A DNA stretch of 64,000 nucleotides, taken from positions 1 through 64,000 of the forward strand of contig JADZCV010000019.1 in the NCBI GenBank assembly GCA_020851375.1, in the 5' to 3' direction. Below are positions 1 to 64,000 of this stretch, in pieces. The notes beneath the pieces were generated by a model. That model saw only the letters and a program-made list of their open reading frames with translations, was not told where the DNA came from and made no database searches. How positions within the stretch are numbered: position 1 is the first letter of the stretch; each line of letters begins with the position of its first letter. Both the position numbers and the translations under genes were made by a program. Source of the stretch: Nitrospirota bacterium. GTDB lineage: Bacteria; Nitrospirota; 9FT-COMBO-42-15; HDB-SIOI813.

Positions 1-61
1 ACAGGATAGTAAACTTTATTTTTCATATTATGAATAAATTTACGACATTTTCGCCAATGAG

Positions 62-91
62 TTGACTGACATAGTAGAAATAGAGTATACT
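62..91 (+). promoter_or_regulatory. sigma-70-type promoter for the SAP-domain gene
   Basis: TTGACT at 62-67 and TATACT at 86-91 are separated by 18 bases. This is a good match to the -35/-10 consensus, placed about 30 bases before the ATG at 122. Predicted from sequence only. Confidence 0.6.
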
Positions 92-121
92 AATTTCTGC
101 ATTTTTAAAAGGAGGAAGAAT

Positions 122-319
122 ATGACGCTACCGGAAATCAAAAAGCTTGCCCAGCAGGTTGGAGTCCCTGCAACTGGTAACAAGGTTGATCTCATCAAAT
201 CTATCCAGAGAAAAGAGGGGAATTTCGATTGCTTTGGATCAGCAACCGGCAATTTTTGCGATCAGTGGAACTGTCTCTGGAGAAATGACTGCCTGAAACC
301 ATCTAAAAAATCTCAGTAA
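122..319 (+). CDS. small SAP-domain (Rho N-terminal-like) protein
   Basis: This 65-residue protein starts at the ATG at 122, which has a strong GGAGGA ribosome site at 111-116; the frame can be opened 20 codons further upstream but that part overlaps the promoter. Residues 1-32 resemble a SAP/Rho-N helix-extended-loop-helix motif (LPEIKKLAQQVGV then NKVDLIKSIQ), a fold that commonly binds nucleic acid. It is followed by a cysteine-bearing tail with the pattern FGSA, CDQ, CLWR, DCLKP, which recurs in short proteins of anaerobic Gram-negative bacteria. The four cysteines could bind a metal, but that is inference. It stands alone, with its own promoter, just upstream of tRNA-Cys. Its role is unknown. 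Confidence 0.75.
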   Translation: MTLPEIKKLAQQVGVPATGNKVDLIKSIQRKEGNFDCFGSATGNFCDQWNCLWRNDCLKPSKKSQ

Positions 320-397
320 TCTTCTGATAGCAAAAATCCTGATACTGAGAATCCATAAAACAGGTCAATACTGTCATTATAAAGATAAACTATAAAA

Positions 398-474
<77 letters not shown>

Positions 475-480
475 ATAGAC

Positions 481-1104
481 TCAGATCATCAATTCTTCCC
501 TTATCGTAAATATAGAAGGCCATACCCTGGCAGGCTCTTCAGCAAAGATCTTATTAACATCTGCCTTTATGGTAATCCAGTCGCCGCGCATTATCTCGTG
601 TTCAAGCTGACCAGGCGCCCAGCCGGCATACCCTGCGTAAACACGCACCATGGCATTTACCGGTCCTTCCTGCAGGAGTGAGAGGATCAATTCCTTTTTC
701 CCGGTAAAATACACATTATCAAAGACCTGTTTTGTCCCTTCCCCTGACTTATCAGAGGTAAACAGGATATTTATATCACCAATGTCCACAGGCCCACCCT
801 TGAAAAGGGGTATAGCTGCACCTTTCAGTCCCTTTAGTTCAGGGATTAAGTGGCGCAACTGAACATATGACGGCCTGTTGATAACCACCCCCGTTGCCCC
901 TTCCTTGCCGTAAGAAACCAGCAGGACCACTGAATGAATGAAATTAGGGTCAGCAAGATGAGGTTTCGCAACCAGGAATACGCCCGGCTGGAGCGGCACG
1001 ATCTCATGATTATCAGAGGGTACGGCTGCTTCAGGGAGAGAACAGAGGCAGAATGCAATAACAACGAGACATAAAATATATTTTGTCTGTTTAATTGTTT
1101 TCAT
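481..1104 (-). CDS. YqgE/AlgH (UPF0301) family protein with signal peptide
   Basis: The protein has 207 residues. Residues about 38-205 are a UPF0301/YqgE domain, recognisable from PGVFLVAKPHLADPNF, a TGVVINRP block and the GYAGWAPGQLEHE signature. Its start is supported by a GAGGAGG site just upstream. Unlike the usual cytoplasmic YqgE/AlgH proteins (about 185 residues), it begins with a basic then hydrophobic stretch (KQTKYILCLVVIAFCLCSLPEAA) that looks like a Sec signal peptide, so it is probably exported. YqgE function is unsettled; AlgH was named for an alginate phenotype. It ends close to tRNA-Cys and is divergent from ppc. Confidence 0.85.
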   Translation of the reverse strand: MKTIKQTKYILCLVVIAFCLCSLPEAAVPSDNHEIVPLQPGVFLVAKPHLADPNFIHSVVLLVSYGKEGATGVVINRPSYVQLRHLIPELKGLKGAAIPLFKGGPVDIGDINILFTSDKSGEGTKQVFDNVYFTGKKELILSLLQEGPVNAMVRVYAGYAGWAPGQLEHEIMRGDWITIKADVNKIFAEEPARVWPSIFTIREELMI

Positions 1105-1197
1105 GAAGATCCCTCCTCATTGACAACGTATTTGCAGGCGACGAGACCGATACCTGCAACAGGATAGAGAAAATCCTGTAAAGCAAAGAGAATTATT

Positions 1198-1227
1198 TTG
1201 ATTCTGCTTTGCATAGAGGTATATAAT
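1198..1227 (+). promoter_or_regulatory. sigma-70-type promoter of ppc
   Basis: TTGATT at 1198-1203 and a perfect TATAAT at 1222-1227 are 18 bases apart, about 35 bases before the ppc start codon at 1262. Predicted from sequence only. Confidence 0.6.
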
Positions 1228-1261
1228 ATTATCATAAAACTGAACCTTAAAAGGATAAATA

Positions 1262-4024
1262 ATGGAACAACATTTGGACGACAGCCGCCTGCAGGCGGAT
1301 ATACAGTATCTTGAAGACGCCCTTAGCGAGGTAATAAGGGAGCAGGAAGGGGATGAGCTCTTCCATTTAATAAAAGATTTTGAAAATGCCTGTAAGAAAA
1401 TCAAGGACCAATACGACCCTTCCATCGAGGAATTTCTTCTACGGGAATCAGAAAAACTCAATATTCCTACAGCATCAAAGCTAATCCAGGCGTTTGCGCT
1501 TTATTTCTATCTGCTGAATACGGCTGAAGAAAACTTCGGTATGCAGCAGAGAAGGGAGATTCTGCGGGAGGGGGAAAGGATCAGAGGCTCCTTTGAGGAC
1601 TGCCTTGCAAGGTTGAAAGACAAGGGTGTAAACAGGCAGATTATCCTTGATGTTATAGACAACCTTTCAATAGAACCGGTCATGACTGCCCATCCAACTG
1701 AGGCAAAACGTCTTACCATACTGAAGAAGTACAGGAAGATATACCTCACAATATTTAAAAAAGAAAACCCTATATGGACACCTGATGAAAAGGCGCTTCT
1801 TGGCCAGGAGATAATCAATGAGATACAAAAACTCTGGCAAACAGGCGACATATTCCTTGAAAGGCCCACTGTACAGGAAGAGATTACCAACGGGATCCAC
1901 TATTTCCGGGAGGCATTTTATCCGGTTATTCCAAAACTCTACCTGGCGTTAAAAAGGGCACTGGGAAAATTCTATCCTGATAATGAACTACACCTCCCCC
2001 CTTTCCTTAAATTCGGTTCATGGATTGGGGGAGACAGGGACGGTAATCCTAATGTAACGCCTGACCTGACAAGGTGGGCGCTGAAGGCTCAGAAAGACCT
2101 GATCCTCTCCCTTTATATTCAGTCTGTCAATGAGTTAATAGGCAGTCTCAGTCAGTCAACAACAAAGGTCAATGTCTCCCCGGAACTCCTCGCATCAATA
2201 GAGATTGATGCGGCAAATATGCCAGATACAGGTCAGCGTATCATTGACAGAAACCCATATGAACCATACAGGCAAAAGCTTTCATTTATAAAAATAAGAC
2301 TTGAGAAAACAAGGGAGGTCAATACCGCAGTGTTGACCTCTGCGGTGGCCCATTCAGAGAAGCTCTATCAAAATGCATCAGAGTTCCTGAATGACCTGCA
2401 GATAATCCGGAGGAGTCTTTATGAAAACAAGGGTTCAAAGACCGCAGAGATAGAAATAGACGCGTTGATAAAGAGGATAGAGGTATTTGCATTCCACCTC
2501 GTCCGGCTTGACATACGGGAAGAGGCGTCAAAGCATACAAGGGCAATATTGGAAATATTTGAAGTGCTGGGAATATATCCGGATTACATTAATATGCCTG
2601 AAGATGAAAAGATCCGGATCCTTGCAATGGAAATAGAGAACCGGCGCCCGCTGATCCATGAGGACATGACCCTGCCTGCTGAGTGCCGCAGGACAGTAGA
2701 GACATTCAGGGTTATTAAATGGGCAAGAGAAAACATAAGTCCTGATGCGATTAACACCTATATAATCAGTATGACCCATGAGTTAAGCGATATACTGACA
2801 GTACTGCTTCTTGCAAAAGAGGCCGGCATCAGGTTCCTTGACATCGTCCCACTCTTTGAGACTATTGATGACCTTAGAAGGTCCGGCACAATAATGGAGG
2901 GCCTGTTCTCACTTCCTGTTTACAGGAGACATCTGGAGCAGCGTGGAAAATTGCAGGAGATCATGCTTGGCTATTCTGACAGCAACAAGGACGGCGGTAT
3001 AATTACATCCGGGTGGGAACTCTATAAGGCGCAGAAGATACTGCGGGATGTTGCTCAGAAACATGGGATGCGCCTCAGGTTGTTTCACGGCAAAGGCGGT
3101 ACTGTAGGAAGGGGCGGCGGACCAACGCACAAGGCTATTCTTGCGCAGCCTCCGGGCACTATTCAGTGCGACATTAAGATTACGGAGCAGGGTGAGGTTA
3201 TATCATCAAAATATGCAAACCAGGGAACCGCACTCCACAACCTTGAGCTCCTGTGTGCAGGGGTTATCGAGGCCAGCACACCCGCCTTCCACAAGGAGAT
3301 AGAAGCGCTGGATGAAAAATACACCCCTATCCTGGATGAACTCTCGTATATGGCGTATAAACTTTACAGGGAACTTGTAGATGACCCTCATTTTTACACG
3401 TACTTTATTCATGCCACGCCGGTTAATGAAATAGGTCTTGCCAAAATTGGTTCACGCCCCTCAAAAAGAAAGGAAGAGGGCTGGAGGATTGAAGACCTCC
3501 GGGCAATACCATGGGTATTCAGCTGGACACAAAGCAGGTGCATGCTGCCAGCATGGTATCCCATAGGGAGCACCTTTAAGAAATTTATTGATCGTGACCC
3601 TGCGGCCCATTCCATCCTCCTGAAGGAAATGTATCAAAAGTGGCCATTCTTTGAAAACCTGCTCGATAACACTCAGATGACTATGGTAAAGGCGGACATG
3701 AATATTGCACATCTATATTCCCACCTGCTGCCGGATTCAGCTATAAGAGACAGGATTTTTGATATCATAAAAATGGAGTTTGAATTATCAAGAGAGATGA
3801 TACTCTTTATCACCGGACAAAAAGACCTGCTCGACAATGATCCATGGCTTCAGCGATCCATAAGGCTTAGAAACCCTTTCATGGATCCTATAAACTATAT
3901 CCAGGTAAACCTGCTGAAGCAACTCAGGGGGGATAAGACCAGTGCAGTTAATAAGAAAGAGCTGACTGACACTGTTTTACTTACAATCAGTTGCATAGCG
4001 GCCGGCATGAGAAACACTGGATAG
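1262..4024 (+). CDS. ppc: phosphoenolpyruvate carboxylase
   Basis: This 920-residue enzyme makes oxaloacetate from PEP and bicarbonate, the main anaplerotic entry to the TCA cycle. Family signatures are complete: the catalytic histidine in TAHPTEAKR (about residue 143), GSWIGGDRDGNP (about 252), GYSDSNKDGG (about 570), the glycine-rich loop FHGKGGTVGRGGGP (about 608) and the conserved C-terminal RNTG. Its length agrees with bacterial PEPC (about 880-930). It is monocistronic, with its own promoter, and is followed by a repeat-derived hairpin before the convergent SurA-N gene. It is very likely functional. Confidence 0.98.
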   Translation: MEQHLDDSRLQADIQYLEDALSEVIREQEGDELFHLIKDFENACKKIKDQYDPSIEEFLLRESEKLNIPTASKLIQAFALYFYLLNTAEENFGMQQRREILREGERIRGSFEDCLARLKDKGVNRQIILDVIDNLSIEPVMTAHPTEAKRLTILKKYRKIYLTIFKKENPIWTPDEKALLGQEIINEIQKLWQTGDIFLERPTVQEEITNGIHYFREAFYPVIPKLYLALKRALGKFYPDNELHLPPFLKFGSWIGGDRDGNPNVTPDLTRWALKAQKDLILSLYIQSVNELIGSLSQSTTKVNVSPELLASIEIDAANMPDTGQRIIDRNPYEPYRQKLSFIKIRLEKTREVNTAVLTSAVAHSEKLYQNASEFLNDLQIIRRSLYENKGSKTAEIEIDALIKRIEVFAFHLVRLDIREEASKHTRAILEIFEVLGIYPDYINMPEDEKIRILAMEIENRRPLIHEDMTLPAECRRTVETFRVIKWARENISPDAINTYIISMTHELSDILTVLLLAKEAGIRFLDIVPLFETIDDLRRSGTIMEGLFSLPVYRRHLEQRGKLQEIMLGYSDSNKDGGIITSGWELYKAQKILRDVAQKHGMRLRLFHGKGGTVGRGGGPTHKAILAQPPGTIQCDIKITEQGEVISSKYANQGTALHNLELLCAGVIEASTPAFHKEIEALDEKYTPILDELSYMAYKLYRELVDDPHFYTYFIHATPVNEIGLAKIGSRPSKRKEEGWRIEDLRAIPWVFSWTQSRCMLPAWYPIGSTFKKFIDRDPAAHSILLKEMYQKWPFFENLLDNTQMTMVKADMNIAHLYSHLLPDSAIRDRIFDIIKMEFELSREMILFITGQKDLLDNDPWLQRSIRLRNPFMDPINYIQVNLLKQLRGDKTSAVNKKELTDTVLLTISCIAAGMRNTG

Positions 4025-4111
4025 GTTCACTCGAAAATCTCCGTCCAAATCCCCCCTATCCCCCCTTTACTAAAGGGGGGAACTAATTTCCCCCTTTTCC
4101 AGGGGTAATAT
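4025..4111. repeat. composite palindromic repeat, short copy
   Basis: The sequence GTTCACTCGAAAATCTCCGT starts right after the ppc stop codon and runs into AAATCCCCCC-rich modules. CCCCCCTTTA and TAAAGGGGGG form a near-perfect hairpin around 4063-4083. The same modules occur at 5977-6173, 48459-48546, 49859-50030 and 63791-64000. Lying between convergent genes, the hairpin may act as a bidirectional terminator; this is inference. Confidence 0.8.
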
Positions 4112-4128
4112 CCAATTCCATCGCCTCT

Positions 4129-4848
4129 CTACAGGAGTTCTTTATTTACCTTAATTTTTGCTTTGGCCCGCATGGCAACCGCATATGACATGACTGCCTT
4201 TTCCTGCTTCTGGAATTTCAGGAACTTCTTAAGCCTCTGAAGTTCCTCTGGAACCCTCTCTGCCGAAGCCCCACCCTTGCCTCCGGGCAAACCTGATGGA
4301 AAAGCCTCATTGACTTCAGCGTCCGAGACTGTAACTGAATCCCTTATAATGCTCTTAATCTTTTCTATAAGTATTTCCTCCCGCTGGGACCCCTCAAAAA
4401 CCGCTTCAGACAAACGGTTTGCATCAAGAATGCCTTTATAAAGGCTGCGGTCAAATTTTCCTTCCCTGTGAAACATCTTCATTTTCATTATGCCATCCCT
4501 TAACTCGTCATCACTGACACTCAAACCAACATCACCTGCAGCCTCAAGCCAGAGTTTTCTTGCTACGAGATCGTCCATAACCTTATCCCTAATGTTCAGC
4601 TTCTCCAGCATTTCAGCATCAAACTTGTCTTTATACATATCCTTGTAACTCTCTACAGTCCTGTTGTAAACCCTCCTGTAGTCCTGAGCCTTTATATCCT
4701 GGCCATTTACAGAGGCGACCACATCGGCATCACGTGACTGAATACCATACCAACCCATTGAAAGGACAAACGTAACAGCAATAACCCCCATTATAATTTT
4801 GAGAACCAATGGGTTATCAACAGCAAGTTCGCGTACTATTTTTAACAT
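4129..4848 (-). CDS. SurA N-terminal-domain protein (PpiD-like membrane chaperone)
   Basis: The protein has 239 residues. A single membrane anchor (about residues 15-33, LKIIMGVIAVTFVLSMGWYG) leads into a periplasmic SurA_N/PpiD-like domain with the typical VASVNGQDIKAQDYRRVY start, then helical segments to the end. No parvulin PPIase domain follows, so it is a chaperone-only relative of PpiD/SurA, or it depends on a partner. It is 11 bases downstream of the dCTP deaminase gene on the same strand and probably cotranscribed. A role in outer-membrane or respiratory protein folding is plausible but unproven. Confidence 0.8.
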   Translation of the reverse strand: MLKIVRELAVDNPLVLKIIMGVIAVTFVLSMGWYGIQSRDADVVASVNGQDIKAQDYRRVYNRTVESYKDMYKDKFDAEMLEKLNIRDKVMDDLVARKLWLEAAGDVGLSVSDDELRDGIMKMKMFHREGKFDRSLYKGILDANRLSEAVFEGSQREEILIEKIKSIIRDSVTVSDAEVNEAFPSGLPGGKGGASAERVPEELQRLKKFLKFQKQEKAVMSYAVAMRAKAKIKVNKELL

Positions 4849-4859
4849 GTTGAACCTCC

Positions 4860-5975
4860 CTAATACAGATCGTTTTTAAAATGCTTGCTAAGCGCCAGCT
4901 CCTGAGCATGATAGTGCGAGCCTATATCCGTTCCATAGCTTGTCTCAGGCCGTCCAGCCATTTTCTCATACCGTATCTTGAAAAAGACCTGACCATCTTC
5001 TATGCGGAACGGCACATCATGCGGCCTTACCTCAAGGACAGACCTCGTGCCATTAACCTCACCATGTCCATAACCAAAACCGCTGTCAAAAAAACCGGCG
5101 TAGTGCGTCCTCAACTCGCCGGACCCTGCATCGAACTCTATCATCTCGGCTGCGTATTCAAGAGGCACCCGCACCTTTTCTTTTGATGCAAATATATAAA
5201 ACTCCTCAGGCTCCAGGATCAGAAATCCCTCCCTGGGGGCATGTATAGGCTCCCAGTAGTCAGACGCGAGATATCCACCAGCCTTGCTGAGATCAATGAT
5301 TGAACTGTTTTTTTTTGCCTTAAATCCTACAATGCCTTTGCTTGTCCTTCCCTTTAGATCCACCCTCATGCAGAGCCCGTCTCTAATAATGGCCGCCTCT
5401 GACGGCAATAACACACCATCCTCGTTAAATAACAGTTTTTCTGAATCACAGACACTGGAAAGCAACCTGTCTTCAACATGCTGGCGGTCATTAAATAGTC
5501 TTAGCTGATTGAGGCTCTGGCCGGTCGTTACCCTGACTGTAAATGACCTTGGGAAGACTTCAAGGTATAGGGCACCGGAATATCCGTTATCAATCTCATC
5601 AAATCTGTAACCCTTGTCTGTAATAACCCTGGTAAATATATCCAGTCTGCCGGTTGAACTTTTTGGGTTGGCCTTGCCATTTATCTCCGGTGGCAGGTGC
5701 AGCTCTTCGATTAATGGGATAACATATACATTCTTCTTTTCGAGTATCCCATTATCATCAAGGTCTACCTCATACATGTACAGCTCATCGAGCAGTTCCT
5801 GCACACTCCTGCGCTGCGGCAGGAAACTGCTTCTGACCCGATAGGCCTTGCTGCCAAGCCTTAAGTCTATACTTGCAGGCTGCAGTTGTTTATCAATGAC
5901 AGGGACTGAAGGCTTTATCACCCCGGTCCCGATTAGCTGTTTCAGATTTTGTATTGGCAGAGTGCCTTTATTCAT
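4860..5975 (-). CDS. dcd: dCTP deaminase, long (double-domain) type
   Basis: The protein has 371 residues, about twice the classical 190-residue Dcd, matching the long 2'-deoxycytidine 5'-triphosphate deaminase family with tandem Dcd-like halves. The N-terminal half carries QPASIDLRLGSKAYRV and NPKSSTGRLD (about residues 30-110). The second half carries LKGRTSKGIVGFKAKKN and ILEPEEFYIFASKE. It converts dCTP to dUTP for thymidylate supply. The start codon directly follows a copy of the dispersed repeat, whose end supplies the TAGGAG ribosome site. The SurA-N gene lies 11 bases downstream. Confidence 0.9.
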   Translation of the reverse strand: MNKGTLPIQNLKQLIGTGVIKPSVPVIDKQLQPASIDLRLGSKAYRVRSSFLPQRRSVQELLDELYMYEVDLDDNGILEKKNVYVIPLIEELHLPPEINGKANPKSSTGRLDIFTRVITDKGYRFDEIDNGYSGALYLEVFPRSFTVRVTTGQSLNQLRLFNDRQHVEDRLLSSVCDSEKLLFNEDGVLLPSEAAIIRDGLCMRVDLKGRTSKGIVGFKAKKNSSIIDLSKAGGYLASDYWEPIHAPREGFLILEPEEFYIFASKEKVRVPLEYAAEMIEFDAGSGELRTHYAGFFDSGFGYGHGEVNGTRSVLEVRPHDVPFRIEDGQVFFKIRYEKMAGRPETSYGTDIGSHYHAQELALSKHFKNDLY

Positions 5976-5976
5976 C

Positions 5977-6173
5977 CCAAAATGCTCCTATGTACCTGTC
6001 ATTCCCACGGAACCCCCCGTATAATTTAAGCGGAGAGTGGGAATCCAGAACCAGGCCTCAGTCTGGATTCCCGCTTACACGGGCATGACGTTTTCATGAA
6101 CCTTGTGAGCCCTGAGCTGTGAGCTTGTCGAACAGTCGAAGGGCTCATGACGGTTCACCGGAAAATCTCCGTT
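5977..6173. repeat. composite palindromic repeat, full copy 1
   Basis: This copy of about 197 bp fills the whole kamA-dcd gap. It begins CCAAAATGCTCCTATGTACC, contains GTCATTCCC and GTGGGAATCCAG / CTGGATTCCCGC inverted arms, then GAGCCCT / AGGGCTC arms, and ends GACGGTTCACCGGAAAATC TCCGTT. A near-identical copy stands at 63791-64000 in the same order. Its left edge provides the dcd Shine-Dalgarno sequence on the minus strand, and its right edge runs into the kamA stop codon. Confidence 0.9.
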
Positions 6174-7233
6174 AATCACAGCTAACCTTCTCCTGATCTG
6201 GCTGAGGGTAGCTGTAGACCTTATCATTATAATTCCTTGCTACTACCTCCCTGTCATTAATCTCTACGACAAAATCCGAAGGGAGCAGCGGGATCTTTCC
6301 CCCGCCTCCCGGCAAGTCAATAACAAATCTGGGTATTGCCATTCCTGATATCCTGCCCTGAAGCGCCTTTATTATGTTTAATCCACACTCAACCGGAGTC
6401 CTTAAATGATCTGTGCCGCGGGTGAGGTCAGCCTGATAAAGATAATACGGTTTTACCCGTATTGCCAGAAGTTTCTGCATTAGCTCCTTAATCGTCTCCA
6501 CATTATCATTGATCCCTTTAAGCAGGACAGTCTGGCTTCCGAGCGGAATGCCTGCATCAGCGAGCCGGCCGCAGGCAATGGCAACCTCTTTCGTTATCTC
6601 AGCCGGATGAATGAAGTTTATATTCATATACAATGGATGATATTTTTTCAACATATTACAGAGTCTTTTTGTTATCCTCTGAGGCAGCGTACCGGGAACA
6701 CGTGTGCCTATCCTGATTATTTCGACGTGCGGTATCTCATTTAATGACCGCAGTATCTCTTCAATCTCCCTGTCCTTTAATAGCAGGGGATCTCCGCCGG
6801 AGAGTATGACATCTTTTATCTCATTATGCTCCCGGATGTATGCGATGCCTTTTCTCACCATCTCTCTTGAGACAGGCTCCCTGCCTACAAACCGTTTTCT
6901 CGTGCAGAACCTGCAATAGACAGGACACTGATGGGTCACCATTAGCAGCGCCCTGTCTTCATAACGGTGAACTACGGAAAATACCGGGCTGTCACCCTCT
7001 TCATTGAGAGGGTCATCAAGTCCGGCATTATCATGGATCTCCTGGGCATCAGGGACAACCTGCCTGTAAAGCGGATCGTCTTTCCCAGTGATGAGACTCA
7101 GAAAATAGGGATTAATTCGTGCAGGATATTCATCCATAATCCTTGCAAGGGTCTCTGCATCAAGTCCGAATTCCTCAGAAATCTGCGAAGGCCTTATAAG
7201 GCTCTTTTTTAGTATATGCTGCCAACGCTCCAC
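6172..7233 (-). CDS. kamA: KamA-family radical SAM protein (lysine 2,3-aminomutase-like)
   Basis: The protein has 353 residues. The radical-SAM cluster motif C103-x3-C107-x2-C110 (CPVYCRFC) is followed by SGGDPLL. Near the C-terminus are D269 (YQADL), D306 and a PLP lysine K313 in DLPGGGGK. In clostridial lysine 2,3-aminomutase the matching two aspartates bind the lysine amino group, so L-lysine to beta-lysine chemistry is likely. EpmB-type action on EF-P lysine is the alternative, but no efp or epmA is in the window. It lies 14 bases downstream of an ATP-grasp-like gene and seems translationally linked to it. No beta-lysine acetyltransferase (ablB) is nearby. Confidence 0.85.
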   Translation of the reverse strand: MERWQHILKKSLIRPSQISEEFGLDAETLARIMDEYPARINPYFLSLITGKDDPLYRQVVPDAQEIHDNAGLDDPLNEEGDSPVFSVVHRYEDRALLMVTHQCPVYCRFCTRKRFVGREPVSREMVRKGIAYIREHNEIKDVILSGGDPLLLKDREIEEILRSLNEIPHVEIIRIGTRVPGTLPQRITKRLCNMLKKYHPLYMNINFIHPAEITKEVAIACGRLADAGIPLGSQTVLLKGINDNVETIKELMQKLLAIRVKPYYLYQADLTRGTDHLRTPVECGLNIIKALQGRISGMAIPRFVIDLPGGGGKIPLLPSDFVVEINDREVVARNYNDKVYSYPQPDQEKVSCD

Positions 7234-7247
7234 TATAACATCACCCC

Positions 7248-8672
7248 TTAATTATTGACTATCACTTCAAATCCCATTCCTGCCTTATCGCGACTAATCC
7301 CCACAGCAGTAATAACAGCATCCTTCATCCCATGGATAAGCCTCTTGTCGAGCGGGCATATGGTTGCCATTATCCCCCTCAACTTAACCTCTTCACCTTC
7401 CACAAAATAATATGGACAGAGCCGGACACGGCCTGTCATGGCCTTTATACCGTCATTCCCCTTCCCTTCCTCCAAATAACCTATCTGCACATGCCTTCCC
7501 TTATGAAACTCCTGAAGGATGTATGGTGTCGTGTTGAACCCCCCCAATACCTCTTCAATAACAGCGCTCCAGTCCTCTTTCGACACATCCTCACCGACTG
7601 TCACACCCCTGCTGCCCCACGCCAGCTCTGAAAATCCGGAGGGCTTTATGACAAACTGCCTCTCCTTCTGCGTAGCATCTGAGAGATCAGACCAGTGAGA
7701 AACCGCCTTTCTTTTGCCAATCCTGAGTCCTGGTATTATACCATATGGCGGCATTTCAGAGGGATCGAGAATCCATGTGCAGGGAAAGAGATCAGCCAAA
7801 GTATTAAATACATCCTGCCCCAGTTCATTAATCCAATACTCTTCGAGGAGAGGGTGATGAAACAGGGCATAAAGCATCTTCTCCTCAAGGAAGTGTTTAA
7901 ATGGAGGGGTTACTGCCACCTCCTTTTTTTTAGCGCAGTACAGCATTAGTTCTGTTTTAGGTACATTTCTGAGATCAAAGAGTTCGAAAAATCTGTAAAT
8001 TGCATCAACCCTCAAACGTCCGGCACCTGTATCAAGGTATAATCCATCTTCATCATAAATCAAGTCCTGCGGTTTCACTGTATACGCCCTGCCGCCGGAC
8101 TCCCTAATTGTTGCTGACAGAAACTCCATTTCAGCCATGTAATCCCTGGATTCATCTGATACTACGGTTGCGACTACAGGGTCATGCAGCGAGGAAACAC
8201 CCCTTATCATATTCATAAAACCATTAAAAATCCCATCATCCTGACCTGTTACTGAATAGCCGAAGGAACTGTACACCCTGTTAAGACTTCCTGTTAATCC
8301 TATTCCCCCGGGAACAGAATCCAGTTCAGCCGCAACCATCCCCTGTTCTGTAAGAATTATATCAGGTCTTATAACGGCCGGGAGCAGCCGTTTCATCCTG
8401 TTCATTGAGGCATATTCTATAAGAGATTGAGGCTTTCCCTGATTGAGATATCCGGCAATCCAGGAAGGCTGCCTGCCAATAATGCTTTCGTAATATATTT
8501 TATTCGATGCTTTATAGAAAGAATAAAGGCAGGGGCCAAGCTGCTCAAGCGCTCTGACTTCAGTGTCTTCCAGCAGGTAAGGCTCAGGGGAGACACGCCA
8601 CTGGTTATACACACCATCAATTGTAAGTCTTTCCCTGATATGCCGGCACCGGTCTTCTGGTGACATACCCAT
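7248..8672 (-). CDS. uncharacterised ATP-grasp-like protein, partner of KamA
   Basis: The protein has 474 residues and no clear named family. The C-terminal half resembles an ATP-grasp fold: FVIKPSGFSELAWGSRGV (about residue 350) would hold the nucleotide-binding lysine, and YILQEFHKGRHVQIGY and GRVRLCPYYFV follow. The N-terminal half has ELDSVPGGIGLTGSLN and a YRFFELFDLRN segment, reminiscent of pre-ATP-grasp regions in glutathionylspermidine-synthase-like proteins. No signal peptide is seen. It lies 13 bases after the tetraheme cytochrome gene and 14 before kamA. A ligase that couples beta-lysine (or lysine) to another molecule is a reasonable inference, not a recognised function. Confidence 0.7.
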   Translation of the reverse strand: MGMSPEDRCRHIRERLTIDGVYNQWRVSPEPYLLEDTEVRALEQLGPCLYSFYKASNKIYYESIIGRQPSWIAGYLNQGKPQSLIEYASMNRMKRLLPAVIRPDIILTEQGMVAAELDSVPGGIGLTGSLNRVYSSFGYSVTGQDDGIFNGFMNMIRGVSSLHDPVVATVVSDESRDYMAEMEFLSATIRESGGRAYTVKPQDLIYDEDGLYLDTGAGRLRVDAIYRFFELFDLRNVPKTELMLYCAKKKEVAVTPPFKHFLEEKMLYALFHHPLLEEYWINELGQDVFNTLADLFPCTWILDPSEMPPYGIIPGLRIGKRKAVSHWSDLSDATQKERQFVIKPSGFSELAWGSRGVTVGEDVSKEDWSAVIEEVLGGFNTTPYILQEFHKGRHVQIGYLEEGKGNDGIKAMTGRVRLCPYYFVEGEEVKLRGIMATICPLDKRLIHGMKDAVITAVGISRDKAGMGFEVIVNN

Positions 8673-8685
8673 AAATACCCGTCCT

Positions 8686-9624
8686 CTACTGAATGGACCT
8701 TGTACGGCCGGAAGAGGTCTGTGCCAGTTTTTTTGCAGCTATATACTCGTGAGGAATTCCTTCCACCTTGGAATTCCTCAAACCAAGCACATATATAGTC
8801 AGGTCCTTTGCCTGCTCCTCAGTAAGGCCAAAATTGGGCATTATGGTAGCAGCAAAGTTCATCTCAGGATTGCCGGGAACAACCTTCTGTGGATCAAGAA
8901 AATGTTCATATATCCAGTGTGCCATTGTATGATGACCTTCGATATGCTGGAAATCATGAATCAAAAAGAAGGCGAGTTCTGTCTTGCTGCCCAAGCCTGT
9001 GAGTTCCGGACCGATCGTGCCGCCAGTGCCATTTATGTTGTGGCACCCCCTGCACCCAAATTGAAAAGAAAGGTCCCTGCCTCTTAAGAATGCAGCAGCT
9101 CCTGGGAAATCTGCGGCTGTTATTGAGTTATCATGCAGCTCCATATGGCATTTGGGGCACGACGACTGGGCATACTCCTGCGCCAAAAGCTGGCGATTGA
9201 GGTGATGAACTGCCCCATGGGTCCCTTCCACAGAAACTACCTGGCCGTCACCCTGATGGCATACAGTACAGCCAAACTTATCCATTGGATGGGTCTTAAG
9301 AAAATCACCCGGATGCGCAGTCAGCGGTTGAGGTTCATCAACAGCAAGAGGATTGCTTACCCCCATATGGCAGGTAATACACCTGTCCGTAGTATTTAAT
9401 TGCGGAAGCCATATCTGATCTATTTTGAGTGGCGCCTTGAGATACGATGGGTCATTCAGCTTCGATGCCATCTTTTTATTGTAATTCCTCTGATAATGCA
9501 TCCACTCTTTGTTATTCTCCCTGTAGAAAATAAAAATTGCAATGATCATAATAATAACAACTGCAGCGGCAAATATCTTATTCCGCTTTCTCATGACTGC
9601 TCTATCCCAGTTACGATCTTTCAT
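8686..9624 (-). CDS. membrane-anchored tetraheme cytochrome c of the bc-type complex
   Basis: With the ATG at 9624 the protein has 312 residues; the frame runs 23 codons further, but that stretch overlaps the 40-residue upstream gene. One membrane anchor (about residues 15-35) precedes four heme c sites: CITCH, CTVCH, CPKCH and CRGCH. The last sits in a mono-heme cytochrome c domain with TIGPELTGLG and a possible distal Met ligand in ATIMPNFGLT. The first part resembles multiheme domains fused to bc-complex cytochromes. It is the last core subunit gene of the Rieske/cytochrome b operon and probably takes electrons from the Rieske protein in the periplasm. Confidence 0.88.
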   Translation of the reverse strand: MKDRNWDRAVMRKRNKIFAAAVVIIMIIAIFIFYRENNKEWMHYQRNYNKKMASKLNDPSYLKAPLKIDQIWLPQLNTTDRCITCHMGVSNPLAVDEPQPLTAHPGDFLKTHPMDKFGCTVCHQGDGQVVSVEGTHGAVHHLNRQLLAQEYAQSSCPKCHMELHDNSITAADFPGAAAFLRGRDLSFQFGCRGCHNINGTGGTIGPELTGLGSKTELAFFLIHDFQHIEGHHTMAHWIYEHFLDPQKVVPGNPEMNFAATIMPNFGLTEEQAKDLTIYVLGLRNSKVEGIPHEYIAAKKLAQTSSGRTRSIQ

Positions 9625-9628
9625 AATG

Positions 9629-9751
9629 TTACTTTCTCTTATTAGTCCTCTTGTATAAATTCTCCATATAACTGGAAACACCCATAATACCAAAAGTAAT
9701 TATTGCAGTCACGATTACGAAGAATACCCCTATGCCAAGTCTTTGCAACAT
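9629..9751 (-). CDS. 40-residue single-span membrane peptide, putative small bc-complex subunit
   Basis: This short gene starts at ATG 9751 and stops with TAA at 9629-9631, giving 40 residues beginning MLQRLGIGVFFVIVTAI and ending in a basic tail (LYKRTNKRK). Residues about 5-26 form one hydrophobic helix, and the positive tail suggests N-out/C-in topology. It has a good GGTGGAG ribosome site, fills the 140-base gap between subunit IV and the tetraheme cytochrome, and its end holds the GAGAAAG site of the next gene, 4 bases on. By analogy with PetG/L/M/N of cytochrome b6f or CcoQ, it may be a small structural subunit. That role is inference. Confidence 0.72.
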   Translation of the reverse strand: MLQRLGIGVFFVIVTAIITFGIMGVSSYMENLYKRTNKRK

Positions 9752-9763
9752 ATTGTCTCCACC

Positions 9764-10591
9764 CTAAATTTTAAACCACGGTGTCAGCACTACATATTTT
9801 ATATTAAAAACAAGCCTGAGTCCGATTTTTACAGGTATGCCAATCATTATGAGATACATTACCGCCAGAGGCACATACCTGACCAGACCGAGCTTTTTAA
9901 CAAAATCCTTAAAATACATTGCCGGTATAATAAGGCCGGCCCCAAAATACGCAAGCACTATAAGGTCTGACAATGCCTTTCCTGCAAACACACCTATACC
10001 GAGTACTCTTGCAAAGATAATTGGCAGGTCTTCAAGGCCAGTAGCCGGGGGTTTGTGTACATGGGCATTATCCCACGGCCAGTACCAGTTCCAGTCAAGA
10101 CCCCTGAACCAGACGCCAATGACAATAAGCACCAGCCACAGGGCCATGCCAAATGAATAGCTGGTTACAGCAAATTTACGTTCCGAGAAGGTATAATAGC
10201 CCCTGCCCCTGGGATTTCTGTCGAGGAAGGGTATCAGCATCAGACCGCCTGCAATAAGAATAGGAAGTCCGACACCTGCTATCCACGGGTCAAAAAATAC
10301 AAGCAGTTCCTGAAGACCCAGAAAATACCAGGGCGCCTTCATCGGATTTGGCGTTGTATCCCGGCTTGCCTCTTCTTCAAGGGGTGCGCCAAGATAAACA
10401 GAGGCAAAGAGAAGGAGGCCTGTCACAATTAATACACAGAGAAATTCAAGATAGAACAGATGCGGCCATGAAAATATCGTATCTTCCGGTTCTTTTTCGA
10501 TACCCGGGGTTGTCCCCTTGACGAGCTCCATCAGACCATATGTCTTATCAGGATCTCTCGGGAAAATATCGTGAGATTTCTCTGCCATCAT
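9764..10591 (-). CDS. cytochrome b C-terminal subunit (subunit IV/PetD-like)
   Basis: The protein has 275 residues with several membrane spans. The Qo-site signature appears as KAPWYFLGLQE (about residue 85), in place of PEWYF; this 'PxxAPWYF' form is typical of menaquinol-oxidising complexes of Nitrospira-type and epsilon/deltaproteobacterial organisms. Two ATGs are adjacent at 10591 and 10588; GGGAG is better spaced to the second. Compared with plant-type subunit IV (about 160 residues) it carries about four more spans after FLDRNPRG. It is encoded right after cytochrome b, so the b subunit is split into b6-like and IV-like parts. Confidence 0.92.
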   Translation of the reverse strand: MMAEKSHDIFPRDPDKTYGLMELVKGTTPGIEKEPEDTIFSWPHLFYLEFLCVLIVTGLLLFASVYLGAPLEEEASRDTTPNPMKAPWYFLGLQELLVFFDPWIAGVGLPILIAGGLMLIPFLDRNPRGRGYYTFSERKFAVTSYSFGMALWLVLIVIGVWFRGLDWNWYWPWDNAHVHKPPATGLEDLPIIFARVLGIGVFAGKALSDLIVLAYFGAGLIIPAMYFKDFVKKLGLVRYVPLAVMYLIMIGIPVKIGLRLVFNIKYVVLTPWFKI

Positions 10592-10604
10592 ATCTCCCTG
10601 TTTA

Positions 10605-11381
10605 TTATAGCGGGCCTGAGAACCCGTCTTTCCTTACCCTCCAGAAATGGACTGCAAGGAATAACACTACAAGCATTGGCAGTACTACACAATGAAGCAC
10701 ATAGAATCTTAGGAGGGCGTTCTGACCCACCTCAGTACCGCCAAGCAGCATAAACTTCACATCATTGTCGGGCCTCATGCCAAGCTGTGTCCCGAAAGGT
10801 CCTTCAACACCAAACAGCGGGGTTGCAGCAGCCATCTTTGTTCCCACGGTAATAGCCCAGAGTGCAAGCTGATCCCACGGAAGCAGATAGCCGGTCCAGC
10901 TTAACAACAGTGTAAGCATCAAAAGCACCACACCTATCACCCAGTTGAATTCGCGGGGAGACTTGTACGAGCCTGTAAGAAATACCCTCGTCATATGTAT
11001 CCAGACTGTAGCAACCATCCCCTGGGCAGCAAACCTGTGTATGTTTCTGAATGTCGTCCCATACGAAACAACAGTCATCATATCCTTGATATCCTGATAG
11101 GCACGCCTGACATCAGGTACGTAATAGAACATCAGCATAACACCTGTTAATGCGAGCATTACAAATAACAGGAGTGATACACCTCCCATGCACCATGTAT
11201 ATCTGAATCTTATGGACTCCCATCTCGTCTTAACAGGATGGAGGTGATACAGGACATTGCTGAATGTAGTAAGCGACCGGTTGCGAGGCGTATCTTCATA
11301 ACCATGACGGAATACAGCCTTATAGACTTGTGTGCTCTTTATCCACTCTGTTATCTTATCCGACTTACCGCTGGCCATCAT
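10605..11381 (-). CDS. cytochrome b, b6-type N-terminal subunit
   Basis: The protein has 258 residues with four membrane helices. Heme ligands are visible as H115/H129 (NIHRF...WIHM, 13 residues between) and H230/H245 (LHCVV...AVHFW, 14 between), the spacing seen in b6-type proteins. [11 protein letters not shown] matches the quinol-site helix region. It would hold the two b hemes, and a c-type heme ci is possible but not provable here. The second ATG (11378) has better spacing to the AGGGGAGGA site than the first. It sits between the Rieske and subunit IV genes with gaps of 12-13 bases. Confidence 0.94.
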
Positions 11382-11393
11382 TCCTCCCCTTAA

Positions 11394-11924
11394 CTACACG
11401 TTCAAAAAGAACGGCTCTACCTCACGTGAGGCCTCATCAACCCTTAAACCCTGCTCTGTTGATACAGGATCAGGGTCCTGCCTGTGGTTAAAGTCCACAA
11501 CAATCTGTCCATCAGTGGGATCAATCTTGATCGCTGCACGCCACAGGAGCCTTGGTGACGGCCCTCCTAATACATTCCCTTCTATACTAAAAATGCTGCC
11601 ATGACACGGGCAAAGGAACGCCTGTTTGTCCTGAAACCAGTTAGGGGTGCAGCCAAGATGCCTGCATATGGATATCATCACATAAATACCGCGTTCATTG
11701 CGGACTACCCATACCTGCCTCTCTTTCTTCCACTTCTCACTAAGTCCCTCAGGATAATCCGATGGCTTGCCTATTTTAAAGACCTTCTGAGTTTCGTACA
11801 GCACATTAGGGAAATAAAATTTATAGAAGCTGTATGCAGACCCGCCGAACGTAGCAGCAATCCCGCCCCACCCGACTAAAGAGAAAAAGTCCCTTCTTGT
11901 TATTGTCTCATCAATATCTTTCAC
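11394..11924 (-). CDS. Rieske 2Fe-2S protein of the bc-type complex
   Basis: The protein has 176 residues. Cluster ligands are C87 and H89 in CRHLGC and C105 and H108 in CPCHGS; C92 and C107 can form the usual disulfide. The N-terminus (TRRDFFSLVGWGG) is a twin-arginine-like signal/anchor, so the folded domain is probably exported by Tat while staying membrane-bound. Its ATG overlaps the flavoprotein stop codon by four bases (ATGA), indicating translational coupling. It passes electrons from quinol oxidation to the c-type heme subunit. Confidence 0.95.
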   Translation of the reverse strand: MKDIDETITRRDFFSLVGWGGIAATFGGSAYSFYKFYFPNVLYETQKVFKIGKPSDYPEGLSEKWKKERQVWVVRNERGIYVMISICRHLGCTPNWFQDKQAFLCPCHGSIFSIEGNVLGGPSPRLLWRAAIKIDPTDGQIVVDFNHRQDPDPVSTEQGLRVDEASREVEPFFLNV

Positions 11925-13753
11925 TTATTCGAAACCTCTTCAAACTCCTCTATATATTCAAATATCTCCATAGTTACGGCGCCTGTAGGGCAGCGCTTGG
12001 CGCAATGCCCGCATCTTATGCACATATCTTCATCCTTTATCATTGCTGTGCCCATCTGTGCCACCGCAGCCCTGTCGCCAACAGCAAGCTCTTCCCATGA
12101 AATCTTATATCTTGCCTCAACCACCTTTCTTAAGTTTTCATCCCCGTCTATTTCCGTTACAGGGACCATCTTAAGACAGTACGTTGGACACACATCAACA
12201 CACCCTCCGCAGAGTATGCACAGGTCACCATCAAATATTGTATTTATGTGACACTTCAGACATCTGATCCCCTGTTCTGTGGCTGCATCTTCTTTATATC
12301 CTATCTCAACAAGGTCTACGTTCTTCTTTCTTGCCCCCGCATCTATTGCCGGAGGCTCTTCCCTCTCAAGACGGTCATAGTCCCTGAACATCTTATAATC
12401 TTTTGGCCCTGCAACAGGGTGCATGATGCCCCTTCGCTTTATCCGGATACTTACGCCCCTAAGATATTCATCAATAGACCTTGCGGCCTTCTGTCCAGCA
12501 GCCACAGCAGTAATCAGGAGCTTAGGCCCATACGCCACATCACCTGTTGCAAAGATGCCGGGGACACTCGTTTTATAGTTATCAAGGTTAACCTTTAAAA
12601 CGCCTGGCCTTACCTGTTCAATCCCGTCCTCTTGTTTTATAAATGAGAGATCTGCCCCCTGACCAACGGTAATGATCACCGTGTCGCACTCTATTACAGT
12701 CTCTGAGTTGGGAGCAAACTGCGGATTAAACCTCTTATTCTCATCAAACACACTTAAGCATTTTTGAACCTCAAGCCCTGTGACCCGGCCGTCTTTTCCA
12801 ACTATCCTCTTAGGGCCAAAACCGTCGTGAAGGATGATACCTTCTTCTTCACCTTCCATTATCTCAACCGGATCAGCAGGCATTATACTTCTTGTCTCAA
12901 GACATGACATATGAACCTCTTTATCCGGCCCAAGTCTTACAGCAGACCTTGAGGCATCGTAGGCCACATTACCACCACCAATTACCACTATCTTTTTGCC
13001 GATCTCAGGCGGTCGCCCGTAATTACATGCCTTGATAAAATCCATCCCTATATGTACGCCTTTTAGATTCGTTCCTTCTATAGGCAGGGAGCGGCCATTC
13101 TGCAAACCTACTGCTATGAGAATCGCCTTATAACCCATATCTTTCAGATTAGCAAGCGTCAGGTCTTTTCCGACAGGCGTGTTGCACCGAATCTCAACAC
13201 CCAAAGCCTCAATGGATGCAATTTCAGATTTGACAAGCTGTCTGGAAAGTCTGTAGTGGGGAATTCCAAAAACCATCATACCGCCCGGCTCTGGCTCTGA
13301 CTCAAATACAGTGACTTTGTAGCCAAAGAGTGCCAGATCATGCGCAGCAGTGAGCCCTGCCGGCCCTGCGCCAATTATGGCTACCTTCTCTGCAGTTCCG
13401 GGTTTTAGAAGTTCTCTGCGGGTTTTTGAAAATCTGAGGACGCCGCGGGGATCGGCTACAGCCTCAACACCATACTTTTCTGTTACAAAACGCTTAAGGG
13501 CCCTTATTGATACGGACTCATCAATATTCCCCCTCCGGCATGCAGCTTCACACGGATGGCCGCATATGCGGCCGCAAACTGATGCAAAGGGATTGGGCCC
13601 CCTCGCAATTGCATAAGCCCTCTCATAATCGCCCTCGGCAATCGCCTGAACATAACCGCCAGAGTCAGTTCCAACCGGGCACGAGCTTCTGCATTTTACC
13701 TGTTCAGCAAAGTAGTCCACATCAGGGACTACCACCTTATACCTGCTCTTCAA
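11921..13753 (-). CDS. glutamate-synthase-like FAD/NAD(P) oxidoreductase with C-terminal ferredoxin domains
   Basis: The protein has 610 residues. The N-terminus has GltD-type Fe-S cysteines (CRSSCPVGTD, CGRICGHPCEAACRR; about 20-75). An FAD-binding IIGAGPAGLTAAHDLA (about 125) and a second nucleotide site VVIGGGNVAYDASR (about 245) follow. The C-terminus carries two [4Fe-4S] ferredoxin motifs, CILCGGCVDVCP and CIRCGHCAKRCP. It is cytoplasmic by composition. It leads the Rieske/cytochrome b operon and overlaps the Rieske gene by four bases, so it may connect NAD(P)H or ferredoxin with the quinone complex, as proposed for NAD(P)-oxidoreductase-containing bc complexes of anammox bacteria. Direction of electron flow cannot be inferred. 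Confidence 0.88.
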   Translation of the reverse strand: MKSRYKVVVPDVDYFAEQVKCRSSCPVGTDSGGYVQAIAEGDYERAYAIARGPNPFASVCGRICGHPCEAACRRGNIDESVSIRALKRFVTEKYGVEAVADPRGVLRFSKTRRELLKPGTAEKVAIIGAGPAGLTAAHDLALFGYKVTVFESEPEPGGMMVFGIPHYRLSRQLVKSEIASIEALGVEIRCNTPVGKDLTLANLKDMGYKAILIAVGLQNGRSLPIEGTNLKGVHIGMDFIKACNYGRPPEIGKKIVVIGGGNVAYDASRSAVRLGPDKEVHMSCLETRSIMPADPVEIMEGEEEGIILHDGFGPKRIVGKDGRVTGLEVQKCLSVFDENKRFNPQFAPNSETVIECDTVIITVGQGADLSFIKQEDGIEQVRPGVLKVNLDNYKTSVPGIFATGDVAYGPKLLITAVAAGQKAARSIDEYLRGVSIRIKRRGIMHPVAGPKDYKMFRDYDRLEREEPPAIDAGARKKNVDLVEIGYKEDAATEQGIRCLKCHINTIFDGDLCILCGGCVDVCPTYCLKMVPVTEIDGDENLRKVVEARYKISWEELAVGDRAAVAQMGTAMIKDEDMCIRCGHCAKRCPTGAVTMEIFEYIEEFEEVSNK

Positions 13754-13780
13754 ATAAACCCCTCACAACCTGATTGTCTG

Positions 13781-14176
13781 CTACCAGGCCTCCTCATCAT
13801 ATTGAGATGGATTGATAAGATCTCGGACAGATATTACTCCAACTACCTTACCACTCTCTGTAACTGCAAGGTGTCTTACCTTCTTTTGATCCATGTAATC
13901 CCCTGCCTCAAATATTGTCTTATTGCTATCTATAGTCAGAAGAGGAGAGCTCATTATTCCTTTAACCAGATAACTGCTCCCATCCACCCCTTTTGCCACA
14001 ACCTTTTTAACGATATCCCTTTCAGTCACGATTCCCGCTATCTCACCGCTTTCTTTATCCAGGACAAGGACACTTCCAACCTCTTTAGATTCCATGATCT
14101 TTGCGACCTCCTGAACGGTTATTTGCTTGTCCACAGTCACGAGACTTCTTGCCATCACCCTTTTCACAGGGATCAT
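13781..14176 (-). CDS. tandem CBS-domain protein
   Basis: The protein has 131 residues, made of two CBS motifs (about residues 5-60 and 70-125) and nothing else: ITVQEVAKIMESKEVGSVLVLD with GIVTERDIVKKV, then TIFEAGDYMDQKKVRHLAV with GVISVRDLI. Such stand-alone pairs bind adenine nucleotides and act as energy sensors. An AAGGAGG site precedes the ATG. The gene has its own promoter and lies 27 bases upstream of the flavoprotein gene, so it could be the first gene of the respiratory operon. Target unknown. Confidence 0.9.
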   Translation of the reverse strand: MIPVKRVMARSLVTVDKQITVQEVAKIMESKEVGSVLVLDKESGEIAGIVTERDIVKKVVAKGVDGSSYLVKGIMSSPLLTIDSNKTIFEAGDYMDQKKVRHLAVTESGKVVGVISVRDLINPSQYDEEAW

Positions 14177-14217
14177 TAAAATGCCTCCTTTTAGGATCTG
14201 ATTTGCGGGAATTCTAA

Positions 14218-14245
14218 ATTATCATGTAAATATTATGCTTGTCAA
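14218..14245 (-). promoter_or_regulatory. sigma-70-type promoter before the CBS/respiratory gene train
   Basis: Read on the minus strand, TTGACA lies at 14240-14245 and GATAAT at 14218-14223, separated by 16 bases. It would start transcription about 35 bases before the CBS gene, and perhaps the whole bc-complex operon. Confidence 0.55.
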
Positions 14246-14376
14246 CTGGCTGGTATGATTTTTTATCAAAAAATTTTGAGGAATATGAATAAAATTACTA
14301 AAGAAAAAAGGACAGGTTTCCGAATTTACGAATTATAGACACAAAATAGCCTGTCTGCCTTTCAGGGAGGTGCAAA

Positions 14377-14661
14377 ATGAGCCTTACAGTCCTTAAACAA
14401 AAGATCTTTGCGTTATACGACAGCTTTACAAATGATACCATTGATGCCTTCAAAATAGCTGAGGTAAAAAACCTGCTATGGGTGCTGAAACCTCTGAACA
14501 GAATAGGCAGGGAACAGATAGATATACTGTGGGAATTCTTCGGCCGCGACGTTGAGGAGAGAGCCACTGGCGGCAAGTGGAACCTGGAGCATCTACTGGA
14601 GAGAAAGGCCAATATTGACTCAGCACTGGATATTGTATTCGAGCTTGGCTGCGTAGCCTGA
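14377..14661 (+). CDS. conserved-looking small hypothetical protein
   Basis: The protein has 94 residues with a strong GGGAGGTG ribosome site before ATG 14377. I do not recognise a family. The composition is mixed and helical, with several short amphipathic segments (VLKQKIFALYDSF, IAEVKNLLWVLKPL, NRIGREQIDILWEFF), no signal peptide and no metal motif. It stands between the CBS gene (divergent) and tRNA-Arg (convergent). Coding potential is supported by the ribosome site and protein-like composition only. Confidence 0.6.
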   Translation: MSLTVLKQKIFALYDSFTNDTIDAFKIAEVKNLLWVLKPLNRIGREQIDILWEFFGRDVEERATGGKWNLEHLLERKANIDSALDIVFELGCVA

Positions 14662-14677
14662 ATCACACTAAAAGTAT

Positions 14678-14754
14678 TGGCGCCCCCGAGACGAATTGAA
14701 CGTCCGACAAACGGTTTAGGAAACCGCTGCTCTATCCGACTGAGCTACGGGGGC
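14678..14754 (-). tRNA. tRNA-Arg (CCT)
   Basis: On the minus strand the acceptor stem GCCCCCG (14754-14748) pairs with CGGGGGC (14688-14682). A D-arm GCTCAGTCGGATAGAGC, an anticodon loop TTCCTAA giving CCT, and a T-loop TTCAATT are visible. The 3' CCA is encoded at 14680-14678. It reads AGG codons. Confidence 0.95.
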
Positions 14755-14766
14755 GGTGTTAGTCAG

Positions 14767-15096
14767 TCACTCATTGGAATCAAGGTACAAGAATATCAAG
14801 GGGTGACTTTCCATTTTAATCTCTTTAAACTGAACGCCAATGGCAAACATATTTTCCACCGGCTTTATCCATCTGATCATACCGGCAATTTCTTCGGATT
14901 CTTCACCGCTGACATTTTTAAAAAATACTGTCAGGACCAGCTCCGCATTGATCTCATATGGTTTCTGTGAATAGATGGCTGCTCCGCCTCTGCTTATATT
15001 AACTGCCTGGCAGCCAAGAGACGAAGCCTCACCATTTTTTCTTACATCAATCCTGCCTGTTAGTGAAACCCTTGTATGCTCCCTGCGCTCAGACAA
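14767..15096 (-). CDS. PilZ-domain protein
   Basis: This single PilZ domain of 109 residues has the c-di-GMP-binding signatures RREHTR (RxxxR) near the start and NISRGG (D/NxSxxG) about 35 residues on. I place the start at TTG 15096, after an AGGAAGGGA site; the longer frame to GTG 15126 would start almost on the -10 box of a clear promoter. It probably binds cyclic di-GMP and relays it to an unknown partner. No cyclase or pilus gene is adjacent. A decayed response-regulator fragment lies just upstream on the other strand. Confidence 0.85.
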   Translation of the reverse strand: MSERREHTRVSLTGRIDVRKNGEASSLGCQAVNISRGGAAIYSQKPYEINAELVLTVFFKNVSGEESEEIAGMIRWIKPVENMFAIGVQFKEIKMESHPLIFLYLDSNE

Positions 15097-15135
15097 CCTC
15101 TTCCCTTCCTGACTTTTACCAGTCACAGGATTTGT

Positions 15136-15164
15136 ACTATACTACAAGCAGACTCAGTTTTCAA
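15136..15164 (-). promoter_or_regulatory. sigma-70-type promoter of the PilZ gene
   Basis: On the minus strand TTGAAA (15159-15164) and TATAGT (15136-15141) are 17 bases apart. The expected transcript start near 15129 leaves about 33 bases before the TTG start at 15096, which supports that start. Confidence 0.6.
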
Positions 15165-15264
15165 TATCAAATTATGATTCTAACCTGCCGGAAAGACAAC
15201 AAAATTGTATTGACCATCCAATAAATCATCTGCTATCATTCAACTACCTGAAAGCAGGTAACGC

Positions 15265-15435
15265 ATGGACAGGGGGAAAGACATTGAGACTCCCTACCGA
15301 CACCGTGGATCTACAAGAGACAAGAGGATTGCAGATGGATGCAGGTACCTTGCAAAGCCATTTACCCCAACCGATGTAAAAAAACTGATTTCAGATTTCT
15401 TTGCATCTGATTACAGAGAGGGCGGGATTGCCTGA
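15265..15435 (+). pseudogene. remnant of a response-regulator receiver domain
   Basis: A 56-codon frame encodes IADGCRYLAKPFTPTDVKKL, which matches the end of a CheY-like receiver domain: the region before beta-5, the conserved Lys-Pro pair, then helix alpha-5. The phosphoryl aspartate and the first three quarters of the domain are missing and no ribosome site is evident. It ends eight bases inside the start of tdh. It looks like the 3' scar of a deleted gene. A real but very short protein cannot be excluded. Confidence 0.5.
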
Positions 15436-16477
15436 GAAAATCAAGGCCTTAATCAAGTCAGGTCCTCAGCCGGGTCTTGAAATGGCCTTTGTCAATATTC
15501 CCTCAGTCGGCGATGATGAGGTCTTGATAAAGCCAAAAGCAGTATCTGTCTGCGGCACTGACCTTCATATCTACAAATGGAACGACTGGGCGCAGATGCG
15601 CATCAAAAGGCTTCCTATGATCCTGGGACATGAGTTTGCCGGCGTGGTCACTGAGGTTGGACGTTCTGTAAAGAATGCTGCCGTTGGAGACTATGTGTCG
15701 GCAGACAGCCATGTCGTATGCGGCAGATGTCTTCAATGCAGGATAGGACAGCAGCATATCTGTAATAATCTTGAGATACTTGGAGTAGACAGGGATGGCT
15801 GTTTTGCAGAATACGTTGCAATGCCTGCAAGGGGGGTATGGAAAAATGACCCTGATGTACCCCCGGAGATTGCCTCAGTGCAGGACCCCCTCGGAAATGC
15901 CGTATATTGTACACTCGTTGAACCAGTCACAGGAAAATCTGTATTGATTATCGGCGACGGGCCGATAGGCCTTTTTTCCGCGGGCATAGCGCGTGTTTCC
16001 GGCGCAAGCTGGGTCGGGCTGATCGGCCACCACGCTTCACGGATGGATGTGGCACGGGAGATGGGCGCTGATTCCCTGTTTCACGGTGATGACACTGATC
16101 TGGAACAGAGGATTATGGATATTACAGGTGGAAACGGCACAGACATTGTCCTTGAAATGTCGGGCAGTGAAAAAGGACTCAAACAGGGACTGAGGCTGTT
16201 GAGAAAAGGGGGCAGGATTTCTCTGTTCGGACTTTTCCCGTCACCAGTACAGATAAACCTCACAAACCAGGTAATATTCAAAGGCATAACCATTTATGGG
16301 ATAAATGGCCGTATTATATTTGATACATGGGAGCGAATGCACAATCTTTTAAAGTCAGGGAGGCTCGGTATATCGCCTGTCATTACCCACAAACTCGCTT
16401 TTGATGATTTTGAGAAGGCGTTCGCGCTGCTGATGGAAAGACCAAGGAAGGCGGTAAAGGTAGTGCTGATGATGTAG
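15428..16477 (+). CDS. tdh: L-threonine 3-dehydrogenase
   Basis: The protein has 349 residues from TTG 15428, chosen because [10 protein letters not shown] is a usual Tdh N-terminus and a GAGAGGGCGGG site precedes it; the frame can be opened 9 codons earlier. It is a zinc medium-chain dehydrogenase: catalytic zinc ligands in [13 protein letters not shown] and GHEFAG, four structural-zinc cysteines in [15 protein letters not shown], and an NAD-binding [13 protein letters not shown]. It oxidises threonine to 2-amino-3-ketobutyrate, which the adjacent kbl product cleaves to glycine and acetyl-CoA. The pair forms a threonine catabolic operon. Confidence 0.94.
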
Positions 16478-16562
16478 CCCCGACCTTTATAGTCGGCTTG
16501 CAGTGGGGGATGACCCCGCGCGCTACGTCATGGCTGGACAAGGAAGCATTTTCGGATTAGTA

Positions 16563-17747
16563 ATGTACGCAAGATATAAGGAATACCTGGAAAATCAACT
16601 CAACGCTATCAGGGAGGACGGCCTCAGCAAGGATGAGCGCATCCTCTCATCCCCTCAGGGTATCTCCATTCAGGTCAGAGGCAGGCATGTCATTAACATG
16701 TGCGCCAATAATTACCTCGGCCTCTCAAATCATCCCGGCATCGTAGCTGCTGCCAAAACTGCCCTCGACACGTGGGGCTACGGAATGTCGTCAGTCCGTT
16801 TCATCTGCGGGACACAGGATATTCACAGGGAACTTGAGCAGAGGATCTCTTCATTCCTCGGAATGGAGGAGACAATCCTCTACACTTCATGCTTTGATGC
16901 CAATACAGGCCTGTTTGAAACCCTCCTCGGAGAACAGGACACAATAATAAGCGATGAATTAAACCACGCATCCATAATAGACGGAATCAGATTGTGCAAG
17001 GCAAAGCGACTTAAGTTCAGGCATATGGATATGAATGACCTTGAGGAAAAATTAAAAGAGGCCGCTGATTCAAGATTCAGGATGATTGCATCAGACGGCG
17101 TCTTTTCAATGGACGGTGATGTGGCGCCATTACGTGACATTTGCTCACTGGCGGAAAAATACGATTCGCTTGTGATGGTGGATGATTCACATGCTACTGG
17201 ATTTTTTGGCCATGAAGGAAGGGGGTCACTGGAATATTGCGGCGTTGAGGGGAGGGTGGACATTATTACAAGTACGCTTGGCAAGGCTATGGGAGGCGCA
17301 ACAGGCGGGTTCACCTGCAGCCGCCGGGAGATTGTCAGTATGCTACGGCAGAGATCAAGGCCATATCTCTTCTCAAACTCCCTCGCCCCTATGGTGGTCG
17401 CAGGGACTTTAGAGGCGCTTAACATAATAGAGGGGGGTACATCACTTCGTCATACGCTCATGGAGAACACCAGATCCTTCAGAACGGGGTTACTTGGTAT
17501 GGGATTTAATATCAGAGAAGGCGTGCATCCGATTATTCCTGTTATGCTTGGAGACGCTAAGATGGCAACAGGCATGGCGTCTTCCCTGTTTGAAGAAGGG
17601 GTCTACGTGGCCGGGTTCAGCTATCCTGTTGTGCCAAAGGGGCAGGCCCGGATACGGGTACAGATATCCGCCGCCCATACCAGAGACAACCTTGATTTCG
17701 TCCTGGATAAATTCAGGAAGGTGGGAAAATCCCTTAACATCATTTAG
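16563..17747 (+). CDS. kbl: glycine C-acetyltransferase (2-amino-3-ketobutyrate CoA ligase)
   Basis: From ATG 16563 the protein has 394 residues, close to E. coli Kbl (398); the frame runs 20 codons further upstream without a family-like N-terminus. It is a class-II PLP enzyme of the alpha-oxoamine synthase group. Family blocks include [51 protein letters not shown], the PLP lysine in [10 protein letters not shown] and [10 protein letters not shown]. It acts after Tdh. It meets the phospholipase-D gene tail to tail with a four-base overlap. The ribosome site is weak, so translation may depend on tdh. Confidence 0.94.
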
Positions 17748-18916
17748 AGCCAGCGGCGAAGGAGCCAGCCGGCTGATTCGCAGACTATTGAAGGCCAGGC
17801 ACGGGCCGACCAGCGGTCTTCTGTCATCTCATCAGCATGAGACAGATCCTCAAGGAATTGATTCCGGAGTTTACGGCAAAGGACGCTGTCCCTTGTTATC
17901 ATATTCAGTTCATAGTTGAGGAAGAAACTTCTGTAGTCGAAATTGGAAGACCCTACTGTGCCCCACGAACCATCAACAACAATGGTCTTGGCATGCATAA
18001 GCCCGGGCAGGTATTCGTAAATCCTTACCCCTGCCTCAAGGAGAGCTGAATAGAGACTGCGTCCCGCCCAGTGCGCCAATGGTATATTGGACTTTGCCGG
18101 CACCAGTATCCGGACATCCACCCCCCGGCCGGCTGAATTAATCAGCGACTTCATGGTCCTGTTATCAGGAACAAAATATGGCGTAGTCAGGTAGACAAAG
18201 CGCTTTGCACCGGTGAGCATGGAAGTAATAAAGCAGTTCAACAGATACCGGCACCCATCAGAATTGTTCGGAACAAGAACACTGGTGGAGGATCCGTTGT
18301 CCGGCATCTTCCAGTGAACTTTTCCGTCCCAGAAGGCATAAAACATCTCAGTAGCCTGCTGTGCAAGGGTATTTCCAAAACGAATATGTGCATCGCGCCA
18401 TCTCTCCATGCCGACAATCGAACGGGAGCTCTGGCGGTGGATATTAAACCCGCCAAGGTATGCATCTGATTTGTCTACAATCAGAAGTTTCCTGTGATGG
18501 CGTCTGTTATACCTGAGCGGGTCAAACCATGACCACCTGTGAAACCATTTTACAGAAACATTATGCTCCCTTAAATATTTCTCAAACCTTCTGCCCCCCC
18601 TCAGCAGTGTGCCGGCAGAGTCAAGATGGAGAAGGACTTCCAACCCCTTGCCCGCCTTGTGAGCCAGTGCTTCCGCAAACGCCCACCCGACTTCATCATC
18701 AGCAAATATATAACTCTCAAGAAGAATATTTTCCCTGGCACTTGCAATTGAACCGAGCATAGCCTCATAGAGCAAATCGCCTTCTGTAAAAAGGTCGAAG
18801 GAATCACTTCCAGGCACCAATGACGGCAGACAGAGTTCAGGTTCAGAGTTGTAGCGTTGAATAAAGTCAACCTGTTTGTCTGAGGCAATACAATTGACTG
18901 GGTTCTTATTATACAT
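17744..18916 (-). CDS. phospholipase D-superfamily protein, cardiolipin synthase-like (ClsB type)
   Basis: The protein has 390 residues with two HKD motifs: [19 protein letters not shown] (about residue 145) and [20 protein letters not shown] (about 315). Both are complete HxKx4D signatures, so the pair forms one active site. There is no N-terminal membrane helix pair as in ClsA, so it resembles ClsB/ClsC-type enzymes that join phosphatidyl groups to make cardiolipin. It is convergent with kbl (four-base overlap). Another PLD-type lipid or nuclease activity cannot be excluded. Confidence 0.88.
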
Positions 18917-18973
18917 TCGTAGTTCCAGGTCTATTTTTCAACAGTGTATTATTTAATAGCATCCCCCCACGGC

Positions 18974-19002
18974 TTGTCAAGGTTAGCCTCATATGGTATC
19001 GT
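18974..19002 (+). promoter_or_regulatory. possible promoter of the M56 peptidase-pgk pair
   Basis: TTGTCA (18974-18979) and TATCGT (18997-19002) lie 17 bases apart, about 22 bases before ATG 19025. The -10 match is moderate. Confidence 0.4.
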
Positions 19003-19024
19003 AATTATAAGTCCCGGGGATTAG

Positions 19025-20098
19025 ATGGAAAAACTGCATTATATCGGCCTGCTGTTTCTTAATTTCACTGTTCTGAACCTTATACTATCCCTCACATTCT
19101 TTGTAATATCTTATGGCTTAAAAAAGTCCGTTTCCTCCATATATATCAGGAGCAGGGTATTATTCATATCAATCATGGCTCCGCCGGTTGTCTCTTCTTT
19201 TATTCTTGTTACATCCTTTATCCCTCCTGTATTTGTCAAGCCTCATAACAGCCCAATGCCTTGTCTTAATGAGCCTTACTGCTACATTTTCTCTTTCCTC
19301 CCTGAATTCCCCATGTTCAGGGCTGCGCTTACTGCCGCTGTAATCCTTGTTCTTTTATCAGCTCTCTACTCAATAGTATCTTTGTACGGATATTTCAGGC
19401 TGCGGCGGCAAATAGGCCGGCTTGATAACCTGCTGGGGACAGAATTAAATTCTGTACCCAATGGCCTGATTCCCGGCGGGAGGTCTATTCAGCATATCAA
19501 GGTCATAGAAACACCACTCACGTTTAGTTTCGTCTGGGGATACCTGTCAGAGACGATCGTTATATCAACCGGCGCCTTGAAAGCCCTTTCTCCTGATGAA
19601 CTAAAGTGTCTGTTTGCTCATGAGGCTTCACATTGCAGGAGAAGGGATAATATTCTTAAAGGGATGCTGTCGCTGTGCCGAAACACCCTCATTGCGTTCC
19701 CTCATGTTCATCTGCTGTGCAGATGGTGGAAGGAGGAGATAGAGTTGATTGGAGACGATGCCGCTGTGCTGATTACAGGAAAGCCGATGGACGTGGCATC
19801 AGCAATACTAAAGATGCAAGGGTCATCAGCGACTGGCCTGAACCGGAGTGTCTGGAGGTTTGCAACAGGCTTCACTGCGTCAGCAAACGCAAAACCTCTG
19901 ACAAGGAGGATAGAAAGATTGATAGAACTCAACGATTCAATATCTGCAGATGGAAAAGGAAGTCACCCATTAATACCTTCTGAAGTCAGCATTCTTGCAG
20001 GCCTGACACTGATGTTCCCTCTGTTATTTGTCATGATATATGAGATTGACCCGCTAATGATCCACTGTTACCTGGAAAAACTTACCTCGGTGTTCTGA
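19025..20098 (+). CDS. M56-family (BlaR1/HtpX-like) membrane metallopeptidase
   Basis: The protein has 357 residues. Membrane helices at about 8-30, 45-65 and 100-125 precede a cytoplasmic peptidase domain with the zinc motif HEASH (about residue 199, LFAHEASHCRRRDN) and a C-terminal helix (about 330-350). No penicillin-binding sensor domain follows, unlike BlaR1/MecR1, and no BlaI-type repressor is next to it. Its stop is two bases before the pgk start, which suggests coupling with that gene. Substrate unknown. Confidence 0.82.
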   Translation: MEKLHYIGLLFLNFTVLNLILSLTFFVISYGLKKSVSSIYIRSRVLFISIMAPPVVSSFILVTSFIPPVFVKPHNSPMPCLNEPYCYIFSFLPEFPMFRAALTAAVILVLLSALYSIVSLYGYFRLRRQIGRLDNLLGTELNSVPNGLIPGGRSIQHIKVIETPLTFSFVWGYLSETIVISTGALKALSPDELKCLFAHEASHCRRRDNILKGMLSLCRNTLIAFPHVHLLCRWWKEEIELIGDDAAVLITGKPMDVASAILKMQGSSATGLNRSVWRFATGFTASANAKPLTRRIERLIELNDSISADGKGSHPLIPSEVSILAGLTLMFPLLFVMIYEIDPLMIHCYLEKLTSVF

Positions 20099-20100
20099 TT

Positions 20101-21597
20101 ATGGATGCAATCCTGAGCTACTTAAACGCAGCTGACTACATGCCGGAACTGTCCGGCAAGATTGCCCTCGTAAAATCTGACTTCAATGTCCCGATTTTAA
20201 GCGATATCTCCGGCACTTCAAAGGTTGCAGACCCATTCAGGATCCTTCAGGCAGCGCCATTTATCAGGGAATTGATAAATGCAGGGGTCATACCCGTTTT
20301 AGCAACACATTTGGGAAGGCCAAAGGGATACAACCCCTCACTGACCCTGGACCCCATAGCAGGACACATCTCCGAAGCCATCGGGAATGAGGTGGAGATT
20401 ATCAGATTCGATCCTGAAACCAGGTCGTTTAATCCAAAACAGTTTAATGCGGACTACATCAAAGGGCTTTTTAGAAACGGTACCGTGTCCATGCTCGATA
20501 ATATAAGGTTTCATACTGATGAGACGAAGAACCTTGACAGCCTGGCCAGGGCACTGGTTTCAGTGGTGGAAATAAGCATCCAGAACTCCTTCGGAACTGC
20601 CCACAGAAAAGAGACCACATCAAACAGGATACATGAGTTTATACCAGGGCTTGCAGGCAGTCTGCTCGTTGATGAGATTGAATCTCACGCAAAAACCAAA
20701 CGTCCCGGCTCTCCCTATGTTGTCATAGTAGGGGGCGATAAGGTGGAGGACAGCCTGCAGCTCATGAGGTCAATAGTCAGGGCGGAAAAGACAACCCACT
20801 GGAGCAATATGTTCAATCCCGAGCTTAACCTTCAGATAGGTGAAAGGCTTGTGGACTATGTCCTTGTGGGAGGTCACCTCATGTATGCATTCGTATACGC
20901 ACAATTAACCATGTTAAAAGATGAGGACCTCAGCGGACTGCCCGGAGATGTAAAAAAGGACCTGCGGGGTCTGCGGGAGGTACGGCTAAAGGGCTATGAT
21001 GGCCCTGAAGATGGAGGTTATAAGTACAATACTGAAGAGATAAATCTCGCACAGGGGCTGCTGAGGTTATATAATAAATACCAGTTCAGAGATCCAAACC
21101 CGGCCGAAGGCAGACGCCTGATAGTGCCGGTAGATTATGCGGTAAAACGTGGTAACAATGTCTTAAGGTCTGTACAGCTCCATGAACTGCTTGATGATGA
21201 TGAGATAGTGGACATTGGAGACCGGACAAAGGATATGTATACTGCTATAATAGAAAAGGCCCGCACCATAGTCTGGAACGGCCCCCTCGGCGCAGATGAT
21301 GAAAAGTATACTGAAGGGACACGAAGGATTATCGCCTCTATTCATTCAAACAAAGAGGCTGTAAAAGAAATAGGCGGAGGCAGTACAAACTTCATGATAT
21401 CTGCATATGAAAGGGAAAGCGGGCTTGGACTTGATATGGGGTTCAGGTCAACCGGTGGCGGATCTACTCTCTTAGAGACAGCTTACGACTCTCCGGTGAC
21501 AATATCACTCATAATGAGTGCAAGAAAACTGCTTGAGGGTGGATACGGGATGCCATATGAGACATTGAGAAAGGCCGTCATCAGGCGTCAACTCTGA
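20101..21597 (+). CDS. pgk: divergent phosphoglycerate kinase with a ~100-residue insertion
   Basis: The protein has 498 residues against about 390-420 for normal PGK. The two-domain PGK pattern is clear: KSDFNVPI (normally VDFNVP), ATHLGRPK, DNIRFH, QNSFGTAHR, VVIVGGDKVEDS, IVWNGPLG and GGGSTNFM (normally GGGDT/S). Between about residues 225 and 345 is extra sequence (NPELNLQIGERL, LKGYDGPEDGGYKYNTEE). It catalyses, or is derived from, the 1,3-bisphosphoglycerate/ADP step of glycolysis. Loss of the GGGD aspartate makes activity worth testing. Whether the genome holds a standard pgk is not visible here. Confidence 0.85.
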   Translation: MDAILSYLNAADYMPELSGKIALVKSDFNVPILSDISGTSKVADPFRILQAAPFIRELINAGVIPVLATHLGRPKGYNPSLTLDPIAGHISEAIGNEVEIIRFDPETRSFNPKQFNADYIKGLFRNGTVSMLDNIRFHTDETKNLDSLARALVSVVEISIQNSFGTAHRKETTSNRIHEFIPGLAGSLLVDEIESHAKTKRPGSPYVVIVGGDKVEDSLQLMRSIVRAEKTTHWSNMFNPELNLQIGERLVDYVLVGGHLMYAFVYAQLTMLKDEDLSGLPGDVKKDLRGLREVRLKGYDGPEDGGYKYNTEEINLAQGLLRLYNKYQFRDPNPAEGRRLIVPVDYAVKRGNNVLRSVQLHELLDDDEIVDIGDRTKDMYTAIIEKARTIVWNGPLGADDEKYTEGTRRIIASIHSNKEAVKEIGGGSTNFMISAYERESGLGLDMGFRSTGGGSTLLETAYDSPVTISLIMSARKLLEGGYGMPYETLRKAVIRRQL

Positions 21598-21626
21598 TTT
21601 TGACTGATTCGTAAAAACCTGCTGCC

Positions 21627-21836
21627 CTATCTGTTGACCTTGTACTCCTCAAACCACGCCATCTGTATCGCCTCTAATATCCCTTCATTGGATTTCTTAG
21701 GGTCATCAGAGAAGTCAGGCAGGGAAATAATCATTGCATGCATATCTGTAAAGCGGATGGTCAGGGGGTCTATGCCTGGATATTTGTCGTATAGCTGTAT
21801 ACCTATTTCTTCTGAATCCTTCCAGCCAAGTTTCAT
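21627..21836 (-). CDS. iscX: IscX (YfhJ) Fe-S assembly regulator
   Basis: The protein has 69 residues and follows the E. coli IscX pattern throughout: [20 protein letters not shown], the RFTDMH block and [18 protein letters not shown]. IscX is a small acidic protein that binds IscS and iron and tunes cysteine desulfurase activity. It is the last gene of the isc operon, 19 bases after fdx. Confidence 0.93.
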
Positions 21837-21855
21837 GCGTAATTCTTACCTCCTG

Positions 21856-22197
21856 TCATTTTGAAGGTATCTCCACCACTACATCCCCGTAAACATGCGC
21901 CTGACAACCGAGACGCGAAGTAAGTGTCAGTCCGACAGCCTTATCAAGCATGTCATTTTCTTCATCTTCTGCCTCAGAGAGGTTGTTCATGCCATTCTTA
22001 ACAATTACATGACATGTCGTGCATGCACAGTTACCGCCGCAATTATGATCAAGTTCAATATCATTCTCTAATGCAATATCGAGTATGGACTTCCCCTCTT
22101 CGGTTTCTATGGCAACGTTCTGAGGAAGGAAGGTAACTTTTACCTTCTTACGCTCCACTGCCCCGGTATTCTTATAGTCAGACAACTTAGTTTCCAT
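21856..22197 (-). CDS. fdx: ISC-type [2Fe-2S] ferredoxin
   Basis: The protein has 113 residues. The adrenodoxin-like ligand pattern CGGNCACTTC (Cx5Cx2C) and a distant fourth cysteine in RLGCQA are present, with GKSILDIALENDIELDHNCGG before them. This type donates electrons to IscU-based cluster assembly. An N-terminal extension of about 18 residues (METKLSDYKNTGAVERKK) is longer than in E. coli Fdx. A palindromic repeat lies between it and iscA. Confidence 0.93.
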   Translation of the reverse strand: METKLSDYKNTGAVERKKVKVTFLPQNVAIETEEGKSILDIALENDIELDHNCGGNCACTTCHVIVKNGMNNLSEAEDEENDMLDKAVGLTLTSRLGCQAHVYGDVVVEIPSK

Positions 22198-22211
22198 TTT
22201 TCACATAAATG

Positions 22212-22270
22212 GGGTCAGATCTTGAATTTTGATATAAAAAGACCACACATCAAAATTCAAGACCTGACCC
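22212..22270. repeat. 22-bp inverted repeat (REP-like hairpin) inside the isc operon
   Basis: GGGTCAGATCTTGAATTTTG (start of arm, 22212-22233) and its complement at 22249-22270 match over 22 bases with one mismatch, around a 15-base loop. It lies between iscA and fdx. The GGGTCAGRTCTTGAATTTTGAT sequence resembles REP elements linked to IS200-like RAYT transposases; that link is from memory. It may attenuate or stabilise the isc mRNA. Confidence 0.85.
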
Positions 22271-22282
22271 ACGGGTTTAGCA

Positions 22283-22627
22283 TTATGCTGAAAAAGATGT
22301 ACCGCAGCCGCAGCTGCCTTTTGACTGCGGATTAACAAACTTGAATCCGCCTCCTGTCAGCCCGCTTGTATAATCTATTGTAGTGCCAAACAGGTAAAGG
22401 GAGCTCTTCATATCAATTATTATCTTGACCCCTTCCACCTCGTAGACCTGATCGTCTGCCCCTATTTCATTATCAAAATTGAGGGTATAAGTAAAGCCGG
22501 CACAACCCCCTCCTGTCACACCAACCCTTAGCCCGCCGCTTGTAATCTTATTCGTCTCCATAATCCTTTTAACTTCTTTTATTGCATTCTCGGTCAAAGT
22601 GACCGGTTGACCCGCAGTTGTTTCCAT
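22283..22627 (-). CDS. iscA: A-type Fe-S carrier IscA/ErpA family
   Basis: The protein has 114 residues. The three conserved cysteines of A-type carriers are C42 in GGGCAGFTY and C106/C108 in SCGCGTSF at the C-terminus. It receives clusters from IscU and passes them to apoproteins. It lies between iscU (34 bases) and the repeat-separated fdx, in normal ISC order. Distinguishing IscA from ErpA needs phylogeny; operon position favours IscA. Confidence 0.93.
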   Translation of the reverse strand: METTAGQPVTLTENAIKEVKRIMETNKITSGGLRVGVTGGGCAGFTYTLNFDNEIGADDQVYEVEGVKIIIDMKSSLYLFGTTIDYTSGLTGGGFKFVNPQSKGSCGCGTSFSA

Positions 22628-22661
22628 AATGCACTCCTTTCAAACAGACTTTTTATAATTG

Positions 22662-23045
22662 TTACTCGTCGCCTTTTTTGTTCTTATAATCTTCAATGGC
22701 CGCCTTTATAGCATCTTCAGCAAGTACCGAGCAGTGAATCTTTACAGGCGGCAACTGTAGTCTCTCTACAATCTCAGTATTCTTGATCTCCATCGCCTCA
22801 TCCACTGTCTTGCCCTTTACCCACTCTGTCGCCAGGCTGGAGCTTGCTATGGCACTGCCACAGCCGAATGTCTTAAATTTTGCATCCACAATAACCCCAT
22901 TGTCAATCTTTAACTGAAGTTTCATAACATCGCCGCACTCAGGGGCGCCTACTATTCCAGTTCCAACATCCTTCTCACCCTTTTCAAAGCTCCCCACGTT
23001 CCTCGGGTTATTATAATGGTCTATTACCTCATCACTGTATGGCAT
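22662..23045 (-). CDS. iscU: Fe-S cluster scaffold IscU
   Basis: The protein has 127 residues. Scaffold ligands C37 (PECGD, with D39), C62 (FGCGSA) and H104-C105 (KIHCSVLAED) are all present. The LPPVKIHCS segment, which contains the HscA-recognition LPPVK, is conserved although no hscA or hscB is in this operon. A GGGGGGTG site precedes the ATG, 15 bases after iscS. Confidence 0.96.
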   Translation of the reverse strand: MPYSDEVIDHYNNPRNVGSFEKGEKDVGTGIVGAPECGDVMKLQLKIDNGVIVDAKFKTFGCGSAIASSSLATEWVKGKTVDEAMEIKNTEIVERLQLPPVKIHCSVLAEDAIKAAIEDYKNKKGDE

Positions 23046-23060
23046 TTTAAAACACCCCCC

Positions 23061-24275
23061 TTAATCTTTCTTCCATTTAAATTGTTTCAGGTCAACTCCT
23101 GACCTGGCCATTTCATATAGCGGAGACATCTCCCTTAATCTGTTAACAGCCTCTATTACCCTTTTAATCACATAGTCCACCTCTTCCTCTGTGTTGAACC
23201 GGCCAAGCCCGAAGCGTATTGAGGAATGGGCGAGTTCAGAGCTGACACCCAGCGCCTGCAGTACATACGAGGGCTCCAGCGTTGCTGAAGTACATGCAGA
23301 ACCTGAAGAAAGGGCAATCTCTCTCAGGCCCATGAGGAGCGACTCACCTTCAACATAGGCAAAACTGAGATTAAGATTTCCCGGCATCCTCCTGGTCAGA
23401 TGACCATTAACGCTTACCTCGTCCAGAGATTCCATAATACCCTTCCGAAGCCTTTCCCTGAGAGTCAGAAGCCTTTTCGACTCTTCTCCCATGACCTCCA
23501 TGGCAATCTCACATGCCTTTCCAAATCCTGCAATACCCGGGACATTAAGGGTGCCTGAGCGCATACCCCTTTCGTGCCCGCCCCCATCCATCATCGGTGA
23601 AAGTCTTACACGGGGATTTTTCCTCCTTACATAAAGCGCGCCAACCCCTTTTGGACCGTATAACTTATGCGCAGTGTATGACAGGAGGTCTATACTCATG
23701 GACTGTACATCAACCGGTATCTTTCCCACACCCTGGGTAGCATCGCAATGAAAAAGCACACCCCTGTCCCTGGCTATTTTGCCAATCTCTTCAACGGGCT
23801 GTATAACACCTATCTCATTATTAACCAGCATTACTGATATCAGCACTGTCCTGTCATTAATGGCCTTCCTCACGTCATCAGGGTTTACAAGTCCTTCCTT
23901 GTCAACTGGAAGAATCGTCACCTGCATACCGGATTTTTCAAGCCGTTTTACTGTATCAAGTACAGAGCGATGTTCAGTAGCCTGCGTGATTATATGGTTC
24001 CCCTTCTCTGCGTACATCTCTGCCACGCCCTTTAGCGCAAGGTTGTTTGATTCAGTAGCACCGCTCGTAAAGACGATTTCCCGTGATTCAGCGTTTATAA
24101 TCCTCGCAAGCCGTTCCCGCGCTGCCTCAACCGCCTTGTCTGCATCCCAGCCGAAACTGTGATTACGACTCGCTGCATTGCCAAAATACGTGGTAAAGTA
24201 CGGGAGCATCTCTTCGACGACCCCTGGATCAACCCTTGTGGTAGAGTGGTTGTCCATGTAGACAGGTAAATTCAT
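23061..24275 (-). CDS. iscS: cysteine desulfurase IscS
   Basis: The protein has 404 residues. It is a group I cysteine desulfurase: the PLP lysine K204 in [21 protein letters not shown] before it, and the active-site loop C328 in [17 protein letters not shown]. It supplies persulfide sulfur to IscU and other acceptors. It follows iscR by 12 bases and is the first enzyme gene of the operon. Confidence 0.97.
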
Positions 24276-24287
24276 GTATTCCTCCTT

Positions 24288-24713
24288 TTATACTGCCTTA
24301 AGCTCAAATTTTTCTATCAACTCTTCAAGGGTGGTGGTGTTCAGCATGTCCACTATCCTGTGCTCCAGTCTTTGCATTGGTGTCCGGATACTGCATTTGT
24401 CAAACTGATAACACTTGCTATTTTGTTCTTCCGAGCAATTCAATATGTTTATGTTCCCTTCCACCGCCTCGATAATCCGGGCAACAGTAATATCAGAAGG
24501 ATTTGTACTCAGCGAGTAGCCACCCTTGGGCCCGCTAATGCTCGTTATCAACCCGCCTTTTACCATACGCTGAAGTATCTTTGCCAGCAGCTCCACAGGA
24601 ATACTGTAAGCCTCTGCGATCTCCTTGGTATTGACAACGCGCTCGCCGTGATTCCATGCTATATAGGCTATTGCCATCAGACCATAATCTATCTTTTTTG
24701 TAAGTTTCAGCAT
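24288..24713 (-). CDS. iscR: Rrf2-family Fe-S regulator IscR
   Basis: The protein has 141 residues. An N-terminal winged helix (LTKKIDYGLMAIAYIA...SGPKGGYSLS) is followed by the three cluster cysteines C93, C101 and C107 and a helical tail. Holo-IscR represses its own operon in E. coli. A near-perfect type 1 IscR site lies directly upstream, downstream of the -10 box, so autorepression is strongly suggested. It is the first gene of iscRSUA-fdx-iscX. Confidence 0.95.
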   Translation of the reverse strand: MLKLTKKIDYGLMAIAYIAWNHGERVVNTKEIAEAYSIPVELLAKILQRMVKGGLITSISGPKGGYSLSTNPSDITVARIIEAVEGNINILNCSEEQNSKCYQFDKCSIRTPMQRLEHRIVDMLNTTTLEELIEKFELKAV

Positions 24714-24727
24714 GTCCGACCTAAATA

Positions 24728-24752
24728 GTATCCGACTAATTCAGTCGGATAT
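24728..24752 (-). promoter_or_regulatory. IscR type 1 operator
   Basis: On the minus strand the 25-bp site has the dyad CCGACT...AGTCGG flanked by ATA/TAC. It fits the E. coli type 1 consensus (YYGACT-RwwwY-AGTCRR) at almost every position. It covers the expected transcription start of the isc promoter, so binding would block initiation. Confidence 0.85.
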
Positions 24753-24753
24753 A

Positions 24754-24782
24754 AATATAGCAACTATAAACATGGATGTCAA
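24754..24782 (-). promoter_or_regulatory. isc operon promoter
   Basis: On the minus strand TTGACA (24777-24782) and TATATT (24754-24759) are separated by 17 bases. The predicted start near 24746 falls inside the IscR site, with about 33 bases of leader before iscR. Confidence 0.7.
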
Positions 24783-24824
24783 GGGATTTTCTATATGGAG
24801 GATCTTAGGTATATAAAACAAACA

Positions 24825-25778
24825 TTAATTAAACTTCAGCAATACCTTAAGCACTCCCCTGGCTGCTGCATACTGAAATGCCCTGATTCCCTCTTCAATC
24901 GGGAAGACCCTGCTGACCAGCGGCCGAACATCAACGCTCTTTGCCTCCAGAGCCTTTATGGCAGGAGGGAACGGACCGCACCTGGAGCCAATAAGGGTCA
25001 GTTCATCAATCACCACCCTGTTCAGATCCACTGCTCCCCTCTCTGCAACCGTTGTCTTGATGATTATCCTGCCACGGGGCCTTACGATATTGAGAGCAGC
25101 CTCAAGGCCGGATGGGGAGCCGGTGGCATCCACAACAATATCAAAAACCCTTTCGTTGGCAGGCGGCTCCGGCGTCGTCCTGATTCCCCTATTCTCAAGG
25201 ATAGAGAGCTTATCCCTGTGCCGGCCGGCCACGATCAACTCACACCCGCTGAGGGATAAAACCTGGGCAATGAGGAGGCCGAGTTTTCCGTCACCCAGCA
25301 CACAGACCTTGTCCTCCGGTCTGATTTGCACCTGCTCCATGATTTCAAAAGCAGCAGCAAGGGGCTCTGCAAAAACCGCCTCTTCGTCAGAAACAGAATC
25401 CGGGATGATATGGAGATTGCTTACAGGAAGTATGAGATAGTCTGCTAAGGCGCCATTCCTGTTTAAGATCCCAAGGACAGAGCGATTGGGACAGTGGTTC
25501 TTAAGGCCGATCTGACAGTAGCTACAAGTTCCACAACTAACATTAATCTCGCCTGTCACCCGCTTGCCAACCAGACCATTATCCGGAGATTTTTCCACTA
25601 CACCGGCAAACTCATGCCCTGGAATGCCGCTGAATCCCATGTATCCTCTAAGTATCTCGATATCAGTATTGCAAATCCCTGCACAACTGACCCTGATCAG
25701 CGCCTCATCTCCTGTAGGTACAGGCGCAGGATAGTCATTCAGATAGGAGAGACCGTTTTTAAATAACAGGGCACGCAT
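24825..25778 (-). CDS. zinc-dependent medium-chain alcohol/sugar dehydrogenase
   Basis: The protein has 317 residues, slightly shorter than the usual 340-350. Catalytic zinc residues are in CAGICNTDIE and GHEFAGVV; the structural-zinc lobe has CGTCSYCQIGLKNHC; the cofactor site is VLGDGKLGLLIAQVL. The substrate is unknown; threonine-dehydrogenase-like and polyol dehydrogenases share this layout. It lies 51 bases downstream of zwf on the same strand, so it may belong to the sugar-phosphate operon and act on a related sugar or alcohol. Confidence 0.85.
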   Translation of the reverse strand: MRALLFKNGLSYLNDYPAPVPTGDEALIRVSCAGICNTDIEILRGYMGFSGIPGHEFAGVVEKSPDNGLVGKRVTGEINVSCGTCSYCQIGLKNHCPNRSVLGILNRNGALADYLILPVSNLHIIPDSVSDEEAVFAEPLAAAFEIMEQVQIRPEDKVCVLGDGKLGLLIAQVLSLSGCELIVAGRHRDKLSILENRGIRTTPEPPANERVFDIVVDATGSPSGLEAALNIVRPRGRIIIKTTVAERGAVDLNRVVIDELTLIGSRCGPFPPAIKALEAKSVDVRPLVSRVFPIEEGIRAFQYAAARGVLKVLLKFN

Positions 25779-25829
25779 AAGGATTATTAATTAGCAGTGC
25801 CAAACCTGCATAGGCATTGTTTCCTCCAG

Positions 25830-27356
25830 CTATCCACATGGATTCCATTTACGGCCGTCAGCATGTATGAATTCATCTGCATCACTGGGGCCGCATGTAC
25901 CCAATTCGTAAAATGCAAGAGGAGGGGCATATTCGCCTTCCCATCCCCGTAAAACAGGGTCTGTTATTTTCCATGCCAGCTCAATCTCGTCGCTTCGTGT
26001 AAATAGCGAAGCATCCCCCTGCAAGGCATCCAAAATAAGCCTTTCATACGCATCCGGCAGTATATTCTCCCCAAAGTCCTGCTCATACAGGAAGTCCATG
26101 CTAACGGTGCGGGTTTTCATACCTGCCCCCGGCACCTTTGTCTCAAAGCCGAGGCACATCCCTTCATCAGGCTGAAGACGCAAGACCAGTCTGTTGGGGG
26201 GTAATTGAGCATCAGCAGGCAATGGAAACATCAGATGCGGGACATGCCTGAATTGAATCGAGATTTCAGTCACCTTGCTGTTTAAGGCCTTGCCGGAGCG
26301 AAGATAAAAGGGTACATTCCGCCAGCGCCAGTTGTCAGTAAAGAGTTTTAGAACAGCAAAAGTTGCTGTCTCGGTACCCTTGGCAACACCCTTCTCATCG
26401 CGGTATGTCCGGTATTGCGCCCGGACTGTGTATTTGGCAACCTCTTCCGGTCTTATGGGGCGCACAGCCTTAAGAACCTTTACCTTCTCATCGCGAAGTG
26501 AGGTGGCATTAAATTCTGCAGGAGGCTCCATTGCAGTGAGGGTAAACAACTGCAGCAGGTGGTTCTGAAATACATCCCGCAGGACACCTGCGGTATCATA
26601 ATACCCTGCCCTGCTGCCCAGTCCCACCTCCTCTGACACCGTAATCTGGACATGATCAATATAATTACGATTCCAAAGCGGTTCAAATATGGCATTGCCG
26701 AAACGAAAGACCAGGAGATTCTGCACAGTCTCCTTGCCAAGATAATGGTCTATGCGGTAAATCTGACTTTCGTTGAACACCTGATGGATACAATCATTTA
26801 AGGCCTCTGCAGAAAAAAGATCCCTCCCAAATGGCTTTTCAATAATAATGCGGCGCCATTGCTCTTTTGACTGATGTGACAGCCCAGCTTCTCCCAGTCT
26901 GTTTACAATAACTGGATAGAGTACCGGGGGGGTAGAAAGATAAAAGAGGTAATTATCCCCGACGCCATGTTTCTTATTTAAATCATGTAAAAGCCTCTTT
27001 AAGGATTGGTAATCTTCGGGATTGTCATATTCTGCCCTGTGATAAATAATCTTTTTCCCAAATGAATTCCAGTTGCCGTTTAGATCTTTGCTCATATGGG
27101 AGTATGTGCTTATGCCCTCCCTTACCTTCCTGCGGAATCCTTCGTTAGTCATGTCGCTGCGTGCCACGCCAACAATAACAAACTGTTCCGGTAACAGGCC
27201 ATCGCAGTACAACCTGAACAGGGAAGGCATCAATTTTCTCTCAGTCAGATCGCCTGAGGCCCCAAAGATTACAATTGCAGCAGGGCTTGAAATCTTCCTT
27301 ATATTATCCTTACCTGATACCGGACTGTCCTGAGATATAATATCCTTTTTGGCCAT
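25830..27356 (-). CDS. zwf: glucose-6-phosphate 1-dehydrogenase
   Basis: The protein has 508 residues. The N-terminal FGASGDLTERKLMPSLF binds NAD(P), and RIDHYLGKE is the substrate-binding active-site signature with its catalytic His environment. It oxidises glucose 6-phosphate to 6-phosphogluconolactone. It lies three bases downstream of gnd. No lactonase (pgl) gene is in the cluster. With gnd, xfp and ackA it makes an oxidative route into the phosphoketolase pathway. Confidence 0.97.
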   Translation of the reverse strand: MAKKDIISQDSPVSGKDNIRKISSPAAIVIFGASGDLTERKLMPSLFRLYCDGLLPEQFVIVGVARSDMTNEGFRRKVREGISTYSHMSKDLNGNWNSFGKKIIYHRAEYDNPEDYQSLKRLLHDLNKKHGVGDNYLFYLSTPPVLYPVIVNRLGEAGLSHQSKEQWRRIIIEKPFGRDLFSAEALNDCIHQVFNESQIYRIDHYLGKETVQNLLVFRFGNAIFEPLWNRNYIDHVQITVSEEVGLGSRAGYYDTAGVLRDVFQNHLLQLFTLTAMEPPAEFNATSLRDEKVKVLKAVRPIRPEEVAKYTVRAQYRTYRDEKGVAKGTETATFAVLKLFTDNWRWRNVPFYLRSGKALNSKVTEISIQFRHVPHLMFPLPADAQLPPNRLVLRLQPDEGMCLGFETKVPGAGMKTRTVSMDFLYEQDFGENILPDAYERLILDALQGDASLFTRSDEIELAWKITDPVLRGWEGEYAPPLAFYELGTCGPSDADEFIHADGRKWNPCG

Positions 27357-27359
27357 CTC

Positions 27360-28775
27360 TTATTTTGCCTTCCAATCCACATGAAAAATACCCGGTTTAT
27401 CAACCCGCTCAAAAGTATGGGCGCCAAAATAATCACGCTGGGCCTGTATAATATTTGCCGGCAGATTCTCTGAACGATATGCATCAAAATAAGCGAGGGA
27501 AGCACTCAAAGCCGCTACGGGAATACCTGATTCAATGGCGGTCTTCACAGCAAAACGCCAGGAGGCTTGCCTGTCTTGCACCGCTTGCTTAAATTCTCCG
27601 TCCAATAACAAATTCGGCAAATCCGGTTTCCTGCGGTACGCACGCATTATGTCATCAAGCAGCTTAGCCCGGATTATGCAGCCCGACCGCCAAATCCTGG
27701 CTATCTCTCCCAGATCCAGATTAAATCTATATTCATCTGAAGCCCTCCTCAAAAGGCACATGCCCTGGGCATATGAACATACTTTTGATGCATAGAGGGC
27801 ATCCCTGACCGCATTTATGATCTTTCCCCGCTCATCACCATACTTATTTGGGGGACCGGAAAGGATCATAGAGGCCATCCTGCGATCTTCCTTCATGGAA
27901 GAAATAATACGCGCATCCACAGCCGATGTAATTGTAGGAATTGCAATACCTATATCAAGTGCATTCTGGGTCGTCCACTTACCGGTGCCTTTCTGGCCAG
28001 CCTTATCCAGTATCATCTCCACGAGGGGACGTTTTGTATCGTCATCCATTTTGGTAAAGATATCTGCAGTAATTTCTATAAGGAATGATGAGAGCTCCCC
28101 TCTGTTCCATTCAGCAAATATCTCGCTAAACTCTTCCGCAGAAGGGTTTATTGTTGATTTGAGTATGTCATAACATTCCGCAATAAGCTGCATATCCCCG
28201 TATTCAATGCCATTGTGTACCATTTTAACGTAATGACCTGCTCCGCCCGTACCCATATAAGACACACATGGCGCCCCGTCAGCGGCCCTTGCAGCAATCG
28301 CTGTCATTAATGGCTCAATCAGGGCATAAGCCTCCTTTGTGCCTCCCGGCATCAGGCTCGGCCCAAAGCGGGCGCCTTCCTCTCCGCCGGAAACACCCAT
28401 GCCGATATAGCAGAGGCCGGTTGGCTCCAATTCCCTAGTCCTTCGTTCCGTATCAGTAAAGTGTGAATTGCCGCCATCAATAATTATGTCCCCGGCCTCC
28501 AGCAATGGTTTTAATTCAGCGATAACATAATCAACCGCACTGCCTGCCTTCACCATTATCTGAACGATGCGCGGACGTTCAAGGCTTTCCACAAATTCCT
28601 TCAGGGAGTACGCAGCCGTAATCTCTTTAGCCCTAGCCTCGCCCGACATAAATTCATCAGTCTTTTCAGCGGTACGGTTGTATACCGAAACCGTGAAGCC
28701 ATGGTCGGCAATATTCAGAACCAGATTTTGCCCCATTACTGCAAGCCCAATCAGGCCAAATCTATTTTTCTTCAT
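27360..28775 (-). CDS. gnd: 6-phosphogluconate dehydrogenase, decarboxylating
   Basis: From ATG 28775 the protein has 471 residues, the usual length; the frame can be opened 22 codons earlier inside xfp, but [18 protein letters not shown] and a GGAGAGGATATC site favour this start. The Rossmann motif [27 protein letters not shown] and the catalytic [14 protein letters not shown] and [10 protein letters not shown] are present. It makes ribulose 5-phosphate, CO2 and NADPH. It overlaps the end of xfp by 14 bases. Confidence 0.96.
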
Positions 28776-31200
28776 GATATCCTCTCCACTTCCAGTTCCG
28801 TATTTCCGGCATATCCTGGCCATGTCTTCTGATGTATTCACTGTGCTCTATGAGTCTGTCGCGAACAAATTGTTTGATGTATGCTGCAATGTGAGCAAAC
28901 CTTGGGATCCTGTCAATCACATCGCCGGCGAGATGAAAGCGGTCAAGGTCATTCAGAACAACCATGTCAAATGGAGTCGTTGTTGTCCCCTCCTCCTTGT
29001 AGCCCCGGACATGGAGGTTTTTGTGGTTTGTCCGGCGATATGTAAGCCGGTGTATCAGCCATGGGTAGCCGTGATATGCAAATATGATTGGCGTGTCAGT
29101 TGTAAACAGTGTGTCAAAGTCTTTGTTAGACAGGCCGTGGGGATGTTCTTCCTTAGGCTGCAGGGTCATGAGATCAACCACATTAATTACCCTTATCCTG
29201 ATGTCAGGGACAAGCTGGCGCAGAATCTCAACAGCGGCAAGGGTCTCAAGGGTCGGAACATCTCCTGCACAGGCCATAACTACATCAGGCGCACACCCCC
29301 TGTCATTGCTTGCCCAATCCCAGATTCCTATACCGGCGCTGCAATGCTTGATTGCAGAATCCATGTCAAGCCATTGTGGCAGGGGGTGCTTGCCTGCAAC
29401 AATGACATTTATAAGATTATGACTCCGCATGCAGCGGTCTGTTACACTCAGCAGTGAGTTGGCATCCGGCGGAAAGTAGACACGCACGATATCTGCCTTC
29501 TTATTGAGTACAACATCAATAAAACCCGGGTCCTGATGTGAAAAGCCGTTGTGGTCCTGCTGCCATACATGTGACGTCAGGAGATAGTTGAGGGACGCAA
29601 CAGGCCTTCTCCAGGGTATCTCCTTTGACACCTTGAGCCACTTGGCATGCTGGTTGAACATGGAATCCACTATATGGATGAATGCCTCATAGCATGAAAA
29701 CAGTCCATGACGCCCTGTAAGGAGATAGCCCTCAAGCCATCCCTGACACGTATGCTCACTCAGGATCTCCATGACGCGGCCATCAGGCGACAGGTGATCG
29801 TCCTCAGGCAGTGTATCCGCCATCCATGTCCTGTCAGTCACATCAAACAGGGAACCAAGACGGTTGGATGCGGTCTCGTCCGGCCCCATCACGCGGAAAT
29901 TTTTCATTTCCATATTGAGCCTCATTACATCCCTTATAAAGGCCCCCATTACACGTGTCGCCTCTCCTGTAACCTGGCCCGGCTGGGGTACATTTATCGC
30001 ATACTGACGAAAATCAGGCATCTTAAGGTCTCTTAAGAACACCCCTCCGTTTGCATGAGGGTTAGCGCCCATGCGCAAATTGCCGTCCGGAGCCATTTCA
30101 ACTATCTCGTGCCGCAGTTTCCCGTTTACATCGAAGAGCTCTTCAGGCCTGTAACTCTTCATCCATTCTTCAAGCAACCTGAGATGGTCCGGCTTCACCG
30201 ACATTTCAGAAAGGGGCACCTGATGGGAGCGCCAGAAGTCCTCTGTTTTAAGGCCGTCAACCTCCTTCGGGCCTGTCCAGCCCTTTGGAGTCCGCAGTAT
30301 TATCATTGGCCAGTGCGGCCGTTTGACAGCCTTATTGGAACGCGCCTCATGCTGAATAGCCCTTATCTCAGCAATTACAACATCCATTGTCGCGGCCATA
30401 ACCTGGTGAATAACTGAAGGGTCAGAACCTTCAACAAAATATGGCTTGTATCCATAACCTGCAAAGAGGCTTTCCAGCTCCTCCCTGCTTATGCGTGAAA
30501 GGATTGACGGATTTGCAATCTTGTATCCGTTCAGATGAAGAATAGGGAGTACAGCGCCATCGCGGGCAGGATTAAGGAATTTGTTTGAATGCCAGGATGT
30601 TGCAAGGGGGCCTGTCTCAGCCTCACCGTCACCAACTACACACGCAACGACCAGGTCAGGATTATCGAATGCCGCGCCAAAGGCATGAGATACGGCATAT
30701 CCAAGCTCTCCCCCTTCATGAATGGAGCCGGGTGTCTCAGGCGCACAATGGCTCGGGATGCCTCCCGGGAATGAAAACTGCCTGAACAGCTTTTTCATAC
30801 CCTCCTCATCCTGTGAAATATCCGGATAAACTTCACTGTAAGAACCTTCCAGGTATGTGTTTGCTACCAGGCCAGGACCACCGTGGCCCGGACCTGTAAC
30901 ATAAATTACGTTCAATCCGCAATTTTTTATGATACGGTTCAAATGTGCATAAATGAAGTTGAGCCCGGGTGTAGTCCCCCAGTGGCCGAGGAGACGGGGC
31001 TTTATATGCTCAAGCCTGAGAGGCTCCTTGAGAAGCGGGTTATCCAACAGATAGATCTGACCTACTGAAAGATAGTTCGCCGCACGCCAGTAGGCGTTGA
31101 TACGGCGTAATTCCTCAGGACTAAGGGGACCGGACATCATCTCAGCATTAGCCTCATGTTTCTGAGTCTGTCTCCTGACCTGATTCTTTGTAGCATTCAT
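28762..31200 (-). CDS. xfp: phosphoketolase (xylulose-5-phosphate/fructose-6-phosphate type)
   Basis: The protein has 812 residues, normal for XFP. The N-terminal [21 protein letters not shown] is typical; [18 protein letters not shown] and the thiamine-diphosphate motif [17 protein letters not shown] follow, then the C-terminal [11 protein letters not shown]-like block ([14 protein letters not shown]). It splits xylulose 5-phosphate into acetyl phosphate and glyceraldehyde 3-phosphate. Its ATG overlaps the ackA stop (ATGA), and an AGGAGGAT site is present, so acetyl phosphate formation and use are tightly coupled. Confidence 0.97.
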
Positions 31201-32315
31201 TTTATATCCTCCTGTATTAATTTAATTGCCTCGCGAGCAAGCACTCCGGCCTCATCAACAGGAACAACCCGTACGTCTGCCTTACTCGTCGCATCGCTTA
31301 TCCGCCCCTCGCATCCGATCGTGTTCGTATTCGAAGTATCATTAAGCGAGATACCGCACCACTCCATTCCTTCAAGGATACCCTTCCGAACCTGTGGTAC
31401 ATTCTCGCCGACACCACCGCCAAAGATAATGCCGTCCACGCCACCAAGAACAGCCATGTATGCTCCAATATACTTTCGCGCACGGTAACAGAAGAGATCC
31501 ACTGCGAGATGTGCATCCGGGCTTTCTGAATCAATTAATTGCCGGATGTCATTGCTGATACCTGAGACACCCAGCAGTCCGGACCCTTTTTCCAAAAGAT
31601 TATCTGTTGCATCAGGTGTCAATCCTTCCATCCGCTGCAGAAATGTCACAAGGCCCGGGTCAATATCACCGCAGCGCGTAGCCATCATAAGCCCTTCTGA
31701 TGGCGTAAACCCCATGGAAGTATCCCTTGCCACCCCTCTGTCTGTTGCTGTCACAGAGCAACCGGCGCCAAGCTGGAGTGAGATTAGGCGGCCGCCGTCA
31801 GCAATGTCAGGACGGAGTTGACGCCACCTCTGCCACATCGCCTGATGGGCAAGGCCATGAAAACCATAACGCCGGATATGATACCGCCTGCCAAGTTCAC
31901 AGGGAATGGCATAAGAAGAGGCAACTGCCGGCAGGTCTTCGTAAAATGCGGTATCAAACACACCAACCTGAGGCACTTCTGATCCAACGACATCCATTGA
32001 TGCATGAATCCAGACCACTGCATGCCTGTTGTGGAGCGGAGCCAATGTCTCCAGACGCTTTATCTCAGCCACAGATTTGTCATCAAGAATCCGGCTGCCG
32101 ACAAGTGTTGAGCCTCCATGCACAACGCGGTGAGACACAATATCAACTTTATTGATATCATGAGCATGAAGAAAATCCTTCAAAAGCACCTTAGGGTCCC
32201 CATCGCTATGGTTGTGTCGCACAGACCCAATAGCTTTACAGGGATCAAGACCAAAACATTGTTTAAGTGAAAGGCGCACAGAAGAACTGCCTGTATTGAC
32301 TGTCAGTACAATCAT
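31197..32315 (-). CDS. ackA: acetate kinase-family protein (xfp-linked type)
   Basis: The protein has 372 residues, against about 400 for classical AckA. It starts [17 protein letters not shown] as expected, and has [34 protein letters not shown]-like ([21 protein letters not shown]) and [10 protein letters not shown]. The motif usually written HGTSH appears as FHGLAHQAM, a variant seen in phosphoketolase-linked acetate kinases. It makes ATP and acetate from acetyl phosphate. It is the first gene of the ackA-xfp-gnd-zwf operon, about 100 bases after mntP, with a TATAAT-like box at 32379-32384. Confidence 0.92.
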
Positions 32316-32418
32316 AAGGACTCCATGAGGTAATTTCGTCCAGGATGAAATTTAATTCAAAGATGGGCTTATACCAGGATTATACCTTATCGAAATATGA
32401 TATTAAAGCCTTGAGCCC

Positions 32419-32988
32419 TCACCAGGCCAGATACCCGAGATGCTCCAGCAATATTTTTGTGCCTATGGCTGCGAGGATGACCCCGCCGGCTATCTCTATC
32501 TTCTTCTCAAAGAGATGACCGAACCTGCCGCCAATGACAACCCCTATGCAGGATAGGATAAATGTCACAAGACCAATAACGATAACAGGGGTAACAATGG
32601 AGATATTAAGAAAGGCAAAACCAAGGCCGACGGCAAGGGCATCAATGCTTGTTGCAATTGAGAGAATAAAGAGGAGATATATGCTCAAGACCTCTGTCTC
32701 CCTTTCCGCATCCTCTATCTTACCTGCCTCATAGATCATCTTGACACCTATTGCACAGAGAAGCACAAACGCAATCCAGTGATCAATGCCTGCTATCAAA
32801 TCCCTGAGGCCAAGTCCGGTAAACCATCCAATCACCGGCATAAAAGCCTGAAATGCGCCGAAGAAGAGTGCAATCGTAAAAGTCCTCCTCACATGGAGCG
32901 TTTTCATCGCAATCCCGTTTGCAATGGATACGGCAAAGGCATCCATTGCAAGGCCAAGAGCAATAAACAGTATAGTCAGGAAACTCAT
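32419..32988 (-). CDS. mntP: manganese efflux pump MntP
   Basis: The protein has 189 residues in six membrane helices arranged as two three-helix halves. The membrane-embedded aspartates recur in the conserved patterns GLAMDAFAVSIANG (first half) and ATSIDALAVGLGFAF (second half), with FQAFMPVIGWFTG between. It exports Mn2+ from the cytoplasm. No yybP-ykoY manganese riboswitch is evident upstream, and no clear ribosome site precedes the ATG. Confidence 0.94.
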   Translation of the reverse strand: MSFLTILFIALGLAMDAFAVSIANGIAMKTLHVRRTFTIALFFGAFQAFMPVIGWFTGLGLRDLIAGIDHWIAFVLLCAIGVKMIYEAGKIEDAERETEVLSIYLLFILSIATSIDALAVGLGFAFLNISIVTPVIVIGLVTFILSCIGVVIGGRFGHLFEKKIEIAGGVILAAIGTKILLEHLGYLAW

Positions 32989-33069
32989 GTAATTTTATAA
33001 ATTATACTAAATGGGCCAATTGTCAAATCTCTCTTTACAATTTTATCCCAAATGTATATATTCTGCCTC

Positions 33070-33579
33070 ATGGTACATATACTTATTGATGGATACAACC
33101 TCATGGCCAAGATGGATGGGTTGACAGGTAACTTTGAGGTCAGGAGAGAGAGTTTTCTCAGTACACTGAGCCAATACAGGACGCAGAAATTTCATGAGGT
33201 CATAGTTGTATTTGATGGCGAGAAGGGGGGATGGGCTGAGGAAAGTCATGAGAGGACGATGGGTATAATCATCATTTATTCGAGGCTTGGGGAAAAGGCT
33301 GATGACGTTATTAAAAGGATGGTAAAGGAAGATGACCTGAATTATACAGTCATAACCTCTGACAAAGAGATAGCATCTTTCTCTGAAACGCACGGGCATA
33401 CGGCCATACCCTCAGAGGATTTTATACCAAAGCTGCGAGGCAGAGGCAGTGCGTCTCCAGGGGAATGGAAGGATGAGGATAATGAAGATTACCGCCCTGT
33501 TACAGTAAAGAAAAAGGGCAACCCCCGAAAGCTTTCAAAGACTGCAAGAAGGCGCAAACAGAAGCTGGACAGATTATAG
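33070..33579 (+). CDS. NYN-domain RNase-like protein (YacP/Rae1 family)
   Basis: From ATG 33070 (MVHILIDGYNLM) the protein has 169 residues; six codons upstream in frame are unlikely to be coding. It is a PIN-like NYN domain with acidic residues in LIDGYN, VVFDGEKGG, ADDVIKRMV and VITSDKEIAS. The C-terminus is basic and lysine-rich (TARRRKQKLDR). Bacillus Rae1/YacP of this family is a ribosome-associated endoribonuclease. It starts a four-gene plus-strand run; the 14-base gap to lpoB suggests cotranscription. Confidence 0.85.
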   Translation: MVHILIDGYNLMAKMDGLTGNFEVRRESFLSTLSQYRTQKFHEVIVVFDGEKGGWAEESHERTMGIIIIYSRLGEKADDVIKRMVKEDDLNYTVITSDKEIASFSETHGHTAIPSEDFIPKLRGRGSASPGEWKDEDNEDYRPVTVKKKGNPRKLSKTARRRKQKLDRL

Positions 33580-33593
33580 AAAGGAGCTAAGAT

Positions 33594-34190
33594 ATGAAGT
33601 CATATTTCATCTTAATATTAATGCTGATCGCTTTCACCGCGGGATGTGCAAGCACCACAGTAGAGAGGGTCAAACCAGAGGAGGCTATTGATTTGAGCGG
33701 CAGGTGGAATGACACAGATTCCCGCCTGGTTGCAGAGGCGATGATGAAAGATTTACTGTCAAGACCCTGGCTTGATATCTATGTCGAAAAGAATAAGAGA
33801 CAACCTGCTGTCATCGTTGGCACAGTAGTCAACAGGAGCCATGAACATATAAATGTTCAGACATTTACAAAGGACATTGAAAAAGAACTGACGAACTCCG
33901 GCCTGGTGCAGTTTGTAGCCTCCAGTGGTGAAAGAGAGGAGATCAGGGAGGAGCGGGCCGAACAGATGATACACGCTACGGAAGAAACTGCCAAAGGGGT
34001 CGGCAAAGAGACAGGGGCTGATTATATGCTGAAGGGGGTCTTAAATACCATTCAGGATGAAGAAAAAGGTACAAGGGTCATTTATTATCAGATTAACCTT
34101 GAGATGATAGATATTGAGAGCAATGTTAAGGTTTGGCTGGGAGACAAGAAGATAAAAAAGGTTGTTGAGAAACGGCGCTTCGGTTTCTAA
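33594..34190 (+). CDS. LpoB-like outer-membrane lipoprotein
   Basis: The protein has 198 residues with a signal peptide and lipobox FTAGC (Cys18). The mature part follows the LpoB pattern: RWNDTDSRLVAEAMMKDLL, PAVIVGTVVNRSHEHIN and GADYMLKGVLNT. E. coli LpoB activates PBP1b from the outer membrane. It is followed 22 bases on by a COG3014 lipoprotein, a pairing found in other Gram-negatives. A direct PBP partner here is inferred only. Confidence 0.85.
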   Translation: MKSYFILILMLIAFTAGCASTTVERVKPEEAIDLSGRWNDTDSRLVAEAMMKDLLSRPWLDIYVEKNKRQPAVIVGTVVNRSHEHINVQTFTKDIEKELTNSGLVQFVASSGEREEIREERAEQMIHATEETAKGVGKETGADYMLKGVLNTIQDEEKGTRVIYYQINLEMIDIESNVKVWLGDKKIKKVVEKRRFGF

Positions 34191-34212
34191 CCTGAATACG
34201 GCGGGGATCTGA

Positions 34213-35547
34213 ATGAAGAGAGGTTTTTTACTATTGTTGCTGCTCCTTTCTTCCTGCGCCCCTGCTATTCATCATTATACCCTTATAAACAACTATCTCT
34301 ATCAGGGCCAGTATACAGAGGCAGACCGTATCCTTGAAAAATCAAAGGACGATTATGGCATCAGAAATAGGGTGCTCTACTACCTCGACCGCTCGATGAT
34401 CTTACACCTTGCAGGCAGATTCGCTGAGAGCAATGCCTATCTGGACAGGGCAGAGTCACGGATTGAAGAGTTATACACCAGGAGTGTGACTGCTGAGGCC
34501 GGCGCTATGCTTACCAATGACAATATACTCCCTTATGAGGGGGAGGACTTTGAAAAAGTGATGGTCAATGTTATTGGGGCGCTTAACTATGTTTACCTGA
34601 ATCAATGGGATGATGCCCTTGTAGAGGCGCGGAAGATTGATCACAAACTTAATACCTTCAGCGATAAATATGAAAAGAAGAATGTATACAAGGAGGACGC
34701 CTTCGCCCGTTATCTTACAGGCCTGCTATACGAGGTGAAGGGTGATTACAATGATGCCTTTATTGCCTACAGAAAGGCATTTGAAACATATAAGGTTTAC
34801 GAACAGGACTATGGGACACAGGTCCCGCCCGTGTTACCAGCAGACCTCCTGCGTTTGAGCGGATTATTAAATCTTGAAGAAGAACACGGCTTTTATCAGG
34901 ATATGTTTTCTGATGCCTCCTGGGTTGCTCAGGATCAGAGGACGTGGGAAGGTGAGATAATATTTTTCAGCCTCGATGGATATGCACCGGTTAAAACGGA
35001 TTACTTTATAGACGCGCCAGTCCCTGACAGTAAGGGAGGAATTTACCAACTGCGCATTGCCCTGCCAAAGTTTGTGATACAGCCGGATGATATTGAACAT
35101 GCAGGGATAACTTTGTTTGATTCCGGCGGGATGGCAGCCTCACAGGAGATGTTCCTTGCAGAGGACATTGCAGCAATTGCCGTTAAAGACCTTGATGACA
35201 GGATAGGCCGTATTACTGCAAAGGCTGTTTCGAGGGCTGCAGCAAAGTACATCGCATCGCTTGAAATCAGTAAGGCGGTTAAACAGGACACGGTTGCAGA
35301 CGTTCTCATAAAATTAGGGACGAATATTTATGCGATTGCCAGTGAACAGGCAGACAAGCGCAGCTGGCAGACCCTGCCGGCTCAGATAAGGATGGCCAGA
35401 CTTGCTGTACCGCCAGGTACATATACGCTTTTGGCAGAGTACTACGGTGCTGATAACAGGTTATTGATGAGAAAGTCATATCAGGTCATTGTAAAGTCCG
35501 GTGAGAAGGTTTTTTTAAGAAACCGGTACATTAGCAGACCCAATTAA
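34213..35547 (+). CDS. COG3014-type TPR lipoprotein
   Basis: The protein has 444 residues. A short signal with lipobox LLSSC (Cys15) leads into a helical TPR-like region (about 30-220: QGQYTEADRILEKSKDDYGI, LAGRFAESNAYLDRAESRI, VKGDYNDAFIAYRKAFETY). A beta-rich C-terminal part follows (RIALPKFVIQPDDI, RMARLAVPPGTYTLLAEYYG). The family is known mainly as the neighbour of LpoB-like proteins; its function is unknown. It is probably in the outer membrane facing the periplasm. Confidence 0.82.
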   Translation: MKRGFLLLLLLLSSCAPAIHHYTLINNYLYQGQYTEADRILEKSKDDYGIRNRVLYYLDRSMILHLAGRFAESNAYLDRAESRIEELYTRSVTAEAGAMLTNDNILPYEGEDFEKVMVNVIGALNYVYLNQWDDALVEARKIDHKLNTFSDKYEKKNVYKEDAFARYLTGLLYEVKGDYNDAFIAYRKAFETYKVYEQDYGTQVPPVLPADLLRLSGLLNLEEEHGFYQDMFSDASWVAQDQRTWEGEIIFFSLDGYAPVKTDYFIDAPVPDSKGGIYQLRIALPKFVIQPDDIEHAGITLFDSGGMAASQEMFLAEDIAAIAVKDLDDRIGRITAKAVSRAAAKYIASLEISKAVKQDTVADVLIKLGTNIYAIASEQADKRSWQTLPAQIRMARLAVPPGTYTLLAEYYGADNRLLMRKSYQVIVKSGEKVFLRNRYISRPN

Positions 35548-35624
35548 TAAGTGCCTGTATCTCTTTACAAAACCGGCAAATTGGTTTAACATAAAAACGT
35601 ACCTGATTTTATTGAGGCGCATAA

Positions 35625-36515
35625 TTGTCTATACTTCTGATCCTTCTTGTCCTTCCGCTGTTTCTCCTTTGGCCGGATGATGCATTTGCATGGGGACCGG
35701 CCACACATCTCCAGCTTGGCTGGCAGATAATAAATAATCCTGCCATGCTTGCTGCCCCGGTAAAACCACTCCTTGAGGCATTCCCATATGACTATCTTTA
35801 TGGTTGTATCAGCGCTGACATTGTGGTGGGTAAGAGATTTACCAGAGAATTAAAACACTGCCACAACTGGCACGTGGGGTTCAATGTCCTGAGCATGGCA
35901 GAAAGCCACTCACAAAGGGCATTTGCATACGGATATCTCAGTCATCTCGCTGCAGATACCATAGCCCACAACTATTATGTCCCTGAAAAGATGGTATCTG
36001 CCTACTCTACGAGATTCCTGCGGCATATCTACTGGGAAATGCGTTTTGACGCCTTATCGGACAAGATAGTCTGGGACCTGCCCCAGAAGATCATGAAAGA
36101 TGTACATGCTGACAATGACCCTCTGCTGGATAGCGTCCTTGAGAATACCCTGCTTTCATTCAGCACGAACAAGACCATTTTTAACAATGTTATGATGATA
36201 CACAGGATAGAACAGTGGCATAAAATGATTGGCAGGCTTTCATCATACTCCAGATGGGTATTACATAAAGAAGATGCAGAAATATATTATCAGAAGTCGT
36301 TGAACGCCATCCTGGACATGCTGCAGAGAGAAGAGTCGGCGGCGTGTATCAAAGAAGACCCTACCGGCAGGAAGAATCTTGCCCTGGCCAAGCACCTGCG
36401 AAAGAACTTAAAATTCATGAAAAGAAACGGTATGGGTTCCACCATTGTAACACCGGTATTTCCCTTCATGGAGGTTACAGATCTATCAACGGAGATTCGG
36501 AAAAACAGGTCTTAG
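35625..36515 (+). CDS. zinc-dependent phospholipase C-like secreted protein
   Basis: The protein has 296 residues from TTG 35625, with GAGG eight bases before. A signal peptide ends in DDAFA, so the mature protein would begin WGPATHLQLG; in bacterial phospholipase C the N-terminal Trp and nearby His bind zinc. Further histidines fit the family: HCHNWHVGF, FAYGYLSHLAADTIAHNYYVP. It belongs to the Zn_dep_PLPC family, whose environmental members are mostly uncharacterised. Its end overlaps the aldo/keto reductase frame by about 35 bases. Confidence 0.75.
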   Translation: MSILLILLVLPLFLLWPDDAFAWGPATHLQLGWQIINNPAMLAAPVKPLLEAFPYDYLYGCISADIVVGKRFTRELKHCHNWHVGFNVLSMAESHSQRAFAYGYLSHLAADTIAHNYYVPEKMVSAYSTRFLRHIYWEMRFDALSDKIVWDLPQKIMKDVHADNDPLLDSVLENTLLSFSTNKTIFNNVMMIHRIEQWHKMIGRLSSYSRWVLHKEDAEIYYQKSLNAILDMLQREESAACIKEDPTGRKNLALAKHLRKNLKFMKRNGMGSTIVTPVFPFMEVTDLSTEIRKNRS

Positions 36516-37602
36516 CATTTCACTCCTGACCTTCGGGGCAATGCAATTGCCTGATGTTCCGGAGGAGCAGGCGGTCGCTACAGTCCACCGGGCAAATGAA
36601 CTCGGTATTAATCACTTTGAGACTGCACGGGGTTATGCCAACAGTGAAGAGATACTCGGGAGGGCGCTTAAGGGCTTTGACAGGTCTCAATATTTCCTCA
36701 CAACCAAGATTACGCCAAAACACTACCAGAACTACAGGGCATATATAGAAGAATCATTGATGCGACTGCAGGTGGACTATCTCGACAACTTCGACATTCA
36801 CGGCATAAATAATGACGAGCAGATTAACCTTACGCTTATGAAGGGAGGTGTGCTTGAAACCGTGAGAAAGGCTATGTCAGAAGGCCTGATAAGGCATATT
36901 GGATTTTCATCGCATGGGCCTGTCGAAGTGATACTGAAAACAATGGGAACTGGTGAGTTCGAATCAGTAAACCTGCACTACTACTACTTCAATCAGAGGA
37001 ATCTTGCTGCAATTAAACTCGCTTGCGAGATGGACATGGGTGTGCTTATTATTTCACCTACGGACAAGGGGGGACAACTTCATAAGGCCCCCGAACTATT
37101 AAAGAGACTTTCCACCCCCTATCATCCGATAACCATTAATGACCGTTTTTGTCTATCACATCCTGAAGTAACGACAGTTACTGTCGGCGCAGCGCATCCT
37201 GATGAATTTAACCCCCACTTAAAGGCAGTGGAAATTGAAGGTGTGTTAAGACCAGAGGAACAGGAGATTATTAAACGACTCGATGCACAGTACGACAAAC
37301 TTGGAAGCACATTATGCACCTTTTGTCATAAATGCCTCCCCTGCCCCGAACAGATCAACATTCCTGAGGTGTTAAGACTCAGGAACATTGCAATTGCCTT
37401 TGATATGACAGAGTTCGGCAAATACCGCTACAGGATGTTCGAAAATGCAGACCACTGGTTCTGGGGGAAAAAGGCAACTTGTTGCACGAGGTGCAACGAC
37501 TGCCTTCCGCGATGCCCTGAAAGACTCAACATACCGGATTTACTAATAGAAGCCCACAAAATATTTTCATCCGGTGAAGGAAAAAGGAAGTGGAAAGACT
37601 AA
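36481..37602 (+). CDS. aldo/keto reductase with C-terminal 4Fe-4S domain; start codon unusual
   Basis: The family N-terminus is encoded from 36481 (ATC): IYQRRFGKTGLSISLLTFGAM, which then joins the frame from ATG 36541. A GGAGG site (36470-36474) is ideally spaced six bases before ATC 36481. No ATG, GTG or TTG precedes the conserved part, because TAA at 36448 closes the frame. A NADPH-dependent reductase barrel (DYLDNFDIHG, HIGFSSHGP, GVLIISPTDKGG) is followed by two cysteine clusters, CTFCHKCLPCP and CCTRCNDCLPRCP. The substrate is unknown. If ATC is not used, translation would begin at 36541 and lose the first strand. Confidence 0.78.
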   Translation: MYQRRFGKTGLSISLLTFGAMQLPDVPEEQAVATVHRANELGINHFETARGYANSEEILGRALKGFDRSQYFLTTKITPKHYQNYRAYIEESLMRLQVDYLDNFDIHGINNDEQINLTLMKGGVLETVRKAMSEGLIRHIGFSSHGPVEVILKTMGTGEFESVNLHYYYFNQRNLAAIKLACEMDMGVLIISPTDKGGQLHKAPELLKRLSTPYHPITINDRFCLSHPEVTTVTVGAAHPDEFNPHLKAVEIEGVLRPEEQEIIKRLDAQYDKLGSTLCTFCHKCLPCPEQINIPEVLRLRNIAIAFDMTEFGKYRYRMFENADHWFWGKKATCCTRCNDCLPRCPERLNIPDLLIEAHKIFSSGEGKRKWKD

Positions 37603-37640
37603 TTGTTTCCAGCGGTTATAACGCTATATTTTAAATCCTG

Positions 37641-37841
37641 TCAGGCAGCCCTTCTGCGGCCAGGGACGATATTGTAAATTCCCAGCTTCGTCATCTTGTA
37701 TTTAAGAGTACTTAGAGGTATACCCAACTCATTAGCCGTTTTCTTACGGCTCCAGTTCAGGGACTGCATCGTATTAATAATGAAATCCCTTTCAAACGCC
37801 TCCAGTGCTTCTGCCAGCTTGCTTTTTTCCGTTAACATCAT
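37641..37841 (-). CDS. small stand-alone Fis-type DNA-binding protein
   Basis: The protein has 66 residues and is almost entirely the C-terminal helix-turn-helix of NtrC-type activators: ALEAFERDFIINTMQSLNWSR, then KKTANELGIPLSTLKYKM. Receiver and AAA+ domains are absent. ATG 37838 (second Met) has better spacing to the AAGGTGG site than 37841. It could be a free-standing Fis-like regulator or the remnant of a larger activator; the good ribosome site favours a real gene. Confidence 0.72.
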   Translation of the reverse strand: MMLTEKSKLAEALEAFERDFIINTMQSLNWSRKKTANELGIPLSTLKYKMTKLGIYNIVPGRRRAA

Positions 37842-37995
37842 GAACCACCTTCTTTCTGAATGTAACCTCGGGCATCCGAGGGGTTGTGCTAACCATTATC
37901 GGAACCCAAGGTTCAGGAATTAAGCCTCATTTTCATCATACCACACATAAATTGTGAGGACAAATTTATTTGAATTCTGTACCGTACCTTGATTT

Positions 37996-38445
37996 TTACC
38001 TGTTAAATTTCAGTTTAAGATACTCTCCGACAAGGATTGCTGCAGGGTAGAGTATCTCCTCTTCAGTCTTTATATGTGCTATGAGTTTCTTAGCTATAAA
38101 GGCTACTTCCATCTTATTTTCCTTAATGGATATATTAGCCAGTTTTATGAGTGCATCTACTATGGCCTGATGTTCGGCAAGCATCTGGGGCAGCATTGCC
38201 TTCAGCTTATCAGTAATACGGAGCATGTCTGTCATCTCCGGGTTTATCTCTCCACGAGCAAGTGGCTCGAGCAAACCAAGCGGAGGCATAGCGTACTCCT
38301 CTTCCCTTACAAAATGGGGATGGATAATCATGGCTACCTTCTTCGCAGCCTCTCCGGTTGCGCCGCCAGTCTCAGTAACGCTCCCAAGTTCCCTGTGAAG
38401 CTCGTCATGCTCTTCATTAAGTGATGCTGGAATTGTAAAAGCCAT
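37996..38445 (-). CDS. hemerythrin HHE-domain protein
   Basis: The protein has 149 residues in one four-helix bundle. Potential diiron ligands are in NEEHDELHREL, IIHPHFVREEEYAMP, LAEHQAIVDAL and AHIKTEEEILYP. Such proteins bind O2, NO or iron in anaerobes and microaerophiles. The ATG is preceded by GGAGGTG and a clear promoter. The 150 bases downstream hold only a short CCTCGG/CCGAGG hairpin near 37868. Confidence 0.88.
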   Translation of the reverse strand: MAFTIPASLNEEHDELHRELGSVTETGGATGEAAKKVAMIIHPHFVREEEYAMPPLGLLEPLARGEINPEMTDMLRITDKLKAMLPQMLAEHQAIVDALIKLANISIKENKMEVAFIAKKLIAHIKTEEEILYPAAILVGEYLKLKFNR

Positions 38446-38468
38446 ATATTCACCTCCGGCAATTTAGT

Positions 38469-38496
38469 ATTATACCACGCGAGCCTGTTGATGCAA
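38469..38496 (-). promoter_or_regulatory. promoter of the hemerythrin gene
   Basis: On the minus strand TTGCAT (38491-38496) and TATAAT (38469-38474) are 16 bases apart, about 25 bases before the start codon at 38445. It overlaps the start of the divergent gene at 38491. Confidence 0.55.
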
Positions 38497-39162
38497 ATTT
38501 TTGTGTATGATATAGTAGCGATAAATAGGGACAGCGACTATTTATCTATTATCGCAGGAGGGAATATACTTAATCCTGTTTACAGTTTCAGTATAAGCAA
38601 GAATGAAGAGGTGGCTGCCAGTATTTCTGAAGGGAAAGATCTTCAGGTATTTGATATCCGTGTACATTTAAAGACAAAGTCGGGTGATTTGACACCAACA
38701 AAGAGGGGAGTCGAGATTCCGGTCTCCATGCTCCCTGAGATTCGCAGAATGGTCAATCTCCTTGAGGAGGCATGTGCTGTAAGGGGGCTTTCAGATGAAT
38801 TTGAAAACCTCGAGGATCTGAAAGGCGAAAGGGAGGTGACGTTTGCCCATCCAAGCGAAGAAGAGTTGGCAAAACTACTGAAGTTCTATCACATACGATG
38901 GGATTATGAACCAAAAACCTTTCCTATAAAGTGGGATGAATCTGGAAATGTTGTTGAAAGTTTCACCCCTGACTTTTATCTGCCTGACCTCAATTTATAT
39001 ATCGAATTGACCACAATGAAACAGGGTCTCGTAACAAAAAAGAACAAAAAGGTTAAGTTGTTAAGGACATTATATCCGGAGATAAATATTAAATTATTTT
39101 ATGGAAAAGATTATAAAAGACTGCTAAGGAAATACGAGCATGAAGACAAAAAAATACCCTGA
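38491..39162 (+). CDS. PC4-like / PD-(D/E)XK-like protein of hpt neighbourhood
   Basis: The protein has 223 residues from ATG 38491. Residues about 45-95 resemble the PC4/YdbC single-strand DNA-binding fold (FDIRVHLKTKSGDLTPTKRG, then a helix). The C-terminal third (TPDFYLPDLNLYIELTTMKQ, TKKNKKVKLLRTLYP, KLFYGKDYKRLL) resembles a restriction-endonuclease-like fold, with E-x-T where ExK is expected. I do not know a characterised homologue, but I recall similar C-termini encoded next to hypoxanthine phosphoribosyltransferase genes. DNA or RNA binding is plausible. It is 198 bases upstream of hpt. Confidence 0.7.
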   Translation: MQIFVYDIVAINRDSDYLSIIAGGNILNPVYSFSISKNEEVAASISEGKDLQVFDIRVHLKTKSGDLTPTKRGVEIPVSMLPEIRRMVNLLEEACAVRGLSDEFENLEDLKGEREVTFAHPSEEELAKLLKFYHIRWDYEPKTFPIKWDESGNVVESFTPDFYLPDLNLYIELTTMKQGLVTKKNKKVKLLRTLYPEINIKLFYGKDYKRLLRKYEHEDKKIP

Positions 39163-39268
39163 GTACCAGGAGCTTCATGTCCAAGAGGGTCTGTTCCGGA
39201 AGCCAACTTCTGACTTTCGTCAGCCTGCTAACTTTGCAGAACCTTTACCCGTCTTTGGGTCCCTTTGA
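39140..39268 (+). CDS. possible 42-residue peptide (uncertain)
   Basis: ATG 39140 to TGA 39268 overlaps the end of the preceding gene in another frame and encodes 42 residues beginning MKTKKYPEYQELHVQEG. Its ribosome site is weak and no family is recognised. It is the only candidate in the 198-base gap before hpt, where I otherwise see only a G-rich run at the hpt ribosome site. Confidence 0.2.
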   Translation: MKTKKYPEYQELHVQEGLFRKPTSDFRQPANFAEPLPVFGSL

Positions 39269-39360
39269 TCACCTCCGGGGGACATCCAGAGGGACAATTG
39301 AAGTATCCATGTGTCTCAGGGTACTCTTATCATACCACTCTGAAGGGGGGGTGTCAAGAA

Positions 39361-39891
39361 ATGAAAGAACTGGAAACCAGTGAGATAATTATAACGCAGG
39401 ATGACTTGCAGAAGAGGATTTCAGAGCTTGGCAAATCCATTGCTGAGGACTACAGAGACAAGAATCCAGTGCTGATTTGTGTGCTCAAAGGGGCAGTTGT
39501 TTTTATGGCAGATCTTATCAGGGAGATTCCCATACCTATTGCCATTGACTTCCTTTCTATCTCTTCTTATGATGCCGGAAGAGGCGAGGCAGGGGCAGTA
39601 AGGATCATTAAAGACCTCGATATCAATATTGCAAACAGGGATGTCGTAGTTATTGAAGATATCATAGATACAGGATTCACTCTTGGCTACCTCCTGAGGA
39701 TCCTGAAGGCAAGAAACCCGGCTTCCCTGAAGGTTGCCGTGCTCCTCGACAGACCTGCACTAAGGATAGTAGACCTGCCTGTAGCATACAAAGGATTTGA
39801 AATACCTGATGAGTTTGTAGTAGGCTACGGGTTGGATTATAAGGAAAGCTTCAGGCACCTGCCGTATATTTGCAAGCTTAAGACAGCCTGA
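39361..39891 (+). CDS. hpt: hypoxanthine phosphoribosyltransferase
   Basis: The protein has 176 residues from ATG 39361, preceded by a GGGGGGTG site; the frame is open 32 codons further back without homology. The PRPP-binding motif VVVIEDIIDTGFTL, the PPi loop LKGAVVFMADL and the purine-binding end FVVGYGLDYKESFRHLPY are present. It salvages hypoxanthine and guanine to IMP and GMP. It meets the DciA-like gene tail to tail with no gap. Confidence 0.96.
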   Translation: MKELETSEIIITQDDLQKRISELGKSIAEDYRDKNPVLICVLKGAVVFMADLIREIPIPIAIDFLSISSYDAGRGEAGAVRIIKDLDINIANRDVVVIEDIIDTGFTLGYLLRILKARNPASLKVAVLLDRPALRIVDLPVAYKGFEIPDEFVVGYGLDYKESFRHLPYICKLKTA

Positions 39892-40173
39892 TTATCCTAT
39901 CTTAAAAAATACGTCATTTACGATCTGCCTGCCAAAATGGTCATTCACCCTTGCTACAAGGTCTTTCTTGTAAAAACTAAGCTCCTGAATCCAGGCATTA
40001 CTATCAACGTTAACATACAACTTCTTGAAGCGAATGCTGTCTGGCCTGGTGTGGGCTGCTATTATGCTGCCTGCAATCTGCTCCCATTTCTCAGCAATAG
40101 TATACTCCTGCATCTTGCCTTCGAGACCGTACTGCTTTATCAGCTTCATCAGGATGCCTGAAACCTTTTGCAT
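39892..40173 (-). CDS. DUF721 / DciA-like protein
   Basis: The protein has 93 residues. It shows the DUF721 pattern: EKWEQIAGSIIAAHTRPDSIRF, then LYVNVDSNAWIQELSFYKKDL and a C-terminal VNDVFFKIG. DciA proteins of this family interact with and help load the replicative helicase DnaB. An AGGAGGT site lies about 11 bases before the ATG, further away than usual. It abuts the hpt stop codon. Confidence 0.83.
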   Translation of the reverse strand: MQKVSGILMKLIKQYGLEGKMQEYTIAEKWEQIAGSIIAAHTRPDSIRFKKLYVNVDSNAWIQELSFYKKDLVARVNDHFGRQIVNDVFFKIG

Positions 40174-40230
40174 CTGCTTTTCTACCTCCTGCTTGCACTT
40201 ATCATTATTTTCCTGTAATATGCCGGATAC

Positions 40231-40500
40231 ATGGCCGTCTTTAAAAAGAATATATGGATTCTTCTCATCCTCATTCTTCTTGGTGCACTCCTCGGCAATG
40301 TACTTGGAGAAATACTGCGAGCTATCTCTCCGGAAGGACCTGTCAGAAATATCTTTACCGAAGGATTTTATATCGGCATCACCCCTCCTGTTACGCTCGA
40401 CATCAGGATACTGACTTTTACAATAGGTTTTAGCCTGCGGGCAAATCTATTGACCCTTCTCGGATCGATCCTCGGCATATATATCTACAAATACGTTTAG
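40231..40500 (+). CDS. DUF4321 small membrane protein
   Basis: The protein has 89 residues with two hydrophobic helices, about 8-28 (IWILLILILLGALLGNVLGE) and 62-86 (ILTFTIGFSLRANLLTLLGS). The central segment SPEGPVRNIFTEGFYIGITPP fits the DUF4321 family, known from Firmicutes and Nitrospirota-like genomes. Function unknown. It is divergent from the DciA-like gene and convergent with uvrB. Confidence 0.75.
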   Translation: MAVFKKNIWILLILILLGALLGNVLGEILRAISPEGPVRNIFTEGFYIGITPPVTLDIRILTFTIGFSLRANLLTLLGSILGIYIYKYV

Positions 40501-40519
40501 AGAATTATACACCCAAACA

Positions 40520-42511
40520 CTACCTGATACCCACACATTTTTCTTTGAGTGACCTTATCTTGTCCCGAAGCTCTGCCGCCCTTTCAAACTCGAGCTTTCT
40601 GGCCGCCTCCTTCATCTCTTTTTCCAGGGATTTCAATACAGCCGCCAGTTTATCCTCCTGAACATATTCCTCTGCAGTCTCTTTTACCGCAGGAATTGTA
40701 ACATAGTCTGACTCGGATATTTCGTACAGTGTCTCCTGAATCCCCTTTATTACGCTGACAGGCGTTATATTATGCTGTCTGTTATACTCCTCCTGTATGA
40801 ACCGCCTGCGGGTTGTCTCATCAATAGCCTTTCTCATTGAACCGGTGATTGTATCAGCATACATAATTACCGTACCGGCCACATTTCTGGCCGCCCTGCC
40901 TGCCGTCTGTATAAGAGAGGTGTGGGACCTCAGGTAGCCTTCCTTGTCAGCATCCAGAATAGCAACAAGAGAGACCTCAGGTATATCAAGCCCCTCCCGC
41001 AGCAGGTTAATGCCAATCAGGACATCAAACTTCCCCATCCTCAAGTCCCGTATTATCTCAACCCGTTCCATGGTCTCTATGTCAGCATGGAGATACTGCA
41101 CTTTAATCCCGAGTTCGAGATAATATTCTGTCAGGTCTTCTGCCATCCTTTTGGTCAATGTCGTGACAAGCACCCTCTCTCCGCGGACTGACCTTGTCCT
41201 TATCTCAGCGAGGAGATCATCTACCTGCCCCTTTGCCGGCCTGACTGTGATGACCGGGTCTGTAAGACCTGTTGGGCGTATAATCTGTTCGACCACCGCA
41301 CCACCTGCCTTTTCGAGCTCATACGGCCCTGGGGTTGCAGAGACATATATAGCCTGATTCAGACACTTCTCAAACTCCGCGAATTTGAGCGGCCTGTTAT
41401 CAAATGCCGACGGGAGCCTGAAACCATACTCCACAAGGCTCTTCTTTCTTGAATGATCCCCTTCATACATTCCTCTGACCTGCGGAACAGTCACATGACT
41501 TTCATCAATAACGAGCAGAAAACCCTGGGGGAAATAATCCAGCAGCGTAGGCGGAGGCTCTCCTTCACTTCGCCCGCTGAGGTATCTCGAGTAGTTCTCA
41601 ATACCATGACAGTAGCCTATCTCTTTTATCATCTCAAGATCGAAGTTGGTCCTCTGCTCGATTCGCTGGGCCTCAATGAGGCTGTTTGCGGCTTCAAAAA
41701 ATCGTATTCGTTCCGCAAGCTCCATCTTTATTGATTCAAGCGACCGCTTCAGCCTGTTGGGGGGTATCACATAATGGGTGCCTGGGTATATAGCCGTCTT
41801 GACAAGACGCTTTTTAACAACTCCTCTCAGTGGATCAATCTCTGAGATTGAGTCAACATATTCACCGAACAACTCAATCCTGATGCAGTACTCCTCTGAA
41901 GATGACGGGTAGATCTCTATAACATCGCCCCTTACCCTGAAGGCGCCGCGGTGCAGATCATAGTCATTTCTTTCATACTGTATCTCTACCAGTTTTCTGA
42001 GTATATCCTCCCTGTCAACCTTCATACCTTCTTCAAGATAGAGGAGCATACCCTGGTATGCCTCAGGCGAGCCAAGTCCATATATGCATGAAACAGAAGC
42101 AACGATAATCACATCATTTCTCTGGAGAAGGGAAGTGGTTGCAGAATGCCTCATGCGGTCTATGGCATCGTTTATTGAAGAGTCTTTTTCTATATATGTG
42201 TCTGTCTGCGGTATGTATGCCTCGGGCTGATAGTAGTCGTAATAGCTGACAAAGTATTCAACGGCATTTTCAGGAAAGAAGTATTTAAACTCGTGGTAGA
42301 GCTGAGCAGCCAGTGTCTTGTTTGGCGCAATGACAAGGGTTGGCTTCTGTACCTGTTCTATAACATTTGCAAGGGTAAAGGTCTTGCCGCTGCCGGTTAC
42401 GCCGAGCAGGACCTGATGTTTTAAGCCCTGTTTGATTCCATCGCTCAGGGCACTGATTGCCCCTGGCTGATCTCCCTGCGGTCTTAAGGGTGACTTGAGA
42501 CAAAATTGCAT
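40520..42511 (-). CDS. uvrB: excinuclease ABC subunit B
   Basis: The protein has 663 residues, typical for UvrB. Walker A is [14 protein letters not shown], the beta-hairpin region is [18 protein letters not shown], and helicase motifs [19 protein letters not shown] and QTAGRAARN follow. The C-terminal UVR domain ([21 protein letters not shown]) binds UvrC. It verifies damage in nucleotide excision repair. It lies 10 bases after the galT-like gene, at the end of the ntrYX gene train. Confidence 0.97.
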
Positions 42512-42521
42512 AATCTACATT

Positions 42522-43520
42522 CTAAACCTTTGCCTCTCTCAAAAATTTTGCGGCCTCTTCAGGTGAGGTTGGATTTATGTAAAATCCTGAACCTGACTCA
42601 AATCCTGCTATCCTGACCAGTTTAGGCATTATCTCGAGATGCCAGTGATAGTACTCTTTCATCTGGCTGCGTAATGGACATGTATGGATAATAAAGTTAT
42701 AGGGGGGTACATTTAATACCTTGTCAAGCCTCTGGAGTACATTCTTCATAATCCTTGCAAAACTGCTGTATTCCCACGGCTGGGCCTCATCAAAGCATGA
42801 GTTGTGATTCTTGGGTATAATCCACGTCTCAAATGGAAATCTGGCTGCAAACGGTGTAAGTGCAAGAAAGTGTTCATTCTCTGTAATTGTCCTGTCTTCA
42901 GAGAAAGACTCCTGACGCACAATATCACAATAGATACACCTCTCCTTGTAATTATAGTAAAGCCTTGCCCCTTCAATCTCTTCAAAGACGTGTCTGGGGA
43001 TAACCGGCAGTGCGATAAGCTGGGAGTGTGAATGTTCAAGAGATGCACCTGCAGCCTCCCCTTCATTCTTAAATATCAGGATATATTGAAACCTGCTGTC
43101 TTTTTTCAGATCAACCACCCTGTCCCTGTATGCCCAGATAATATCCTCTATCTTTCTCTCAGGAAGGGTTGACATAGTAGTATCGTGGAGAGGGGTCTCT
43201 ATGATCACCTCATGCGCCCCTATCCCATTCATTTTATCGTAAAGACCTATGCCTGTTTTATCAAGATTCCCTTCAATCTTAAGGGCAGGAAATTTATTTG
43301 CCACAACGCGCAGGCTCCATCCGGCGCTATTGGAGGCTGTACCAGGCTCACGGTAAGCCAGAATCTCCGGCGGGGTAACCTTTTCATTGCCTGCGCAAAA
43401 GGGACAGAATCCCCCCTTTCTCTTTGGGTGGGCCTCCTGAAAATCTGACGGCCTCCTTCCTCTTTCTGAGGATATTATTACCCATCTTCCGGTTATAGGG
43501 TCTTTTCGTAATTCAGACAA
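42522..43520 (-). CDS. galT: galactose-1-phosphate uridylyltransferase family protein
   Basis: The protein has 332 residues. A HIT-like GalT fold is shown by FCPFCAGNEKVTPPEI (zinc ligands), the active-site region EHSHSQLIALP (family HxHxQ pattern) and YYHWHLEIMPKL near the end. It exchanges UMP between UDP-glucose and galactose 1-phosphate, or a related nucleotidyl transfer; Archaeoglobus-like and ADP-glucose-phosphorylase-like relatives make substrate assignment uncertain. No other Leloir gene is nearby. It lies 14 bases after ntrX. Confidence 0.85.
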   Translation of the reverse strand: MSELRKDPITGRWVIISSERGRRPSDFQEAHPKRKGGFCPFCAGNEKVTPPEILAYREPGTASNSAGWSLRVVANKFPALKIEGNLDKTGIGLYDKMNGIGAHEVIIETPLHDTTMSTLPERKIEDIIWAYRDRVVDLKKDSRFQYILIFKNEGEAAGASLEHSHSQLIALPVIPRHVFEEIEGARLYYNYKERCIYCDIVRQESFSEDRTITENEHFLALTPFAARFPFETWIIPKNHNSCFDEAQPWEYSSFARIMKNVLQRLDKVLNVPPYNFIIHTCPLRSQMKEYYHWHLEIMPKLVRIAGFESGSGFYINPTSPEEAAKFLREAKV

Positions 43521-43534
43521 TGTAAACCTCCTTA

Positions 43535-44902
43535 TTAATTATTCGATGCCTCACTTATTCCGAGCATCTTCATCTTTCTGTGCAGGTTACTGCGCTCAAT
43601 CTTTAAATCTTCAGCTGTCTTTGTTATGTTCCAGTTATTTTCCTTTAACTTTTCCAGTATGAAATACCTCTCAAAACCCGTACGTGCATCTCTGAGCGAT
43701 CCGGAACTGACGTTGATAAAAGGAGTTGCATTTTGCTGCTGGTCCCCTGCGATGATTGACAAGTCACCCGGGTTGATCCGGTCTCCGGATGCCATGATTG
43801 CCATCCTCTCCATCAGGTTTCTCAGTTCCCTGACATTACCAGGCCAGTCATACCTCTTCATCAATTCTATAGACTGCTCAGTAAGCATTTTCTCCTTTAG
43901 CCCCTGCTCCCTTGTCACCTCTTTCAGAAAATGCCTGGCAAGAAGAGGGATGTCTTCTTTCCGCTCCCGTAAGGGTGGCGCATGGAGAATAATAACATTT
44001 ATTCTGTAAAAAAGGTCTTCCCTGAAGGCGCCTTTTTTTATCTCGTCTGTGAGACTCTTATTCGATGCTGTAATAAGCCTCACATCCACCCTGATGTTTC
44101 TCGACCCTCCGACGCGTTGAAATTCCTGCTCCTGAAGGACACGAAGGACCTTCGCCTGTGTATTTAAACTCATATCACCTATCTCATCCAGAAACAGGGT
44201 GCCGCCGTCAGCTATCTCGAACTTTCCTTTCTGAACTGAAACTGCGCCGGTAAACGCCCCTTTTTCATGTCCGAATAATTCACTCTCAATAAGGGATTCA
44301 GGTATTGCTGCACAATTCACTGCAATGAACGGCTTGTCCGCACGCTGACTTGCACGGTGTATTGACCTGGCTATCAGTTCCTTGCCCGTGCCATTTTCAC
44401 CTGTTACAAGCACCCGGCTGTTTGATCTCCCCACAACTTTTATCTGTTCCTTCAAAGAGCGCATTGAAGGGCTCTCACCTATGATCTCATACCACTTCTC
44501 AATCCTTCCCTTGAGTTGAACATTTTCCAGCTCAAGGCGCTGCTGGTTTATAGCGTGTTTTATAATTAAGTGTACCCGCTCCATCGAAAGGGGCTTTTCA
44601 ATATAGTCATACGCCCCCAATTTGGTGGCCCGGACCGCTGTTTCTATGGTGCCATGTCCTGACATAACTATAACTGCAACCCCCGGATAAGTATCTCTAA
44701 TCTCCTTCAGCACTTCAAGCCCGTCAATATCAGGCAGCCAGACATCAAGAAGCACTACAGACGGCGTATTATCTTTTATCTTCTTAAGCGCCGCACTCCC
44801 GTTTTCCGCAGTAGTGATGGCATAACCCTCATCATCAAGTACGGCAGAGAGGACATCCAGTATGCCTTTTTCATCATCTACTATTAGGATATGGTCGGAC
44901 AT
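43535..44902 (-). CDS. ntrX: sigma-54-dependent response regulator, NtrX-like
   Basis: The protein has 455 residues. The receiver domain (1-120) has its phosphoryl aspartate in VVLLDVWLPDIDG; the AAA+ domain has Walker A GENGTGKELIARS and the sigma-54 contact loop GAFTGA; a Fis-type helix-turn-helix (NITKTAEDLKIERSNLHRKM) ends the protein. It follows the ntrY kinase by three bases, so the two form a system. It probably activates sigma-54 promoters in response to nitrogen, redox or envelope state. No target site was found. Confidence 0.92.
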   Translation of the reverse strand: MSDHILIVDDEKGILDVLSAVLDDEGYAITTAENGSAALKKIKDNTPSVVLLDVWLPDIDGLEVLKEIRDTYPGVAVIVMSGHGTIETAVRATKLGAYDYIEKPLSMERVHLIIKHAINQQRLELENVQLKGRIEKWYEIIGESPSMRSLKEQIKVVGRSNSRVLVTGENGTGKELIARSIHRASQRADKPFIAVNCAAIPESLIESELFGHEKGAFTGAVSVQKGKFEIADGGTLFLDEIGDMSLNTQAKVLRVLQEQEFQRVGGSRNIRVDVRLITASNKSLTDEIKKGAFREDLFYRINVIILHAPPLRERKEDIPLLARHFLKEVTREQGLKEKMLTEQSIELMKRYDWPGNVRELRNLMERMAIMASGDRINPGDLSIIAGDQQQNATPFINVSSGSLRDARTGFERYFILEKLKENNWNITKTAEDLKIERSNLHRKMKMLGISEASNN

Positions 44903-44905
44903 GCT

Positions 44906-47083
44906 CTACACCGGTAATTCAATAACAAACCTTGTGCCCCTCGGTACATTATCACTTACCAAAATTCGTCCGTTATGGTCAGAAACTATTCGGTTGACTA
45001 TAGCCAATCCTAAACCGGTCCCGCTCTTCTTCCTTGAGAAATAAGGGATAAAAATCCTCTCCCTGTCCTCAGGGGGGACCCCTGCGCCGTCGTCGGCTAT
45101 TTCAACCCGCACATTGCTGTTCCTGCTGTCATACTCTGTCTTTATGAACACCCTGCCAGTACCGTTAATAGCCTCAACAGCGTTCTTGAACAGGTTTACA
45201 AATACCCTTTTAAACTGCTCCCTGTCAATATTTATCCCAGGCATTGACTCAGAAAGATCTTCTGTAAAAGTAATTTCCCTGTGTGCCTCCCGATATAATG
45301 ACAGAACCTCCTTTATGACAGAATTCAGATCATTGATCGTTGGCTTTGCCACAGGCATCCTCGCAAAACCCGAGAATTCGTCCAGCATCATCTTGAGGGC
45401 ATTAACCTCATTTATTATTGTGCCTGTGCAATCGTCGAAAATTTTATCATAGTTCTCCGCCCTTTCATAATGTTTTTTCCTGAGCCGCTCAGTGCAAAGC
45501 TGGATGGGGGTAAGCGGATTTTTTATTTCGTGGGCCAGACGCTTTGCAACTTCCTGCCATGCAGCTATCCTCTGCGCCTTAATAAGCTCCGACAGGTCGT
45601 CAAAGACTATGACATTACCCGAAAAATTTCCATCGGCATCATATAAAGCAGTCATCTTGAGCCGAAGAGTTATGCTCCTGTTGTTTATATTGAACTGGAT
45701 CTCTTCATCCTTCAGTGTTCCCCCTCCCCCTCTTATTCTCCGTATAATGTCGCGCGCTGCATCAGCAGGTATACGGCTTAGAATTTCCTGAAAATTCTTC
45801 CCTTTTATTGCTTCCTTAGGCATATCAAGTACCGTCTCTGCCGCACGGTTAAAGGTGGTTATATACCCATTTTTATCAACAGATATAACCCCTGTAGCAA
45901 TATTCTCAAGGACAGTCTCCATATATGCCCTTCTCTGCTCTATCTCTATATTCGAATCCCTAAGAGAGCTGTAAGCCTCCTCCAGTTCAGACTTGCCCTG
46001 TTTCAGATCCCACGTCATTTTGTTGAATGAATTGATTAGCACGCCGATCTCATCCCTTGATGACGCATCAACCTTCACATCAAGATTCCCTTCAGCAACA
46101 GCCTGCGTAGCCTCCGCAAGACTCTGGATAGGCGTGGTAATATTCTTAGCCAGGTAGTAGCCAAACCATGTCGCAGAAAACATGATCAAAAGGGTTATTG
46201 TGAGGAATGATAATATGTAGCTGCTCTTGATCGGTTTCTTGAGCAGGGCCATTTGATTGTATTCTTCATAAAGTCTTGTGATCTCCACCATCTTTTCCAC
46301 GAGACCTTTTCTGATATGGGAGACTACTGCGACAGCGCCGATTAAGCCCTCCCCTTCAGGCAGACCTGAATAAACAGGTGAAACAGCTATAACAGCATCT
46401 CCTGATTCAAGTGTCTTCACAACAACTGATTTCTCACCCCTCAGACCCTTCTTCACAAACTCTGCTGATGCCCCTGAATATCCCCGCTTGACAAGGAACT
46501 TGTCAATAGAGCGGCCGAGCAGTTTCCCGTTTTTATCAAAGAGCTCTATACCGGACATCTTGTAATCTGCCTTCTCATCTTCAATTATTTTTATCAGACT
46601 GGCCTTCTGATTGCTCTTATATGATATTTCTTCAGACACCCTCTTCGCTATAACCTCTGCTGAATGCATGGTTTTATCTTTTTCCTTTTCATAATAGCTC
46701 TGTGCCACATCGAATGAGTTTTTCAGTGATTTTTCGACCTGTATGTTGAACCAGTTATTTATACTGTTTGTAATAAGACCACTTGCAACAATAAAAAGCA
46801 GGATTGATGGAATAAGTGAGAAACCGACAAATGACGCTATCAACTTGGTCCTGAACTTATTTCCGAGTATTGTCTGCTGCCTGTCGAAGATATATTTGAC
46901 AACATTCCTGGAAAGGAGCAAAAGCAGGACCACCATCAGAATTATGTTTACGTTGAAAAGCGTAAGTATGAGGATATTATTGTGAAGGAGTGATGTCCCG
47001 CTCTTTGAAAGGACAACTTCAGCAACTGTCAGCGCTATGCTTATCGCAAGAAATATTGATATGATGATTACAGGTTTCTTCAT
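44906..47083 (-). CDS. ntrY: membrane sensor histidine kinase, NtrY-like
   Basis: The protein has 725 residues. Membrane helices near 6-28, 33-60 and 85-110, a periplasmic sensor loop (about 115-290), a helix at about 295-320, then HAMP (ITTPIQSLAEATQAVAEGNL), PAS (ENIATGVISVDKNGYITTFN), the HisKA box RLAHEIKNPLTPIQ with the phospho-histidine, and a HATPase (FVNLFKNAVEAINGTG, DDGAGVP, GTGLGLAIV). It overlaps DUF4390 upstream by four bases. NtrY-type architecture and gene order with ntrX support the name. Confidence 0.92.
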   Translation of the reverse strand: MKKPVIIISIFLAISIALTVAEVVLSKSGTSLLHNNILILTLFNVNIILMVVLLLLLSRNVVKYIFDRQQTILGNKFRTKLIASFVGFSLIPSILLFIVASGLITNSINNWFNIQVEKSLKNSFDVAQSYYEKEKDKTMHSAEVIAKRVSEEISYKSNQKASLIKIIEDEKADYKMSGIELFDKNGKLLGRSIDKFLVKRGYSGASAEFVKKGLRGEKSVVVKTLESGDAVIAVSPVYSGLPEGEGLIGAVAVVSHIRKGLVEKMVEITRLYEEYNQMALLKKPIKSSYILSFLTITLLIMFSATWFGYYLAKNITTPIQSLAEATQAVAEGNLDVKVDASSRDEIGVLINSFNKMTWDLKQGKSELEEAYSSLRDSNIEIEQRRAYMETVLENIATGVISVDKNGYITTFNRAAETVLDMPKEAIKGKNFQEILSRIPADAARDIIRRIRGGGGTLKDEEIQFNINNRSITLRLKMTALYDADGNFSGNVIVFDDLSELIKAQRIAAWQEVAKRLAHEIKNPLTPIQLCTERLRKKHYERAENYDKIFDDCTGTIINEVNALKMMLDEFSGFARMPVAKPTINDLNSVIKEVLSLYREAHREITFTEDLSESMPGINIDREQFKRVFVNLFKNAVEAINGTGRVFIKTEYDSRNSNVRVEIADDGAGVPPEDRERIFIPYFSRKKSGTGLGLAIVNRIVSDHNGRILVSDNVPRGTRFVIELPV

Positions 47084-47655
47084 TTCAGGTCTCTTGCCAT
47101 AAAGACAACCGAATCATACCAGTCTGTACTGAACCGTGAATACGGGACAAAGAAAAAGAGGTACCGCAGAAGGAAGGGGAGTTTCCCTGCCTTCATTTCC
47201 GCCTTTATACTCACATAGTATTGTGCCCTGTTACTGAGAGCATTTAATGGTGTAAGGCCTATTCTCTCCAACTGCGACAAATCTGCAACCATATTATCGT
47301 ATGAATCATAGATCTGCTCCGACGTTGATCCGGCAGTTGTCCTGGTAACAAGGAACTGTTTCTTGAGGATATCATACTTAATCAAATATCTTACTGTGCC
47401 CGATACCTTCTCTTCATCGAGCCAGTTCGGCATCACCCTTTTAATTACCATGTAATAAAAAAACTCTTTACTCACACCATTGATAATCTCCGTCTTAATC
47501 TCAGGGGTAAAGCCTCCCATGAGCCTTGCAGAGACTAACAGCTCATTATTTCCTTTTGTAATCAGGATATCAGAAATACCGTCTGAAGCCGTCAGCCCTG
47601 CAGACGTCCAGAGCAACATGCAGGTTGCCAGTATGGCAATCGCCCTGAAAATCAT
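47080..47655 (-). CDS. DUF4390 secreted protein
   Basis: The protein has 191 residues with a signal peptide (FRAIAILATCMLLWTSAGLTA). The mature part matches DUF4390: ISDILITKGNNELLVSARLM, GFTPEIKTEIINGVSKEFFYYM and a C-terminal FFVPYSRFSTDWYDSVVF. This family is regularly found directly upstream of NtrY-type kinases, and here it overlaps ntrY by four bases. It may modulate the kinase sensor domain in the periplasm; this is inference. Confidence 0.85.
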   Translation of the reverse strand: MIFRAIAILATCMLLWTSAGLTASDGISDILITKGNNELLVSARLMGGFTPEIKTEIINGVSKEFFYYMVIKRVMPNWLDEEKVSGTVRYLIKYDILKKQFLVTRTTAGSTSEQIYDSYDNMVADLSQLERIGLTPLNALSNRAQYYVSIKAEMKAGKLPFLLRYLFFFVPYSRFSTDWYDSVVFMARDLK

Positions 47656-48419
47656 TATTGCTTAACAGTTTCCTTCCTGTTAATAAAAAATGACAGTATG
47701 TCGATCGGTAAAGGGAATATTATGGTGGAGTTTTTCTCCGTTGCAATCTCCGTAAGTGTCTGAAGATATCTGAGCTGCAGTGTCGTCGGGTTTGCGCTCA
47801 TAATGCCTGCAGCGTCCGAAAGTTTCTGTGATGCCTGGAACTCGCCGTCTGCATGGATGACCTTCGCGCGCCTCTCCCTTTCCGCCTCGGCCTGCTTGGC
47901 CATCGCGCGCTGCATCTCCTGAGGAAGGTCAACGTTCTTTATTTCGACATTGGACACCTTTACTCCCCAAGGCTCAGTATGACGATCGAGTATGCGCTGG
48001 AGGTCCTGATTCAATTTATCTCTTGCGGACAGCAGTTCATCAAGTTCCGCCTGTCCAAGGACACTCCTCAGTGTAGTCTGTGAAAGCTGAGATGTCGCAT
48101 AAAAATAATCCTCGACCTCAATAATAGCCTTTTGTGCATCAATCACCCGGAAATAGACAACAGCGCTGACTTTCACAGAGACATTGTCTTTTGTAATTAT
48201 ATCCTGCGTAGGAACATCCAGTACCAGCGTCCTTAGACTTACCTTGACCATCTTTTGAATTCCTGGAATGAGGACGATCAGACCCGGTCCCTTTACCCGC
48301 CAGAAGCGGCCGAGCATAAATATAACACCCCGCTCATATTCCTTGAGTATCTTGATGGCGCTATACAAAAACATTACTGCTATTATTATGATTATAAGAG
48401 GACTTAAAAAAAGCTCCAT
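47655..48419 (-). CDS. slipin / SPFH-domain membrane protein
   Basis: The protein has 254 residues. One N-terminal membrane hairpin (about 3-22) precedes an SPFH/band-7 domain: [40 protein letters not shown] and [30 protein letters not shown]. Slipins pair with NfeD proteases (the p-stomatin/1510-N system), and nfeD is indeed next upstream, separated by a repeat. Its stop overlaps the DUF4390 start by one base. Confidence 0.93.
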
Positions 48420-48458
48420 ATTACACCACCTTTCTTTAATCTTTCATCCGAAGATGCA

Positions 48459-48546
48459 GTTTCAAATCCCCCCTCCCCCCCCTTTAGTAAAGGGGGGGAG
48501 TATATATCACCCTTTCAAAAAGGGGGACTAAGGGGGATTTTCATTG
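48459..48546. repeat. C-rich palindromic repeat, short copy between nfeD and slipin
   Basis: AAATCCCCCCTCCCCCCCTT...AAGGGGGGG and CCCTTTCAAAAAGGG followed by GACTAAGGGGGATTTT form nested hairpins. The same modules occur at 4025-4111 and 49859-49982. It lies inside an apparent operon, so it would be transcribed. Confidence 0.8.
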
Positions 48547-48556
48547 TCATGTCACA

Positions 48557-49858
48557 TTACACCTTCTTTACAACAACGGTCATGCGTTCAGTACCAATAA
48601 CCCTTATCTTCTCTCCCTTACTAATCTGCTCATCACTCCTTGCATCCCATATCTCGCCATGAACGTATACCTTCCCCTCCGTGGCAATATCAGAAGCCGC
48701 CTCGCCTATCTCACCAATAAGGCCATCACTGCCGCTCAGCGGCTGCCGTCTGTGCACCTTTACCGCAAGCCCGATAGCGACAGCAAAAAACAGGGCGGTC
48801 ATCAATGCTGCAGGAAGTATTATCAGCCATGAAATCCTGAAAAATGGCGCATCTACCTTCATCAGCATGATCGAACCAAGCACCATAGATATTACACCTG
48901 CTACAGAGAGTAGTCCATAGCTCACGATTTTTATCTCTGCTATAAAGAGGATAATGCCAAGTATTATAAGAAGTAAGCCGGCATAATTTACAGGAAGCGT
49001 CTGAAAGGCATAAAATGCCAGTATCAGGCATATGGCGCCTACAACACCAGGGAAGATGGCGCCTGGACTGGCAAGCTCAAAGAACAGGCCATATATACCG
49101 AGGATCATCAGGACATAGGCAATATTGGGATCGCTGAGGGCATTCAATATCCGCAATCTCATACCCATAGGGAACTCCTCAACAACTACTCCCGCAGTGT
49201 CAATCCTGACCTTTCCTGCGTTAGTAGTCACCTCACGGCCGTCAATCTTTTTTATTAACTCGTCCCTGTTCTCAGCAATAAAGTCTATTACCTTGAGATC
49301 GAGCGCCTCTTTTTCAGTTATGGATACGCTCTTCCTTACGGCGTTTTCAGCCCACTCTATATTCCTGCCCCGTTTCCCTGCAATAGATTTGATATAAGCA
49401 GCAGCATCATTTTCGACCTTCTCTTTCATAGTATCATCCATCTGTCCGCCACCGACTGCAACAGGATGGGCGGCGCCGATATTCGTCCCGGGTGCCATTG
49501 CTGCCACATGGGCAGAGAGGGTGATAAATACACCTGCAGAGGCGGCCCTGGCTCCGGCAGGAGATACATATACGATTACAGGGACATTAGAACTCCCTAT
49601 CTCTTTAACAATATCCCTCATCGAGGTATCAAGCCCGCCCGGCGTATCAAGTTCGATTAATACGGCAGTAACATCCTTTTTATTGGCATCATTTATTACC
49701 TCGACAATATACTCTCCTGCAACAGGATTAATTACACCGTCGTATTTGGCAACGTATATACGTTTCTGGGCTGAAGGCGCAAGGCTATAGACACCCAACA
49801 AGAATATGATACATGAAATTATTATTCTTAAATTAATATGTAATTTTCCTGCCTTCAT
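48557..49858 (-). CDS. nfeD: NfeD-family membrane serine protease (ClpP-like plus NfeD OB domain)
   Basis: From ATG 49858 the protein has 433 residues. The longer frame to 50008 only translates the repeat (PPFPKGE, PPFGKGGDRG) and is rejected. Signal/anchor, then a ClpP-like domain with the catalytic Ser in ARAASAGVFI and Lys in SIAGKRGRN, then four or five membrane helices and a C-terminal OB-fold NfeD domain (VYVHGEIWDARSDEQISKGE). It cleaves slipin/stomatin partners in archaeal homologues. The ribosome site GGAG comes from the repeat end. Confidence 0.93.
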   Translation of the reverse strand: MKAGKLHINLRIIISCIIFLLGVYSLAPSAQKRIYVAKYDGVINPVAGEYIVEVINDANKKDVTAVLIELDTPGGLDTSMRDIVKEIGSSNVPVIVYVSPAGARAASAGVFITLSAHVAAMAPGTNIGAAHPVAVGGGQMDDTMKEKVENDAAAYIKSIAGKRGRNIEWAENAVRKSVSITEKEALDLKVIDFIAENRDELIKKIDGREVTTNAGKVRIDTAGVVVEEFPMGMRLRILNALSDPNIAYVLMILGIYGLFFELASPGAIFPGVVGAICLILAFYAFQTLPVNYAGLLLIILGIILFIAEIKIVSYGLLSVAGVISMVLGSIMLMKVDAPFFRISWLIILPAALMTALFFAVAIGLAVKVHRRQPLSGSDGLIGEIGEAASDIATEGKVYVHGEIWDARSDEQISKGEKIRVIGTERMTVVVKKV

Positions 49859-50030
49859 TCGAAAATCTCCGTTCAAATCCCCCCTATCCCCCCCCTTTCC
49901 AAAGGGGGGAACTAATTTCCCCCTTTTACACAGAGAAGAATTACTTTCCCCCTTTGGAAAAGGGGGACTAAGGGGGATTGTCATCTGCCGTCGTGAGCCG
50001 TGGCTCATGACGGTTCACCTGAAAATCCCC
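49859..50030. repeat. composite repeat copy abutting the nfeD start
   Basis: It begins right at the nfeD ATG: CGAAAATCTCCGTTCAAATC, then two C-rich hairpin modules (CCCCCCCTTTCCAAAGGGGGG; TTTCCCCCTTTGGAAAAGGGG), then GTGAGCCGTGGCTCATGACG and GGTTCACCTGAAAATCCCC. The same modules occur elsewhere in a different order. Confidence 0.85.
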
Positions 50031-50037
50031 TCGGCGA

Positions 50038-50080
50038 TGGGACACTTCCCATCTGGCTTTCTTCGGGGGAAGTGTTCCCA
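50038..50080. repeat. hairpin between mazG and nfeD
   Basis: TGGGACACTTCCC (50038-50050) pairs with GGGAAGTGTTCCCA (50067-50080) with a single bulged base and a 16-base loop. No T-run follows on either side, so it looks like a structural repeat or mRNA processing hairpin more than a standard terminator. Confidence 0.7.
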
Positions 50081-50094
50081 ATTGCCTGCCGGCG

Positions 50095-50883
50095 CTACCT
50101 GACTGCTTTCTTCTCCAGCGCCTTTGCCTCCTGCCATAACTCTTCCATGGCCTCTAAAGACACGCCTTTCCAATCCAGGCCCTGCTGTGCGATCGTTTCC
50201 TCAATATGCCTGAACCTCGACATAAACCGGCTTATAGTCTTTCGCAGGGCATCTTCAGGATTAACCTCGATAAAGCGGCCTATATTTACAAGCGCAAACA
50301 AGAGGTCGCCGAGCTCATTCTCCATAGCTTCGCGATCCTTGCCCCTGAACGCCTCTTCAAACTCCTCCATCTCCTCCTGAACCTTTGCAAAGACCTGGTC
50401 CACATGCTCCCAGTCAAACCCCACCCGTGCGGCCCTTGCCTGCAACTGATGGGCGCGAAGGAGGGCAGGGAGGTGCGCAGGGACCCCTTCAAGGATTGAC
50501 TTCCTGTCATTTCCTTTTTCACCCTTCTTTATCTCCTCCCACTGCTTCAGCACCTCTTCAGCATTATCCGCCTTCTTGTCCCCAAAGACATGTGGATGCC
50601 GTCTCACCATCTTTTCACAGGAGGCAGTAAGTACATCTTCAATATCAAACTCTTTATCTTCCTTGCTGATTCTCGCATGGAAGAGTATCTGGTAGAGCAG
50701 ATCGCCCAGTTCCTCCCTGAGCTTCTTTGCATCTTTCTCTTCAATGGCCTCCAGCACCTCATAAGCCTCTTCAATCAGATAAGGCTTTAACGACTCCCTT
50801 GTCTGCTTTTTATCCCAGGGACACCCATTCTCCCCTCTCAATGTGTCCATTATCTGAACAAGCCTGTCCCAATTATTCGACAT
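50095..50883 (-). CDS. mazG: nucleoside triphosphate pyrophosphohydrolase MazG
   Basis: From ATG 50883 (second of two adjacent ATGs, better spaced to AAGGAG) the protein has 262 residues. It contains two MazG domains: residues about 5-110 with CPWDKKQTRESLKPYLIEEAYE and EELGDLLYQILFHA, and about 160-240 with EEMEEFEEAFRG and ENELGDLLFALVNIGRF. It hydrolyses NTPs or dNTPs to monophosphates as a housecleaning enzyme. A strong promoter sits about 35 bases upstream. Confidence 0.95.
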   Translation of the reverse strand: MSNNWDRLVQIMDTLRGENGCPWDKKQTRESLKPYLIEEAYEVLEAIEEKDAKKLREELGDLLYQILFHARISKEDKEFDIEDVLTASCEKMVRRHPHVFGDKKADNAEEVLKQWEEIKKGEKGNDRKSILEGVPAHLPALLRAHQLQARAARVGFDWEHVDQVFAKVQEEMEEFEEAFRGKDREAMENELGDLLFALVNIGRFIEVNPEDALRKTISRFMSRFRHIEETIAQQGLDWKGVSLEAMEELWQEAKALEKKAVR

Positions 50884-50915
50884 CATTTCTCCTTTTTGCA
50901 TTATATGGCTGTTTA

Positions 50916-50944
50916 ATTATGAAGAGTTACTGAGTGTGTGTCAA
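50916..50944 (-). promoter_or_regulatory. sigma-70-type promoter of mazG
   Basis: On the minus strand a perfect TTGACA (50939-50944) and CATAAT (50916-50921) are 17 bases apart. Boxes, spacer end (AACTCTT) and spacing recur at 53571-53599 before the methyltransferase gene. Confidence 0.65.
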
Positions 50945-50949
50945 ATTAT

Positions 50950-51405
50950 TCACCTTCCAAACAGATCTCCCAGGACTCTCTCCATTCGCTCATAATGCGT
51001 CCCCTTCCAGTATATCTTGTGGCAAATGGAGCACCTGCCAAATACGTCCTGTGTTTTACATACGTATTCAGGGACAGTCCTGCATGCATCTTCTCTCGTA
51101 AAGGGCTCAAGAATATTATTGCACATAACACAACGGGTAAATGGTTCAGTTGGGTACGGTATACTGAGCTCTCTGACTACCTGCCGGATCTGCTCAAATG
51201 GTTTGTCGTACGAAATAAACAGGAAATTCCTGAGACCCCTTCTTTTGATGAATAGAGTATCCCTTGTCAGGAGGATCCTGTTCTCTGCTACAGAAAGCCT
51301 CAAAAGTTCGGAGTCGCGGATATGTCTGAAGTATGCCGTATCATAACCCAATATGCGCAGCCACTTCGCAAGCCTCCCAAGCATCTCATCGGCAATGAAC
51401 CGCAT
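50950..51405 (-). CDS. Mut7-C RNase-domain protein
   Basis: The protein has 151 residues. A PIN-like half (FIADEMLGRLAKWLRILGYDT, ILLTRDTLFIKRR) is followed by a zinc ribbon with CVMC and CSIC pairs. This is the Mut7-C (DUF82) arrangement, first noted at the C-terminus of animal Mut-7; bacterial members are predicted RNases of unknown target. It lies nine bases after the SRAP gene on the same strand. Confidence 0.85.
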   Translation of the reverse strand: MRFIADEMLGRLAKWLRILGYDTAYFRHIRDSELLRLSVAENRILLTRDTLFIKRRGLRNFLFISYDKPFEQIRQVVRELSIPYPTEPFTRCVMCNNILEPFTREDACRTVPEYVCKTQDVFGRCSICHKIYWKGTHYERMERVLGDLFGR

Positions 51406-51414
51406 GATAATCCC

Positions 51415-52095
51415 TCAGGTATCTTCCTCCGTCCCGACAGGCTTTATGTTGTCAGGAGAATTATGGGCCGGAGAGTTTACTTCTGGTGTTACATGCCATG
51501 CCTCCATTTTATCTGCTGGATACGGCGTAAGCAAAGGCAATATCTCCTTTTCATCCTGTATTTCCGGGTCAAGCCATTCGGCCCGGTAATCCTCTGGAAT
51601 TATGACAGGCATCCTGTTATGAATAGGTTCCAGCAATGGATTGGCGTTTGTCGTGATGATTGTGCAGGTGCATATAAGACCTCCTTCAGGACTCTGCCAG
51701 TAACTGTATAGCCCTGCAAATCCAAATGGCCTTCCGGACTTAAGATGTATATAAAATGGGGTCTTATCATTACCCTCTTTTTTCCACTCATAGAATCCAT
51801 CTGCAACGACAAGGCAGCGGTGTTTCCTGACGCTGCTTTTAAAACTATGTTTTTCTGCCAGTGTCTCAGCCCTTGCATTTATCATCTTGTAACCAATATG
51901 GGGGTCCTTAGCCCAGGGTGGTATAAGACCCCACCTGCTCCTTATGAGCTTGCGGCCTCCGTCAGCAACAACGATAAGGACATCCTGGGTTGGGGCAATA
52001 TTATAGGCTGGGGTGAGTATCAGCTCTCCTGTCACTACATCAAACTCACCCGCGATTTTACGTATTGAACTGAATAGAACGAAACGTCCGCACAT
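51415..52095 (-). CDS. SRAP (HMCES/YedK) abasic-site processing protein
   Basis: The protein has 226 residues. It starts MCGRFVLF, so after Met removal Cys2 would form the thiazolidine crosslink with abasic sites in single-stranded DNA. Conserved YNIAPTQDV, RWGLIPPWAKD, INARAETLAEK, RRCLV-like (KHRCLVVADGFYEWKK) and TTNANPLLEPIHNRMPVI are present. It shields abasic sites during replication. A decayed copy of its 3' end (about 115 bp) lies at 54662-54776. Confidence 0.95.
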   Translation of the reverse strand: MCGRFVLFSSIRKIAGEFDVVTGELILTPAYNIAPTQDVLIVVADGGRKLIRSRWGLIPPWAKDPHIGYKMINARAETLAEKHSFKSSVRKHRCLVVADGFYEWKKEGNDKTPFYIHLKSGRPFGFAGLYSYWQSPEGGLICTCTIITTNANPLLEPIHNRMPVIIPEDYRAEWLDPEIQDEKEILPLLTPYPADKMEAWHVTPEVNSPAHNSPDNIKPVGTEEDT

Positions 52096-52234
52096 TTCAT
52101 GTAAATTATCTCATATGCTGAGAAATGCTACTATAAAAAATCATCACCATAGGATGACAGGAAGTAAACGGAGACAAATCTAAGGTACTCTCGATCTACT
52201 CAGTATCTATATTGCACTGTTAAGTATCCACTCT

Positions 52235-52525
52235 TTAGCCATTTTGCGTTCCAAGTTTTAAGAATCTGTCTCTGTACTTAAAATTGAAAGAAGTATCTAT
52301 ATCCACTAATCCTTCTTTGATTATATGGGCATTGATAAAGGTCTTGTTTCTCAGGTAAAGGTAGCAGAGGAGGTTGTTTCGGTCATCATATTTCTGATTG
52401 TCAAACTTCATAAAGACTTTCTGCCCCTTTGTTTTCTCTATAAGATATTTGATCGCCTGCCCGTTAGCAGCCTTTTTTTCTCTTACCCCTATAAGGCGAA
52501 CAACCAATTCATTGTTCAACTTCAA
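52235..52525 (-). pseudogene. SNase-like C-terminal part of an interrupted DNA methyltransferase
   Basis: This 96-codon stretch is in the same frame as the upstream methyltransferase gene, separated from it only by TAA at 52553-52555 and nine open codons (VKEVISPEL). Its sequence, VVRLIGVREKKAANGQAIKY through YLYLRNKTFINAHIIKEGLVD, resembles the staphylococcal-nuclease (SNase) fold found at the C-terminus of some DNA methyltransferases. Starting at 52525 would need a TTG and would cut the first SNase strand. I read this as the tail of one gene split by a nonsense codon. A separately translated gene is the alternative. Confidence 0.6.
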
Positions 52526-52552
52526 CAGTTCAGGACTGATTACTTCTTTTAC

Positions 52553-53521
52553 TTAGTATAAGGCTTCCCTGTCACTGCTATTCTTATCAATTCTTGAACC
52601 GAATTGAAGCTTTTTAGGATCTATCCTCTTATCAAGTTTATGTGGGTCTTTAAAGATATACGGGAGATTTTCAATTTCTCTACTGAGGTCGGTCGTTACA
52701 TTATCTTTTTGAAAGACATATTCTGTATTTACAATGTCCGGTTGAGCAACATTCAGTTTATCTTTAATTGTTGAAATAAAATCCGGATTTATTTCATAAC
52801 CTGCTGAATTACGGCCCAAGTTATAGGCAGCGAGTGATGTAGTACCACTGCCGAGGAATGGGTCAAGAACAGTCTCGCCGGAAAATGAAAACATTTTTAT
52901 CAGACGCGACGGCAATTCTTCAGGGAACATGGCAATGTGTCCGTCTTGCTTTGCCCCGGCAAAGTACCAGTGTCCTGAAAAATAGGTATTCCATTCATCT
53001 TTTGATATTATAGAAGACTCCTTTTGTGCCTTGGTAGGTACTGGTGGAACACCTTGTTTCTTGAAAAGCAGGATAAACTCATAATCGAGTTTTAAAATTC
53101 CGTTTCTGGGGTACGGGAAACTCCCCATTATGGTAGCGCCTCCGGTTGTATTGTACGTCGTGACTTTCTGCCATATGACAGCCCCCATATAGTCAAAACC
53201 AATCGTTTCACAAAACCTGATTATTTCTGTTCTTATTGGAATTACCTTATACCGGCCATAATAGACCGAACGGGCAAACTGGTCTCCGATATTAATGCAA
53301 AGCCTGCAACCTGGTTGTAATACCCTGTGGCATTCTTTCCAGACAAGATTTAGATTATTGATATAGCTTTCATATCTTTCATGAAATCCGATCTGTTTTT
53401 CAGTTCCATAGTCTTTTAATTGCCAGTATGGAGGTGAGGTCATGACCAAATGAACTGACTTGTCATTTAAGAGATTCATTTGTCTGCTGTCACCCGTTAT
53501 TATTTTATGTGATGTTTTCAA
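52553..53521 (-). CDS. DNA (N4-cytosine or N6-adenine) methyltransferase, C-terminally truncated
   Basis: From TTG 53521 the protein has 322 residues. The GGAGATAGA ribosome site and a promoter at 53571-53599 support this start; the longer frame begins inside the -35 box. Motif IV TSPPYW and motif I DPFLGSGTT occur in the order of beta-class amino-methyltransferases, whose SPPY form favours N4-cytosine. No restriction enzyme gene is adjacent, so it may be an orphan methylase. The C-terminal SNase-like domain is cut off by an in-frame TAA. Confidence 0.85.
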   Translation of the reverse strand: MKTSHKIITGDSRQMNLLNDKSVHLVMTSPPYWQLKDYGTEKQIGFHERYESYINNLNLVWKECHRVLQPGCRLCINIGDQFARSVYYGRYKVIPIRTEIIRFCETIGFDYMGAVIWQKVTTYNTTGGATIMGSFPYPRNGILKLDYEFILLFKKQGVPPVPTKAQKESSIISKDEWNTYFSGHWYFAGAKQDGHIAMFPEELPSRLIKMFSFSGETVLDPFLGSGTTSLAAYNLGRNSAGYEINPDFISTIKDKLNVAQPDIVNTEYVFQKDNVTTDLSREIENLPYIFKDPHKLDKRIDPKKLQFGSRIDKNSSDREALY

Positions 53522-53570
53522 TCTATCTCCGAAATTAATTCTTCCTGCCCACACAGTTTGGCACTGCTTG

Positions 53571-53599
53571 ATTATGAAGAGTTCGGGAGAGTGTGTCAA
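53571..53599 (-). promoter_or_regulatory. sigma-70-type promoter of the methyltransferase gene
   Basis: On the minus strand TTGACA (53594-53599) and CATAAT (53571-53576) are 17 bases apart. It closely resembles the mazG promoter at 50916-50944, including AACTCTT before the -10 box. Confidence 0.65.
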
Positions 53600-53621
53600 C
53601 TTACTTACTATCCATGCTATA

Positions 53622-53650
53622 TTGATAAATAGACATCAATATTCTATACT
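53622..53650 (+). promoter_or_regulatory. promoter of the MNT/HEPN pair
   Basis: TTGATA (53622-53627) and TATACT (53645-53650) are separated by 17 bases. About 128 bases lie between it and the MNT start, with no other supported gene. Confidence 0.5.
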
Positions 53651-53777
53651 ACCATCACCCTGGAACAAGTCAGGAATAAGGCATAAATTATGGACGAGAA
53701 GGGAATATGTGAAAATATCCATATCGTTCCAGGCAACCGCCATACTTTGCGTGCGGAAGGGAAACGGGAGACACTCC

Positions 53778-54068
53778 ATGACAGTTGTAGAGTTACTGAA
53801 CGAAAAACGTGAAGAAATCCTGCGCATAGCGGAGAAGCACGGGGCGTACAATATCCGCATCTTTGGATCAGCCTCACGGGGAGATACTACGGAAGAAAGC
53901 GACATTGATCTGCTGGTGGAGGTTCGAGAGCAAACCAGCCCCTGGTTTCCCGCCGGTTTGGTGGATGAACTTCAACATCTGCTTGGCCGTCCGGTTGACG
54001 TGGTTACAGAGGACGGCCTTTATTGGCTGCTGCGCCGGAGGATTCTCAAGGAGGCAAAACCCTTATGA
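53778..54068 (+). CDS. MNT-type nucleotidyltransferase antitoxin (MntA-like)
   Basis: The protein has 96 residues from ATG 53778, after GGGAG; the frame is open far upstream but without homology. The minimal nucleotidyltransferase motif GSASRGDTTEESDIDLLVEV has the G-S and D-x-D residues. MntA proteins neutralise HEPN toxins by AMPylating them. Its stop overlaps the next gene's ATG by four bases, the usual MNT-HEPN layout. The partner toxin is interrupted. Confidence 0.9.
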   Translation: MTVVELLNEKREEILRIAEKHGAYNIRIFGSASRGDTTEESDIDLLVEVREQTSPWFPAGLVDELQHLLGRPVDVVTEDGLYWLLRRRILKEAKPL

Positions 54069-54460
54069 AGAAAGACCCGAGAATCTATCTTGCCCATATC
54101 CTCTAGTGCGCTGAGAAGATTGAACGGTACATCGAGGGAGGTGAAAAATCATTCTTTGCTTATACGATTATTCAGGATGCGGTGATAAGGAACTTTGAGA
54201 TCATCGGAGAGGCGGCAAAACGCGTTCCCGACGACTACAGGCAGAAACATCCTGATGTCCCGTGGCGCCTGATGGCAGGTTTCCGGGATGTATTGATCCA
54301 TGGCTACGAAGGGGTTGATCTGGAACGGGTATGGAAGATCGCAACGCAGGACCTTCCGCCGGTAAAGAGATCCATTGCCGGCATACTGCCGCCGCTTGCA
54401 CAGCTTGAAAAGGAATTGGCAGGTGAAGAAGACGAAGACAAAGAAGGAGGTAGCATCTGA
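54065..54460 (+). pseudogene. HEPN (DUF86) toxin gene interrupted by an in-frame TAG
   Basis: Reading from ATG 54065 gives MKKDPRIYLAHIL, then TAG at 54104-54106, then CAEKIERYIEGG in the same frame and a full HEPN domain to 54460. A GAG (Glu) to TAG change would explain it, since family members often read HILEC/HILDA here. The HEPN RNase motif R-x4-H is intact (RDVLIHGYEG). A restart at GTG 54182 would lack the first helix. The toxin is probably inactive, leaving its antitoxin expressed. Confidence 0.8.
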
Positions 54461-54661
54461 ATAATATAGACCTTGTCTAATCCAAGCCCCGCAGTAAGTC
54501 ATAAAAATTCATTTTTTTAGCGCTCCGTATGACGCCAACCTATTGATGTTGCAGTTCCTGTTATTTGAAAATAGGATTTAGAGCAGGCCACTCCCTTGAA
54601 ATCGCTATTTCACAGGGTAATAATGGCATTATGGATCGTGAGTCAACTTATTCCCGACACT

Positions 54662-54776
54662 GACAGGTATTATGTTGCCAGGAGAATTATGGGCCGGAGT
54701 GTTTACTCATAGTGATAGATGCCATGCTTCCTTTTTTCTGCTGGATACGGCGTAAGTAAAGGCAATATCCTCTTTA
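54662..54776. repeat. decayed copy of the SRAP gene 3' end
   Basis: About 115 bases match 51436-51551 in the same orientation at roughly 80-85% by eye; shared blocks include AGGAGAATTATGGGCCGGAG and CTGCTGGATACGGCGTAAG. Frameshifts and stops make it non-coding. It occupies the end of the 320-base gene-free stretch 54461-54781; the rest of that stretch shows nothing recognisable. Confidence 0.85.
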
Positions 54777-54781
54777 ACTCC

Positions 54782-55099
54782 TCAGACCCGAGCTAATGCG
54801 CGTAACTTTTTTATCTTCTTTATCTCCTTTGCAGATGATGAATGAGCCACATTATAGAGATCCCAGGCAACCTGCAAATTAAGCCAAAACTGTGCTTCCA
54901 TACCGAAAAGTTTCTCCAGTCGAAGCGCCGTATTCGGCGTTATTCCCCTCTTCCCGTGAATCAGTTCATTAACACGGGGATATGAAACCCCGAGTTTTTC
55001 CGCCAATTCACTTTGCGCCATATTCAGGGGTTTAAGAAATTCTTCCAACAGCATTTCGCCGGGATGCGTTGGCGGACCATGTTTAGGTATGCGAACCAT
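54782..55099 (-). CDS. higA: HigA-family antitoxin
   Basis: The protein has 105 residues. The N-terminal HPGEMLLEEFLKPL and helix-turn-helix (MAQSELAEKLGVSYPRVNELIHGKRG), then LRLEKLFGMEAQFWLNLQVAWDL, are typical HigA/VapI. It binds HigB and represses the operon. It follows the toxin gene by 16 bases, the HigBA order. Confidence 0.93.
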   Translation of the reverse strand: MVRIPKHGPPTHPGEMLLEEFLKPLNMAQSELAEKLGVSYPRVNELIHGKRGITPNTALRLEKLFGMEAQFWLNLQVAWDLYNVAHSSSAKEIKKIKKLRALARV

Positions 55100-55115
55100 A
55101 TTCTGCCTCCTTGGT

Positions 55116-55409
55116 TCAGTGGTAATCTGTAATTTCTACTTTTTCTGCTCCATCGTTTGTCCACACAAAACAAATGCGGAACTGGTCGTTAATTCGTATG
55201 CTATACTGCCCCTTCCGGTCATCCTTAAGGGCTTCCAGGGAATTTGCCGGCGGAATTTTCAACGACTCCAGAGAAACAACGCCATTGAGTTGATCAAGTT
55301 TTCGTTGCGCCACGCGCCAGATTTGCTGCGGACAAGCCTGACGCGCGTCTCTGGTGTTTTTCCTGTCAAAGATATCCTCTGTGCCCCTCTCCCTGAACGA
55401 TTTGATCAA
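55116..55409 (-). CDS. higB: HigB-family (RelE superfamily) toxin
   Basis: The protein has 97 residues from TTG 55409 after AGGGAGG. It reads as a HigB/GraT-like RelE fold: MIKSFRERGTEDIFDR, then KLDQLNGVVSLESLKIPPAN, GQYSIRINDQFRICFVW and VEITDYH. Such proteins cut mRNA at the ribosome. Both genes look intact, so this is the only complete toxin-antitoxin pair in the window. Confidence 0.92.
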   Translation of the reverse strand: MIKSFRERGTEDIFDRKNTRDARQACPQQIWRVAQRKLDQLNGVVSLESLKIPPANSLEALKDDRKGQYSIRINDQFRICFVWTNDGAEKVEITDYH

Positions 55410-55444
55410 CAGGCCTCCCTGATTGAATCAATATACCACTCTTA

Positions 55445-55473
55445 ATTATAACGGATAACGTTATATATGGCAA
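55445..55473 (-). promoter_or_regulatory. higBA promoter with overlapping operator
   Basis: On the minus strand TTGCCA (55468-55473) and TATAAT (55445-55450) are 17 bases apart. Between and over them lies the palindrome TATAACG-GATAA-CGTTATA (55447-55465), a likely HigA binding site for autorepression. Confidence 0.7.
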
Positions 55474-55521
55474 CATCAATTCTTCCATAAGCAAAAGGCA
55501 CGCAGACTTATTACGGGTACT

Positions 55522-56988
55522 TTAATTTACCAGCACGACTGTGGCATGAAAGGGGCTTCCGGAGGGATCGTATTTTCCGAACACGTCTACTTTGTCTCCA
55601 TTCTGTAGCGCTTCAAAGGGGACCTGCTCAATCCCCACATAAGTGTCTAATTCAGTGCTTATTCTAAGGATCACGGCATCTGACATAACATGAACCGGAA
55701 GCAGTACTGCTGGACAGTCAAGATAACCCGGGCAATCCTGGCTGAGTTGAAAAGTCCGGCTTTCCGGATCAGGATCAAACAGGTTCCCTTTGAGGTGTGT
55801 CAGAATAAACTCCTGGGGCTTTACAATGATTAGTGCGGCATGTAAGAGGTCCGGCTCTGTCCCCAAATCAAGCACCCCTTCAACAAGGACCCGTTTGCCC
55901 ATAACCAGATCTTCTGCATTTAGCCTCTGCCGGGTTACCGCCTCAAATATTAAGGTCTCATTATATACCTGAACTTGGAGTTCACCTATCACCCCCAGGC
56001 CAGGATCAGGCCTGAAACCAAAGCGCCCCCCCTCATCTATTCCACTCGTAATTTCACCGCTCAGGCGGATATACTGGCCGATCTCTATAAGGCCGGCTTT
56101 GAGATGCAGATCATCTTCAAAGGAGAGCAGTCCCCGGACATGAACACCCTGTCCAACCTCAAGGGAATCAAAATCCCCTGGCTGCCCGCCCTCATCAAAG
56201 ATACGGGTCATGTCCGTGACATCCACACGTACGAGGTATCTCCTCGCAAGGCTATTCTCATTCATCAGACCATCCTCATACTGGTCTGCTGCCATACCTA
56301 TCTTTGACAGATTGAAGATCGGGTGGGTTCGCAAGAGGAGGAAGGAGTGTGTCACTGGATCTATTGAGGCAATCTTACCTCTCACGGAAACCAGACGGGT
56401 GTCATAATCATGAACGATATTAACAAAGACCACGGGCCGGAATTGGTAGACCGGGCTATTCGGGTTTGAAACATGGATGAAAATGGATTTTTCTGCGTCG
56501 CAATCAAGACTTACGACCATGGCCTCACCCGGGATCACCTCGATCGGCTGGTCCGGCACCAGGTCTATCTTCCCGTTTGCCACAAGGTGGATTTGGCTGG
56601 TGGTAACAACCTGCCCGTCTTTTTTGACAAACTCAGGCTCGCTTACCCTCAGGCGGATCTTGCTATATATACCTGCAGGGACATCCTCTGTAATGGTAAA
56701 AAGATCCTGAACCTCCTGAAGGGCCAGCAGGTTGACGCGGCGTTCGCCGTTGAAAAGGACGACAGGTCCTCCATCATCTGATAAGAGGCTGACTTCATTG
56801 ACTGTTACATTGACCTCTGAAAACTCGTCTGTAGGCCCATCTGTAAGCAGGATTGCTACCTTGCCGGTCCGGGCAGAACCTTCACTGACACTGGCCGATG
56901 ACCCACAACCGCTGAGAATGCCTGTCAGGATTAAACTGAGGCCGATGAAAATAAACGAAATGCTGCTGATGTTCTTTAGTGTCTTCAT
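55522..56988 (-). CDS. DUF4382-domain lipoprotein
   Basis: The protein has 488 residues. Signal peptide and lipobox ILSGC (Cys28) precede a DUF4382 domain (about 43-190: VAILLTDGPTDEFSEVNVTV, GEAMVVSLDCDAEKSI) and two or three DUF5666-like beta repeats (VRGKIASIDPVTHSFLL, RLSGEITSGIDEGGRF, GVLDLGTEPD). Function unknown; it is probably attached to a membrane and exposed to the periplasm or surface. It is monocistronic with its own promoter. Confidence 0.82.
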   Translation of the reverse strand: MKTLKNISSISFIFIGLSLILTGILSGCGSSASVSEGSARTGKVAILLTDGPTDEFSEVNVTVNEVSLLSDDGGPVVLFNGERRVNLLALQEVQDLFTITEDVPAGIYSKIRLRVSEPEFVKKDGQVVTTSQIHLVANGKIDLVPDQPIEVIPGEAMVVSLDCDAEKSIFIHVSNPNSPVYQFRPVVFVNIVHDYDTRLVSVRGKIASIDPVTHSFLLLRTHPIFNLSKIGMAADQYEDGLMNENSLARRYLVRVDVTDMTRIFDEGGQPGDFDSLEVGQGVHVRGLLSFEDDLHLKAGLIEIGQYIRLSGEITSGIDEGGRFGFRPDPGLGVIGELQVQVYNETLIFEAVTRQRLNAEDLVMGKRVLVEGVLDLGTEPDLLHAALIIVKPQEFILTHLKGNLFDPDPESRTFQLSQDCPGYLDCPAVLLPVHVMSDAVILRISTELDTYVGIEQVPFEALQNGDKVDVFGKYDPSGSPFHATVVLVN

Positions 56989-57026
56989 GATGGACCTCCG
57001 TTAGATGGACCGCATCAGGTGACCTA

Positions 57027-57055
57027 AATATATATTAGCCATATTGTAATGTCAA
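57027..57055 (-). promoter_or_regulatory. promoter of the DUF4382 lipoprotein gene
   Basis: On the minus strand TTGACA (57050-57055) and TATATT (57027-57032) are 17 bases apart, about 38 bases before the start codon. Confidence 0.65.
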
Positions 57056-57215
57056 AGAAAAGATTACCGGGACATCTAAATGCACGATATAAAGTAAAAA
57101 CTGGGGCAGATTTATTTTTGCTCTTTCCAGCCAATATAGCAGTATTTCACATCACAATGTTAGCACAGGACCAAGCAGAAACAAAGGTTCAGGATGCAAA
57201 AAGGGCTTGTAGCGC

Positions 57216-58763
57216 TTACCTGACTATAAGCGATTTGCCTGTCATCTCAGCAGGTTTTTCAATCCCCATCAGGTCGAGGAGGGTTGGGGCTATGTCTGCA
57301 AAAATGCCTGTGCCGGGCCTTAGCCGGATGCCTTTTTTTGTTACAATGAAGGGTACCAGGTTTGTGGTGTGGGCTGTGTGGGGGCTGCCAGTATTGTATT
57401 CTATCATCTGCTCTATATCGCCATGGTCTGACGTAATGCACGCAACACCATTTACATTACGGACAGCAGTGAGCACCCTGCCGAGGCACTCATCTATCAC
57501 CTCGACCGCCCTGATGCCTGCGCTGAGGACACCTGTGTGACCTACCATGTCAGGATTTGCATAATTTACCAGGATAAATCCATATTCACCTGAGCGAATC
57601 CGCTTCTCGAGCTCTTCTGTAACCTGATACGCGCTCATCTCCGGCTTCAGGTCATAGGTCGCAACTTCTTTTGGAGATGGAATAAGAAAGCGGTCTTCAC
57701 CCGGGAATGATTTCTCCTCTCCGCCATTAAAGAAGTATGTAACATGGGCATACTTCTCTGTCTCTGCTATCCTGAATTGTTTGAGGCCGGATTTACTTAC
57801 GACCTCGCCAATGATGTTAGTTAATTTTACCGGATGAAAGGCAGCAGGAAGCGGCATCTTTTCATCATATAATTTCATTGTCGTAAAACTGCAGAGTGCA
57901 GGTACCATCTTCCGGTTAAACTGATTGAAATCAGCAAGGGTCAGGGCCTTTGTAAGCTCCCTTGCACGGTCCGACCTGAAGTTAAAGAATAATACACCAT
58001 CACCATCCTTAATAGGCGCAACGGGATTGCCTGATGAATCAACCATGACCGTCGGCAGTACAAACTCATCAGTGACGCCTCCGGCATAACTCTTTTCTAT
58101 AGCTTCTACCGGGTCTGTTGCCGTCAGGCCTTCTCCTGACACGAGGGCATTATAGGCCTTCTCAACCCTGTCCCACCTGTTGTCCCTGTCCATCGCATAA
58201 TAACGTCCTGATACTGTGGCAATCCTTCCTGTACCTGATTTTTTCAGATAACCCTGCAATGATTTAAGATAGCCCATACCGCTCTGCGGAGGGGTATCCC
58301 GTCCATCGAGAAATGCATGTATATAAACATCCTTCAGTCCCTCTTTACCTGCCATATCGAGCAGTGCAAACAGGTGTTCAATGTGACTGTGGACACCGCC
58401 GTCAGAGAGGAGGCCCATCAGATGCAGCCTTCCTGAAGCCGCCTTCACCCTGCGAAGGCATTCAAGAATCACACTGTTCTTCTGAAATTCCCCGTTTCTG
58501 ATTGCCTTATTAATGAGGGTAAAGTCCTGATATACAACGCGGCCGGCGCCTATATTTAGATGGCCAACCTCTGAATTGCCCATCTGGCCATCCGGCAGGC
58601 CTACGGATTCACCGGATGCATCAAGTATGGTATGGGGGAATTCGCTGAGGAGGGAATCATAAACAGGCGTTTGTGCAAGGGCAATAGCATTACCCTCTTT
58701 CCGGCTGTTTATCCCCCACCCATCAAGAATAATGAGAATTAACAATTTTAAACTCTGCCCCAT
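57216..58763 (-). CDS. gpmI: 2,3-bisphosphoglycerate-independent phosphoglycerate mutase
   Basis: The protein has 515 residues, normal for iPGM. It begins [12 protein letters not shown], the nucleophile Ser64 is in [16 protein letters not shown], and metal sites are in [38 protein letters not shown] and [11 protein letters not shown]. It interconverts 3- and 2-phosphoglycerate with Mn2+. Its start overlaps the end of the LapAB gene by 16 bases. Confidence 0.97.
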
Positions 58764-60133
58764 TCCATGCTGTCTTTAAAGCCCAGCTCTGCTTTGGGTT
58801 TTTCCCATTTATTCCTCATTATTGGATATGACTCTTTTTTTACATAGACAGGCGAGACCGTAAAGGAGTTCCAGGCACCGCATCTCGGACACCTGCCGTT
58901 CCATTCATAGGTATGAAAATCACAAAGAGGGCAGAAGTACGGCACTACTACCCTCTTGCGAAGTCCGAGCGCCCTCTTAAATTCTGCCGCTGCCTTCCCA
59001 TGCTCTTCTTTTCTTTCGTATATGGTGCCCAGTAGTTTATAGAGGTCCGGCATGGCACTCTCAACGCCTTCGAGTTCCGCCAGTACATCAAATGCCTCAT
59101 CAAGCATCTCAAGCCGGTAGTAGAGTTTCCCAAGGTAGAATTTTAATGCGGGATTCTGCGGATTGAGGGAAATCGCCTTCTTATACACCCATATTATTTT
59201 CCCTGGCTCTCCAAGCTGAAGGTAATAGTCTTCGAGTTTGTGGAGGAGTATCTCGCTGTAATTCATATAATAACCTTTTTCCCAGAGGTCAGCCGCCTCT
59301 GCCCCATCTCCATCTTCAATAAGCAGGTCGCCGAGGATCACATATGCAGGTATAAAATCCTTGTCAGCCCTGATTATACCTTTAAACAACTTCCTGCTCT
59401 TCTCTCTCTCACCTCTGTTGAACAACAATCTCGCAAACTCATATCTGAGACCCATAAGGAGTCTCTGGTCTTCCAGGCTGTCCTTACGGCGTTTGACCAC
59501 ACGTCCCTGAAGCTCATGGGCACCATCCCATTTGCCGGTCTTTATATAAATATCCCTGAGCCGGACAAGGGCCTCCAAATTGGATGAATCCCTCTTTATG
59601 ACCTCCTGAAGCACCATGACCGCCTCATCATACGAGGAAGACAGGAGGTAATCGCTGGCAAGTGCAAACTGTGCCTCAAGGCTTTTCTCGTCCACTTTCC
59701 TTGCCTTCTTATGAAACTTTATTGCCTCTGCATAATTACGCTCATGCTGATATGCATCACCCATCCTCAGCAGTGTATAAAAATGATTTGGTTCCAGCTT
59801 AATAATATCCCGGAAATATGATATGGCCTGCTCATATTTTCCTGACAGAAGGGCATATAGCCCCTTTGAAAAGGTCTCCTGAATACGCTCCTCAACCTTC
59901 TGGCGCTGCCTGTTTCTCCAATCAACAAAGATATTCTTTGCATCCCGCAGAAGGGTGAACACAATTACGATAACACTTCCAAGTGCAAACGAAAACAGAA
60001 AGAACCCGACCATGGAAATTGTATAGGAATAATTTGAACTAAGATTTATTGTAACAGCATCCGGATTAAGGCGGTCAAAATAGAGGACTATTACTATTGC
60101 AAATATGGCAAATATGGCAAATATAAGACGCAT
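58748..60133 (-). CDS. LapA-LapB-like fusion: membrane anchor, TPR repeats and rubredoxin-type zinc tail
   Basis: The protein has 461 residues. Two N-terminal helices (about 3-20 and 38-64) with [12 protein letters not shown] between them resemble LapA (DUF1049); a TPR array (about 90-400: [40 protein letters not shown]) and a C-terminal zinc ribbon ([20 protein letters not shown]) resemble LapB/YciM. In E. coli these are separate adjacent genes that control LpxC turnover and lipopolysaccharide level. Here both parts are one chain. A general TPR adaptor role is the alternative. Confidence 0.83.
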
Positions 60134-60579
60134 TAAATCTGCTCCTCTGCTGTATCTTTTCTGACTCGGCGCTTTACGGTCGTCCTGCTCCTGGCCTTGA
60201 ATTCTATATTCGGCGCATCACCCCATAATCTTTCGAGGCCATAATATAAACGGGAGTCCTTGTCGAAAATATGAACTATTATATCCCCGTAATCCATCAG
60301 AACCCATTCAAGATTAGCCATCCCCTCAAGATGATGGGAGCGAATGCCTTTTTGGGCCAGCGTTTCATCTATGTAATCAGCACAGGTTTTGATCTGTCGT
60401 TTTGAATCAGCGGTTGCAATTACAAAATAGTCAGCAATGGAACTCAAGGCAGTCACTTCGAGAACAACGATATCAGATGCCTTCTTTCCGTCCAGGCATC
60501 TCGCTGCAAGGATCGCCTTCTTCTTACCCGTCAGCAATCCTTTTTTTGATCCTTTTATAATTTTCGAGCCTGTCTGCAA
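60133..60579 (-). CDS. rsfS: ribosomal silencing factor RsfS
   Basis: The protein has 148 residues from TTG 60579; a TTG at 60537 is an alternative start because RsfS usually begins near LTGKKKAILAARCLDGKKA. Family core: DIVVLEVTALSSIADYFVIATA, HHLEGMANLEWVLMDYGDIIVHIF and YYGLERLWGDA. It binds ribosomal protein uL14 and blocks subunit joining in starvation. A basic tail of about 30 residues exceeds the usual length. It overlaps the LapAB gene by one base. Confidence 0.92.
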   Translation of the reverse strand: MQTGSKIIKGSKKGLLTGKKKAILAARCLDGKKASDIVVLEVTALSSIADYFVIATADSKRQIKTCADYIDETLAQKGIRSHHLEGMANLEWVLMDYGDIIVHIFDKDSRLYYGLERLWGDAPNIEFKARSRTTVKRRVRKDTAEEQI

Positions 60580-60602
60580 TGAATATCGGGTCTCCGAACC
60601 AT

Positions 60603-61277
60603 TTACCCCAAGTATAATCCCTGTTCCATTATATATGACATTACATTATCAGGCAATAGGTTTTTAACCTCTTTGCCATCGTGAATAAGCCTTCTAAGCT
60701 CTGTTGAGGAAATGTCGCATGGAGTAATACGCTCAAGGAACAGTGAATATTTCCCGGAAAGAGGGACAGACAGCCTTTTAAGCCTGCCGCTGTCAAGCCC
60801 CTCAAGTTCAGATGATGAAACACCCTCCAGCGCAGGCAATTCAATTCTTTTAAGTTCGGCAAATCTGTAACCCGGCCTCTGGATCACGATAAAATTACAC
60901 AGGCCGAGTAGCGTGCCTGCATCCTTCCAGGTCCTGATCTCAAGAAAGGCATCAATGCCGGTAATAAAGAATAGTTCTGCTGATGCGCCAAGCTCATTCT
61001 GTAAAGCCCTGACCGTATCAATGGAATAAGAAAATCCCTGCCTGTAAACTTCTATGGAAGAGACTGAGAAATACTCATATGGAGCAGCAGCAAGCTCAAC
61101 CATGCGCAGCCTGTGGACAGGGGAAATAACCTCGTTTTTATGCTTGTGCGGCGGGATGCCTGTAGGGATAAATATTATGGAATCAAGCGAGAAGCGCTCT
61201 CTTATCTCATTTGCTATCCTGAGATGACCCGTGTGGATTGGGTTGAAAGTTCCGCCGAAAAGACCGATGCGTTGCAA
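60603..61277 (-). CDS. nadD: nicotinate-nucleotide adenylyltransferase
   Basis: The protein has 224 residues. The nucleotidyltransferase signature GLFGGTFNPIHTGHLRIANE, IPTGIPPHKHK and the C-terminal DISSTELRRLI (ISSTxIR) are present. It makes deamido-NAD from nicotinate mononucleotide and ATP. It lies between proA and rsfS, a common arrangement in bacteria. Confidence 0.96.
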   Translation of the reverse strand: MQRIGLFGGTFNPIHTGHLRIANEIRERFSLDSIIFIPTGIPPHKHKNEVISPVHRLRMVELAAAPYEYFSVSSIEVYRQGFSYSIDTVRALQNELGASAELFFITGIDAFLEIRTWKDAGTLLGLCNFIVIQRPGYRFAELKRIELPALEGVSSSELEGLDSGRLKRLSVPLSGKYSLFLERITPCDISSTELRRLIHDGKEVKNLLPDNVMSYIMEQGLYLG

Positions 61278-61301
61278 GTCTCTTATACCCCTCTGACTGT
61301 A

Positions 61302-62558
61302 CTACTCCCTCAGTTGTCCGTCGCCAAGCACTATAAACTTCATGGAGGTAAGCTCTTCAAGCCCCATAGGACCCCTCGCATGTATTCTCGTAGTGCTGAT
61401 ACCGATCTCTGCGCCGAGTCCGAACTGGCCTCCGTCGTGAAGGCGCGTGGATGCATTGACAAATACGGCTGCTGCATCCACAGCCCTGAGAAATTGCATC
61501 GCCCTTTTATGATTGTTTGTCACTATAGCTTCTGAGTGCTGTGACCCGTGTGTCTCAATATGCCTGAGCGCCTCATCCATGTCATCAACAATTTTTATAT
61601 TCAGTATGAGGGCCAGATGTTCCGTATCCCAGTCTTCTTCTGTTGCCAGACGTATTGCCGGGTCAAGCTGCCTGGTACGCGAACAACCCCGGATCTCCAC
61701 ACCTGCCTTCCGGAATTTTTCAAGCAGTCCTGGAAGGACCCTCTCCGCCGCACCCTTGTGGACAAGCATCGTTTCCATGGCATTACAGGTTCCGGGACGC
61801 TGTACCTTTGCATTAAAACAGATCTCACCGGCCATTCCGGCATCCGCATCTTCGTCAACATAGGTATGACAGATCCCCTTATAATGTTTTATTACAGGTA
61901 TAGTGGAATTGGCTGATACAGTCCTGATCAGCTCTTCTCCGCCCCTCGGTATTATCAGGTCAATATAATGATCCATCCTGAGCATGGCCATGACAGCCTC
62001 CCGGTCAACAATATCCACAAGCGTAATGGCCCCCTCAGGCAACCCTGCCTTTAGTCCGGCATCAATCAATATCTTCGCAATGGCCTTGTTGGAATGGATC
62101 GCCTCTGACCCACCCCTCAGGAAAACACTGTTTCCGGCCTTTATACATAACCCGGCAGAGTCAACCGTAACATTGGGCCTTGATTCATAAATAATCCCGA
62201 TGACGCCTATCGGCACACGGATCTTTCCAACCTGCATGCCATTCGGACGCGTCCACATGCGCGTTACTTCACCAACCGGGTCCGGCAATGCTGCCACTTC
62301 CCTCAGTCCCTGAGCCATCTCCCGGATCCTCTTGTCATTGAGGGTCAATCTGTCTATCAGGGCTGAAGACAGCTCCCCCGCCTCTCCTGCCCTTATATCT
62401 TTCCCGTTCTCTTCCTTGAGCCTGCCTGACGCTGCTTCAATAGCATCAGCCATTTCAATAAGCGCCCGGTTCTTTACAGCAGAAGAAAGGACTGCAAGCC
62501 TCCTCGCACCTTCTCTGGCCTTCCTGCCTTTTTCTTCGATGTAACTCTTTATATCCAT
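61302..62558 (-). CDS. proA: gamma-glutamyl phosphate reductase
   Basis: The protein has 418 residues. Motifs include [33 protein letters not shown], the catalytic Cys in [15 protein letters not shown], and [24 protein letters not shown]. It reduces gamma-glutamyl phosphate to glutamate semialdehyde in proline synthesis. It follows proB by 27 bases. Confidence 0.97.
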
Positions 62559-62585
62559 GATTACTCCTTCAACACCGTTTGTTTT

Positions 62586-63722
62586 CTACAAGATTACAAG
62601 GTTATCACGGTGTATCACCTCATCATAATCCTTATAACCCAATATCGCCGCGATGTCACCTGTCTTTCTACCCTTTATCTTTTCAATCTCCCTTGAACTA
62701 TAGTTTGTCAGGCCCTTGGCAAATGCCTTTCCCTCTCCATCCTCACATGTCACAGCATCTCCTGCTTCGAAATGCCCTTTAATATCCAGAACCCCGGATG
62801 GGAGCAAGCTCTTCCCGCGCAACAGCAGGGCGTCTTTAGCCCCATTATCGAGGACCAGGTAACCACTTGTATGCAGGGCATATGCTATCCAGTGCTTCCT
62901 GCTTGTGAGCCTTGATTTCCGGGGAAGAAATATTGTTCCGACATCACTGCCTCTGAGCGCATTAACGAGGAGCCCCGGCTTACTGCCGCTCATAATAATT
63001 GCTGGTATCCCGTATCCGGCCGCCTTTTTTGCCGCCTGAACCTTTGAAGCCATCCCCCCTGTCCCTTCGATGGTACGGGAGTCACCGGCAAAGTTTTCTA
63101 TGTCCTTGTTAATATCCCGCACAAGCGGTACCAGCCTTGCATCCGGGTGAATTGAAGGGTCCGCGGTAAATAATCCCTCAATGTCAGAAAGTATGATAAG
63201 AATGTCGGCATCAACTACGTTAGTAACAAGTCCTGATAACAGGTCATTATCTCCGAATTTGATCTCATCAATGGCTACAGTATCATTTTCATTTATAACA
63301 GGGACTATGCCATATGACAACAGGGTTATAAGGGTATTTCTGGCATTTAAAAACCGCCTCCTGTCAGTGATATCATCACGGGTCAGCAGGATTTGTGCAG
63401 CCTTAATGCCAAAGCGGCTGAAGTTTCTCTCATACATCTGGATCAATTTGCTCTGACCAATAGCAGCCGCAGCCTGCTTCAGGGGGATTCCTTTTGGTTT
63501 ATTGCTGAGTCCAAGCTCCTTCATCCCGGCGGCTATTGCACCGGATGATACTATTACCACCTCGTACCCTTCCTGACGAAGAAGCGCTATTTCTTTTATT
63601 ATTCTTTTTATTCTAAGGGCGTTGATGCCACGGGCAGATGAGGCAAGCACCCTGCTGCCTATCTTGATAACAATGCGCCTGACATTGTGAAGTAAGTCTA
63701 CCCGTTCATCTGACAGTTTCAT
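62586..63722 (-). CDS. proB: glutamate 5-kinase with C-terminal PUA domain
   Basis: From ATG 63722 the protein has 378 residues; eight extra codons upstream translate a repeat-like sequence. The amino-acid kinase core (VIKIGSRVLA, VIVSSGAIAAGMKELG, NENDTVAIDEIKFGDND, GTGGMASKVQAAKKA) is followed by a PUA domain (about 280-375). It phosphorylates glutamate, the first and feedback-controlled step of proline synthesis. The ribosome site lies in AACGGGGATTTTC, the motif found at the ends of the dispersed repeat. Confidence 0.96.
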   Translation of the reverse strand: MKLSDERVDLLHNVRRIVIKIGSRVLASSARGINALRIKRIIKEIALLRQEGYEVVIVSSGAIAAGMKELGLSNKPKGIPLKQAAAAIGQSKLIQMYERNFSRFGIKAAQILLTRDDITDRRRFLNARNTLITLLSYGIVPVINENDTVAIDEIKFGDNDLLSGLVTNVVDADILIILSDIEGLFTADPSIHPDARLVPLVRDINKDIENFAGDSRTIEGTGGMASKVQAAKKAAGYGIPAIIMSGSKPGLLVNALRGSDVGTIFLPRKSRLTSRKHWIAYALHTSGYLVLDNGAKDALLLRGKSLLPSGVLDIKGHFEAGDAVTCEDGEGKAFAKGLTNYSSREIEKIKGRKTGDIAAILGYKDYDEVIHRDNLVIL

Positions 63723-63790
63723 CTGAAAATCCCCGTTATTTACCACAAAGACACAAAGGACACGAAGAATTATATTTTAAATACATAATC

Positions 63791-64000
63791 CAAAAATGCT
63801 CCTATATACCCGTCATTCCCACGGAACCTGTCCCCGCACGATTTAAGCGGGGAGTGGGAATCCAGGATCAAGCCTCGGTCTGGATTCCCGCTTACGCGGG
63901 AATGACGTTTTCATAAACCCTGGTGAGCCCTGAGCTGTGAGCTTGTCGAACAATCGAAGGGCTCATGACGGTTCACCTGAAAATCTCCGTTCAAATCCCC
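63791..64000. repeat. composite palindromic repeat, full copy 2 (runs off the window)
   Basis: It repeats the order of the 5977-6173 copy: AAAATGCTCCTATATACC, GTCATTCCC...GGGAATGAC arms, GTGGGAATCCAG / CTGGATTCCCGC arms, GTGAGCCCTGAGCTGTGAGC, and GGTTCACCTGAAAATCTCC, then continues into CAAATCCCC at the window end. Apart from a kilobase-scale unknown beyond 64000, no gene is seen after proB. Confidence 0.9.

Follow-up and report, generated by a model that had tools for sequence, protein, structure and literature searches.

Direct wiring of a membrane complex to NAD(H) has until now been proposed mainly for anammox bacteria, and a version in which the flavoprotein gene comes first in the operon recurs in several other phyla. 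In Kuenenia stuttgartiensis, flavoprotein-bearing Rieske/cytochrome b complexes (Kustd1480-1485 and Kuste4569-4574) are encoded as one cluster of Rieske protein, b6-like cytochrome b, subunit IV, multiheme cytochrome c and a GltD/NfnB-like oxidoreductase (PMC12954380). The window, by which we mean the whole 64,000-nt stretch of Nitrospirota DNA analysed here, holds such a cluster as a single minus-strand operon of flavoprotein, Rieske protein, b6-type cytochrome b, subunit IV, a 40-aa protein and a tetraheme cytochrome c (Table 1). Common to the Kuenenia complexes and the window are a five-helix subunit IV, the His and Arg/Lys of the proposed interface heme b, the heme cN Cys and a Ser beside the Rieske cluster. 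In contrast, the flavoprotein gene lies inside the Kuenenia operons but is first in the window, the cytochrome c is hexa- or octaheme rather than tetraheme, the anammox flavoprotein has YRR at the nucleotide site where the window protein has CLE, anammox subunit IV lacks the KTYGL segment found in the window, and the anammox proteins L062-L064 have Leu where the window has Cys60. The anammox-type complex is also characterized by a Rieske potential above +300 mV and co-migrating subunits; on this point the window was checked for the Ser of CPCHGS, which it has. In a tree of the flavoproteins, the proteins from operons that they head formed one clade (99/98) and the anammox proteins a separate one (100/99); a single origin of the two was not rejected by the AU test (p 0.306), but was rejected with the KorAB-linked paralogues held out (p 6e-5), so the flavoprotein may have been recruited once or independently by the two groups. 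The anammox parallel drawn in the initial annotation holds in kind, but the two complexes are not the same, differing in the order of their genes, the number of hemes, the nucleotide motif and the flavoprotein clade.

Table 1. Features of the operon and its upstream neighbour (positions in the window; FLAV, 610-aa GltD/NfnB-like FAD/4x[4Fe-4S] flavoprotein)
Feature	Position	Strand	Basis
Two-CBS-domain protein	13781..14176	-	PF00571
FLAV, 610 aa, TTG start	11921..13753	-	Pfam/NCBIfam, Cys conservation, linkage
Rieske [2Fe-2S] subunit, GTG start	11394..11924	-	PF00355
b6-type cytochrome b, 258 aa	10605..11381	-	PF00033, conservation counts
Subunit-IV-like protein, 275 aa	9764..10591	-	ExtQ-like below cut-off, hydropathy, AF2 model
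K16-T-Y-G-L20 segment of subunit IV, candidate FLAV docking segment	10532..10546	-	motif counts
40-aa single-TM protein	9629..9751	-	ribosome-binding site, recurring ORF
Tetraheme cytochrome c, membrane-anchored, 312 aa	8686..9624	-	four CXXCH; homologues in related operons

The initial annotation had described a Rieske/cytochrome b operon headed by a GltD-like flavoprotein, and its genes and coordinates stand; its list had omitted the 40-aa gene and the co-directional CBS gene. Overlapping stop and start codons, which it had given as tying the genes together, occur only between FLAV and the Rieske gene (4 nt), the remaining junctions being gaps of 4-27 nt. None of the operon genes contains an internal stop. 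The CBS gene is the first of the run, 27 nt ahead of FLAV, and its position ahead of FLAV is conserved in families f1 and f3, though not in f10; its product is a possible regulator.

FLAV consists of an N-terminal Fer4_20 domain, an FAD/NAD(P) oxidoreductase and a C-terminal dicluster ferredoxin (Pfam/NCBIfam), with no TM helix or signal peptide. The "two ferredoxin domains" reported previously are in fact this one dicluster region, which carries CILCGGCVDVC at residue 512 and CIRCGHCAKRC at 578; two more clusters are possible from the N-terminal Cys residues and the C498/C501 pair. Across 26/26 FLAV-first homologues the 16 Cys presumed to bind clusters do not vary, and the glycines of the FAD and NAD motifs are likewise invariant. 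By sequence, FLAV belongs to the same family as NfnB, GltD and PRK12771 (PDB 9n5u, 5jca, 4ylf, 2vdc; NF009410) and shares their FAD/NAD domain and N-terminal Fe-S domain, but it differs by its C-terminal CxxC and dicluster ferredoxin and its linkage to a membrane complex. With each listed model it scores under the curated cut-off, GltD/GltA among them (TIGR01316, 298.3 bits vs 471.75). At the nucleotide 2' position, acidic LE or IE is present in 26/26 FLAV-first proteins and YRR in 5/5 anammox proteins, a motif difference that suggests NADH as the partner of the window protein and NADPH in anammox. A predicted FLAV structure, made with an alignment of window and anammox sequences, was discarded (pLDDT 51).

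The core complex shares with the cytochrome b6f class a split b6/subunit IV and the heme cN Cys64, but has the tetraheme cytochrome in place of cytochrome f. Among NCBIfam models, cytochrome b and subunit IV come closest to ExtP and ExtQ of the Geobacter ext cluster (NF040969 and NF040970), with scores under the curated cut-offs (261.7 vs 290 and 55.9 vs 150). Cytochrome b carries the heme b His pairs, Cys64 and, on the n-side, His46 and Arg250-Lys251, which we assigned to the proposed interface heme b by residue spacing. The heme cN Cys was present in 12/21 of the FLAV-first group and therefore is not general there. The Rieske protein has a twin-Arg N-terminus and the boxes CRHLGCTPNW and CPCHGS; its best solved match is PDB 9rk3 (E 5.7e-27), presumably one of the two Rieske structures from anammox bacteria described in PMC12954380. 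Hydropathy indicated five TM helices in subunit IV, the AF2 model has five long helices (pLDDT 72), and KAPWYFLGLQ occupies the quinol site. The 40-aa protein, which starts MLQRLGIGVFF and has one TM helix, is probably a small subunit of the kind found in b6f; its gene is preceded by a ribosome-binding site, and 16 of the 19 operons examined have a similar ORF in this position, with and without FLAV alike. The tetraheme cytochrome likely starts at ATG 9624, numbered from which its CXXCH motifs fall at residues 82, 119, 156 and 191; the C-terminus matches PF00034, no cytochrome f family match was found in Pfam, and related operons have a homologue in the corresponding position.

Linkage of FLAV to the complex is not due to chance. 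In a 296-genome sample of the phylum, cytochrome b lay directly downstream of 45 of the 51 close FLAV genes, two further genes reached the Rieske gene at a contig end, and only two looked unlinked. The initial annotation had held that a flavoprotein usually unlinked in relatives would count against its reading; instead, 45-47 of the 49 informative genes were linked. The FLAV-first order was also observed in Acidobacteriota, KSB1, Latescibacterota, Binatota and one 'Deltaproteobacterium', where cytochrome b is split or fused, and one cultured FLAV-first host is, we assume, possibly Leptospirillum, an iron oxidiser. Anammox FLAV genes occupy two other positions inside the operon, so the linkage outlasts rearrangement. 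A search of the open-licence literature gave no account of FLAV-first complexes in organisms other than anammox bacteria, though earlier reports may exist.

Subunit IV has a cytoplasmic N-terminus, and a short segment within it follows FLAV. The motif K[TS][YF]xL was present in 43/43 FLAV-first complexes, in 17/17 of those in an out-of-sample set named beforehand and in 4/4 complexes with unlinked FLAV, and in 0/88 FLAV-less and 0/5 anammox complexes; this relaxed form was adopted after sight of the L231 and f2 sequences, the strict K[TS][YF][GS]L failing on one FLAV-first complex (L231, KTYNL). In f2, where FLAV is unlinked, the segment persists as KSYAL. Six genomes each hold two complexes, one with FLAV and the segment and one with neither. 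One complex (G215:C5) that we had predicted to be FLAV-less proved to have both. Within the phylum clade (99/94), four FLAV-less families (f22, f25, f31 and f38) nest among FLAV-first complexes, and in them the segment is gone or altered. The tree supports only two independent contrasts between segment and FLAV (sign test p 0.5). These patterns suggest that the KTYGL segment may be the FLAV docking site.

Most complexes of the same core type lack FLAV. Such Rieske/b6/subunit IV/multiheme-c complexes (Acidobacteriota, Planctomycetota, Marinimicrobia and others), with which the Nitrospina operon (PMC3578206) is to be compared, have the same core genes in the same order and share His46, Arg250, the five-helix subunit IV and the Rieske Ser with the window complex, but have neither the flavoprotein nor the segment. 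The interface-heme His was found in 73/74 of them and the heme cN Cys also occurs. We therefore rejected the interface-heme His, the five-helix subunit IV and the Rieske Ser as markers of NAD(P) coupling: features invoked for this in anammox prove nothing, because they are also found without FLAV. As these features and the heme cN Cys all occur where FLAV is missing, a normal Q-cycle may operate in its absence. Comparing cytochrome b with and without FLAV (L041 counts left out) gave no convincing FLAV-specific residues.

Because linkage is near-universal and the segment tracks FLAV, FLAV is probably a docked n-side subunit. The reading we favour, with slightly better than even credence, is a b6f-like quinol:cytochrome c complex that FLAV, as a cytoplasmic subunit, couples to NAD(H). 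FLAV would dock on the n-side face of the dimer of cytochrome b and subunit IV, with the KTYGL segment as its probable contact, and would offer four [4Fe-4S] clusters as a chain to FAD and NAD(H). Quinol would be oxidised at the p-side site, one electron passing to the Rieske protein and the tetraheme cytochrome and the second by way of hemes bP/bN (and cN) reaching FLAV and then NAD+, replacing or alongside n-side quinone reduction. The initial annotation's proposal of a bc complex wired to cytoplasmic carriers is thus partly supported, by the linkage and by the FLAV-associated segment, although most complexes of the core type lack FLAV. It is conceivable instead that FLAV is a soluble NAD(P)H/ferredoxin enzyme co-regulated with the complex that never docks: the superfamily is large, with members elsewhere, such as beside 2-oxoacid:ferredoxin oxidoreductase genes (L184, L186), and the core is complete without FLAV. 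We consider this quite improbable, as linkage holds at three operon positions and the segment follows FLAV even within one genome and where FLAV is unlinked. Since only two independent contrasts are supported and the FLAV-first proteins form one clade (99/98), the segment might also have been inherited together with FLAV in one branch, with FLAV perhaps docking elsewhere; the nested FLAV-less families that lost or changed it, and the near form kept in f2, make this doubtful.

As to direction, the window complex may run in reverse or bifurcate: NAD+ reduction driven by the high-potential branch, on which our judgement is about evenly divided, is favoured over NADH oxidation into the complex, appreciably less probable, and what credence remains falls to ferredoxin as the partner. 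The genome yielded neither RuBisCO nor CdhC, so that it does not show reverse electron flow to be needed for autotrophy. In the opposite direction, docked FLAV would pass electrons from NADH or reduced ferredoxin to the n-side hemes, where menaquinone would be reduced, forming a compact NADH:cytochrome c oxidoreductase. The same parts suffice, the reaction is thermodynamically downhill, some hosts are probably heterotrophs, and quinone reduction would fit with the conserved His46, heme cN Cys and n-side Arg/Lys. However, the genome holds a second Rieske complex, with CPCHAG, and two NuoF-type proteins, so NADH oxidation probably has another route, which in view of the NuoF-type proteins is probably a proton-pumping one; PMC12954380 argues likewise against the NADH-oxidising direction in Kuenenia. 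We regard this oxidoreductase as unlikely.

More tentatively, a widespread class of respiratory complex, in several phyla beyond anammox, may bifurcate the electrons of quinol to a multiheme cytochrome in the periplasm and to NAD+ in the cytoplasm, with FLAV as an exchangeable n-side module docked on the subunit IV segment of a core that otherwise runs a normal Q-cycle. To the anammox proposal, our comparison adds close complexes with and without the module and a candidate docking peptide, and it indicates that NAD(P) coupling cannot be diagnosed from the interface-heme His, a five-helix subunit IV or the Rieske Ser. Should FLAV prove to be a genuine subunit, the direct coupling of quinol to NAD(H) would be a modular option in several phyla rather than an anammox oddity, possibly extending to the cultured iron oxidiser Leptospirillum.

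The genes of the run are all co-directional and spaced by 4-27 nt, with a single overlap of 4 nt between Rieske and FLAV, the GltD/NfnB-like FAD/NAD(P) flavoprotein of 610 residues. The initial annotation had tied FLAV to Rieske, b6, subunit IV and the tetraheme cytochrome through overlapping stop and start codons; the genes are as it stated, but the overlap is confined to the FLAV/Rieske pair and the 40-aa gene was overlooked. Of 19 operons examined, FLAV-containing or not, 16 have a short one-helix ORF like it at the equivalent position; the 40-aa product is a candidate small subunit resembling those of b6f. The CBS-domain protein, a possible nucleotide-sensing regulator, is kept upstream of FLAV in families f1 and f3, not in f10, and the 474-aa protein, which has no Pfam match, is conserved in position after the cytochrome in f1.

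Genes of the FLAV-containing run, in order of transcription
Feature	Position	Strand	Remark
CBS-domain protein	13781-14176	-	27 nt before FLAV
FLAV	11921-13753	-	
Rieske protein		-	
Cytochrome b6-like protein		-	
Subunit IV-like protein		-	
40-aa one-helix (single-TM) protein	9629-9751	-	between subunit IV and cytochrome
Tetraheme cytochrome c		-	
474-aa protein and KamA/EpmB-like radical-SAM (aminomutase-like) protein	6172-8672	-	after cytochrome, gaps 13-14 nt

Across a phylum sample of 296 genomes we found 51 FLAV genes (E <= 1e-120), and an automatic count gave 40 of them a same-strand cytochrome b 0.5-1.05 kb downstream. Reading further loci added linked copies in G106, G122, G303, G157 and G036; FLAV is followed by Rieske at the contig end in G003 and G005, contig ends interrupt two others, and two appear unlinked (G035 and G067:C106, the latter with no cytochrome b in about 7 kb downstream). 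The order with FLAV first also occurs in genomes with named loci of a 'Deltaproteobacterium', Binatia, Latescibacterota, KSB1, Solibacteraceae and another Acidobacteriota; in anammox genomes FLAV either follows cytochrome b or separates it from Rieske. In family f3, the neighbours of a second FLAV are cytochromes and unknown proteins of 186 and 209 aa (L058:1682-9799, L060:3428-9901), and in L058 a Rieske/cytochrome b set lies downstream.

Scanning with the Rieske family, with the Rieske protein of 9rk3 as seed, gave 80 loci; FLAV stood beside the complex in only three, all anammox-type, and about 70 were Rieske-cytochrome b-subunit IV-multiheme c operons lacking it. The phylum sample contained 25 core-type cytochrome b genes unpaired with FLAV, an automatic list that includes G215:C5, later seen to have FLAV, and a few genes near contig ends. 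FLAV is therefore an optional module. One FLAV-less complex (family f26, L214:8038-10968) adjoins an arsenite-oxidase-like molybdopterin protein that contains a Rieske_3 3Fe-4S domain, another periplasmic partner for the same core. Another, in a bin titled Candidatus Kuenenia stuttgartiensis (L133), groups with Pirellula-type loci, and the name of that bin may be wrong.

Models of the Kuenenia complexes place a new heme b held by His62 (Kustd1481) or His43 (Kuste4571), near Arg266/Lys267 or Arg247 (PMC12954380). Mapped by the constant 204-residue spacing, the window equivalents are His46 and Arg250. All 21 FLAV-first and all 5 anammox complexes have His46, as do 73 of 74 FLAV-less ones. A five-helix subunit IV and the CPCHGS Ser of Rieske are found in FLAV-less complexes too, and among FLAV-first complexes there are some whose subunit IV has three helices or whose heme cN Cys (Cys64 in the window) is missing. 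None of these features can therefore serve as a sign of NAD(P) coupling.

FLAV itself is matched by PRK12771, GltD and NfnB-type models, all scoring under curated cut-offs, and among its relatives of solved structure are Nfn proteins, dihydropyrimidine dehydrogenases and GltD. Sixteen Cys (21, 25, 60, 64, 68, 72, 498, 501, 512, 515, 518, 522, 578, 581, 584 and 588) are invariant in 26/26 FLAV-first homologues, which would be enough ligands for four [4Fe-4S] clusters. Where the second strand of the NAD domain ends, the residues are LE or IE in FLAV-first proteins and YRR in anammox proteins. By analogy with other nucleotide sites of this kind, the difference would predict NADH for the former and NADPH for the latter.

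The N-terminus of subunit IV is cytoplasmic in b6f complexes, and here we found a candidate docking segment for FLAV (KTYGL in the window). The strict motif K[TS][YF][GS]L occurred in 26/26 FLAV-first complexes of the first set, but in 0/12 phylum FLAV-less, 0/72 other FLAV-less and 0/5 anammox complexes; its chance occurrence in a random segment of the same composition is about 0.0003. With the prediction fixed before new loci were retrieved, 16/17 new FLAV-first complexes carried the strict motif and 17/17 the form K[TS][YF]xL, relaxed afterwards, compared with 0/6 new FLAV-less complexes. Six genomes have both kinds of complex, and the segment is only in the FLAV-linked one. KSYAL was present in four f2 genomes whose FLAV is elsewhere in the genome, and G142 has KPYGL yet no close FLAV (best 37%). 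The tree gave just two supported, independent contrasts of segment against FLAV, and both went the expected way. The segment falls within a low-confidence part of the predicted subunit IV model, a part that is probably flexible.

FLAV-first proteins form one clade (support 99/98) with unlinked f2 genes inside, and anammox FLAVs lie apart, grouped (100/99) with paralogues beside 2-oxoacid:ferredoxin oxidoreductase genes. A single origin of bc-linked FLAV survives the AU test (p 0.306) when the anammox-grouped paralogues are allowed inside, and is rejected (p 6e-5) when they are kept out. Within the phylum, the cytochrome b tree intermixes FLAV-first complexes with FLAV-less ones (99/94). At L184:9017-14672 and L186:8651-13955, anammox FLAV paralogues adjoin a second pyridine-nucleotide oxidoreductase as well as the 2-oxoacid:ferredoxin oxidoreductase genes.

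The genome of the window (2.5 Mb, 98% complete) also encodes a second Rieske/cytochrome b with a CPCHAG Rieske and a monoheme cytochrome, two NuoF-type proteins, three heme-copper-oxidase-type matches over cut-off and a NarG-sized molybdopterin enzyme in a 1241-aa frame; RuBisCO and CdhC were looked for in this genome and neither was found. The FLAV-containing Rieske/cytochrome b operon is real and conserved, and is a new variation on the complex proposed for anammox bacteria. Judged from sequence, FLAV likely docks on the complex, which is predicted, as a probable function, to exchange electrons with NAD(H).

Follow-up and report, generated by a model that had tools for sequence, protein, structure and literature searches.

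The operon and its small open reading frame

In the operon of a Rieske/cytochrome b6-subunit IV complex from a member of the Nitrospirota, the gap between the gene for subunit IV and that for a tetraheme cytochrome c holds an open reading frame (ORF) of only 40 residues, which raises the question of whether this ORF is a gene and, if so, what its product contributes to the complex. The operon lies in a window of 64,000 nucleotides, the whole stretch of DNA analysed here, which belongs to a 2.5-Mb Nitrospirota genome that is 98% complete (G000). The nearest named relative among the loci compared is Nitrospirae bacterium RBG_16_43_11 (L082), whose subunit IV is 87% identical. All genes of the operon are encoded on the minus strand. 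They run from the GltD-like oxidoreductase through the Rieske protein, the cytochrome b6-type subunit, the extended subunit IV and the small ORF to the tetraheme cytochrome c, and are listed here from the head of the operon, with the evidence for each in brackets:

11921 to 13753, minus strand: GltD-like flavin/iron-sulphur oxidoreductase, head of the operon (PF07992, PF14691 and Fer4 domains; same place in families f1, f10 and f24)
11394 to 11924, minus strand: Rieske iron-sulphur subunit (PF00355, E 6e-9)
10605 to 11381, minus strand: cytochrome b6-type subunit (PF00033, E 2e-39)
9764 to 10591, minus strand: subunit IV, PetD-like and extended, 275 aa (weak PF00032 and TIGR01156 matches, alignment, AF2 model)
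9752 to 9763, minus strand: 12-nt spacer that holds the ribosome-binding site of the small gene, GGTGGAGACAAT (sequence, and Shine-Dalgarno (SD)-like motif in relatives)
9629 to 9751, minus strand: small single-span membrane protein gene (ORF, ribosome site, NF052408 match, dN/dS, conserved place)
8686 to 9624, minus strand: tetraheme c-type cytochrome with an N-terminal membrane anchor, 312 aa (four CxxCH; PF00034, E 7e-6)

The small ORF starts with an ATG at 9751 and closes with a TAA ending at 9629, and its product is MLQRLGIGVFFVIVTAIITFGIMGVSSYMENLYKRTNKRK. Its start context, TTTAGGGTGGAGACAATATG, contains a clear GGTGGAG/GGAG ribosome site, and 12 nt separate the ATG from the stop codon of subunit IV (a TAG ending at 9764). 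The initial annotation had placed a 40-residue ORF with this start and ribosome site at these coordinates, and the sequence bears it out. The product contains a single hydrophobic stretch, with a best 19-residue Kyte-Doolittle mean of 2.57, followed by a basic tail, so that the helix and tail ascribed to it are present as well. Only 4 nt lie between its stop codon and the ATG of the tetraheme cytochrome at 9624, a start that is backed by those of relatives (MINRKWE.. and MIDHKWE..) and opens a translation with four CxxCH motifs. The ribosome site of this downstream gene had been assigned to the last codons of the small ORF (AAGAGAAAGTAACATTATG); these are indeed the only possible place for it, but the match is weak.

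The host complex had also been referred to as a menaquinol complex, a label that is unproven. Searches of the 98% complete G000 genome with two models, MqnC and MenD, yielded only sub-threshold matches, and two UbiA-family prenyltransferases are encoded. Nitrospira, a genus of the same phylum, contains methyl-plastoquinones only (PMC12324825), and the quinone of G000 may be a plastoquinone derivative. At the other end of the operon, the GltD-like oxidoreductase occupies the head position in families f1, f10 and f24 and is not found upstream of the Rieske gene in families f25, f31 and f38; where present, it could connect NAD(P)H or ferredoxin with the complex.

Coding status and conserved features

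The length of the ORF is in itself unremarkable, as 100 ORFs with 35 aa or more overlap this 13-kb region; it is the constraint on its frame, together with the presence of homologues in the corresponding position in relatives across the phylum, that identifies it as a real protein-coding gene under purifying selection. Among ten sequences from family f1, differences at codon positions 1, 2 and 3 number 324, 254 and 801, counts that are sums over pairs and therefore not independent, although the contrast between frames is large. The ratio pN/pS in the frame of the small ORF is 0.25 for these ten members, as against 1.19 and 1.23 in the other two frames, so that constraint is confined to this frame. 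Mean dN/dS over non-saturated pairs is 0.136 in f1, 0.096 in f25 and 0.044 in f10. Relatives had been proposed as the place to look for a conserved reading frame and a codon-position bias, and both were found there.

ATG serves as the start codon in every homologue, and an SD-like motif precedes it in 30 of the 31 distinct members of the family. All 31 possess a single hydrophobic helix and share the core pattern GIGxFxxxGTxxxxxxxxGxxxWxERxFKK, in which T15 and E30 are invariant. In each of them lysine and arginine are commoner in the C-terminal tail than before the helix, and the positive-inside rule accordingly predicts a periplasmic (outside) N-terminus and a basic cytoplasmic C-terminus. 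Members from family f10 are longer (71-73 aa), having an extra N-terminal segment that ends in PYR and a longer tail, and those from family f25 carry a shorter version of the N-terminal segment (MDDLWAYPYRLGIG).

Relation to a catalogued protein family

The window gene is a divergent member of an already catalogued family, NCBIfam NF052408 ('NOVXTKCP family nitrogen cycling protein'). Its product matches this model with an E-value of 1.5e-8 and 34.6 bits, and residues 4-39 align to positions 10-45 of 46, which is nearly the whole model; the two are of the same length class, the window copy being without the N-terminal YPYR segment. Because the score lies under the curated cut-off of 60 bits, the family name would not be given to the window protein automatically. 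The gene, which was overlooked because of its size, is thus not wholly unannotated, and in relatives it belongs to a catalogued family. The model matches 31 of 31 distinct members, and scores in the genome scan run from 98 down to about 27 bits, families f25 and f38 providing the best members at about 85-98 bits.

The form of the name, NOV followed by five characters, suggests that NOVXTKCP originates from the FESNov catalogue. The FESNov paper by Rodriguez del Rio et al. includes a 48-aa family in its nitrogen-cycling figure, the legend of which lists petC, petB and norC (PMC10849945), and this family is presumably the one modelled by NF052408. The name NOVXTKCP itself is absent from the text of that paper, and a literature search on the name returned no publication. 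In the flanks examined, the quinol complex and the tetraheme cytochrome are the neighbours, and no enzyme of the nitrogen cycle was recognised; the 'nitrogen cycling' label is therefore probably misleading, a by-product of the petC/petB(/norC) neighbourhood.

Distribution and history in the Nitrospirota

Of the 396 Nitrospirota genomes sampled, 40 carry the small gene, as 41 copies distributed over at least eight families (f1, f10, f22, f24, f25, f31, f32 and f38). In line with the suggestion that related genomes would carry a single-span peptide in the same gap, 37 of the 41 copies come immediately after subunit IV, on the same strand; the f25 members, for instance, which score over the NF052408 cut-off, are situated between subunit IV and the tetraheme cytochrome c exactly as in the window. 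Three further copies are at contig ends (G003, G070 and G085), and in the remaining one (G240, locus L066) an inserted block parts the small gene from subunit IV while the cytochrome gene still adjoins it. One genome, G034, contains two copies of the operon, each with its own small gene.

Two loci depart from the usual arrangement. The insert in L066 (3037-7087) spans 4 kb between subunit IV and the pair of small gene and tetraheme cytochrome, and by eye its content comprises a beta-propeller/IPT-domain-like protein, a 233-aa protein and a HEAT-repeat-like protein. In a Troglogloeales genome of family f32, a 153-aa monoheme cytochrome (L072, 954-1415, minus strand; same operon as L093) takes the place of the tetraheme cytochrome, and the small gene is kept.

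Presence of the small gene follows the type of subunit IV with which it is associated. Where subunit IV scores at least 440 bits, the small gene is always present in the sampled genomes, broken contigs being allowed for. More distant subunit IV genes, with full-length scores below 270 bits, occur in Nitrospirota and many other phyla and are mostly followed by octaheme cytochromes; in none of the sampled genomes are they accompanied by the small gene. Between these lies family f2 (four genomes, L016-L019; subunit IV at 390-395 bits), in which the small gene is absent and the tetraheme cytochrome follows subunit IV at once. In the subunit IV tree, the carriers and f2 form one clade with support of 100/99, within which f2 is nested with moderate support (91/86). 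Owing to this nesting, one gain and one loss constitute the simplest history, according to which f2 lost the small gene and kept the complex with its tetraheme cytochrome. The retention of a very similar complex in f2 also indicates that the peptide is dispensable for the chemistry. Beyond the Nitrospirota, no match to the family was found in 20 genomes with a distant subunit IV relative (nearly all from other phyla) or in 199 from the phylum to which Brocadia belongs, both being sets that contain no positive control. A single clade of this complex thus accounts for all occurrences of the small gene.

This distribution bears on two other readings of the gene. The product is very unlikely to be a membrane peptide with a function of its own, whether toxin-like, regulatory or as a translational coupler, that merely resides in the operon. 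Small membrane peptides can be toxic, and the YonT type I toxin model gave a weak match (E 0.006, 16.7 bits); this match, however, is far under the cut-off of 45 and is limited to one of the 31 members. The position is fixed across many families with one copy per operon and strong purifying selection, a conserved protein sequence would not be needed in a pure coupling device, and, contig ends apart, no unlinked, operon-independent copy was found in the 396 genomes, all of which argue against such a function.

A second reading, considered unlikely though better placed than the first, is that the protein acts in the assembly or maturation of the complex, for example in inserting the cytochrome c anchor or in heme handling, and is not a bound subunit. 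CcmD exemplifies a small protein that acts in such a manner. Operon place, translational nearness to the cytochrome gene and an occurrence tied strictly to the complex would fit this function equally well, and in L066 the small gene remains with the cytochrome, 4 kb away from subunit IV. Against it, the small gene of f32 does not follow the tetraheme protein: it stays behind subunit IV despite the monoheme replacement, which indicates that its tie to the b/subunit IV core is at least as strong. Moreover, an assembly factor would not need one gene per operon copy, yet G034 has two.

Comparison with known small subunits

The initial annotation had likened the product to PetG, PetL, PetM and PetN. 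As a conserved single-span gene that belongs to a Rieske/cytochrome b operon, it is most economically read as encoding a small subunit, and this part of the proposal stands; homology to PetG was not found, and the resemblance would be one of analogy. Like these b6f subunits, the protein has about 30-40 residues and a single helix and is a probable partner of a cytochrome b6 and subunit IV complex. It differs from them in that its presumed partner is a tetraheme cytochrome c in place of cytochrome f, and in that its gene is embedded in the operon. True homology to PetG (or PetL, PetM or PetN) would be favoured by the similar length, the one helix with its predicted N-out/C-in orientation, the basic tail and the split of the complex into b6 and subunit IV. 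In the b6f complex, PetG adjoins subunit IV and has its C-terminus on the cytoplasmic side (PMC9342900). Profile-profile comparison with PetG (PF02529) by hhalign, however, gave a score of 11.1, which lies inside the shuffled-PetG null (mean 9.3, 95% point 14.1). None of the 31 members matched PetG, PetL, PetM or PetN in Pfam at E-values up to 5, and a profile search of all PDB chains returned chance matches only, without any PetG, complex III or b6f chain. Common descent with the Pet subunits is accordingly a reading to which little credence can be given.

Other small subunits provide further points of comparison. FbcQ, the subunit IV of the Rhodobacter sphaeroides bc1 complex, raises activity about threefold and crosses the Rieske and cytochrome c1 helices (PMC10041115). 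As a lineage-specific, single-helix and probable extra subunit, the small protein resembles FbcQ and the mitochondrial QCR9/UQCR10 of bc1 complexes, whereas FbcQ, at 124 residues, has its gene outside the operon, and the small protein has no sequence match to such PDB chains. It also resembles FixQ/CcoQ of the cbb3 oxidase, a short single-span subunit near membrane-anchored c-type cytochromes, although its operon is without a cbb3 oxidase subunit. A weak FixQ match in 3 of the 31 members (best E 0.013) and the matches to Pfam DUF families were not significant, the window protein itself matches no Pfam family, and its sole match in PHROGs is a weak one to an unknown family (E 7e-4).

Proposed role of the small protein

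The fixed operon place, one copy per operon, purifying selection, single span and restriction to a single clade of the complex together suggest that the protein is probably a supernumerary subunit with one membrane span, in a Rieske/cytochrome b6-subunit IV complex of the tetraheme type that is specific to the Nitrospirota. It combines one predicted transmembrane helix with conservation alongside the complex, two features expected of this functional class.

As such a subunit, the protein would insert its helix with a short periplasmic N-terminus and a basic cytoplasmic tail. Its small-residue face (GIG...GT) might pack on subunit IV and/or on the membrane anchors of the Rieske protein and cytochrome c, and the invariant glutamate of the WxER motif, at the cytoplasmic interface, could make a polar contact. 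The protein would thereby stabilise or help to assemble the b/subunit IV core and seat the cytochrome c. Parallels for a stabilising or assembly role are offered by PetG, PetL, PetM and PetN in the b6f complex, by QCR9 in the mitochondrial bc1 complex and by FbcQ in that of R. sphaeroides.

An AF2 model, for which subunit IV and the small protein were joined by in-frame read-through of the TAG and which was used for the helix count only, contains five long membrane helices in subunit IV at low confidence (mean pLDDT 65). If subunit IV starts inside as PetD does, its C-terminus would therefore lie outside, beside the N-terminus of the small protein. The small helix reaches a pLDDT of only 56-61 in this fusion model, values at which a packing site or interface cannot be claimed from it; an alignment that also held small proteins alone was misaligned and was discarded.

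Significance for the Nitrospirota

What is new here is the extension of the catalogued family to at least eight Nitrospirota families, its strict tie to one b6/subunit IV clade and the pattern of a single gain and loss, together with corrections to three labels: PetG, menaquinol and nitrogen-cycling. It may tentatively be imagined, although the odds are against it, that the Nitrospirota independently evolved a PetG-like picket subunit, which had a single origin together with the tetraheme variant and tunes the complex, perhaps for methyl-plastoquinones or for reverse electron transport. Inventories of the complexes of iron-, manganese- and nitrogen-oxidising Nitrospirota rest on genes called by pipelines, and a conserved single-span subunit that is missed by its size or labelled as nitrogen-cycling would alter the composition expected of complex III in this phylum. 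The small gene would also represent a case of the independent acquisition of small helices round a cytochrome b core, for which its loss in family f2 provides a natural comparison.

Follow-up and report, generated by a model that had tools for sequence, protein, structure and literature searches.

The analyzed stretch, referred to in full as the window, comprises 64,000 nucleotides of a Nitrospirota genome, a draft, metagenome-type assembly of 49 contigs with 98% completeness. Its forward strand carries an aldo/keto reductase (AKR) gene that overlaps an upstream phospholipase C-like gene, with the following features.

35625..36515, + strand: upstream gene, Zn-dependent phospholipase C-like (PF00882, E 4.1e-22), a common neighbor in the six orthologues compared
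36470..36474, + strand: GGAGG, Shine-Dalgarno sequence 6 bases 5' of the ATC, invariant and with equal spacer in the six family orthologues
36481..36483, + strand: ATC, proposed AKR start codon, found in 6/6 start-readable family orthologues, with ATG here in Desmonostoc L004
36481..36515, + strand: 35 bases shared by the two genes, each in its own frame, marked by an upstream stop equally placed in 6/6 and by codon-difference counts
36481..37602, + strand: aldo/keto reductase coding sequence with two C-terminal cysteine motifs (PF00248; all eight cysteines of the motifs kept throughout a six-protein alignment)
36541..36543, + strand: first canonical ATG, a conserved Met21 and unlikely start (Met and eight preceding residues invariant in the six aligned proteins)

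The AKR frame is open from the TAA at 36448-36450 to the stop codon at 37600-37602, and the codons after the TAA read CAC CGG TAT TTC CCT TCA TGG AGG TTA CAG ATC TAT CAA CGG AGA TTC. A first-pass annotation had reported that the N-terminal residues are encoded upstream of the first ATG, that no ATG, GTG, or TTG follows the TAA, and that a GGAGG lies six bases before the ATC. All three statements hold. The residues are as that annotation gave them, a scan of the frame from the TAA to the ATG at 36541 found none of the three codons, and the GGAGG is followed by a spacer at 36475-36480. The ATG at 36541 is the earliest ATG, GTG, or TTG in the frame and is codon 21 when the ATC is counted as codon 1. 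No Shine-Dalgarno sequence was seen before it. The local RNA fold was not more stable than those of shuffled sequences (z 0.07).

The PF00248 match (E 8.3e-31, 107.6 bits with a cutoff of 24) places the protein in the aldo/keto reductase superfamily. In an alignment of six proteins, a set that includes the Desmonostoc homologue, Tyr52, Lys76, and His107 are invariant and presumably belong to the AKR catalytic set Asp-Tyr-Lys-His. At the place expected for the catalytic Asp (36619-36621), all six proteins, that of Desmonostoc included, apparently have a Glu (Glu47). The stretch 37315-37518 encodes two cysteine motifs, Cys279/282/285/288 and Cys335/338/341/345, which are 4Fe-4S ferredoxin-like and invariant in the six aligned proteins; the Fer4_9 match is subthreshold (22.8 bits versus a curated cutoff of 27). 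An AlphaFold model of the reductase has a mean pLDDT of 53, with residues 1 to 25 under 50.

Start region of the reductase gene in orthologues and homologues

The family set consisted of 10 genomes, including that of the window, and the reductase was found in 7 of them. The start could be compared in six orthologues spanning four genera, namely, the window (G000), L002 (genome G001), L003 (G004), L007 (G005), L008 (G009), and L009 (G007). G002 was left out because its contig begins within the reductase gene, and in G008 the upstream gene is present and the locus stops short of the overlap. L005 and L006, whose contigs have the lengths of those of L002 and L003, seem to be the same contigs, and each was counted once. 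In L009, an insert with C and G runs at about 2068-2116 disrupts the reductase frame downstream of the start.

The ATC, the GGAGG, the 6-base spacer, and the position at which the upstream gene ends are all kept in the six orthologues. From -60 to +2, 15 of the 63 alignment columns are invariant, and these include all eight columns of GGAGG and ATC. If columns are taken as exchangeable, the probability that eight named columns are all invariant is about 1.7e-6, a value that ignores relatedness, concerns columns named post hoc, and serves as a guide only; the conservation statistics rest on few sequences, six related ones. In the window and L002, the frame runs from the upstream in-frame stop to the ATC without a canonical start. 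In the other four orthologues (L003, L007, L008, and L009), the frame contains a TTG or GTG 5' of the Shine-Dalgarno sequence, unconserved and at four different distances.

Outside the family, ATG occupies precisely the position of the ATC codon in a homologue from Desmonostoc (L004, 49% identical), in agreement with the first-pass view that the ATC lies where homologues begin. Its reductase is orthologue-like and shares the cysteine motifs, but unlike that of the window it starts with ATG, its 5' sequence is noncoding in the AKR frame, and it has no comparable overlap. The same annotation had recommended a search for relatives with ATG at this codon; the Desmonostoc gene has it, and none of the six family orthologues does (all have ATC). 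Of the 24 loci entered in this comparison, 6 without a match were left out. Among distant Nitrospirota homologues, ATG stands at the ATC-equivalent codon in 8 of the 17 aligned, with a canonical codon farther upstream in each of the remaining 9. L014 and L015, both among the nine, carry ATC here as an ordinary Ile codon, which speaks against too simple a reading of the ATC as a start. Taken as a whole, the proposal of rare ATC initiation gains from the four features kept in 6/6 and from the Desmonostoc ATG, with the qualification that 4/6 relatives also have the upstream TTG or GTG.

Overlap with the upstream gene and alternative explanations

The ATC precedes the upstream stop codon by 29 bases, and the position of this stop is kept in 6/6 orthologues despite three stop codon types. 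Within the overlap, AKR codons 2 to 11 show 39 synonymous versus 28 nonsynonymous codon differences over 15 pairs, and the upstream frame (11 codons, including the stop) shows 18 versus 66. By AKR codon position (1, 2, and 3), the differences number 29, 27, and 52 in the overlap and 56, 54, and 314 past it. Because substitutions in the overlap fit the AKR frame, the comparison indicates that this frame is under constraint and is read before the upstream stop. The signal is weaker inside the overlap than past it, which would be expected for DNA that serves two frames.

Homologues of the upstream protein were found in 171 of 395 genomes of the phylum. Outside the family, none among the matches listed reaches residue 286, where the overlap begins, so these homologues could not separate the constraints on the two frames. 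Past about residue 250 (36376-36515), the phospholipase-like protein has a C-terminal tail that is missing from most of the listed matches in other parts of the phylum. Gene order 5' of the phospholipase-like gene is variable (33052-36515), with LpoB-like and TPR-like genes retained in L002, and in L003, L007, and L008 the nearest upstream match is the window's open reading frame (ORF) at 33052-33579.

The alternative that survives best, though we regard it as unlikely, is that the ATC is retained solely for the overlapping upstream protein and that the reductase starts at a nearby near-cognate codon or at one of the unconserved upstream TTG or GTG codons. Read in the upstream frame, the ATC belongs to a Tyr, His, or Asp codon and then to a Pro or Leu codon, which favors C; this C is the first base of a Pro or Leu codon in 6/6, and the upstream frame may help to keep it. 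The T is left unexplained, as it could be C and still give Tyr, His, or Asp in the upstream frame, yet it is T in all six. The upstream tail is also poorly kept, with 10 synonymous versus 54 nonsynonymous differences in the seven codons before the ATC. The TTG and GTG codons of four orthologues would fit such a start, but they precede the Shine-Dalgarno sequence at differing distances, and no codon of this kind occurs in that part of the reductase frame in the window or L002.

The first-pass annotation had offered a frameshift fusion with the upstream gene as the other way to explain the locus. In the form considered here, ribosomes would shift +1 out of the upstream frame to read the reductase, either at a programmed site or through an assembly indel. 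The out-of-frame overlap in 6/6 orthologues is compatible with such a shift, but the comparison gave it no support, and we consider it very improbable. The six orthologues share the position of the upstream stop, in three stop codon types, and the AKR frame appears constrained ahead of it. An indel would need to have recurred in six genomes, and no slippery site was recognized on inspection by eye.

Even less credible is a shortened reductase starting at ATG 36541, the first canonical start and a Met codon in all six orthologues. Residues 4, 6 to 9, 11, 14, and 19 ahead of it are invariant in the aligned proteins, including that of Desmonostoc, the ATG lacks a Shine-Dalgarno sequence, and alignments to the best solved relatives (9yeb, 9w6y, and 1ynp) begin before Met21. 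We assume from the AKR fold that a start here would remove the first barrel strand. A single-base sequencing or assembly error in an ATG, conceivable in a draft metagenome-type assembly, has a negligible chance against ATC in six separately assembled genomes. In sum, sequencing error, a lone indel, and frameshift fusion are all unlikely because none of the 6 orthologues departs from the ATC, the GGAGG, the spacer, or the overlap and because the substitutions in the overlap fit the AKR frame.

Noncanonical starts in this genome, the phylum, and other bacteria

We searched for similar starts in a sample of the same genome that consisted of the window and 20 further stretches (284,680 bases), in total 348,680 bases or about 11% of the genome. 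The sample held 278 kept ORFs of at least 150 codons, and in 103 of them the first canonical codon lies at least 8 codons in. Within the 348,680 bases, the window reductase is the sole ORF of this length in which GGAGG or AGGAG is combined with an ATC that the first canonical codon follows at a distance of at least 15 codons. Two further candidates were compared across the 10 family genomes and rejected. L109 2667-3158, with GGAGG and CTG, belongs to a 1,050-codon frame in both matching relatives. L108 11499-12233, with ATC and no more than AGGA, is interrupted by an in-frame stop in each of five aligned relatives (four of five in another alignment) and looks like an antisense shadow. Four other ORFs (in L105, L107, L108, and L112) all have Pfam matches with domains internal to the ORF, which leaves their starts unsettled, and further ATC genes may exist in this genome.

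In the same family, the translation initiation factor gene infC (encoding IF3) has ATC in all nine readable loci (L042 to L050), where no canonical start follows the in-frame stop; a tenth, L051, reads N at the start and was not counted. Elsewhere in the phylum, infC was compared at 29 other loci (L075 to L103), of which 25 were motif readable. Between the stop and the motif, 12 of these have no ATG, GTG, or TTG, and the other 13 have at least one, some inside the protein; ATA, ATT, or ATC stands at the start place in many. Because of this split, infC AUH starts (AUU, AUC, or AUA) appear to be common in the phylum but not universal, other options occurring as well. Both infC and the reductase gene, if the latter starts as proposed, combine an AUH start with a Shine-Dalgarno sequence, and in this family both have ATC, without a canonical start in the nine readable infC loci and, for the reductase, in the window and L002. 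They differ in that infC encodes the codon-reading factor itself and so is autoregulated, the AUU start of Escherichia coli infC being described as required for its autocontrol (PMC9845219), whereas the reductase is metabolic and its gene overlaps a neighbor.

None of the papers listed by our literature searches showed a bacterial aldo/keto reductase with an ATC start. Outside infC, E. coli pcnB starts at AUU; like the reductase it is a non-infC gene with an AUH start, and it differs in codon, gene, and lineage. A survey of 36 genome groups recorded a switch from AUG to AUU in 1 of 61,358 ancestral AUG starts, with AUC unmentioned in the account cited here (PMC5622118). Close parallels are Staphylococcus aureus cvfC1 (AUU) and ccpN (AUA), described as conserved noncanonical starts with extended Shine-Dalgarno sequences and an output of about 10% of that of AUG in poor medium; in rich medium, ccpN reached as much as 30% (PMC13009471). 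They share with the reductase a conserved noncanonical start outside infC and a strong Shine-Dalgarno sequence. They differ in that their initiation was shown by ribosome profiling and reporters (PMC13009471), whereas the reductase is known here from its sequence, and in that they are other genes that pair extended motifs with AUU or AUA, whereas the reductase has a plain GGAGG core, AUC, and a two-gene overlap. For a metabolic gene to keep an ATC in this position is unusual, yet of a kind already known from the AUH starts of infC, cvfC1, and ccpN.

A probable weak AUC start and its possible regulation

We favor, with a probability of about 0.85, the explanation that the reductase has a conserved weak AUC start with a strong Shine-Dalgarno sequence, probably IF3 sensitive and coupled to the upstream gene. 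From the conserved arrangement we infer initiation at the ATC, an N-terminal Met, low output, IF3 sensitivity, and coupling. The strong GGAGG, six bases 5', would position the 30S subunit, and initiator tRNA would read the ATC at 36481, so that the protein should begin with Met and not Ile. The imperfect third-base pair would make the start weak and prone to rejection by IF3, which is described in general terms as rejecting weak codon-anticodon pairs (PMC10158994). Ribosomes translating the upstream gene would traverse the start site and stop 29 bases past the ATC. Coupling over the 35-base overlap would be possible because ribosomes have been described as able to scan in both directions after termination (PMC2268962). 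The likely outcome would be a low reductase output linked to that of the neighbor.

A bolder and decidedly tentative extension, which we think doubtful but worth stating, is a family "AUC regulon" in which reductase synthesis would follow free IF3, and with it the state of the translation machinery, through the rare start codon that its gene would share with infC, with the overlap adding coupling. If this were true, the AUC would be a selected regulatory signal, beyond a merely tolerated weak start. For annotation, gene callers that accept only ATG, GTG, and TTG would trim the first 20 residues of the reductase. An ATC-start metabolic gene kept over four genera, in a family whose infC also starts with ATC, would offer a natural test of whether IF3-dependent control keeps non-AUG starts in place.
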